From positions 1 through 34,766 of the forward strand of contig JAJOHZ010000007.1 in NCBI GenBank assembly GCA_021209625.1: a stretch of DNA of 34,766 bases, read 5' to 3'. The stretch comes from Erysipelotrichaceae bacterium (GTDB lineage Bacteria > Bacillota_I > Bacilli_A > Erysipelotrichales > Erysipelotrichaceae). How positions within the stretch are numbered: position 1 is the stretch's first letter; every line of letters begins with the position of its first letter. A program made the translations under genes and the position numbers. Under the pieces are notes generated by a model. It made no database searches. It worked only from the letters and a program-made list of their open reading frames with translations, and was not told where the DNA came from. Shown here piece by piece: positions 1 through 34,766 of this stretch.

Positions 1-728
1 TGCCTTACCCATCTTAGCCAGTTGTGCATAGGCATAAAAGTAGTAGAATGCCTGTGGCAGGAAACGTGCCACATTAATGGAGTTAGCCGATGTCAGTTGC
101 ATGTGAGCATTCAGCTCCTTGTCCATGAAAGCCGTTTTTTACGAGTGCCTGGCAGTCGTCGAATGTTCCTTCAATTTCCAGGGCTGTAATATTCTGACCC
201 AAAGTGGTGAACTGGCATTCCTGAATGGGGCTGACTTTCCCTTTGGGGTATAATACATACACATGGATACCCGGTACACCCAAAAAAGCCATTGGCAACG
301 GCACTTCCGGTATCTCCCGAGGTGGCAACCAATACGTTGACCTCTTTCTTGCCTTGTTTACGTATAAAATGACCTAACAGACGGGCCATAAATCTGCCGC
401 CTACATCTTTAAATGCAAGCGTGGGGCCGTGATATAACTCCAGACTATAAATGAGTCGTTTACATGCACCACCGGAGCATCGAAGGGAAGTGTGTTCGTA
501 TACAATTTGTTTTAAGGTATCGGCATCAACATCTTCACCGAAAAAGGCATCGGCAACTACGTATGAAATTTCCTGAAAAGACATATCCTTCATTTTTTCG
601 AAGAAAGATGATGGTAATGCCTTTATCTTTTCTGGCATATACAGACCCTTGTCGCCTGCCAGTCCTTTAACTACCGCCTCTTCCAAGGTGGCAAGAGGAG
701 CCAGTCTGTTTGTACTATAATATTTCAT
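1..728 (-). CDS. thrC: Threonine synthase, partial and frameshifted (foreign end fragment)
   Basis: PLP-dependent enzyme that converts O-phosphohomoserine to threonine. The start ATG is at 728-726 (MKYYSTNRLAPLATL). Family hallmarks are the PLP-lysine region HGPTLAFKDVGGRFMARLLG and the following VATSGDTGSAVANGF. The reading frame breaks at an A run (282-287, one extra base), after which GVPGIHVYVLYPKGKV continues in another frame. It breaks again at the T run 135-140, after which a thrC-like frame resumes toward position 1. A compensating +1/-1 pair near 455-490 garbles about a dozen residues. The C-terminal half lies outside the window. It sits 4 bases downstream of the apgM-like gene, the order used in Bacteroidetes thr operons. 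Composition and sequence are Bacteroidetes-like, unlike the rest of the window. Function is certain; its place in this genome is doubtful. Confidence 0.9.
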
Positions 729-732
729 CTTG

Positions 733-1302
733 TTAGTCTTTAAGAAATTCACGCATAAACTCATCCTCTTTCAACTCTCCGTAATATCCTTCTTTAGCCG
801 CATATTCATCGTAGCGTTGTACTGCATCGGGTGTTTGTCCGGGCTTGTAGATTATAAATGGGATAGGCTCATTAGTATGCGTCCGAATTGAACATGGAGT
901 GGGGTGATCGGGTAAAACAGCTATTGCCACCGGTTCATCCCATGTCTGCAGTGTTTCAAAGATGGGTTTGATAGCCCGCTTGTCAAGATACTCGATAGTC
1001 TTGATTTTTAAATCTACATCCCCTTCGTGTCCAGCTTCGTCGCTTGCCTCCACATGCAGGTAGACAAAGTCGTTTGTCTTCAGCGCCTGCAGGGCAGCTT
1101 CTGCTTTTCCCTCGTAGTTGGTGTCGTATAGCCCTGTGGCTCCCTCGACAGTTAAAACCTCCAATCCGGCATATACGCCGATACCTCTGATAAGGTCGAC
1201 TGCCGAGATAACAGCCCCTTTTTCAAAACCATACATCTGCTGCATGGTTTCCATGGCGGGACGGTAACCCGGCGACCAGGGCCAGATACTGTTGGCGGGA
1301 TC
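733..1302 (-). CDS. Archaeal-type cofactor-independent phosphoglycerate mutase-like protein (thr-operon type), 5'-truncated
   Basis: C-terminal part of an alkaline-phosphatase-superfamily protein of the ApgM family. In Bacteroidetes this gene lies between thrA and thrC and is thought to supply homoserine kinase activity (family knowledge). Visible features are [15 protein letters not shown] at the truncated N-terminus, HVEASDEAGHEGD with its metal-binding His/Asp/Glu cluster, and VLPDHPTPCSIRTHT with the second metal site. The first ATG in frame is at 1254, but homology runs upstream to the GAT codon at 1302-1300, where the sequence switches to gyrB of another organism. The gene is therefore cut by the join. 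The stop at 733-735 is just before thrC. Confidence 0.85.
   Translation of the reverse strand, partial: DPANSIWPWSPGYRPAMETMQQMYGFEKGAVISAVDLIRGIGVYAGLEVLTVEGATGLYDTNYEGKAEAALQALKTNDFVYLHVEASDEAGHEGDVDLKIKTIEYLDKRAIKPIFETLQTWDEPVAIAVLPDHPTPCSIRTHTNEPIPFIIYKPGQTPDAVQRYDEYAAKEGYYGELKEDEFMREFLKD
1299..1302. other. Chimeric join (Bacteroidetes thr operon / Firmicute gyrB) at a GATC
   Basis: Left of this point the minus strand reads in frame as ApgM-like protein (codons for DPANSIW). Right of it the plus strand reads in frame as GyrB ([16 protein letters not shown]). Both partial genes end exactly here. The shared tetranucleotide GATC is the cut site of Sau3AI/MboI and is compatible with BamHI ends, so a cloning or ligation chimera is plausible, though a four-base match can also be chance. 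Confidence 0.8.
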
Positions 1303-2659
1303 TTACAATTCGTGATCGATTAAGACAGATTGCCTTTTTAAACAAAGGAATTCGAATTTCCTTGTTTGATGAAAGAAATGAAGAAAACCTAGTAAGTACT
1401 GAATATTACTATGAAGGTGGAATCAAAGAGTATGTTGAGTACATTAACAAAATAAACACCTATCACAATGATGTTATATATGTTGAAGGAGAAGAAGAGA
1501 ATATTATTGTTGAAGTAGCAATGCAATACAACGATGGATATGCTTCTAACGTCTACTCTTTCTGTAACAATATCAATACTCATGAAGGTGGTACTCATGA
1601 AGAAGGATTTAGATCAACATTAACTCGACTAATAAATCAGTATGGTAAAGAGAATAATTTCATTAAAAAAGATGAAGATGCGCTTATTGGTGAAGATGTT
1701 CGTGAAGGATTAACAGCAATCATCTCCATTAAACATCCTGACCCACAATACGAAGGACAAACAAAGACAAAACTTGGGAATGCTGAAGTAAGACGTATTG
1801 TTTCAAACGTTATGGGTGCTCAATTTGAACGTTTCTTATTAGAAAACCCAAGTCAAGCTAAGACAGTCATTGAAAAAGCTATTATTGCTTCAAAAGCTCG
1901 CTTAGCTGCTAAAAAAGCTCGTGAATTAACTCGACGTAAAGGTGCTTTAGAAAATATCGTCCTTACCTGGTAAATTGGCAGATTGTTCTTCAAATGATTC
2001 ATCAATTTGTGAAAATCTATCTAGTGGAAGGTGATTCCGCGGGTGGATCGGCAAAACTTGGAAGAAATCGTGAATTTCAAGCAATATTACCATTACGTGG
2101 TAAGGTTATTAACGTTGAAAAAGCACAAAGACATAAGATATTTGATAATAATGAAATTCGTTCCATGATTACAGCTTTCGGTTGTGGTTTTGGTGAAGAG
2201 ATGGATTTAGAAAAATTAAGATATCACAAGATTGTAATCATGACCGATGCGGATGTGGATGGATCACATATTAGAACACTTATTCTTACTTTCTTCTATC
2301 GATTCTTAAAGCCTTTAATTGAGGCAGGGCATATTTATATTGCTCAACCTCCTTTATATAAGGTTTCAAAAGGTTCAACCATTAGATATGCGTATTCTGA
2401 TCAAGAATTAGAAGACATTAAGGCTGAAATAGGAACGGATAAATTCAATATACAGCGATACAAAGGTTTAGGTGAAATGAACCCTGAACAGCTATGGGAA
2501 ACAACCATGGATCCTGAGGTAAGAACGCTTATTCAAGTTGATGTTGAGAATGCTATGGAAGCAGATAACGTTTTTGAAATGTTAATGGGTGATGATGTAG
2601 AGCCAAGAAGAGATTTTATTGTTGAAAATGCCCGCTTTGTTAAGAACTTAGATATCTAG
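1302..2659 (+). CDS. gyrB: DNA gyrase subunit B, 5'-truncated, two frameshifts
   Basis: ATPase/TOPRIM subunit of DNA gyrase. The N-terminal ATPase domain (roughly the first 190 residues) is lost at the chimeric join. What remains is the transducer domain ([24 protein letters not shown]) and the TOPRIM and tail domains, with catalytic motifs [27 protein letters not shown] and [12 protein letters not shown]. Two single-base insertions, one in the TT at 1963-1964 and one in the A run 2012-2015, interrupt the conserved stretch that should read [11 protein letters not shown] through [13 protein letters not shown]. Removing both restores one continuous frame of about 450 codons. The frame ends 12 bases before gyrA, as expected for a gyrBA operon near oriC. 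Sequencing error is more likely than inactivation of an essential gene. Confidence 0.93.
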
Positions 2660-2671
2660 AAAGGAGTCATC

Positions 2672-5118
2672 ATGAACGATCAAAAGATAAAAAATATTAA
2701 TATTGCATCTGAAATGAAGACTTCATTTCTTGACTATGCGATGTCAGTTATTGTTGCAAGAGCATTACCTGACGTAAGAGATGGTTTAAAACCAGTTCAT
2801 CGCAGAATTTTGTTTGCTATGAACGATTTAGGCATGCATAGTGATAAAGCTTACAAGAAATCAGCACGTATTGTAGGTGAAGTCATTGGTAAATATCACC
2901 CACATGGTGATTCAGCAGTTTTATGAAACCATGGTTCGTATGGCTCAAGACTTTTTCATATCGTCACATGCTTGTTGATGGCCATGGTAACTTTGGTTCA
3001 ATTGATGGTGATAGTGCTGCAGCAATGCGTTATACCGAAGCTAGAATGTCTAAAATCGCAATGGAATTGGTTAAAGACATCAACAAAGACACCATTAATT
3101 ACACTGATAACTATGATGGTGAAGAACAAGAGCCAGTTGTTTTACCATCTTATTTCCCAAATTTACTCGTTAATGGAGCAACAGGAATTGCAGTTGGTAT
3201 GGCAACCAATATTCCACCTCACAACTTAGGAGAAACGATTGATGCCACTATCGCATTAATAGAAAATCCAACACTATCTACCATTGAACTCATGGAAGTC
3301 ATTCAAGGTCCTGACTTTCCAACTGGTGGAATTATTATGGGTCGCTCAGGCATCCATTCTGCTTTTGAAACAGGTAGAGGATCTGTCACTGTACGCTCAA
3401 AAGTAGATATCAATGAGTTGCATAATGGCAAGAAGCAAATTGTAGTGACAGAAATTCCTTATCAAGTCAATAAAGCTAATTTAGTTGAAAAAATTGCTGG
3501 GCTGGTAAGAGATAAACTGATTGAAGGAATTACAGATTTACGTGATGAATCCAATCGTCATGGCATTAGAATTGTGATTGAAACACGTAAAGACATTCAA
3601 GCAGAAGTGTTATTGAATCAATTGTATCGAATGACAGCACTTCAAACGACGTTTGGGATCAATACCTTAGCATTAGTTGATGGAAGTCCTAAGCAATTAG
3701 GGTTAAAAGAAGTATTACATCATTACATAGCACATCAAATAGAAGTGGTAAGACGAAGAACGCAGTTTGAATTAAACAAAGCATTGGATCGCGCTCACAT
3801 TTTAGAAGGTTTACGTATAGCACTTGATAATATCGATCGAATCATTTCAATCATTCGTGGATCAATGGATGATGAACAAGCCATCAATTCAATGATGAGT
3901 GAGTTCGGACTCACAGAGATTCAGTCTAAAGCGATTCTTGATATGAGACTAAAACGTCTTACTGGATTAGAAAGAGATAAGATTGAAGGCGAATATAACG
4001 ATTTGATGGTCGCAATTACAGATTATCGAGATATATTAGCTAACGAGCACAGAGTTTTCGACATTATTAAAACACAATTATTGGAGATTAAGCGTCGTTT
4101 TGCGGATTCAAGACGCACAGAGATTGTAGATAGTCATGATGATGTGCTTGATGAGGACTTAATTCCAGTTGAAGATGTTGTGATGGCGTTAACTCTTAAT
4201 GGGTACATTAAACGTACAACAGCAGACTCATTCCAAACTCAAAACCGAGGAGGAAAAGGGATTAAGGGCATGAGTACCCATAGTGATGATATTGTTGATC
4301 AATTCATACACATGTCAACTCATGATTCTCTCATGTTATTCACTAATTTTGGTAAAGTCTATCGAATAAGAGGATTCCATGTTCCATCTGCAAGTCGAAT
4401 TTCTAAAGGGCTTCCGGTTGTTAACTTACTCAATTTAGAAAAAGAAGAGCGAGTTAAAGCCATGGTTCCAGTTTCAAAAGAAACAAGTTATAAATATCTT
4501 GTCTTTGCAACCAAAAACGGACTAGTTAAGCGAGTCAGTCTTGATCAGTTTGATTCAATACGCCAGAACGGGAAAATTGCCATCTCACTCAATGAATCAG
4601 ACGAGTTAGTGGCAGTTAAACCAACAACAGGCGAAGATTTGATTATTCTTGCTGGAAACAATGGTAAGGCAGTTAAATTTGATGAAAGCGGCTTAAGACC
4701 AACAGGTAGAACAGCAATGGGGGTTAAAGGGTTTAATCCTGATGGCCAAGAATTGATTGGATTAACAACAGACAAAGAAGGACCTTTCATCTTATCAGTT
4801 ACTGAAAAAGGTTATGGTAAGAAGAGCCCACTTGAAGATTATCGATTGACTCAACGTGGAGGCAAAGGGGTTAAGACTGTCTCAATTACTGAAAAGAATG
4901 GCAAGCTTGTTTCTGTCAGAGCGGTTTGTGGAGATGAAGACATTCTGATTGTCACTGATTTAGGACAAGTTATTAGAATTAGTCTAAATGATGTAGGTAC
5001 TTATGGACGAGCTGCACAAGGTGTGAAACTTATCCGTGTTGATGAAGATGCGAAAGTTTCTGCTGTCGCAATCATCGAGAAGGAGACAGAAAACGAAGAA
5101 AATGAGGTTGCATTATAA
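2672..5118 (+). CDS. gyrA: DNA gyrase subunit A (two frameshifts)
   Basis: DNA breakage-reunion subunit of gyrase, about 814 residues once corrected. The start has a good ribosome site (AAAGGAG, 2659-2665). Motifs in order are [22 protein letters not shown], the catalytic tyrosine in [11 protein letters not shown], and a C-terminal beta-pinwheel with a GyrA-box-like [10 protein letters not shown] (around residue 525) that argues for GyrA rather than ParC. The quinolone-resistance region, once corrected, reads [17 protein letters not shown], keeping the susceptible-type Ser and an acidic Glu. Extra bases in the T runs 2919-2922 and 2952-2956 break the frame twice within 40 bases; frame-correct residues between them are a perfect family match. 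The stop lies inside the terminator hairpin. Confidence 0.96.
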
Positions 5119-5133
5119 TGCAACTTCATTTTT
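5101..5133 (+). terminator. Rho-independent terminator of gyrBA
   Basis: A 13-bp stem (aatgaggttgcat against atgcaacttcatt, one G-T pair) with loop TATA is followed by a T run. The gyrA stop codon lies at the loop/stem. Confidence 0.8.
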
Positions 5134-5163
5134 ATTCATTGAAGTGTTAGAATACCCATATAT

Positions 5164-5179
5164 TGTTTCACGTGAAACA
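5164..5179. promoter_or_regulatory. parS centromere site 1 (ParB/Spo0J binding)
   Basis: TGTTTCACGTGAAACA is a perfect 16-bp palindrome and matches the Bacillus parS consensus TGTTNCACGTGAAACA at every position. It lies in the short gyrA-serS gap, 12 bases before the serS start, in the gyrBA neighbourhood that is normally close to oriC. Confidence 0.93.
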
Positions 5180-5191
5180 TAGGAGAATCGC

Positions 5192-6473
<1,282 letters not shown>

Positions 6474-6481
6474 GAAACATG

Positions 6482-6487
6482 TATAAT
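6482..6487 (+). promoter_or_regulatory. -10 element for SRP RNA
   Basis: A consensus TATAAT lies 8 bases after the serS stop and about 6-8 bases before the inferred 5' end of the SRP RNA. No convincing -35 is visible. Confidence 0.6.
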
Positions 6488-6493
6488 TAGTTG

Positions 6494-6577
6494 TGCTACC
6501 GCAATAGCATCCATCGAACCAGGTCAGGGTCGGAAGACAGCAGCCTTAAGGTGGCTCTGCTATGTGTGGTGGCTTTT
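6494..6577 (+). ncRNA. ffs: Small signal recognition particle RNA (4.5S/scRNA type)
   Basis: The conserved apical domain is present: AGGTCAGGGTCGGAAGACAG and then CAGCC (6521-6545), with the GGAA tetraloop and the asymmetric internal loop bound by Ffh. Flanking segments (gctaccgcaatagcatcc and ggctctgctatgtgtggtggc) can pair to give the usual single long hairpin of about 85 nt. A TTTTTT run at 6573-6578 provides the terminator. The serS-ffs-tadA-dnaX neighbourhood is common in low-GC Gram-positives. Exact ends are estimated from the -10 box and T run. Confidence 0.92.
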
Positions 6578-6593
6578 TTGTTAGGAGAACACC

Positions 6594-7028
6594 ATGAAAA
6601 CAACTGAATTCATGCAAGAAGCTCTCATTGAAGCGCAGGAAGCATTTAAAAACAATGAAGTCCCTGTAGGGTGTGTTATTGTGCATCAAGGAAACATCAT
6701 TGCTCGTGCACACAATAATAAAGAACGAGATCAACACACGTGCTCACACGCAGAAATACTTGCAATCACCAAAGCCAATAAAGCACTGAATTCATGGAGA
6801 CTTGAAGATTGTACACTTGTTGTAACACTTGAACCATGCATGATGTGTGCAGGTGCTATTCAACAAGCTCGAATACCGTATGTGGTTTATGGAGCACAAG
6901 ATAAGAAGTTTGGAGCTTACGGGGGATGTTTTGATTCAACTCTTATAAAAGGGTTTAATCATTATCCAAACGTTTCATCAGGAGTGCTAGAGAAAGAATC
7001 AGTGAGCTTACTAAAAATCCTTTTTTGA
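6594..7028 (+). CDS. tadA: tRNA-specific adenosine deaminase
   Basis: Deaminates adenosine 34 to inosine in the tRNA-Arg(ACG) anticodon. It is a 144-residue member of the zinc cytidine/deoxycytidylate deaminase fold. Zinc ligands and the proton-shuttling Glu are seen in CSHAEILAI (His-Ala-Glu) and PCMMCAGA (two Cys). The EVPVGCVIV segment near residue 25 is typical of TadA. The ribosome site TTAGGAGA lies 8-10 bases before ATG. The gene starts about 17 bases after the SRP RNA terminator T run. Length and motifs are complete. Confidence 0.95.
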   Translation: MKTTEFMQEALIEAQEAFKNNEVPVGCVIVHQGNIIARAHNNKERDQHTCSHAEILAITKANKALNSWRLEDCTLVVTLEPCMMCAGAIQQARIPYVVYGAQDKKFGAYGGCFDSTLIKGFNHYPNVSSGVLEKESVSLLKILF

Positions 7029-7045
7029 AACAAAAAAGAAAATCA

Positions 7046-7072
7046 AAACAATTAGTCTAGGCTATTGTTTTT
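7046..7072 (+). terminator. Possible weak terminator after tadA
   Basis: An AT-rich inverted repeat (aaaacaat / attgtttt) encloses a short loop and ends in a T run. It lies between the tadA stop and the dnaX -10 box. The stem is almost all A-T, so strength is doubtful. Confidence 0.35.
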
Positions 7073-7087
7073 ATGTGGTGTTAATTT

Positions 7088-7096
7088 TGGTATAAT
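7088..7096 (+). promoter_or_regulatory. Extended -10 promoter of dnaX-recR-fhs operon
   Basis: TGGTATAAT matches the extended -10 pattern TGnTATAAT, 24 bases before the dnaX ATG. A ribosome site (AAAGGATGG) lies between. No good -35 box at 17-bp spacing is seen. Confidence 0.6.
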
Positions 7097-7120
7097 GTCT
7101 TTACAAAAGGATGGTAAACC

Positions 7121-8995
7121 ATGGCATACAAAGCTCTTTACAGAATGTATCGTCCTCAAACATTTGAAGAAGTAGTTGGACAGCAACATATCGTCGTAAC
7201 ATTAAAAAATGCAATCAAAACAAACAAGTTAAGTCATGCTTATCTCTTTTCGGGTCCCAGGGGGACTGGTAAAACATCAGTAGCAAAAATCCTGGGTAAA
7301 GCCATCAATTGTACATCAAATGATGAAAAACCATGTGAAAGATGCGCATCATGTTTATCCATTAGCAAAGGTAATCATCCAGACATCATTGAGATAGATG
7401 CTGCAAGTAACAATGGGGTCGATGAAATTCGTGAACTGATTGATAAAGTGAAGTACGCTCCCTTAGAATTAAAAACTAAAGTATACATAATTGATGAAGT
7501 ACATATGTTAACAACAGGTGCTTTTAATGCACTTCTAAAGACACTAGAAGAACCACCATCACATGTTATTTTTATTTTAGCTACCACTGAACCACACAAG
7601 GTTATCCCAACCATTATTTCTAGATGTCAACGGTTTGATTTTACGAAAGTATCTAATTCAGATATTGAGACACGACTTGATTCCATTCTTAAAGAAGAAG
7701 AAATTAATGTGGATGCCGGAGTTACTCGTTTGGTTTCGCAACTTGCAGATGGTGGAATGAGAGATGCTCTATCCATCCTTGAGCAAATCATCGCTTATAG
7801 TGGTGAAAAGATTACAGTTGATGATGTTTATAAAGTATATGGTTTAACAACGAGTCAAGAAAAAATCGCTTTACTAAGAACCATTTCAAACAGTCAAGTT
7901 AAAGAGATTCTTCAATTTTTAAAAGAAATCTCAATTAAAAGCCATGATATTAAAAAACTAACAGTTGATCTTATCGACTGCTTAAAAGATGGTTTAATTT
8001 ACCATTTTACTCAATCAACAGAAAATCTAACAGTACTAAATGAAGATGAGGCAAAACAATTAAATTCATTTTTTAATGCTGATCAAAGTATAGAACTGAT
8101 GGATATCTTAATGGATACATTAGAAAAATATCGATTATCCGTTAATTCCATGTCTTATTTTGAGGTTGCCTTGTTAAAAATGGTTCACCATCTTCAAGTC
8201 AAACAAATGCCAACGATTCAAGTAGCCACTTCACCACAGTTAAAAGAAGTTATGAAAACCGAGGTCACTGAACATAAAGTGGAATCAACACCACAAGTTA
8301 TTCCATTTGTAGATGATATGGATGAAGAAGAAAGTGTCATCACATCTACTGAGTTAGATATCAATGAACCTGAAGAGTTTGAAGAAGAATTGCTGGTTCA
8401 AGATGAAGCAATTAATGAAGTTGATACAATTGAAGAACATGATAAAGTTCCATACACCCCTCAAACTGAAGCTGAGATAATGGACAGTTTGTTTGAACTT
8501 CCAACTTCAAAAACAACGGACACTTTATCAACCAAAGATCTTCTATTGGGATTAATGCAAACCGCAGATAAAGAAGCTCGATTCAATGATGAGAAATTAT
8601 GGAAACTAAAGCCATATCTTCATCATCTTGAGTATGCAAAGATAGCAAGACTTTTAAGAAACTCCACTATTAAGTTGAGTTCACCGACGTTTATAGTTGT
8701 GGAAGTTGACGTAGAAGAAGAAAAACACATGATTAGTGATCAAAAGTTCGATTCATTGATCAAAGACTTTATGAATGAACTCTTTAAAGTAAGAAAAAAG
8801 CTGTTCTGTGTAACGAAATTTGAGTGGTCTGTTGCATTGGATGCATTTAAAGAACTTAGAGATAAACCTCAATTATTACCACCTCCCATTCATGTCCCTT
8901 TAGACGAAGATGATTCCATTGATGACGATACAAAACTTCAACTTAAAATTAAAGATATTGTGGGTCACCATGTTGAAGTGATAATAGAGGAATAA
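7121..8995 (+). CDS. dnaX: DNA polymerase III subunits gamma/tau
   Basis: Clamp-loader ATPase of the replisome, 624 residues. It opens with the hallmark YRMYRPQTFEEVVGQ. The Walker A motif GPRGTGKTSVAK is at about residues 46-57. A four-cysteine zinc module follows (CTSNDEKPCERCASC), then Walker B YIIDEVHML and sensor 1 with LLKTLEEPP and FILATTEPHKV. An acidic low-complexity linker spans residues about 400-450, followed by a tau-type C-terminal domain. An in-frame A-AAA-AAG heptamer occurs late (8794-8800). The stop is separated from recR by one base. The usual ebfC (YbaB-family) gene between dnaX and recR is absent here. Confidence 0.96.
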   Translation: MAYKALYRMYRPQTFEEVVGQQHIVVTLKNAIKTNKLSHAYLFSGPRGTGKTSVAKILGKAINCTSNDEKPCERCASCLSISKGNHPDIIEIDAASNNGVDEIRELIDKVKYAPLELKTKVYIIDEVHMLTTGAFNALLKTLEEPPSHVIFILATTEPHKVIPTIISRCQRFDFTKVSNSDIETRLDSILKEEEINVDAGVTRLVSQLADGGMRDALSILEQIIAYSGEKITVDDVYKVYGLTTSQEKIALLRTISNSQVKEILQFLKEISIKSHDIKKLTVDLIDCLKDGLIYHFTQSTENLTVLNEDEAKQLNSFFNADQSIELMDILMDTLEKYRLSVNSMSYFEVALLKMVHHLQVKQMPTIQVATSPQLKEVMKTEVTEHKVESTPQVIPFVDDMDEEESVITSTELDINEPEEFEEELLVQDEAINEVDTIEEHDKVPYTPQTEAEIMDSLFELPTSKTTDTLSTKDLLLGLMQTADKEARFNDEKLWKLKPYLHHLEYAKIARLLRNSTIKLSSPTFIVVEVDVEEEKHMISDQKFDSLIKDFMNELFKVRKKLFCVTKFEWSVALDAFKELRDKPQLLPPPIHVPLDEDDSIDDDTKLQLKIKDIVGHHVEVIIEE

Positions 8996-8996
8996 T

Positions 8997-9587
8997 ATGT
9001 ACCCTTCATCATTACAAAAATTAATTGAAGAATTAAGAAAACTTCCTGGAGTAGGTAATAAAACAGCTGAACGATTTGCATTGGATATATTGGATCGCAG
9101 AGATCAAGACATTGAGCCATTGGTTAATTCACTTATAGGTGTTCATCAATCCATTAAAAGATGTCAACAATGTGCACACTATGCAGAAGATGATTTATGT
9201 GATATCTGTAAGGACTCACACCGAACACAATCCATCATCTGTGTTGTTTCAAGCCCAAAGGATGTGATCGCATTAGAAAGAAGTGGTCAATATAAAGGAT
9301 TGTATCATGTGTTACATGGCGCAATTTCCACAATGAAGGGGATTCTACCCTCAGACATTAATCTTGAATCACTTATTCAACGGTGTAATGAAACAGTCAA
9401 AGAAGTGATTGTTGCAACCAATACTAATGTTGAAGGTGAGACAACAGCAATGTACATCGCTAAACGATTAGAAAATCATCCATGTGATGTCACACGTTTA
9501 GCATCAGGTCTGCCGATGGGTGGACTCCTAGACTATACTGATGATTTAACCCTAATTAAGGCTATTGAGGGTAGAAAGAAAATATAG
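8997..9587 (+). CDS. recR: Recombination mediator RecR
   Basis: Recombinational repair protein that works with RecO/RecF in loading RecA; 196 residues, full length. It has an N-terminal helix-hairpin-helix with LPGVGNKTAERFA, a C4 zinc finger CQQCAHYAEDDLCDIC (about residues 56-71), and a Toprim domain with VVSSPKDVIALERSG and ATNTNVEGETTAMYIA. It starts one base after the dnaX stop, so the two are probably translationally coupled, and it is followed by fhs after one base. Confidence 0.95.
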   Translation: MYPSSLQKLIEELRKLPGVGNKTAERFALDILDRRDQDIEPLVNSLIGVHQSIKRCQQCAHYAEDDLCDICKDSHRTQSIICVVSSPKDVIALERSGQYKGLYHVLHGAISTMKGILPSDINLESLIQRCNETVKEVIVATNTNVEGETTAMYIAKRLENHPCDVTRLASGLPMGGLLDYTDDLTLIKAIEGRKKI

Positions 9588-9588
9588 T

Positions 9589-11253
9589 ATGAAAACAGAC
9601 ATTCAAATCGCACAAGAAAACGAGATGTTCGCCATAGAAAAGATTGCACGAAGAGCAAAAATTGATATGGATTATATTGAAATGTATGGTAAATACCGTG
9701 CTAAGATTGATTTGAAGTTGTTTGATAAACTTGAAGGTGCAAACAATGGAAAACTCGTCCTTGTGACCGCCATCAATCCTACCAAAGCAGGTGAAGGAAA
9801 GTCTACCACAACAGTTGGTTTATGTGATGGTTTGGCTCAGATTAATAAACACGTGATTGGAGCACTTAGAGAACCTTCTTTAGGACCTATTTTTGGTATG
9901 AAGGGAGGAGCAACCGGGGGAGGTTACGCTCAAGTCGTACCAATGGAAGATATTAATCTACATTTCAATGGAGATATGCATGCAATTACAACAGCGAACA
10001 ACCTCATTGCTGCTGCCATTGATAACCATCTATACCATGGAAATGAACTCAATATCAATCCAGAACGCATTGTGTTCAAACGAGCTATGGATATGAATGA
10101 TCGTGCTCTAAGAATTGTTGAAGTAGGAAGACCAGACAAAAGAAGTGTTATTCGAAGAGATGGATTTAACATTACTGTGGCTTCAGAAGTTATGGCCATT
10201 CTTTGCTTATCAACCTCATTAGAAGACTTTAAGAAACGAATTAATAAAGTGATCTTAGCCTATACCCATGATAATAAGGTTATTACAGTAAAGGATTTAA
10301 AGATTGCTGGTGCGGTAGCTATGATTATGAAAGATGCCATAAAGCCCAATCTAGTTCAAACATTAGAACACACTCCAATGATTATTCACGGGGGTCCATT
10401 TGCGAACATTGCTCATGGATGTAATTCAATCATTGCGACAAAACTTGCTTTAAAACTTGCTGATTATGTTGTAACAGAGGCAGGATTTGGAGCAGATTTG
10501 GGTGCTCAAAAATTCATGGATATCAAATGCAATGTTGCTAACATTAAACCTAATGCCATTGTTTTGGTTGCAACCATTCGAGCTTTAAAACTCAATGGAG
10601 GTCTCGTATTCGAAGAATTAGGTCAAGAAAACATAGAAGCATTACTCAAAGGAACTGAAAACTTAGCAAAACATTTAGAAAATTTAGCTCACTATAAAGT
10701 GCCTGTTGTTGTTGCGATCAACCGTTTTAACACAGATACTCAAGAAGAACTAAAAACATTATTAGAATGGTGCAAAAATTTAGGCGTCAAGGCTGTGATT
10801 AATGAATCATGGGCTAAAGGAGGACAAGGTGCTGTGGCATTAGCTGAAGCGGTGGTGCACGAATGTGAGAAACCAAGCCAATTTACTCCACTTCTAAAAG
10901 ACATCCATGGTATTAGAGAGAAAATTGAGACCATTGCCATGACAATCTATGGGGCAAAATCAGTTATATACAGTGAACAAGCTGAAGAAGCTTTGGAAAT
11001 CATTAACCAGCTTGGTTACAACAATCTTAATGTCTGTATGGCAAAAAACCAATACTCACTCAGTGATGATCCAAAAAAACTAGGAAGACCCAAAGATTTT
11101 GATATCACCATTAAAGAACTTCGCATTTCAGCTGGAGCAGGATTTGTGGTTGCTTTGACAGGAGATGTGATGACGATGCCAGGCCTTCCCAAAGTTCCAG
11201 CTGCAGAAAACATGGATATTGACGAACTTGGTCATATTGTAGGTTTATTCTAA
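9589..11253 (+). CDS. fhs: Formate-tetrahydrofolate ligase
   Basis: ATP-dependent formation of 10-formyl-tetrahydrofolate from formate and THF, the entry step of C1 units. The protein has 554 residues, the usual family length. The start ATG at 9589 is chosen because it lies just after the recR stop and gives the family N-terminus (MKTDIQIAQENEM). A P-loop NPTKAGEGKSTTTVGL is at about residues 61-76, followed by REPSLGPIFGMKGGATGGGY. The C-terminal SAGAGFVVALTGDVMTMPGL is typical. It sits in the dnaX-recR operon; the partner enzyme FolD is encoded about 17.6 kb downstream. Its TAA stop overlaps the next ATG by one base. Confidence 0.96.
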   Translation: MKTDIQIAQENEMFAIEKIARRAKIDMDYIEMYGKYRAKIDLKLFDKLEGANNGKLVLVTAINPTKAGEGKSTTTVGLCDGLAQINKHVIGALREPSLGPIFGMKGGATGGGYAQVVPMEDINLHFNGDMHAITTANNLIAAAIDNHLYHGNELNINPERIVFKRAMDMNDRALRIVEVGRPDKRSVIRRDGFNITVASEVMAILCLSTSLEDFKKRINKVILAYTHDNKVITVKDLKIAGAVAMIMKDAIKPNLVQTLEHTPMIIHGGPFANIAHGCNSIIATKLALKLADYVVTEAGFGADLGAQKFMDIKCNVANIKPNAIVLVATIRALKLNGGLVFEELGQENIEALLKGTENLAKHLENLAHYKVPVVVAINRFNTDTQEELKTLLEWCKNLGVKAVINESWAKGGQGAVALAEAVVHECEKPSQFTPLLKDIHGIREKIETIAMTIYGAKSVIYSEQAEEALEIINQLGYNNLNVCMAKNQYSLSDDPKKLGRPKDFDITIKELRISAGAGFVVALTGDVMTMPGLPKVPAAENMDIDELGHIVGLF

Positions 11254-12159
11254 TGGCTTCAATTGCATACATTTGTGACATGAAAATGATTGACTACCAT
11301 CGACTCTTTGGTCATCAAACGATGAACTTTTGGAGACTCACAAATGCAAAGCAATTTACAAAATTTAAACAAGGGGATTATCTCTTCTTCTTAGCTAAAG
11401 GAAGTGAACATCCACAAACAAGAGAAAAAGGTTTGGTAGGTTATGGAAAACTCGCTCATACTACCTCTTGCAGTGTTTCAAAAATGTGGAAGCTTTATGG
11501 AACATACAATGGCTATGAAAACGAAAATGATTTCAAAGAAGCCATAAAAAAAGTGTCAAAACTTAATACGTTGCCTAAAACGCTTAATGGATTATATTTA
11601 GATCAAGTCGTCTTCTTCAATGGACCACTCTATTTATCAGAAATTGATGGCACCGTATCAAGAAATCTTGAAAGCTTCATGTATTTAGATAAAGAAGGGG
11701 TCTCCTTAACTCTAAAAGTATTAGACAAGGCGAAAGAAATCGGTATAAACACATGGCAAGCTGCATTGGATGATGAACTTAATGAATCAACATTTGATTT
11801 AGATTACATCGAGACGGTTGTATCTCATCAAGTTTATGAGTATTTCCCTACCTTAACCAGCACACTCAAACATCACAAGCAATTTATAGAAGCTTTCCCT
11901 GATTATAAATCTGTAAAAGAAATCAAAGGTGTTTTTTATCATCGTGACAAAAAAAACGTGTGTTATTCCACTTTCACCAAACATTAAAGAAGAAACCTTC
12001 TATGCAACTTTAGCCAAGGCCAATCTTATTAAGAATTATTGTCTTAAACATCACATCGAAATGAATGTCACCTTATACTCACAAGAATGGGATGAGAAGA
12101 AAAAACAAGCATGCATTGAATTAGAACTCAATATTAGTCAAAAGGATAGTACTCTTTAA
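11253..12159 (+). CDS. Conserved protein of unknown function, PUA/EVE-like N-terminal half (frameshifted)
   Basis: I do not recognise a named family with confidence. About 301 residues after correction. The first 150 residues look like a small beta-rich PUA/EVE-type fold: an opening strand IAYICDM, then KQGDYLFFLAKG and GLVGYGKLAHTT, then YLDQVVFFNGPLYLSEI, a pattern seen in base- or RNA-binding EVE/ASCH-like domains (inference only). The second half is predicted mixed alpha/beta with no motif I can name. An extra A in the eight-A run at about 11947-11954 breaks the frame; the continuation CVIPLSPNIKEETF reads to the stop at 12157-12159. Translation is coupled to fhs (TAATG). The 3' end overlaps by four bases the convergent CYTH gene. 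Confidence 0.6.
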
Positions 12160-12704
12160 TCTGTACTATCCTTTTCTTTCATTAAGCGTTGAAACTTAGA
12201 TTCACTTGGTTTGTATTCAATATTCCATAACTTTAATTGGTCAAGGAAGTGACTCTTTGCGTCATCAAATCCTTCATGCAATTCATATTCAATCTCAATG
12301 TCTGAAGTATACTTAAATACATTAAAATCCAAACACCAAACACCATATTCATCCTGATAGGAATAGCGATAAGTGGTTGTTTTTCCTAAGTAGTCAAACT
12401 CTTCATTGGAAGTAAATTGTTTCGTGAAATCAATAATCTTATCAGTTGAGATTGAATTGGCTACTACATCGCATTCATATTCATCCACATGGGAGTCTTG
12501 TTTTAGTTTAGCCGTAAATCGGTATTGTCCATTCTTTTCTCTTATTCTTAAAACACCACGATGAGATGTGAAGTAACGATCTTTTGTATCATAATAAAAA
12601 TTAGTCTGCAATTGACCTTGAGTAAAGACACCTTGAGCTAACAAAGCACTGGCTGCATCACCACTGACAAATGTCTTGTATTCTATCTCAGCAAATTTTT
12701 CCAT
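12156..12704 (-). CDS. CYTH-domain (triphosphate tunnel) protein, YjbK-like
   Basis: A 182-residue protein with the N-terminal EIEYK signature (ExExK, residues about 6-10) that defines CYTH enzymes acting on triphosphates or thiamine triphosphate in a beta-barrel tunnel. Alternating basic/acidic strands follow: GVLRIREKNGQYRFTAKLK and, in the C-terminal half, WCLDFNVFKYTSDIEIEYEL. ATG at 12704 is preferred over the upstream GTG because AAGG sits 8 bases before it. The substrate cannot be read from sequence; Firmicute YjbK homologues often lie close to nadK and synthetase genes. Here it is divergent from nadK with a shared 58-bp promoter gap. Confidence 0.8.
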   Translation of the reverse strand: MEKFAEIEYKTFVSGDAASALLAQGVFTQGQLQTNFYYDTKDRYFTSHRGVLRIREKNGQYRFTAKLKQDSHVDEYECDVVANSISTDKIIDFTKQFTSNEEFDYLGKTTTYRYSYQDEYGVWCLDFNVFKYTSDIEIEYELHEGFDDAKSHFLDQLKLWNIEYKPSESKFQRLMKEKDSTD

Positions 12705-12762
12705 AACCACAACCTTCTATGGGTATGATACAATAACATCATCTAAAAAGGAAGTTATTGCC

Positions 12763-13542
12763 ATGCAACGGTTCTATATTGTCGAAAAAGAAGATCAAGA
12801 ATCCAAACGTCTTGGACAAAAAATCAAAGATGCATTAATCCTCAATAACAAATCTTTGGATGCTACTCACCCTCAATGTGTAATATCAGTTGGAGGAGAC
12901 GGCACTTTTCTTCACGCGGTACATAAATTCAAACATCACGATGATGTTGTATTTGTCGGACTTCATACTGGAACCCTAGGATTTTTTACCGATTTTGAAG
13001 CTGATGAGGTGGATATCTTAATTGAAAACCTTGTTAACTCAACCCCCATCATTGAAAGCACACCTTTACTGGAAGTCATCATCACTCAAGATCAAATCAT
13101 CACCACATTAGAAGCCCTTAACGAAATAAGAGTAGAGAACATTGTTAGAACTCAAGAAATTCAAGTTTACATCAACCAAGAAATGATGGAAATCTTCAGA
13201 GGCAATGGACTATGTGTAAGTGGTCAGGCAGGCTCAACTGCATATAACCGATCCCTTAAAGGAGCAATCATAGCTCCAGGTCTTGATGTATTGCAACTCA
13301 CTGAAATCTCTGGAATTCATCATAGAGCTTATCAATCGATTGGATCACCCTTAGTATTACCCAAAGACACCCTTATCACATTTATCTCAGACAACTTCAA
13401 TGGCGCAAAAATCCTTTATGACTATCATGTGTTGGATTGCGATAATGTCACTAAAGTTGAAATTAAAACAAGTACAAAAAAGGTCAATATGGCAAGATAT
13501 CGACCAACATCATACATTAAACGGCTCCATTGTTTATTCTAA
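12763..13542 (+). CDS. nadK: NAD kinase
   Basis: Phosphorylates NAD to NADP; 259 residues. ATG at 12763 follows AAAAGGAAG and gives the short family N-terminus; longer in-frame starts run into the divergent gene. Motifs are the catalytic ISVGGDGTFLHA (about residues 41-52), GLHTGTLGFFTDF, NEIRVEN, and the conserved SGQAGSTAYNRSLKGAII NAD-binding stretch. Transcribed alone. The stop codon sits in the loop of a terminator shared with rodA. Confidence 0.94.
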   Translation: MQRFYIVEKEDQESKRLGQKIKDALILNNKSLDATHPQCVISVGGDGTFLHAVHKFKHHDDVVFVGLHTGTLGFFTDFEADEVDILIENLVNSTPIIESTPLLEVIITQDQIITTLEALNEIRVENIVRTQEIQVYINQEMMEIFRGNGLCVSGQAGSTAYNRSLKGAIIAPGLDVLQLTEISGIHHRAYQSIGSPLVLPKDTLITFISDNFNGAKILYDYHVLDCDNVTKVEIKTSTKKVNMARYRPTSYIKRLHCLF

Positions 13543-13560
13543 TGAGCCGTTTTATTTTTT
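13519..13560. terminator. Bidirectional terminator between nadK and rodA
   Basis: A stem of aaacggct against agccgttt is extended by CATT/AATG past a bulged C. It is followed by TTTTATTTTTT on the plus strand, with an A-rich stretch on the other side. Stops of both convergent genes are within the hairpin. Confidence 0.75.
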
Positions 13561-14729
13561 GATTCACTGCTCATATGAAAAATGACGGCTAAAGGAATCA
13601 TATATGACAATAGACTTGATCCTCCTGCAGATATGAGGGGTAAGGTAATCCCTGTGATAGGAAACAACCCAACGACCATACCCATATTCTGGATTTGTTG
13701 AAAGAAAAGCATACCCAGTAATCCAGCGACCATATACTTTTCTTTTAAACCATCAAATCGTAATGCGACAAGAATGAGTTTTAAATTAAATAATAAACTC
13801 ACTAAAATGGTTATTCCTACTCCAATTAGACCATAATTCTTTGCTATTACTGCAAAGATGAAATCATTTTGTGGTTCAGCAAACGAAATCGCAATAGTTG
13901 CAGCGCCATGACCAGTAACCCCTGCAGAACCAACAGCCATTAAAGCTGTATACAGTTGAGCACCCCAGGTTAAGATATACTGTTCAGGACGAAGCCATCC
14001 ATAAAAACGTGTAAGCCGATAACCGCCACCCACCAATTGACCTAATAATTGTGGATTAGTTTCAAACAAGTAAATAACACCACCAAACAATGCAACTGCA
14101 CCAATGCCACCCACCACTATCCACTGAGGTTTAATTGCAGACATGGATAACATGACAATCAAGGAAATGACGATAACCAAAGGAATACCGGTATCAGGTT
14201 GTAGAACAATGAGAACCAATGGTAAAGCCAATATCTTTCCAATCTTTAAAAACAAGACAATATCATCCCAGTAACTCATTTTGAGGCGATATTGTTGGTG
14301 CTGATGAATGATATCAGATGCACGAATAATTAAAATGATTTTCATGAATTCACTGGGTTGTAATGTACCAACACCAGGGATTTGAATCCAAGCTCGCGCA
14401 CCATTAATAGGTGCAATCAAGGGCAGATTAATGAAAGAATCTATAATAAGCAAACCAAGTAAGAACACAAGAATCCAATAAAAGATAATCGACATTGAGA
14501 ATAGTCGATCTACTCCCATATAAATAAGAAAGGCTAAAGTTAAAAAACCAAGCACATACCAAATCACTTGTTTTATGAGAAAATCTAAACCATTCACATT
14601 GGAAGGAGTCAAAGGAATAGCTCCATAAAGTGCAATAATTGAGATTAAAGCAAGAGATAATATTAATGTTACAAGCATCCAGTCAATTTTAAATCGTCGA
14701 GATGATTCATTTAATCGTTGTAAAGTCAT
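13539..14729 (-). CDS. rodA: SEDS-family peptidoglycan polymerase (RodA/FtsW)
   Basis: Membrane glycosyltransferase for cell-wall synthesis; about 396 residues with roughly ten hydrophobic segments. SEDS signatures are INGARAWIQIPGVGTLQPSE, the catalytic-loop Asp region LQPDTGIPLV, the large extracytoplasmic loop with YILTWGAQLYTALMAVGSAG, FAEPQNDFIFAVIAKNYG, and the final ITGITLPLISAGGSSLL. ATG at 14729 is preferred to 14747 because AAGAAAGGTGG lies just before it. The overall form (short tails, LQPSE) favours RodA over FtsW, but the last motif has SAGGSS instead of the usual SYGGSS. It shows that the host makes a wall and so is not a mollicute. Confidence 0.85.
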   Translation of the reverse strand: MTLQRLNESSRRFKIDWMLVTLILSLALISIIALYGAIPLTPSNVNGLDFLIKQVIWYVLGFLTLAFLIYMGVDRLFSMSIIFYWILVFLLGLLIIDSFINLPLIAPINGARAWIQIPGVGTLQPSEFMKIILIIRASDIIHQHQQYRLKMSYWDDIVLFLKIGKILALPLVLIVLQPDTGIPLVIVISLIVMLSMSAIKPQWIVVGGIGAVALFGGVIYLFETNPQLLGQLVGGGYRLTRFYGWLRPEQYILTWGAQLYTALMAVGSAGVTGHGAATIAISFAEPQNDFIFAVIAKNYGLIGVGITILVSLLFNLKLILVALRFDGLKEKYMVAGLLGMLFFQQIQNMGMVVGLFPITGITLPLISAGGSSLLSYMIPLAVIFHMSSESKNKTAH

Positions 14730-14792
14730 GGAACCACCTTTCTTCATTGTCAGTCTTTGGTATAAATGGTATCATAATCGCGAGGTAATTGC

Positions 14793-16346
14793 ATGAAAAG
14801 ATGGCATAGTTTATTTGATGGTATGAGTGCATCACTCAAATACTATTTAGTACTCACACTAATTTTTGGTCTTGTTCACTCTTTGGCTATTCCTATCATT
14901 TCTAGCATCATTCGAATTGAAACACAAAATTCCATTCGTTTACTTGAAATCATACGATTAGTCTTGGCTTTTCTATTGCAACTATTTCCATTTGTTGTCT
15001 TAGTTTCATTAGCGCAAAGAAAACTCAAACACACAGGAGCAGTGGTTGCTTCCATCATTAGCGGCATCACCATTTATGCGCTTACCTTGTTTATTCCCTT
15101 ATCCAATCTATCCAATCAATACGCATTCGCCTTGTTCAATATTTCATTACCTTCATCTGAATATGTCACACAACCTGTCCAATTAGGGTTTGTAATGACA
15201 TTATTAGCTTATCAAATTGTGAAGTTCAGTATCAAACTTTCAAAACGTCGCATTCCATATGGAATGACAGGCTTTGTCGATAGTGATACATGGATTATAT
15301 TGTATACAATCTTCTTTAGTTTAATCGTTGGTTATGGGGTAGTGTTAGCGTGGCCATGGGTGATTATGGGATTAGAATCAATCATGCGTTTTATTGCCCA
15401 AGACATTACCAATCCAGTGAACTTATTCATCTATGGACTCCTTGAACATTCATTAATCCTTCTTAATTTACAGTCCATCCTACACAATCAATTCTGGTTT
15501 TCAACTTTAGGTGGATCGTGGATCAATCCGGCAGGAACACTCATTCTTGGTGATGTGAATATTTGGCTTGAACAACTCACCAACAATATTATTCCAATTG
15601 GGGTAGGTCGTTTCATTAGTGGATGGTATATTATTAATATGTTTATCGTCCCAGCTATATTATCAGGATTATACCTTCAGTTCAGTGATAAGTTTGACAT
15701 GAGACGATATCGTAACATGTTCATTCTACTCACATTCATGTCCATGTTGTTTGGATTTAGACTTCCATTTGAACTGTTTTTAGTGCTTTCAGCGCCTTTA
15801 CTCTATATCTTTTATGTTCTCTTCTCAGCCATAATCTATGCTCTCACATCTGCATTCAGTATCAACTTAGGTCCAATCACCAACATTGGAACGACGTATG
15901 CATTACCAGGGAATGGTATTCACACATTGCTTTATTTAAGAAATCCTTTGTTTACACAAAGAGTGTGGCAATTGTTCGTGTTAGGCATTATCAGTCTGCT
16001 TTTGATGTATTTTATCACAAGACTATATTATAAATATTTAGCCATTGATTTTGTCACTGTAGGAAACAAGCAACGAAGTGTTGAGCAAATTATGCTTGCG
16101 ATGGGTGGTGTAGATAACATTAAAATGGTACACAGCACCTTCGGACGGCTTTACATCTTACCTTTTGATAAATCTAAGGTTGATTTCAACCGCACAAACA
16201 TCATAGGGGTTTCTCATATCATTGAAAACAAGAATGGATATAACCTTAATTTTGGTGGAGCTTCAGGGATTGTTAGAAAAATCATCATGCAAAAGCTCAT
16301 CGAACTCAAGTCAAATGAGTTAAAGATCAAATCAAATGAATCGTGA
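14793..16346 (+). CDS. PTS EIIC-EIIB-like membrane protein with degenerate active sites
   Basis: A 517-residue protein with about ten membrane segments resembling the glucose-superfamily PTS permease (EIIC), followed by a soluble EIIB-like domain from about residue 435. Retained landmarks are FIYGLLEHSLILLNLQSIL with NQFWFS (equivalent of the NRLLIPFGLHH block) and VGRFISGWYIINMFIVPA. Two key features are altered. The sugar-site motif usually written GITEPIEF reads FGFRLPFELF, losing the first Glu. The EIIB phosphorylation motif (D-x-C-x-T-R-L-R) aligns with MVHSTFGRLYI, which has no Cys; no cysteine occurs in this domain. So it probably cannot phosphorylate sugars; a sensor, facilitator or other role is open. 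Divergent from rodA; own terminator. Confidence 0.75.
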   Translation: MKRWHSLFDGMSASLKYYLVLTLIFGLVHSLAIPIISSIIRIETQNSIRLLEIIRLVLAFLLQLFPFVVLVSLAQRKLKHTGAVVASIISGITIYALTLFIPLSNLSNQYAFALFNISLPSSEYVTQPVQLGFVMTLLAYQIVKFSIKLSKRRIPYGMTGFVDSDTWIILYTIFFSLIVGYGVVLAWPWVIMGLESIMRFIAQDITNPVNLFIYGLLEHSLILLNLQSILHNQFWFSTLGGSWINPAGTLILGDVNIWLEQLTNNIIPIGVGRFISGWYIINMFIVPAILSGLYLQFSDKFDMRRYRNMFILLTFMSMLFGFRLPFELFLVLSAPLLYIFYVLFSAIIYALTSAFSINLGPITNIGTTYALPGNGIHTLLYLRNPLFTQRVWQLFVLGIISLLLMYFITRLYYKYLAIDFVTVGNKQRSVEQIMLAMGGVDNIKMVHSTFGRLYILPFDKSKVDFNRTNIIGVSHIIENKNGYNLNFGGASGIVRKIIMQKLIELKSNELKIKSNES

Positions 16347-16363
16347 GACCCTCACGATTTTTT
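16339..16363 (+). terminator. Terminator after the PTS-like gene
   Basis: Perfect hairpin AATCGTGAG-acc-CTCACGATT followed by a T run. The gene's TGA stop is part of the 5' arm. Confidence 0.85.
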
Positions 16364-16371
16364 GTTTCATA

Positions 16372-16380
16372 TGATATAAT
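16372..16380 (+). promoter_or_regulatory. Extended -10 promoter of mutS operon
   Basis: TGATATAAT is a perfect TGnTATAAT. It ends only 7 bases before the mutS ATG, so transcription would start at or next to the initiation codon. No Shine-Dalgarno sequence lies between. Confidence 0.65.
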
Positions 16381-16387
16381 CACTTCA

Positions 16388-18926
16388 ATGAAAACAAGTT
16401 TAACCCCTATGATGAAACAATATCTTGAAGTTAAAGAAAAGGCGAAAGATGCGCTTCTTTTTTTATCGCTTAGGTGACTTTTACGAATGTTTTTTTGAAG
16501 ATGCACACACTGTATCCAAGTTATGTGATTTGATTTTAACCTCAAGATCCAAAGACGATGTTGAAAAAATCCCGATGTGTGGTGTTCCATACCACTCAGT
16601 GAACCCTTACATTTTAAAATGTCTTCAAGCAGGATTCAAAGTAGCCATAGCAGAACAATTGGAAGATCCAAACACAGCTAAAGGAATTGTAAAACGAGAT
16701 ATTGTAAAGATTTTGACTCCAGGAACTGTTTTAGAAGACTTTTTAGATGAAAAAAACATTGTCACACTCGCAAGCATTCATGATTGTGGATTAAGTTATG
16801 GATGCACTTGGATTGAAGTGGCGAGCGGAATATTAAGATACATGGAAATCGCAAAAGAAGAGACAGAACTACTTTCGTTCTTCCTAACTTACCACGTGAA
16901 AGAAGTTATCGTCTTTGAAAAGAACGTCCAAGAACATGTAAATAGATTGACTTCACATCATGATTTTTTAACGTCTTTTGTTGAACTTATGACATTTGAT
17001 GAAAGTGAAACATTGGCTCCTACCTTATCCACTTTTAAGCGACAAGGATTAGATGCCTTATTAACTTACTTAAACAGCACACAAAAATCATCTCAACTTT
17101 ATATTTTGCCATGTGAAATCATACAAGTTAAGACTTCCATGCGATTGGATTACACCACACTTAATCATTTAGAGTTGTTATGGACACATAAATCAAAATC
17201 AAACGATCTTACACTATTCTCGTATTTGGATCGGTGTAAAACCGCAATGGGATCGCGTTATCTTAAAGACATGTTGACTCATTTAAGTATGGATCCATCA
17301 GTGATTGAGCGAAGACTTGATCAAGTGGAACATCTTGTGAATGATTTTGTGCTATTGGAACAACTCAGTGAAGAACTTAAGAATATTTATGATTTAGAAA
17401 GAATCATCACTAAGATTGCATACAAAACCATGATGCCTGTGGATGTCATTCGATTAAGTCGCACTTTGCAAGCTACTCAAAACATAGTCGAACTGATTAA
17501 AGATGTGGATGTATTTCAATCCATCCGTGTTGAAGACACATTAAATGAGTTATCACAAGCACTGATCAAAGAATTCAATCCTCAACCTCCTTTAACCGTT
17601 AAAGAAGGTAATATTTTTAATGATGGCGTCTATGAGCAACTCGATTACTATCGTTCCTTATCAAAACAAGGCTCTTCATGGTTGTTGGAATTTGAAAATC
17701 AAGAGAGAGAAAGAACGCAGATTAAGACACTAAAAGTCGGATATAATAAAGTATTTGGATACTATATTGAAGTTTCTAAAGGACAAACTCACCTAGTCCA
17801 AGATCATTTTGGTTATGTTAGAAAACAAACCTTAACCAATGCAGAACGCTATATTTCTAGTACACTGAAAGACAAAGAAGACGAACTCTTAAGTGCACAA
17901 GATAAAATGGTGAAGTATGAAGAAGCCATGTTTGAAAAGAAAGTCATTGAACTTAACGACGTAATCACATCATTAACTCAACATGTTCAAATGATTAAAA
18001 CCGTAGATATTTTAGTCTCTTTTGCTCGTATTAGTGCACAAAGTGGGTTCAGTCGACCTCACTTTCACCAAGGCAAACACCTTATTATTAAAGATTCGTT
18101 TCATCCTTTACTGAAAGAAATCAAGCCTTCAGATAAAGTTATTAAGAATAATTGGATTGTGGAAGAAGATAAACCCATTTTTATTCTTACGGGTCCTAAT
18201 ATGGGGGGGAAATCCACCTTTATGAGACAAATGGCCATGATGGTCATACTAGCTCAAATGGGTTGTTTTGTGAGTGCTAAAGAGTATCAAGCACCTATCT
18301 TTGATGCGATATTCACGAGAATTGGTGCAAGTGATGATCTGATTAAGGGAGAATCCACTTTCATGGTTGAAATGAATGAAGCTAATGTGGCTTTAAATCA
18401 TGCTACCCAGAACTCATTAATCTTATTTGATGAAATTGGACGTGGAACATCCACATACGATGGTATGGCCATAGCACAAGCCATGATCGAATACATCAGC
18501 ACTCATTTAGAAGCAAAAACCATCTTCTCTACGCATTATCATGAGTTAACTTCATTGGAATCCATGATGCCAAACATCACTAACTTGGTCACTCAAGTCA
18601 AAGAATCTCAAGATCATATTGATTTCCTTTACCGTGTTGAAAAAGGAAAAGCATTAAAATCGTACGGTATTAACGTTGCTAAGATTGCACATTTACCAAC
18701 TCAAATCATCACACGAGCACAAACCATTCTAAAACAGTTGGAAGAAAAACCAGCAATGATACAGTCATCATTACTGTTTGAACCACAAGTCAAAAGAGAA
18801 GATGAAAAGAAAACCCAATTCATTGAATCCATACAAAACATTGATGTGAACCATGTCACCCCAGTGAAAGCTTTATCCATCCTTGATGATCTCATTGCAC
18901 AGGCTAAAGAGGTGACTCATGAGTAG
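16388..18926 (+). CDS. mutS: DNA mismatch repair protein MutS (frameshifted near start)
   Basis: Mismatch-recognition ATPase, about 845 residues once one extra T in the seven-T run 16458-16464 is removed. The corrected N-terminus MKTSLTPMMKQYLEVKEK runs into YRLGDFYECFFEDA, which carries the Phe-Tyr-Glu mismatch-wedge motif of MutS1. C-terminal ATPase motifs are TGPNMGGKSTFMRQ (Walker A), LFDEIGRGTSTYDGMAIAQA (Walker B and signature) and FSTHYHELT. It is the first gene of mutS-mutL-miaA-tcdA-msrA; its last codons overlap the mutL start by 8 bases. No ribosome site is visible before ATG. Confidence 0.96.
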
Positions 18927-20628
18927 AATCCATACCTTAAGTGAGCAACTCACCAACATCATTGCGGCAGGTGAAGTGGTGGAAAGACCAATGGGGGTTG
19001 TTAAAGAATTGGTTGAAAACAGCATTGATGCTCAATCAAAAAACATAGAAGTCACGATTACACAAGGTGGATTAGAAAGCATCGTTGTCAGTGATGATGG
19101 CTTAGGAATGGATCCAGAGGATGTTGTACTGGCCTTTAAACGCCATTCTACCTCAAAAATAGCCCATCAAGATGATTTATTAAGATTACAAACTCATGGA
19201 TTTAGAGGAGAAGCATTGCCTTCCATTGCTTCAGTGAGCAATTGCATATGCATCACCAACAATCATCATCAGGCGACTAAAATCCATTTATCTTATGGAA
19301 AAATCATGGAAGTAACGCCTACTTTTGCTTCCAATGGAACCACCATGAGAATAGAAGGACTCTTTTTAAAAACACCAGCACGTTTAAAACACATGAAAAG
19401 CATTCCTTATGAGAATGCACTGATCTTGGATGTGATGCAAAAATTTGCCTTGTCTTACCCTCACATTGCTTTCACACTCATCATTGATGATAAGAAGGTC
19501 TTAGAAACCCGTGGAGCAACCCTCAGTGATGTCATATATCGTATTTATGGTAAAGAGGTTGCACAACATTGTCTTCCTATCGAAGCATCCAATCAAGACT
19601 TTAAAGTGAGGGGAGTGATTGGTGCACCTCATCTTCATCGCGCAACACGCAAAGACATGGTTATATTTACCAACTCACGAATGATACGAAGTGCTTCAAT
19701 TACTCGAGCAATCGTGGAAGGCATGTCAGCTTTTATTCCTAAAGATCGATATCCTTTTGCGATCCTATTCATTGATATGGATCAACAACTGCTTGATGTG
19801 AATGTTCACCCTTCTAAATGGGAAGTCAGAATATCCAAAGAAAAAGAACTTCAAGCATGGTTAAGTCAAAACATTCATTCAACCATTACCTTAAAACAAA
19901 CCACCAAACCCATGAATGTCACTCCAGTTCAGTCCTTTTACCATGAACCCATCAGCATGATGAAAGAGATTGATACATTCATCAAGGAACAACCTTCCTC
20001 ATACTCTATTCCAACAGTTCAAGAAACACGTCCTTTCGAATCAAGACAAGAACAAACACCTTCAATCCAACATCCTAAAGTCATAGCCCAACTCCACAAG
20101 AAATACATTCTTGTATCCAATCCTGAAGGGTTACTCATTCTTGATCAACATGCAGCAATGGAACGTATTCGCTTTGAATACTATCTTAAACACTATCAAG
20201 ATAATCAATCCAGTATTCCAAAACTGGTACCAATTCTCATTGAAGACAAAAAAGCCTTACTGATGAAAGATGATCTTAAAGAAGCTTTCAGTTTAATTCA
20301 TATTCAACTTGAGCAGCTTCATGAACATGCTTTAATCATCAGAGAAGTACCTTCATGGATGATGCATGTGGATGAACAGGCGATGATTCAAGACATCATA
20401 GAGAGTCTAGAAGAAAAGAAATTCACGAAACAAACCATGCTTCATCATTTATTAGCCACACTTGCCTGTCATTCCAGTATTTGCTTCAATGATTATTTAT
20501 CACTTCAAGAGATGCAAAAGATTGTGGATGATTTAATGCTGTGTGAACAACCGTATCATTGCCCACATGGTCGTCCTACCATGATGAAGATTACTTTAGA
20601 GGCATTGCTCAAGGAGTTTGGACGATGA
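18919..20628 (+). CDS. mutL: DNA mismatch repair protein MutL (endonuclease type)
   Basis: GHKL ATPase that links MutS to downstream repair; 569 residues. N-terminal motifs are IIAAGEVVERP, KELVENSIDAQS, VSDDGLGMDPEDV, TSKI and THGFRGEALPSIASVS. The C-terminal domain has the metal endonuclease motif DQHAAMERIRFE (about residues 412-423), ACHSSI and CPHGRPT. Together these mark a nicking MutL of the Bacillus type, as expected where MutH/Dam are absent. The start overlaps the mutS end and the stop overlaps miaA as ATGA. Confidence 0.96.
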   Translation: MSRIHTLSEQLTNIIAAGEVVERPMGVVKELVENSIDAQSKNIEVTITQGGLESIVVSDDGLGMDPEDVVLAFKRHSTSKIAHQDDLLRLQTHGFRGEALPSIASVSNCICITNNHHQATKIHLSYGKIMEVTPTFASNGTTMRIEGLFLKTPARLKHMKSIPYENALILDVMQKFALSYPHIAFTLIIDDKKVLETRGATLSDVIYRIYGKEVAQHCLPIEASNQDFKVRGVIGAPHLHRATRKDMVIFTNSRMIRSASITRAIVEGMSAFIPKDRYPFAILFIDMDQQLLDVNVHPSKWEVRISKEKELQAWLSQNIHSTITLKQTTKPMNVTPVQSFYHEPISMMKEIDTFIKEQPSSYSIPTVQETRPFESRQEQTPSIQHPKVIAQLHKKYILVSNPEGLLILDQHAAMERIRFEYYLKHYQDNQSSIPKLVPILIEDKKALLMKDDLKEAFSLIHIQLEQLHEHALIIREVPSWMMHVDEQAMIQDIIESLEEKKFTKQTMLHHLLATLACHSSICFNDYLSLQEMQKIVDDLMLCEQPYHCPHGRPTMMKITLEALLKEFGR

Positions 20629-21536
20629 GTAGACTATGTGTCATTACAGGGTTAACTGCCACTGGAAAAAGCCAACTCGCAATCGATATCGCTAAGGCTA
20701 CCAATGCGATAATCTTAAGTGTAGACAGTGTGGCTGTGTATAAAGAACTTCCAATTGCATCAGCAGCACCAACACAGTCCCAACAAGACTCAGTTCTTCA
20801 CTATGGAATAGGCATTGTAAGTATACAAGAAGGCATGGATGTTGCACGATTTCAATCCTATGCATTAAACGTCATTGAAGATGCATTTTCTCAAGGCCAG
20901 AATGTCATCCTAGTGGGTGGAAGTGGCCTCTATCTTAATGCGATTCTATTTGACTATGTCTTTACTCAAACAGAGCCAATAAAACATGATTATGATCAGG
21001 AAGACAATGAAACACTCTATAAGATGATGATTGAAAGAGATCCTACACTTGAACATAGCATTCACCCACACAATCGCAAACGCTTGATACGTGCTTTAGT
21101 GCTCATGGATGAAATACAAACCACCAAAACACAGCATCTACAAAATCAAACTAAACAACTTCGGTATCCAACAAAAATCATCACATGTGATATGGAGAAT
21201 AGAGATTTTCACCGTCTATTAATGAGTCAAAGAGTCGATCAAATGATTGAAGACGGCCTTATGAAAGAAGTGATGGATGCTTATTCTTTAGTGGATTTTT
21301 CACATCCTGCAATGAGTGCGATAGGGGTGAAACAGTGGGAAGGGGTCTTTAATCAATCCATTAGTCTAGAAACAGGGATTGAACTCATCAAAACAAAAAC
21401 ACATCAGTTTGCGAAACGACAACGTACCTGGTTTAAACATCAACTCAATAGTGAGTGGTTGTTTATGGATGATCCAGAAAAAGTTAAACAGAAGAAAGAA
21501 GAATGCATCCAATGGTTGAACAATTCTCAAGAATAG
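20625..21536 (+). CDS. miaA: tRNA dimethylallyltransferase
   Basis: Adds the dimethylallyl group to A37 of tRNAs reading UNN codons; 303 residues. The start is taken at 20625, where ATGA overlaps the mutL stop and gives MSRLCVITGLTATGKSQLA (P-loop). Other features are SVDSVAVYKELPI, which replaces the usual DSMQVYRG block, VGGSGLYLNA, HNRKRLIRAL and SQRVDQMIEDGLMKEV. The sequence is rather divergent around the substrate loop but complete. The mutL-miaA order is a widespread arrangement. Confidence 0.92.
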   Translation: MSRLCVITGLTATGKSQLAIDIAKATNAIILSVDSVAVYKELPIASAAPTQSQQDSVLHYGIGIVSIQEGMDVARFQSYALNVIEDAFSQGQNVILVGGSGLYLNAILFDYVFTQTEPIKHDYDQEDNETLYKMMIERDPTLEHSIHPHNRKRLIRALVLMDEIQTTKTQHLQNQTKQLRYPTKIITCDMENRDFHRLLMSQRVDQMIEDGLMKEVMDAYSLVDFSHPAMSAIGVKQWEGVFNQSISLETGIELIKTKTHQFAKRQRTWFKHQLNSEWLFMDDPEKVKQKKEECIQWLNNSQE

Positions 21537-22288
21537 CCCTCCTATATGGAGAAGAACAACTCAAGCAAATTCAATCCATGAAAGTCATCGTGTTTGGATG
21601 CGGTGGTGTAGGCTCAGCAGCCACAGAAGCCTTGGTTAGAAGCGGGGTACAACACCTTGCCTTAGTGGATTATGATGTGATTGCTCCCTCTAATTTAAAC
21701 CGTCAACTGCATACAACCACGCAAAACATTCATCAAAAAAAGATAGAAGCTTTAAAAGAACGATGTTTAAGTATCAACCCAGATGTCATCATTGATTTAT
21801 TCGATGTGTTTGTGGACGATGAAGTGGCTGAACAACTCATTCCACATTATGATGCGGTTATTGATGCCCTTGACACAGTAAGTGCAAAAGAAGCCATCAT
21901 TGTTCATGCGCTTAAATTTAATAAAATCATGGTCTCTAGTATGGGAATGGGAAATCGCTTTGATCCTACCAAAGTCATTTGCACCACACTTAATAAAACC
22001 ACGTATGATCCTTTATCAAAAATGATGCGCTATCGTTTAAGACTAAGAGGAGTGTATGATAAAATACCAGTAATCTTCTCACTTGAAACACCCATCAAAC
22101 AAACCCATCAAGTGAGTGAATCCACCGTAAGAAAACAAGCTTTTCCACCTGCTAGTGCTATCTTTGTGCCTGTAAGTGCGGGATTAGCAGCGGCTTACAG
22201 TGTGATTGAACAACGGTTAAAGGAGAGTCACAATGAAAGAAATCGTAGTCGCAGGAGGTTGTTTCTGGGGCGTAGAAGAATTTTTTAG
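21512..22288 (+). CDS. tcdA: tRNA threonylcarbamoyladenosine dehydratase (TcdA/CsdL)
   Basis: E1-like (ThiF/MoeB fold) ATP-dependent enzyme that cyclises t6A37 to ct6A37. The 258 residues show an adenylation P-loop VFGCGGVGSAATEALVRSG, LVDYDVIAPSNLNRQLH and VIDALDTVSAKEAI. ATG 21512 (MVEQFSRIALLYG) fits the family better than 21503. It overlaps miaA by about 25 bases. The last 18 residues are an Arg-rich tail read in the alternative frame of the msrA start (55-base overlap). A one-base insertion just upstream would instead end the protein at the TGA overlapping msrA's ATG, so the C-terminus is uncertain. Confidence 0.88.
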   Translation: MVEQFSRIALLYGEEQLKQIQSMKVIVFGCGGVGSAATEALVRSGVQHLALVDYDVIAPSNLNRQLHTTTQNIHQKKIEALKERCLSINPDVIIDLFDVFVDDEVAEQLIPHYDAVIDALDTVSAKEAIIVHALKFNKIMVSSMGMGNRFDPTKVICTTLNKTTYDPLSKMMRYRLRLRGVYDKIPVIFSLETPIKQTHQVSESTVRKQAFPPASAIFVPVSAGLAAAYSVIEQRLKESHNERNRSRRRLFLGRRRIF

Positions 22289-22739
22289 AAGAGCTAAAGG
22301 CATTGTTTCAACACAAGTGGGTTATGCTCAAGGACATAAGGAAAATGCATCCTACCAAGAAGTGTGCACTTCCACGACAGGACACACTGAAGTTGTTAAA
22401 CTCGAATATGATGAAAATGAGATCAGCTTAAACAAAGTATTAGAACTACTCTTTAGAATCATTAATCCAACTTCACTTAATCGTCAAGGCAATGATGTTG
22501 GTCCACAATATCGCACAGGAGTGTATTATTTTAATGAGCAAGACAAAGAGGTTATTCACTCTTTCATTGCTTCTGTACAACCACAATATGCTAAGAAAAT
22601 TCTTGTGGAAGTGGAACCTGTGGGTCTCTTTGTGAAGGCAGAGGATTATCATCAGTTGTATCTCATCAAAAATCCAGGTGGGTATTGTCATGTGAACATG
22701 GGATTACTTAAACCAGAAGAAAAGAAAGCAGCATATTAA
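22233..22739 (+). CDS. msrA: Peptide methionine sulfoxide reductase A
   Basis: Reduces methionine-S-sulfoxide in proteins; 168 residues. The catalytic GGCFWGVEEFF is at residues 8-18, followed by VGYAQGH, SYQEVCTSTTGHTEVVKLEYD, DVGPQYRTGVYY and the C-terminal EDYHQLYLIKNPGGYCHVN. AAAGGAG lies at 22219-22225, a well-placed ribosome site. Last gene of the mutS operon; no msrB is seen in the window. Confidence 0.95.
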   Translation: MKEIVVAGGCFWGVEEFFRRAKGIVSTQVGYAQGHKENASYQEVCTSTTGHTEVVKLEYDENEISLNKVLELLFRIINPTSLNRQGNDVGPQYRTGVYYFNEQDKEVIHSFIASVQPQYAKKILVEVEPVGLFVKAEDYHQLYLIKNPGGYCHVNMGLLKPEEKKAAY

Positions 22740-22771
22740 AAGAAGCGAGATTAACATCTCACTTCTTTTTT
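22738..22771. terminator. Bidirectional terminator between msrA and the alcohol dehydrogenase gene
   Basis: AGAAGCGAGAT-taac-ATCTCACTTCT, one mismatch, is flanked by A's on the left and a T run on the right. It separates two convergent genes. Confidence 0.8.
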
Positions 22772-23958
22772 AGTTTCAGTAGAATGGATTTGAGTTCTTT
22801 AGCATTCATGAAGCGTGGGACAGGATAGGTAGGATGAACTTCTTGAAGAGCATGTGAAACGATGGCATCAATATCTTCATCGTTTAATGACTCAACGTCT
22901 TTAGGGATGTTCATTTTCTCATTCATGTCTTCAATGTGTTCTATAAATGCTTGAGCTTGAGATGATTGATCTAAAGTGGTTGATGAATCAATGAAGCTAA
23001 CATACAAGAAAGCGAGATGAGAATGAATGGTAGAACCATACGCTCTTAACACATGGGGTAGTAACATTGCATTAGCAACTCCATGAGGTACATGATAGTA
23101 CGCACCAAGTTGGTGAGCTAATCCATGGACATAGCCCACATAAGCACGTGTAAATGATCTTCCTGCAAGAAAGGAGGCCCAAAGCATTTGTTCTTTATCA
23201 AATAAAGATTGTTCTTGATATGCTTTGAGTAAATGCTTAAAGATAATATCCATGGATTCTAGTGCATCTTGTTTGCTTTGTTGAGTGTGGTTTTGATTTA
23301 GATAAGACTCAATTCCATGGGTGAGTGCATCCATACCCGTAGAAGCTAAAATAAACGGTGGTAAAGATTGAAGTAAGGTAGGATCAAGAATGGCCGTATG
23401 AGGAAACAAGGCGGGATCAGATATCGCAAACTTTTCTTTTGAAAAAGGATCACTTAGAACACTGGCAACAGTGGTTTCTGAACCCGTTCCTGCCGTGGTT
23501 GGAATACAGACTAAAGGAGGGATAGGTTTGATGACTTTTAAAATCCCTTTAAGTTTCTTTAGTGGTGTTTTTCTAACCATTTTTACACCAATGGCCTTAG
23601 CAGCATCCATCACAGATCCACCACCAATGGCAACAAGCCATTCAACATTGTGCTTTAAAGCTAGGGCATATCCTTCTTCAACATTATCCAGCGTGGGATT
23701 AGGAACAACCTTATCGTAAAGAACAACAGTGATGGTGTGTTGTTCACACAGGGATATAAAAGGATCAATAAGGTGAAGCTTTACAAGGGATTGATCACTG
23801 ACCATGAGTATGGATTTGACTTGATGTTTCTTCAATAATGAAACCAGCTCATGAGGAGCATCATAGGTTTTAATAACTTGTGGAAACTTCCAAGGAATGA
23901 GAAATGAGACAAGATATAAACTTTTTTGAACAGCTCTATACATTAAGTGTTCTAACAT
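22759..23958 (-). CDS. Iron-containing (group III) alcohol dehydrogenase
   Basis: NAD(P)-dependent metal alcohol dehydrogenase, 399 residues. ATG at 23958 (MLEHLMYRAVQ) has AAGGAGA upstream; the longer ORF start would overlap this site. The N-terminal nucleotide fold has VAIGGGSVMDAAKAIG and IPTTAGTGSETT. The C-terminal metal-binding helical domain has GMDALTHGIESY, then VHGLAHQLGAYYHVPHGVAN, which contains the three His ligands; the Asp ligand is in ILDPTL. The substrate cannot be assigned; butanol, lactaldehyde and 1,3-propanediol dehydrogenases all share these motifs. Monocistronic, divergent from the ABC genes. Confidence 0.9.
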   Translation of the reverse strand: MLEHLMYRAVQKSLYLVSFLIPWKFPQVIKTYDAPHELVSLLKKHQVKSILMVSDQSLVKLHLIDPFISLCEQHTITVVLYDKVVPNPTLDNVEEGYALALKHNVEWLVAIGGGSVMDAAKAIGVKMVRKTPLKKLKGILKVIKPIPPLVCIPTTAGTGSETTVASVLSDPFSKEKFAISDPALFPHTAILDPTLLQSLPPFILASTGMDALTHGIESYLNQNHTQQSKQDALESMDIIFKHLLKAYQEQSLFDKEQMLWASFLAGRSFTRAYVGYVHGLAHQLGAYYHVPHGVANAMLLPHVLRAYGSTIHSHLAFLYVSFIDSSTTLDQSSQAQAFIEHIEDMNEKMNIPKDVESLNDEDIDAIVSHALQEVHPTYPVPRFMNAKELKSILLKLKKK

Positions 23959-24005
23959 GATAGGAATCTCCTTCATTTAAGAGAATTCTAACATGGAGGA
24001 TTAAG

Positions 24006-24858
24006 ATGTTAAAAAGCAAAACAACTGAGTAAAGTTTATACGAATCAAAAAGGGGTATTTAATGTTTCCTTTGAGTGTGCTCCCTCTGAAGTGATGGGAA
24101 TCATTGGGGATAATGGGAGTGGGAAAAGCACACTTTTTAAATGCTTAGCCCACATCAATGGTTATGATAAAGGATTGATTGAACTGAATGCTCAACCGCT
24201 TCAACTTAAAGATGTGGGGTTTCTACCAGAACACAAAGCCATCATTGAAGAACTAACCGCAATGGAGTTTGTGGAGTTGTTTGCGAAAATGAAAGGATGC
24301 AGTGAAGAGCAAAGAAGTAAAAGTATTCAAGAATTCAGTGAACGTTTACATACGTTTGACATCATGCATCAAAAGATTAAGCATTTATCAAAGGGAAACA
24401 AACAAAAGATTCAAATCATGGCTACGTGCATTCATGAGCCGCAACTCATTATTCTTGATGAACCTTTCTCTGGATTGGATGATGTCAATCATTCACACAT
24501 GAAAAACTTCATTGTGTCTTTAAAAGAGAAGAATAAGATTGTCTTATTATCTTCTCATCGTCTTGAGGACATTGAACATGTTTGTGATAGTGTGTGTTGG
24601 ATTAAAGACGGAAAGCTAAGTGAAAAATATTCCATCTATGCTTTAAAGGAAGATTCATCACTTATTCATGTGAAAGTGTCTTTTGATCCTTATCAACAAT
24701 TCAAAGATGAAAAAGGGATCATTAGCGTTGTGAATGAAGGTAATGTAAGTGTGTATTGTTTTGATCAAGTGAGTCAAGCGCATCAATTCATGAAACTGAT
24801 TCTTAAACAAAGAAAGAATCAAAGTGTAAGCATTCATCATCAGGTCATGTGTCCATGA
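24006..24858 (+). CDS. ABC transporter ATP-binding protein, NatA-like (frameshifted)
   Basis: About 283 residues after removing one A from the run 24011-24015. The corrected N-terminus is MLKAKQLSKVYTNQKGVFNV, which the literal sequence loses to an early stop. Walker A is GDNGSGKSTLFKC, the signature LSKGNKQKIQ and Walker B LIILDEPFSGLDD; the H-loop is LLSSHRLED. The ribosome site GGAGGA precedes ATG. The downstream permease starts inside its stop codon (ATGA). This is the classic two-gene drug/Na+/peptide exporter layout; the substrate is unknown. Confidence 0.9.
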
Positions 24859-25976
24859 AATCATACTTGTGGTTTTCAATACAACGACGCTGGATATCGA
24901 TGGGTTCCTTGATTTTGTTGAGTTTAAGTTTTAGTATCACTTCTGTTTTAATGTGGGTGGATCATTGGTTACCACATGATGAGGTTGTTTCAATACAATG
25001 GCCATCTCATTTAAAAGAGCATTTAGAAGAACATGAGTCAATCCGATTTGTCGATGAGGAAGCGGATATCAGTATTATTTATGAAGCACCATCTCGCTAT
25101 GTGATTCAACCTCATAAAACAAATCTTCCAAGTGATACATTGGAATCCATGATTAGGTTTGCTCATCAAAGATCCATGTTGGATACGTTTAGTCTAGAGA
25201 ATCAAATTAAGATTGTCATGATGTTAGAACCTGTAATTGAACAAGAACGTGGATCTTCTTCATTATTGTCAATCATCATAATAAGTTTCCTTTACTTCAC
25301 TCTATTAGGTTTCATTTCAAATCTTTCTACTGATGTTTTGAGTGAGAAACATTCTCAAGCATTAATGATGATTCTATCCACCATGAGCAAAAAGCGCTAC
25401 TTCAACATGAAGCTGCTTCAAAGCTTAATCAATATTGTGTTTCAGATTGGATTGGTATTGATTGGATTTATAAGTGCAGTTGGAATAAGGGTGTTATTTG
25501 ATCAAGGACGAGAATTACTTAGGTATGTTTATGAACAAGGATGGATACAGCATCGATTTGAATCCATCATTTCCATCATTCAACTCCTTATCAATGAGAC
25601 CTCAATGTCATTGTCTTTAGTTTTTTCAGCTCTTTCTTTCTTCATTGGATTATTGACATGCATGTTAATATTGCTTTGGCTAAGTGTGAAAGCCACAAAA
25701 AGTGAAGAACTAGCCATGATTCAAACACCGTTTTATATTCTTATCGTGATCATGTATTATGCATCATTGTGGATCAGTGAAATGCAGGGACTTAATGAAA
25801 ACTTTGGTTCGATATTATTGCATGTACCTATCCTCTCTATGATTTTCCATCCACTCCAACTGAGTATGTACGCCATTCCTTGGTGGAGTTCGCTAGTATC
25901 AATTGTTGTGGGATCTGGTTTTCTTTACTGGATATATTTGCGTTCATATCACTCATTTAATACCCAAAATCTATAA
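24855..25976 (+). CDS. ABC-2-type permease, NatB-like
   Basis: A 373-residue membrane protein: a signal-anchor-like first segment (LILLSLSFSITSVLMW), an extracytoplasmic stretch of about 100 residues, then about five membrane segments (SLLSIIIISFLYFTLLGFI, FQIGLVLIGFISAVGIRVL, LVFSALSFFIGLLTCMLIL, FYILIVIMYYASLWI, WSSLVSIVVGSGFLYW). This TM-loop-5TM plan is that of NatB/YhaP ABC-2 permeases. The ATG overlaps the ATPase stop; an in-frame GTG six bases earlier is a possible alternative. Confidence 0.8.
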   Translation: MKSYLWFSIQRRWISMGSLILLSLSFSITSVLMWVDHWLPHDEVVSIQWPSHLKEHLEEHESIRFVDEEADISIIYEAPSRYVIQPHKTNLPSDTLESMIRFAHQRSMLDTFSLENQIKIVMMLEPVIEQERGSSSLLSIIIISFLYFTLLGFISNLSTDVLSEKHSQALMMILSTMSKKRYFNMKLLQSLINIVFQIGLVLIGFISAVGIRVLFDQGRELLRYVYEQGWIQHRFESIISIIQLLINETSMSLSLVFSALSFFIGLLTCMLILLWLSVKATKSEELAMIQTPFYILIVIMYYASLWISEMQGLNENFGSILLHVPILSMIFHPLQLSMYAIPWWSSLVSIVVGSGFLYWIYLRSYHSFNTQNL

Positions 25977-26010
25977 AAATGTGACAATGTGAGAAAATTA
26001 ACAAATTGTG

Positions 26011-26039
26011 TTGACATTGTGAATTGTTGAACTTATAAT
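26011..26039 (+). promoter_or_regulatory. Perfect-consensus sigma-A promoter of the lipoprotein gene
   Basis: TTGACA (26011-26016), a 17-bp spacer, and TATAAT (26034-26039). AAGGAGGAATT follows at 26050-26060, directly before ATG 26064. Paired ATGTGA (25979, 25987) and ATTGTG (26005, 26016) elements, and the near-inverted TGACAATGT/ACATTGTGA, surround the -35 box and could be operator half-sites (inference). Confidence 0.88.
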
Positions 26040-26063
26040 ATCAATGAACAAGGAGGAATTCTC

Positions 26064-27038
26064 ATGAAGAAAGGTTTAATTTTAATTGCATTGACTCTTA
26101 TGACACTTGCAGGATGTGCGCCAGCTACACCAGATCCTGTTGTTTCTAAAGTTGGAACTGCTAGTGTTACATCTGTACAGCCTCGTGCTGTTACTGCTGA
26201 AGTTACTGGACGCATCCGCGTTAACGTAACGACTGCAACTGTTATGTTAGATAAAGATGGTAAATTTGTAAGCGTGAATATCGACGTTGCACAAAACGAC
26301 GGTACATTCGATGCTACTGGTGTTGTATTAACTGCTGACGCTGCTCCTACTAAGAAGGAAAAAGGCGATGCTTACAACATGAAAGGCTCATCTGCAATCG
26401 GTAAAGAATGGTATGAGCAAATTGCTGCTTTAGAAGAATGGATGATTGGTAAAACTTTAGCTGAAGTTAAAGCATTACCTGTAACTGATGGAAAAGTCAC
26501 TTCAGACTTAAAATCATCTGTATCTGTTACTGTTACTGATTACTTAGCTGCAGTTGAAAAAGCTGTTGCTGCTGCTGTTGAATTACAAGATGTTGCTAAA
26601 GTTGGTGCTCATTCTGTAACTACAATCCAAAAACGTGATGCTTCTGCTGAAACAGCTGGACGTATCCGCGTTAACACTACTTATGTTGGTGTTGCATTAG
26701 ATGCTGATGGAAAAGTATTACACGCATTCATCGACGTAGCTCAAAACGATGGTTTATTCGGTGTTGATGGTGTTGTTACTTCTGCTGTTGCTGCTCCTAC
26801 TAAGAAGGAAAAAGGCGATGCTTACAACATGAAAGGTCAATCAGCGATTGGCAAAGAATGGTATGAGCAAGCTGAAGCTTTAGAAGCTTGGATGGTTGGC
26901 AAAACTTTAACTGAAGTTAAAGCACTTCCATTAACTGATGGTTACATTACTGATGGACAAGATTTAAAATCTTCTGTATCAATCTCTGTAACTGATTACT
27001 TAGCTGCATTCGAAAAAGCTTACAACGCTGCTAAATAA
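26064..27038 (+). CDS. Secreted lipoprotein with two tandem ~150-residue repeats
   Basis: 324 residues. A type II signal peptide (MKKGLILIALTLMTLAGCAP) has lipobox LAGC, with the lipidated Cys at about residue 18. Two tandem copies follow (about 31-170 and 185-324), each with V-T-grIRVN, IDVAQNDG, APTKKEKGDAYNMKG, SAIGKEWYEQ, W-(I/V)GKTL-EVKALP-TDG and LKSSVS-VTDYLAA. I know this module from other Firmicute/spirochaete lipoproteins, where it is uncharacterised; resemblance to FMN-binding-type domains is only a guess. A consensus promoter, perfect ribosome site and codons typical of highly expressed genes suggest an abundant surface protein. Monocistronic with a strong terminator. Confidence 0.85.
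   Translation: MKKGLILIALTLMTLAGCAPATPDPVVSKVGTASVTSVQPRAVTAEVTGRIRVNVTTATVMLDKDGKFVSVNIDVAQNDGTFDATGVVLTADAAPTKKEKGDAYNMKGSSAIGKEWYEQIAALEEWMIGKTLAEVKALPVTDGKVTSDLKSSVSVTVTDYLAAVEKAVAAAVELQDVAKVGAHSVTTIQKRDASAETAGRIRVNTTYVGVALDADGKVLHAFIDVAQNDGLFGVDGVVTSAVAAPTKKEKGDAYNMKGQSAIGKEWYEQAEALEAWMVGKTLTEVKALPLTDGYITDGQDLKSSVSISVTDYLAAFEKAYNAAK
26340..26386 (+). repeat. 47-bp perfect direct repeat, copy 1
   Basis: Identical at DNA level to 26790-26836, exactly 450 bases (150 codons) apart. It encodes the APTKKEKGDAYNMKG block of lipoprotein repeat 1. Confidence 0.9.
26790..26836 (+). repeat. 47-bp perfect direct repeat, copy 2
   Basis: Second copy of the repeat at 26340-26386, in lipoprotein repeat 2. 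Identity at synonymous positions points to recent duplication, gene conversion or strong codon selection. Confidence 0.9.
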
Positions 27039-27057
27039 TTAACCTATATAAAAAGCA

Positions 27058-27089
27058 AAGAAGTATCCTATCTTGGATACTTCTTTTTT
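27058..27089. terminator. Bidirectional terminator between the lipoprotein gene and rarA
   Basis: An 11-bp perfect stem AAGAAGTATCC / GGATACTTCTT with loop TATCTT is followed by T's. The rarA stop (27068-27070) is inside it. Confidence 0.88.
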
Positions 27090-28327
27090 AATGCTTTCAT
27101 ATCATAACTTTTTTCAACTGAACGAAGTTTCTCTACATTATCAATGATTGTTTTCTCAAACGGAGAAGGATTCTCAATATGATAGAAACGTTGATTCTTA
27201 ATGCTCTCAGGTAGATAACCCACATGAATCCATAAATCGCTGCGATTATAATCATAGCGTTGAGATTCAGGTAAATTGACAGGTGTAAGAGTAAGATAAT
27301 GAGGGATGGGGTGTGATTCTTCCTTCATTAATGATAAAGCATGATCTATGGCTTGATTGGCTGATTTGGATTTTATACTGCTTGCACACTCAATGACCGC
27401 ATTGGCTAAGATGATTCTTGCCTCTGGTAGTCCAATCTTTAAGGCAGATTCACATGCTAAGACAACACGAGCTACCAAAGGAGGATTAGCTAAACCCACA
27501 TCTTCATAAGCCGTCACAATAAGACGACGAGTAATGGATTCTAAATCATTAAGCAAGATTAATCTTCCTAAATAATAAATAGAAGCATCCACATCAGAAC
27601 CTCGAATGGATTTTTGAAAGGCACTTAGCAAATCATAATGACCATCATCATCTTTAAATCCAACTTGCATGGCTTCAATGAGCACTTGGTTTACGGTTTC
27701 AACCTGAATGTGTGTTGTGATGAATGAACACAGTTCTAAAGTATTCAAAGCAAGTCTTACATCAAATCCAGTTCGTTTTGCGATGGTGATTAAAGCATCA
27801 TCTTCAGCAGAAGTATCTTTCAGACCATTAGGATGGGTTAATGCTCTTTGAAGCATTAAGACAATATCGTCTTGTTCAATGGGTTTAAATGGAATGAGAT
27901 GACATCGTGAGCGTATTGCTGGATTGATTGAAAACAAAGGATTAGCAGTGGTACATCCTATGAGTGTAATAACACCATTTTCTAAATAGGGGAGTAAATG
28001 ATCTTGTTTGTCTTTGTTCATGCGATGAACTTCATCCATGATGAGGACAAAACCTGAGACATGCTTTGCCTTATCAATGATGTCATCCAACTGCTTCTTA
28101 TTATTAATAGCTGCATTAAACACATCATAGGGTCTCATTAACTCACTCACCAAGGCTAAAGCAGCGGTGGTTTTACCAACACCACTTGGCCCATAGAAAA
28201 TAAGTGAGGGTAAGTTATTTTCTTCAATTAAACGCCTTAAAAGACCTTGTTTTGAAAACAAATGAGATTGTCCAACACAGTCATAAATGTTTTGAGGTCT
28301 TAAACGATGGGCTAAAGGTTCATTCAT
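27068..28327 (-). CDS. rarA: Replication-associated recombination AAA+ ATPase (RarA/MgsA)
   Basis: Acts at stalled replication forks; 419 residues. The N-terminus LAHRLRPQNIYDCVGQSHL is the family signature, followed by Walker A FYGPSGVGKTTAALAL, Walker B LIMDEVHRMNKDKQDHLLPY, sensor 1 IGCTTANP and the Arg finger region NPAIRSRC. The C-terminal tetramerisation part has SAFQKSIRGSDVDASIYYLG and YEDVGLANP. ATG 28327 is preferred over the upstream GTG because AAGGAGGT sits about 10 bases before it. Divergent from dtd. Confidence 0.93.
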   Translation of the reverse strand: MNEPLAHRLRPQNIYDCVGQSHLFSKQGLLRRLIEENNLPSLIFYGPSGVGKTTAALALVSELMRPYDVFNAAINNKKQLDDIIDKAKHVSGFVLIMDEVHRMNKDKQDHLLPYLENGVITLIGCTTANPLFSINPAIRSRCHLIPFKPIEQDDIVLMLQRALTHPNGLKDTSAEDDALITIAKRTGFDVRLALNTLELCSFITTHIQVETVNQVLIEAMQVGFKDDDGHYDLLSAFQKSIRGSDVDASIYYLGRLILLNDLESITRRLIVTAYEDVGLANPPLVARVVLACESALKIGLPEARIILANAVIECASSIKSKSANQAIDHALSLMKEESHPIPHYLTLTPVNLPESQRYDYNRSDLWIHVGYLPESIKNQRFYHIENPSPFEKTIIDNVEKLRSVEKSYDMKALKKKYPR

Positions 28328-28366
28328 AGGGTTCTCCACCTCCTTATTTTAACAAACTCCAAAGCA

Positions 28367-28375
28367 TGATAGAAT
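28367..28375 (+). promoter_or_regulatory. Extended -10 promoter of dtd-folD-DUF951-ychF
   Basis: TGATAGAAT lies 17 bases before the dtd ATG. GAGGAAAAG between them is the ribosome site. No clear -35. Confidence 0.5.
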
Positions 28376-28392
28376 AAAACTGAGGAAAAGAT

Positions 28393-28848
28393 ATGAAAAT
28401 CGTAGTACAACGTGTTTTAGAAGCTTCAGTGCATGTAGAAGGACTTAAGGTATCTCAAATCGGTGTGGGTTATTGTCTGTTTGTGGGGTTATGTCAATAT
28501 GATGATGAATCAACACTTCAAAGCATGGCCAAGAAGATTTCAAAATTAAGAATCTTTGAAGATGATCAAGGAAAGATGAATCATGACATTCATGCATTCA
28601 CGAAAGATATTCTAAGTATTTCTCAGTTCACATTATGTGCGGATACACGTAAAGGCAATCGTCCAAGCTTCACCAATGCGATGAAAGCTGAAGAAGCAAA
28701 AATCATGTTTGAACGATTCAATACGCTGCTTAAAGCAGAAGGATTGAATGTATATGAAGGAATATTTCAAACTGATATGAAAGTGCATTTAATCAATGAT
28801 GGACCACTCACCATCATTCTGGAGGACAACCATGACACTCATTCTTAA
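28393..28848 (+). CDS. dtd: D-aminoacyl-tRNA deacylase
   Basis: Removes D-amino acids from mischarged tRNAs; 151 residues. MKIVVQRVLEASVHVEG is the classic N-terminus, followed by GYCLFVGL, KISKLRIFED, LSISQFTLCADTRKGNRPSF (active-site SQFTL) and the C-terminal INDGPLTIIL. The downstream folD start overlaps its last 17 bases. Confidence 0.95.
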   Translation: MKIVVQRVLEASVHVEGLKVSQIGVGYCLFVGLCQYDDESTLQSMAKKISKLRIFEDDQGKMNHDIHAFTKDILSISQFTLCADTRKGNRPSFTNAMKAEEAKIMFERFNTLLKAEGLNVYEGIFQTDMKVHLINDGPLTIILEDNHDTHS

Positions 28849-29668
28849 TGGAACAGCAGCATCTCAAGCAATTAAAGAACAACTTAAACAAGCTCTTTCA
28901 CAAGAGAGAGAAAAACCTCATCTTGTAGTGGTTTTAGTGGGAAGTGATCCAGCCAGTGAAGTGTATGTTAGAAACAAAGAAAAAGCATGTCATGAGGTTG
29001 GTTTTATGTCGAGTGTGGTAAAGTTTGATTCCACCATCACACAAAAACAACTGTTTAAAGAACTAGACAAACTCAATCATGATCAAGATGTGCATGGAAT
29101 CATTGTTCAACTTCCTTTACCAAAACACATTGATTCCAACGCCATTATCGATCATATTGCTCCTCATAAAGATGTGGATGGATTTCACCCCCTTAATGTA
29201 GGCAATTTGCATCGAGGACAAAATGGTTTTGTGAGTGCAACTCCTTTAGGGATTTTAAGACTCTTAGAGTTTTATAGTATTGGTGTGGTATCCAAACATG
29301 TGGTGGTGGTTGGAAGATCCAACATCGTGGGTAAACCCATTGCAGCGCTGCTTCTAAATGCCAATGCCACAGTGACCATTACTCACAGTAAAACAAAAGA
29401 TTTAATGCAACATACGCAACAGGCTGATATTCTTATTGTTGCGGCCGGAATCAAGCAAATGATTACAGCTGATTATGTTAAGGAAGGAGTCGTGATTGTG
29501 GATGTGGGTATCCATCGCAATGATGATGGGACCTTGTGTGGTGATGTACATCCAAGTGCCTATGAGAAATCAAGTGCTTATTCACCAGTACCCAAAGGTG
29601 TAGGACCCATGACCATTGCAGCATTACTACTCAATACATTTCAAGCCTTTAAAGAAAGAGGAGTATAG
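28832..29668 (+). CDS. folD: Methylenetetrahydrofolate dehydrogenase/cyclohydrolase
   Basis: Bifunctional enzyme interconverting methylene-, methenyl- and 10-formyl-THF; 278 residues. ATG 28832 follows CTGGAGGA and gives MTLILNGTAASQAIKEQL. Motifs are VGSDPASEVYVRNKEKAC with the catalytic Lys, IIVQLPLPKHID, HKDVDGFHPLNVG, VVVGRSNIVGKPIAALL (nucleotide loop), VIVDVGIHR and PVPKGVGPMTIAALL. With Fhs it completes the formyl-THF branch of C1 metabolism. Confidence 0.96.
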   Translation: MTLILNGTAASQAIKEQLKQALSQEREKPHLVVVLVGSDPASEVYVRNKEKACHEVGFMSSVVKFDSTITQKQLFKELDKLNHDQDVHGIIVQLPLPKHIDSNAIIDHIAPHKDVDGFHPLNVGNLHRGQNGFVSATPLGILRLLEFYSIGVVSKHVVVVGRSNIVGKPIAALLLNANATVTITHSKTKDLMQHTQQADILIVAAGIKQMITADYVKEGVVIVDVGIHRNDDGTLCGDVHPSAYEKSSAYSPVPKGVGPMTIAALLLNTFQAFKERGV

Positions 29669-29669
29669 A

Positions 29670-29867
29670 ATGGTTTATCAATTGCATGATATTGTCCAAC
29701 TCAAGAAAGATCACCCATGCAAAAAGTCATCTTTTTGGGAAATCACTCGCATGGGAGTCGATATTAAGTTAAAATGTCTAGGGTGTGGTTCTAGTGTGAT
29801 GCTAGAACGCATTGAGTTTGAAAAAAGACTCAAAAAGATTATTCAAAAAGCAGAAACAACTCAGTAA
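29670..29867 (+). CDS. DUF951 family small protein
   Basis: 65 residues, real start at 29670 after AGAGGAGT. Family pattern: HDIVQLKKDHPCKKSSFWEI, GVDIKLKCLGCGS, and a basic helix ERIEFEKRLKKI. It has a CxxC (CLGCG) and a basic, SH3-like small-barrel look. It is routinely encoded directly before ychF in Firmicutes, as here; function unknown, nucleic-acid or ribosome binding is a guess. It lies one base after the folD stop. Confidence 0.85.
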   Translation: MVYQLHDIVQLKKDHPCKKSSFWEITRMGVDIKLKCLGCGSSVMLERIEFEKRLKKIIQKAETTQ

Positions 29868-29879
29868 GGAAATGAAGTT

Positions 29880-30980
29880 ATGTCACTCACAGCAGGAATC
29901 GTAGGACTACCCAATGTTGGTAAGTCCACTCTTTTTAACGCCATCACGCGCTCACAAGTTGAAGCCGCCAATTATCCATTCGCAACCATAGATAAAAACG
30001 TAGGTGTAGTAGAAGTTCCAGACCAACGTCTTTATGACTTGGCCTCATTATTTAATCCTAAAAAAACCATTCCAACCACCTTTGAATTCACCGATATTGC
30101 GGGATTAGTCAAAGGAGCTGCTTCAGGAGAAGGGTTAGGAAATAAGTTTCTTTCTCATATTCGTGAAGTTGATGCGATTGTTCATGTGGTTCGCTGTTTT
30201 AAAAATGATGATGTGATTCATGTGGAAGGATCAGTTGATCCCATTCGTGATATTGAAATCATTGATGTGGAACTTGCCCTTGCTGATCTTGCGAGTGTGC
30301 AAAGCCGTATTGATAAAGTCACTCGTAAAGCAAAATCCAATGATAAAGTGGCTATAGCTGAACTGGAAGTTCTTCAAAAATGTGTTCAACCCCTCAATGA
30401 AGGTAAACGCATTTATGGATTGGATTTCAATGATGAAGAGAAGCAAATTATTAAAGGATTTCATTTACTCACCAATAAACCAGTGATTTACGTTGCGAAC
30501 TTAGCAGAACATGAGATAGCTCATCCACACGACAACCCACATTTTAATGCGGTCAGTGAGTATGCGAAAACACATCAAGCATTAGTTATTCCTATTTCTG
30601 CACGCATTGAAGAAGAAATCTCAATGCTTGAAGAAGATGAAAAAGCCATGTTTCTAGAAGAACTTGGTATTCAACAATCTGGATTGGATCAAATCATTGT
30701 CGCTTCCTATGATATTCTTAACCTTAAGACTTACTTCACAGCAGGACCTCAAGAAGTCAGAGCATGGACCTTTACCGCAGGTATGAAAGCACCTGAATGC
30801 GCGGGCATCATTCATAGTGATTTTGAAAAAGGATTTATCAGAGCTGAGGCTTATCATATTGATGATATTCTAGTTTATAAAACTGAATCAGCCCTTAAAG
30901 AAGCAGGTAAACTGCGTGTTGAAGGAAAAGCTTATGAAGTTAAAGATGGGGATGTTCTACACTTTAGATTCAATGTGTAG
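29880..30980 (+). CDS. ychF: Redox-regulated ATPase YchF (OLA1 family)
   Basis: Obg-related P-loop ATPase that binds ribosomes; 366 residues, standard length. G1 is GIVGLPNVGKSTLFNAIT, G3 FTDIAGLVKGAASGEGLGNK, and the base-specificity position has NLAE, the non-canonical form that makes YchF an ATPase. A coiled-coil insert lies around residues 130-190. The C-terminal TGS domain holds TFTAGMKAPECAGIIHSD and VEGKAYEVKDGDVLHFRFNV. Last gene of the dtd-folD-DUF951-ychF run. Confidence 0.96.
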   Translation: MSLTAGIVGLPNVGKSTLFNAITRSQVEAANYPFATIDKNVGVVEVPDQRLYDLASLFNPKKTIPTTFEFTDIAGLVKGAASGEGLGNKFLSHIREVDAIVHVVRCFKNDDVIHVEGSVDPIRDIEIIDVELALADLASVQSRIDKVTRKAKSNDKVAIAELEVLQKCVQPLNEGKRIYGLDFNDEEKQIIKGFHLLTNKPVIYVANLAEHEIAHPHDNPHFNAVSEYAKTHQALVIPISARIEEEISMLEEDEKAMFLEELGIQQSGLDQIIVASYDILNLKTYFTAGPQEVRAWTFTAGMKAPECAGIIHSDFEKGFIRAEAYHIDDILVYKTESALKEAGKLRVEGKAYEVKDGDVLHFRFNV

Positions 30981-31003
30981 TCGCAAACCTTCTTAAAATA
31001 AGG

Positions 31004-31009
31004 TATAAT
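31004..31009 (+). promoter_or_regulatory. -10 element of the c-di-AMP receptor gene
   Basis: TATAAT lies 25 bases before the ATG, with AGAGGAGGTG as ribosome site. The -35 is not evident. Confidence 0.55.
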
Positions 31010-31034
31010 AGAGTCACATAGAGGAGGTGTTCTT

Positions 31035-31358
31035 ATGAAATTAGTACTCGCCATTGTTTCTAACGATGATGCATCCAATGTCTCTGCTGCATTAACCAAA
31101 GATAATTTCTCAGTAACTCGTTTAGCAACAACAGGGGGATTTTTAAGAGCTGGTAACACCACCCTCATTGTTGGATGTGATGATACATTAGTTGAGCGAG
31201 TGATTGAACTTGTAGGACAAGAATCCAAACGTCGTACTGAAATTGTTCCTTCCACTGCTTCCTATGATATTGGACGATATGCTTCATTCCCTGTAGAAGT
31301 TCAAGTTGGAGGAGCCACCATCTTTGTCTTAGATGTTGCTCAATTCATTAAAGTCTAA
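31035..31358 (+). CDS. PII-like cyclic-di-AMP receptor (PstA/DarA, DUF970)
   Basis: 107-residue trimeric PII-like protein that binds c-di-AMP in Firmicutes. MKLVLAIVSNDDASNVSAAL, then FSVTRLATTGGFLRAGNTTL (ligand-binding T-loop/glycine region) and VEVQVGGATIFVLDVAQF are diagnostic. Complete, with its own promoter and terminator. In many relatives it lies near dnaX/recR and holB; here it follows ychF. Confidence 0.93.
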   Translation: MKLVLAIVSNDDASNVSAALTKDNFSVTRLATTGGFLRAGNTTLIVGCDDTLVERVIELVGQESKRRTEIVPSTASYDIGRYASFPVEVQVGGATIFVLDVAQFIKV

Positions 31359-31379
31359 AACTGCGAAAGCAGTTTTTTT
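31357..31379 (+). terminator. Terminator after the c-di-AMP receptor gene
   Basis: AAAACTGC-gaaa-GCAGTTTT with a T tail. The stop codon TAA abuts the stem. Confidence 0.88.
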
Positions 31380-31397
31380 AATTGAAAGTATCAAATC

Positions 31398-31426
31398 TTT
31401 GCAACCAATATCATAAATTGTATAAT
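31398..31426 (+). promoter_or_regulatory. Promoter of the SARP-like regulator gene
   Basis: TTTGCA (31398-31403), a 17-bp spacer and TATAAT (31421-31426), about 30 bases before the regulator ATG. Confidence 0.6.
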
Positions 31427-31456
31427 GTAGACAAATGAAGACTTGAGGATCATTCT

Positions 31457-32654
31457 ATGGATAAGAAAGTGAAGATTGGAATCACTACTTTTGGAGAATT
31501 GACGTTCATACATGGATGTGAAGTATTTCGCGTCGATGGATATTTAACAAAAAAACGTTAGATATTTATTGGAAGTATTGATTTACTATCGTATGACTCC
31601 ATTATCTAAAAATCAAATTATTGATCTTTTATGGTCAGGCAGCCACAATCCTGAAAGTGCATTGAAATTTACCGTCCATCGCTTGAGGCAAGCGTTAAAG
31701 GATATTCCAATATTTGAGGACGCACCACTTGTGATCACCACTAAACATGGATATGATCTTAATCCTGAATTTGATTATGATATTGACTTTGAAGAAGTTG
31801 ATGTTTTATGGAAGTCAGTGCAATATCCAAGTGATAATGAGAAAGATAAAAAGAAGGTGCTCTTATCACTAATAAGTAAGATCAATAAACCATTTCTTTC
31901 TTCAAGTCATTCCTTGCTTTGGACTTCTCCTATCCGAGAGTACTACACCAATATTTACAATCAATGTATGATGAAACTCTTAAAACTTATGGAGAGTCAA
32001 CGTAAATATCAAGAAATGATTCAATACGCTCAGCGAGGCATTGCTTTTGATCAACTTAATGAGGATTTCCATTACTATCATATCCTTGGACTCATCTACG
32101 ACCGCCAAATCCGTCAAGCCATTGAAGCCTATGAGAAAACAAGAAACTTGTTTCTTCAAGAACTTAAGATGGATGTGTCTTCAAGAACTAAGGAACTGTT
32201 CAAACTTCTTTTATCTAAAGATGAAGTGAACTTTGTTAAGATGTCAGATCTGATTATGAATCTCAATGAGAACTCTCCTAATGATGGTGCATTCTTCTGT
32301 GAGTATGAAGTGTTCAAGAGAATGTATCAAAATCAAATGAGAGCACAAGTCAGAAGCAAAGAATTAGCTTGCTTAGTCATCTTGGAGATACGTAGTCAAA
32401 ATCAAGATTTGGATATGAGTAAAGCAATGGAGAAACTCCAGCGTGCTATTAACCAAGCTTTAAGACGATCTGATGTCTATTCAAGAATCAATACACTTCA
32501 GTTTGTCTTGTTACTGCCATGCAAAACAAAAGACAATGGGTATACGATAGTAGAGAGAATTCAACGAATCTTCTACAAGAGCATCAGTAAAGATCAAGTA
32601 CGCTTATACAGCTATATGAATGTTGTAGAAAATGTTGATGATCTTGATGATTAA
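31457..32654 (+). CDS. SARP/BTAD-type transcriptional regulator with C-terminal GGDEF-like domain (frameshifted)
   Basis: About 398 residues once one A is removed from the run at 31549-31555. Corrected, it opens MDKKVKIGITTFGELTF, then RYLLEVLIYYRMTPLSKNQI. The N-terminal OmpR-type winged helix has NPESALKFTVHRLRQAL and ITTKHGYDLN (residues about 35-95). It continues into a BTAD-like helical repeat region (YQEMIQYAQRGIAFDQLNED; IEAYEKTRNLFLQELKMD). From about residue 290 the pattern LVILEIR ... LRRSDVYSRINTLQFVLLLP resembles a diguanylate-cyclase fold without the GGDEF signature (inference). It lies directly upstream of the c-di-GMP riboswitch and surface-protein gene, its likeliest target. 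DNA binding probable; ligand unknown. Confidence 0.75.
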
Positions 32655-32754
32655 TTTCAAAATTTATGAGCAAATATAACCACTTTCTAACCATATGAAG
32701 CGATAATAAAGTCAAGAATACGATGATATATTGATACTATGGACAAATATCATC

Positions 32755-32845
32755 ACAATCACATACGTATCTGGGCAAACTAATCGAAAGGTTAGGGCGC
32801 AAAGTCAGACGTCTAACGTGGAAACACTATGATGGGTCAACTGCA
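32755..32845 (+). promoter_or_regulatory. Cyclic-di-GMP-I (GEMM) riboswitch aptamer
   Basis: The core GGGCAAACTAATCGAAAGGT (32773-32792) and then TAGGGCGCAAAGTC match the GEMM-I pattern GGGCAAACC..CGAAAG..GGGACGCAAAGC. It contains the P2 hairpin CTAA/TTAG with a GAAA tetraloop and the invariant CGCAAAG. P3 follows, with its own GTG-GAAA-CAC cap and a TCTAAC..TATGA tetraloop-receptor-like pair. The G run before CAAAC keeps the guanine expected for c-di-GMP rather than cGAMP variants. P1 pairing could not be settled by eye. It lies in the 5' leader of the surface-protein gene. Confidence 0.9.
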
Positions 32846-32873
32846 TAATTCAATTATGTGGTTGGCCCTTTTT
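32834..32873 (+). terminator. Riboswitch-controlled terminator
   Basis: A 16-bp stem (5' arm 32834-32849 beginning GGGTCAACTGCATAAT, 3' arm 32853-32868 ending GGTTGGCCC, three or so G-U pairs) with loop TCA and a TTTTT tail. The 5' arm overlaps the 3' side of the aptamer, so folding of the two should compete. Segment 32756-32765 can pair with 32855-32864 (ten pairs) as an alternative antiterminator. Confidence 0.87.
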
Positions 32874-32892
32874 CCATAAAGGAGGAAAGCAT

Positions 32893-34542
32893 ATGAAACG
32901 TTTTTATCACAAACTACTATCCTCGATTGTGTCGTTTATGCTCATCATTACGGCATCGTTCGTGCCGGAGTTGTTTAATTTTAGCATAGCCAATGCAGCG
33001 GGACCTTACCAAGCTGACTCAGGGGTTTATGAATTACTAGGAACCTCAACCAACGATCATACCGATGCCTATTATCTATGGCAACAAGGTAATACTATTT
33101 TTGTGGCGGTCACCGTGAATATTAATCAGAATCAATTGATTGATGTTCAAATGAATGGTGTCAGTGCAACTTCAACGGACTACCTAGGTAAAAGTGTATT
33201 GCTTAAAGTCTATGAAACAGGCAACATCACCACACCAATTTTAGATGTTGCTCCTCCAAGCAAGACATCCAATAATCCAAATAGTTGGGTTGTTGCAGCA
33301 TTCACCATGAATAATATTCCTAGTAGTTTCCTACTATCAGTATTAACTCCTGGTGGACATGCGATTACTAATGTCAGTTATACCGTTGTTGGGGCATTAG
33401 AAGTCTTCAATGAATACCCTCCAACTTCACCAGTGTTAGATGAAAACCAATCTCTTGGTAGTAACACTCTAGGTGGCATCGCAGCGGGTTCTTACACTTT
33501 CAATCCTACTCCAACTCTTGGATTTGAATACACAAGTGTTGTTTTAGAAATTGATAATGTTGTTATTGGAACAGCTGTAGTGGGATCACCATTCTCTTAT
33601 ACTTTCGCTGATGGAACCATTAATGTCAGTGAGAGTGGTGTGATTACTTTGGTCTTAACAAAAACATCCGCAAGAGAATATGACTTTACTTATTCCTATC
33701 AACTCTCAGATTATGTGCTTACTATTGAATATGAGTATGAAGATGGTTCAATAGCTGCGCCTGATTATACAGACACATTGAACTATCAAGATCCATATAG
33801 TGTTGTTTCTCCTACTATCCCTGGATATACTCCAAGTTTAGCAACTGTTTCAGGTACTATGCCTGCGAGCAATCGTACTGTGACTGTCACTTATACCGCA
33901 ATTGACTATACATTCACTTTCGTCCCTAATTGGGGAAGTGTACTTAATGAAGTACGTTCATTCAATGTCGGTGGTAGTGTCATCCCTCCAGTCTTCACTC
34001 GTGATGGTTATACATTTAAAGGGTGGACATCAGATCAAGCTGGTCTAAATCTTTATGTTGATGGATTCACTAACTTAACAGTAGGTAATAAAACTGTTTA
34101 TGCACAGTGGGAAGCTATTGATTACACATTCACTTTCGTTCCAAACTGGGGTAGTGAATTAAGTGTTGATCGTATCTTCAATGTGGGTGGTAGTGTTACC
34201 CCTCCAGTCTTTACTCGTACTGGCTTTACCTTCACTGGTTGGTCATTAGATGTTGAAGGAACACAAACATACACTCAATTCTCCAATCTTACTTCTGGAA
34301 ATAAAACAGTCTATGCACAGTGGTCACAAAATAACTACAGTTTCACATTTGATCCAAACTTTGGAGATGGTGCTAATGTCGTTCAAATGTTCAACTTTGG
34401 TGGTAGTGTTGCGGGAACCTCCTTTACACGTCTAGGTTACACCTTTGATGGTTGGACCTTAGATGAGGCTGGACTTACTCCTTATACTGGTGGATTAACT
34501 AATCTACCAGCCGAAGATATTTATGTTTACGCTCAATGGGAA
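32893..34542 (+). CDS. Secreted repeat surface protein (MucBP + InlB/Flg_new repeats), 3'-truncated
   Basis: Signal peptide: MKRFYHKLL, a hydrophobic core, and cleavage after SIANAA (about residue 36). A unique N-terminal region of about 240 residues has no recognised motif. A MucBP-like unit follows (LTIEYEYEDGSIAAPDY ... IPGYTP ... VTVTYTA, about 276-336). Then come three Listeria-Bacteroides (InlB B-type) repeats starting near residues 337, 409 and 480, each with F-VGGSV, FTR-G-TF-GW and KTVYAQW or equivalent. The AGGAGGAAAG ribosome site is 5 bases after the leader. Likely a wall-linked adhesin; the anchoring end is lost at the right join, after YAQWE. Codons from about 34543 to the TGA at 34600 are foreign sequence. 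Confidence 0.85.
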
Positions 34543-34550
34543 AATTTAAA
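34540..34550. other. Second chimeric join (surface protein / toxin-antitoxin fragment)
   Basis: The plus-strand repeat protein is family-like up to YAQWE (34528-34542), then turns into non-repeat residues. On the minus strand, coding for a toxin N-terminus reads from 34571 down to about 34545 and then loses sense. Both genes end within an A/T-rich stretch, so the exact break cannot be fixed. Confidence 0.7.
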
Positions 34551-34571
34551 AATTGGGTGTAATGATGACAT
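34545..34571 (-). CDS. First codons of a probable RelE/ParE-type toxin gene
   Basis: ATG at 34571-34569 overlaps the antitoxin TAA (TAATG). It reads MSSLHPIFK before the join cuts it. The overlap with an antitoxin-like gene is the only reason for the call; the fragment is too short for a family assignment. Confidence 0.35.
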
Positions 34572-34766
34572 TAGCTTTCATTTAAAAACGCCTTTAAAGT
34601 GACCCGTGGCGCTTTGCCCTGCTTGATGTCTTCCACTTCCTGAAAAGCCTTTTTTAGACTCGTTTTCAGAGCCAAATACGTTCGCCACTCCGCCAATTCC
34701 CGTTGTATTTCCTGCCATTCGGCGATGGAAATCAGCACGGCTTGTTTGTTGCTGTCGGCATCGGTT
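34571..34766 (-). CDS. Antitoxin-like protein, C-terminal part (foreign end fragment)
   Basis: An open frame with no start inside the window: TDADSNKQAVLISIAEWQEI, then QRELAEWRTYLALKTSLKKA, ending TLKAFLNES and TAA. The pattern AVLIS-xEWQEIQ..L..W..Y.ALK.SL..AF.E....K.GK.....L..FL.E is that of antitoxins of small type II systems in Bacteroidetes and cyanobacteria, usually followed by an overlapping toxin gene. GC content is clearly above that of the core, matching the left-end fragment rather than its neighbour. Confidence 0.6.
   Translation of the reverse strand, partial: TDADSNKQAVLISIAEWQEIQRELAEWRTYLALKTSLKKAFQEVEDIKQGKAPRVTLKAFLNES

Follow-up and report, generated by a model that had tools for sequence, protein, structure and literature searches.

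In the DNA analysed here, a 34,766-nt stretch (hereafter the window) of an Erysipelotrichaceae draft genome that is 60% complete at 1.12 Mb, one gene encodes a lipoprotein built of two similar modules. We consider it probable that this protein is an abundant, PplA-like extracytoplasmic electron carrier of the FMN_bind superfamily holding two flavins, which the cell's own ApbE would attach to Ser154 and Ser306, with Rnf as the probable electron donor. In the mechanism that we propose, the protein would be anchored in the membrane and act at the cell surface as PplA does in Listeria, each of its two FMN_bind-superfamily modules most likely carrying one FMN so that the whole would form a two-flavin unit. 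ApbE would link FMN to the last Ser of D-L-K-S-S-V-S in each module; electrons would probably be donated by the Rnf complex, whose RnfD and RnfG subunits hold three FMN_bind modules and whose operon adjoins the ApbE gene, and would then pass to a final electron acceptor. If this holds true, a protein that ranks among the most strongly expressed in this anaerobic lineage would be an extracellular electron carrier, and reduction of Fe(III), humic compounds or electrodes would be predicted for bacteria usually thought to be plain fermenters.

The features of the gene are collected in Table 1. The mature lipoprotein has a computed mass of 32 kDa and a computed pI of 5.0. Beyond the hairpin at its 3' side lies a convergent gene for an MgsA-type ATPase, while further 5' are found a gene for the ATPase of an ABC transporter and an ORF of 375 aa; the latter has no Pfam match and reads, from its sequence, like the membrane partner of that ATPase. 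The same succession of ABC transporter, lipoprotein and MgsA is seen in most members of the clade. A search of positions 25900-27120 against Rfam returned no match.

Table 1. Features of the two-module lipoprotein gene and its flanks (window coordinates)
Feature	Position	Strand	Remarks
Sigma-70-type promoter, TTGACA-17-TATAAT	26011..26039	+	All 12 bases in 8/10 sequences inspected
Ribosome binding site, AAGGAGG	26050..26056	+	7 nt before ATG
Two-module lipoprotein gene	26064..27038	+	324 aa
Lipoprotein signal peptide	26064..26117	+	Lipobox LAGC, up to Cys18, the sole Cys
Module 1, putatively FMN_bind-type	26142..26591	+	Residues 27-176
47-bp identical block, module 1 copy	26340..26386	+	Identical to 26790-26836
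Candidate flavinylation site 1	26505..26525	+	D148-L-K-S-S-V-S154; motif register with 2kzx
Module 2, putatively FMN_bind-type	26592..27035	+	Residues 177-324
47-bp identical block, module 2 copy	26790..26836	+	Identical to 26340-26386
Candidate flavinylation site 2	26961..26981	+	D300-L-K-S-S-V-S306; motif register with 2kzx
Hairpin, 12-bp stem	27057..27086	.	Terminator-like, listed on - strand; between convergent lipoprotein and MgsA-type genes

Judged by sequence homology, the module is a divergent module of the FMN_bind type. A profile of 51 modules, compared with 177,635 PDB sequences, returned 2kzx as its sole hit at E values up to 10 (E 9.5e-7), and the motif D-L-k-S-s-v-T of the profile stands in register opposite D-A-I-S-G-A-T of 2kzx. 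Single-sequence phmmer searches of the PDB gave E 0.22 and 0.79 only, the second being 2kzx, and hhalign against a 21-row FMN_bind profile gave a weak match (probability 8.9, E 0.0037, 28 columns) with the motif again in register. By BLASTP, the window protein matches a PplA-like protein (L161:5231-6100) at E 3e-6 in one comparison, S-G-V-T lying opposite S-S-V-S; this relative belongs to PF04205 (E 4.8e-10), and its gene precedes ApbE and points away from an NDH-2 gene, just as Listeria pplA is described as divergent from an NADH-dehydrogenase gene (PMC4379056). Moreover, in one protein (L105, 5530-6909) a canonical FMN_bind module (PF04205, E 5.1e-15) is joined to two modules of the lipoprotein family. 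The end of this fusion gene is overlapped by an ApbE ORF.

Formally, the window protein lies outside PF04205: this model (cut-off 22 bits) yielded no row for it and touched one of the 51 modules, at E 0.066, and among all Pfam and NCBIfam models none exceeded its cut-off for the window protein or the 51 modules. The best rows, MoCoBD_1 in Pfam (E 5.3e-4, under cut-off; two of the 51 modules) and bacteriocin_acc in NCBIfam (E 0.0037), were set aside together with the other low rows as chance matches of a composition-biased protein.

Regarding the fold, AlphaFold gave a pLDDT of 92 and a pTM of 0.87 for the two modules together, the latter fitting a fixed arrangement of the modules in the model, and a pLDDT of 95 for one module. 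In VIA-align the whole model retrieved 2kzx first (Z 7.8), then 3o6u (Z 7.2), the next being at 6.4. With the model of one module, 3o6u came first in VIA-align (Z 9.2, 3.2 A, 105 residues aligned), 2kzx was not among the rows listed, unrelated proteins followed with the CODH medium subunit at Z 7.8 and IscU at Z 7.2, and Foldseek found nothing at E <=0.001 for either the whole model or one module. Models that lack a clear match often reach a best Z of 7 to 8, and here unrelated folds come close behind, so that fold resemblance alone does not carry the FMN_bind case. Such folds at Z 7 to 8, together with family models that all stay under their cut-offs, are what one would expect if the protein were an unrelated surface protein (an adhesin, an S-layer-like protein or a substrate-binding lipoprotein) whose likeness to FMN_bind reflects a common alpha/beta arrangement, but the profile match to 2kzx with its motif in register, the fusion to a canonical FMN_bind module and the ApbE linkage described below make this reading very improbable.

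Matches to the lipoprotein were found in 26 of 60 genomes of relatives, its own genome counted in, and a two-module profile matched 87 of 392 genomes of the phylum, which is an upper figure because several of the weakest rows cover only the first 31-63 profile positions. In named genomes at least 525 loci were confirmed, of which the best 80 were used; these come from Erysipelotrichaceae, Lachnospiraceae, Oscillospiraceae, Clostridiaceae, Paenibacillus and others, and by these sequence matches the lipoprotein family is large in Firmicutes. A peptide-pattern search of viral contigs gave no close relative, and a plasmid collection gave one match, in a 2.6-Mb Acetoanaerobium noterae record labelled plasmid and without annotated genes.

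Within the best 80 of the at least 525 loci, ApbE is the next gene downstream in 43 of the 77 that have at least 1.3 kb of downstream DNA, at gaps of -10 to 332 bp (three checked by Pfam) and with no other ORF of at least 90 aa starting within 600 bp. Further ApbE genes lie behind a sequence gap (L050), upstream (L087, L091) or 3.3 kb downstream (L109). In another family of the same order (f2), ApbE adjoins the lipoprotein in seven of eight genomes, the gene of G045 meeting a contig end, and ApbE is present in 25 of the 26 genomes that match the lipoprotein versus 24 of the 34 that do not (Fisher p 0.016, relatedness ignored). The view of the sequence-only reading that the repeated module has no known function does not survive this linkage and the 2kzx match. 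A known domain with a defined function is indicated only indirectly, through 2kzx and the ApbE context, the Pfam and NCBIfam scores staying under their cut-offs.

The same best 80 of at least 525 loci include 12 with NDH-2 upstream, all with ApbE downstream, and seven with a full EET gene set of seven gene kinds (L083, L099, L100, L104, L106, L110 and L113), both counts being lower bounds because only 59 of the 80 loci have more than 5 kb of upstream DNA. The order in these loci is NDH-2, polyprenyl synthase, UbiA, EetA-like NusG_II, EetB-like PF07456, lipoprotein and ApbE, and L083 was checked by Pfam; by their gene content, the seven represent Listeria-type EET gene sets with the family lipoprotein in the place of PplA. 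It could be argued from them that the lipoprotein is a member of a Listeria-type, Ndh2-dependent EET chain in the window organism too. We hold this to be improbable, however. The EET-type NDH-2 was not detected in G000 (60% complete), G002, G003 and G004 (99% complete), being found at full length in one of 15 genomes tested (G139), and the clade gene has an ABC transporter on one side and an MgsA-type gene on the other. NusG_II (EetA-like) is present in 15 of 15 genomes tested and thus does not discriminate. Beside the clade gene itself, no ApbE was found in L036, L037 and L039-L045, L038 having too little downstream DNA.

Rnf genes lie near the lipoprotein gene in three relatives. In L087 (Solobacterium sp.), rnfD-rnfC are divergent from ApbE, an ArsP_2 exporter and the lipoprotein; in L091, rnfC is likewise divergent from ApbE, one ORF and the lipoprotein; and in L165 (642-7125), an Rnf operon is followed by the gene of an 829-aa, six-module relative of the window lipoprotein. 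From these neighbourhoods, and from the fact that EET-type NDH-2 was not detected in the genus, we infer that electrons in the genus of the window probably come from Rnf rather than Ndh2. RnfC and RnfD of the own genome had no match among the other 78 of the 80 named loci (the best 80 of at least 525). For multi-flavinylated RnfG, a transfer of electrons to other acceptors outside the cytosol has been proposed (PMC8238504). Two side observations concern these loci: the exporter gene of L087 (4739-5575) is of the ArsP_2 type and stands between the ApbE and lipoprotein genes, and one protein encoded in the Rnf operon of L165, 586 aa long, has three FMN_bind stretches.

In the own genome one ApbE was detected, on contig C7, divergent upstream of an Rnf operon (L116, 5182-11967) in which RnfD bears one FMN_bind module, at its C-terminus, and RnfG bears two. 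An NQR-type operon, named from its translations, contains a further FMN_bind subunit, and an EetA-EetB pair is present; in Listeria, EetB is described as needed for PplA flavinylation as part of a FAD exporter (PMC9973259). Rnf and Nqr already give a reason for the single ApbE to be there, which counts against our reading. The RnfB-like ORF of this Rnf operon has only 102 aa.

The candidate flavinylation site was compared in 160 modules, in which the majority reads [D/E]-L-x-[S/T/A]-S-V-[T/S]. The last residue is Ser or Thr in all 160 (21 of 21 in the own clade), the first Asp or Glu in 159 and the fourth Ser or Thr in 133; Gly in place five occurs in 13, Ala in place six in two and the canonical [S/T]GA in one, while S-V occupies these two places in 124 modules, including those of the window. 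With respect to the published ApbE motif, D-x-x-[S/T]-G-A-[S/T] (PMC12052999), the DLKSSVS that occurs twice in the window has the acidic first residue and the hydroxyl last residue at the right spacing, with SV in the place of the Gly-Ala that precedes the accepting residue. According to the same source, Gly to Ala and Ala to Val leave about 50% flavinylation, Thr to Ser lowers it by 10-55%, and Asp to Ala mattered little (PMC12052999). From the sequence, D-L-K-S-S-V-S could plausibly serve as a site for the ApbEs tested to date, though a sub-optimal one, because Ala to Val and Thr to Ser lower flavinylation, Gly-to-Ser being outside the set tested. PplA is reported to be flavinylated on two Thr, and to accept flavin also when Ser stands in the place of Thr (PMC8906456). 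Among the 85 modules of the 43 loci with linked ApbE, 84 have Thr as their last residue and the sequence SSVT occurs in 52, a pattern suggestive of a matching ApbE.

These site data bear on the main rival to our reading, namely that the clade kept the FMN_bind fold and lost the covalent flavin, the protein having a structural, binding or non-covalent flavin role. Both window modules end in Ser in a SSVS context and the clade lacks an adjacent ApbE, as would be expected after such a loss; in the substrates tested, flavinylation drops with either exchange, Thr to Ser or Ala to Val (PMC12052999). The hydroxyl residue has nevertheless been kept in all 160 modules, by S/T exchange only, whereas position 3 varies, and the own genome has ApbE as well as EetA/EetB genes, so that we judge the loss unlikely. 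A flavin covalently bound at the SSVS sites would be the preferred reading. SSVT, SSVS or SGVT was not named as a flavinylation site in the literature searched, subscription papers lying outside it, which makes this weak evidence of absence. If such sites are used, a large family in EET operons escapes any search restricted to PF04205 or to [S/T]GA[S/T], and SSVT and SSVS would offer a defined test of the tolerance of ApbE to site changes.

Among known systems, FMN-bind2 domains of about 160 aa are described as often occurring in even number (PMC11334425; preprint PMC10979944), and a two-FMN-bind2 protein of Erysipelotrichaceae has been modelled with AlphaFold as a pseudo-symmetrical unit of two modules packed sheet to sheet, with two flavin sites (PMC11334425 Fig. 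1B, PMC10979944). The window protein resembles this protein (PMC11334425) in its taxon, in its two modules of about 150-160 aa and in their even number: its own modules have 148-150 aa and are two, in line with the even number and ~160 aa of FMN-bind2, single-module relatives existing as well. The inserted strand(s) of FMN-bind2 may have their counterpart in an additional strand that both window models show between beta3 and alpha1. Both sites of the window protein read SSVS in the place of [S/T]GA[S/T], the likeness to the published protein being one of taxon and architecture.

With PplA and Cad of Listeria, Enterococcus and Lactiplantibacillus, the window protein has in common the architecture of a two-module lipoprotein, its homology to the PplA-like protein L161:5231-6100, and the fact that genes of its family's relatives sit with NDH-2 and ApbE genes. 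The Enterococcus Cad lipoprotein has been linked to ApbE, with SGAT motifs in Cad and its orthologues (PMC7074142), and in L. plantarum EET is reported to need PplA under certain conditions only (PMC8837199). The window protein differs from PplA in that its gene lies outside any EET/ApbE locus, its site is SSVS with Ser, and no Ndh2 was found in the genus. The modelled fold may correspond to that of A3DHT5 of C. thermocellum (2kzx) and CPE2226 of C. perfringens (3o6u), the latter being the FMN-bind1 reference structure (PMC11334425); with 2kzx an E-W-x-E-Q helix and the D-x-x-S-x-x-T site are shared, but both proteins have one module each and 15-18% identity in the structural alignments. RnfG and NqrC FMN_bind (PF04205) modules show the motif register in hhalign and Z 4.6 in VIA-align (9eri_G, 4xhf), but these are membrane-complex subunits, not lipoproteins, and sequence similarity is below the Pfam cut-off. 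Compared with what is in print, the family-wide SSV[T/S] site, a clade detached from ApbE and Ndh2, and the conserved very strong promoter were not found in the literature searched.

The very strong expression read from promoter, ribosome site and codons alike found support. TTGACA-17-TATAAT has a sole exact match in the 34.8-kb window for a chance mean of 0.10, which by itself is modest evidence because 10 of 100 shuffled windows also gave at least one. Its conservation weighs more: in the window and nine clade orthologues (L036-L042, L044 and L045; L043, with its broken frame, was left out), all 12 bases are present in eight of ten sequences, 53-55 nt before the start and with diverging flanks, L042 having 11 and L045 10 of them, and AAGGAGG stands 7-9 nt before the start in all ten. 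With 18 ribosomal-protein genes of the own genome as reference, the lipoprotein reached a codon adaptation of 0.819, rank 1 among 80 mechanically called ORFs of at least 110 aa in four regions of that genome. This compares with a mean of 0.712 for the ribosomal-protein genes, a mean of 0.590 and a maximum of 0.713 for the remaining ORFs of the window, and 0.612 +/- 0.024 (maximum 0.706 among 2000) when the lipoprotein was redrawn with background codons. Judged by promoter and codons, these data support very strong expression. That the lipoprotein is among the most abundant proteins of the cell is a prediction and stays one, because the genome is 60% complete and four regions of it were scored.

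A Rex-type operator, looked for by eye, was dropped: the spacer word TTGTGAATT is present in the window, L036 and L037 only and absent from L038-L042, L044 and L045. At positions 25978-26030, TGTGA words are repeated 5' of and within the promoter; they are common to the window, L036 and L037, not clearly found in the other orthologues, and might possibly form an operator.

Putting sites, gene contexts and expression together, we tentatively suggest, as an idea with less than even chances, that an entire lineage of electron carriers on the surface of Firmicutes uses a relaxed D-L-x-S-S-V-[T/S] site with its own ApbE subtype, and that the Erysipelotrichia carrier, cut loose from that ApbE and from Ndh2, expressed by its codon bias at the level of ribosomal proteins or above, and served by the Rnf-linked ApbE, might as a very abundant lipoprotein with two flavins drain or buffer Rnf electrons at the cell surface.

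The history of the two modules was also considered. They are 69% identical over 147 aa, and their DNA is 73% identical across 300 nt at a spacing of 450. Within it, the identical block of 47 bp, whose copies lie 450 bp apart, proved to be non-random, being reached in none of 2000 synonymous shuffles of the gene (largest 45). Synonymous codons agree at 14 of 15 places within the block versus 9.3 expected from the gene's own usage, and at 46 of 68 outside it versus 40.6 expected. In this region the window reads AAG AAG GAA AAA GGC GAT in both modules, while L036, the nearest orthologue, reads AAA AAA GAA AAA GGT GCT in module 1 and AAG AGA GAA AAA GGC GAT in module 2. Because module 1 of the window here resembles module 2 of L036, local gene conversion from module 2 to module 1 would be the simplest reading of the block.

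Of the two causes first proposed for it, recent duplication or gene conversion, the second is therefore kept. Recent duplication was ruled out by the module tree, in which the first module of the window pairs with the first of L036 (support 100/96) and the second with the second (99/91), making the duplication older than the split of the two, and by the presence of two modules in 79 of 81 proteins, among them those of the best 80 of at least 525 loci. The exceptions are L043, with a frame broken within the second module, and L108, with one module by profile. Across the tree 29 label changes are needed versus 53.6 in shuffles, which implies that modules were homogenised or re-duplicated several times; the best BLAST match of the 160 modules is the same-position module of another protein for 122, the own partner for 35 and another for three. 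Module number differs between distant lineages (one, two and six): single-module proteins of about 140-160 aa are found in several genomes of the same family, and the 829-aa protein of L165 gave six module matches. These differences lie between distant lineages and give no support to the suggested change of copy number between strains. In G011, G019 and G025, two single-module genes stand near each other in tandem.

Elsewhere in the window, ORFs at positions 1-5118 are presumably gyrB, gyrA and threonine-synthase- and phosphoglycerate-mutase-like genes, named from their translations. The gyrB gene seems to set in partway through its own coding sequence, at ~1362, beside the reversed threonine-synthase- and phosphoglycerate-mutase-like ORFs, and the frames are split at about 1973-1994 in gyrB and at about 2923 in gyrA; an assembly join and frame errors are a possible explanation of these oddities. 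Finally, the surface protein encoded at positions 32893-34602 combines a MucBP domain with three Listeria-Bacteroides repeat stretches, and its codon adaptation is also fairly high at 0.679.
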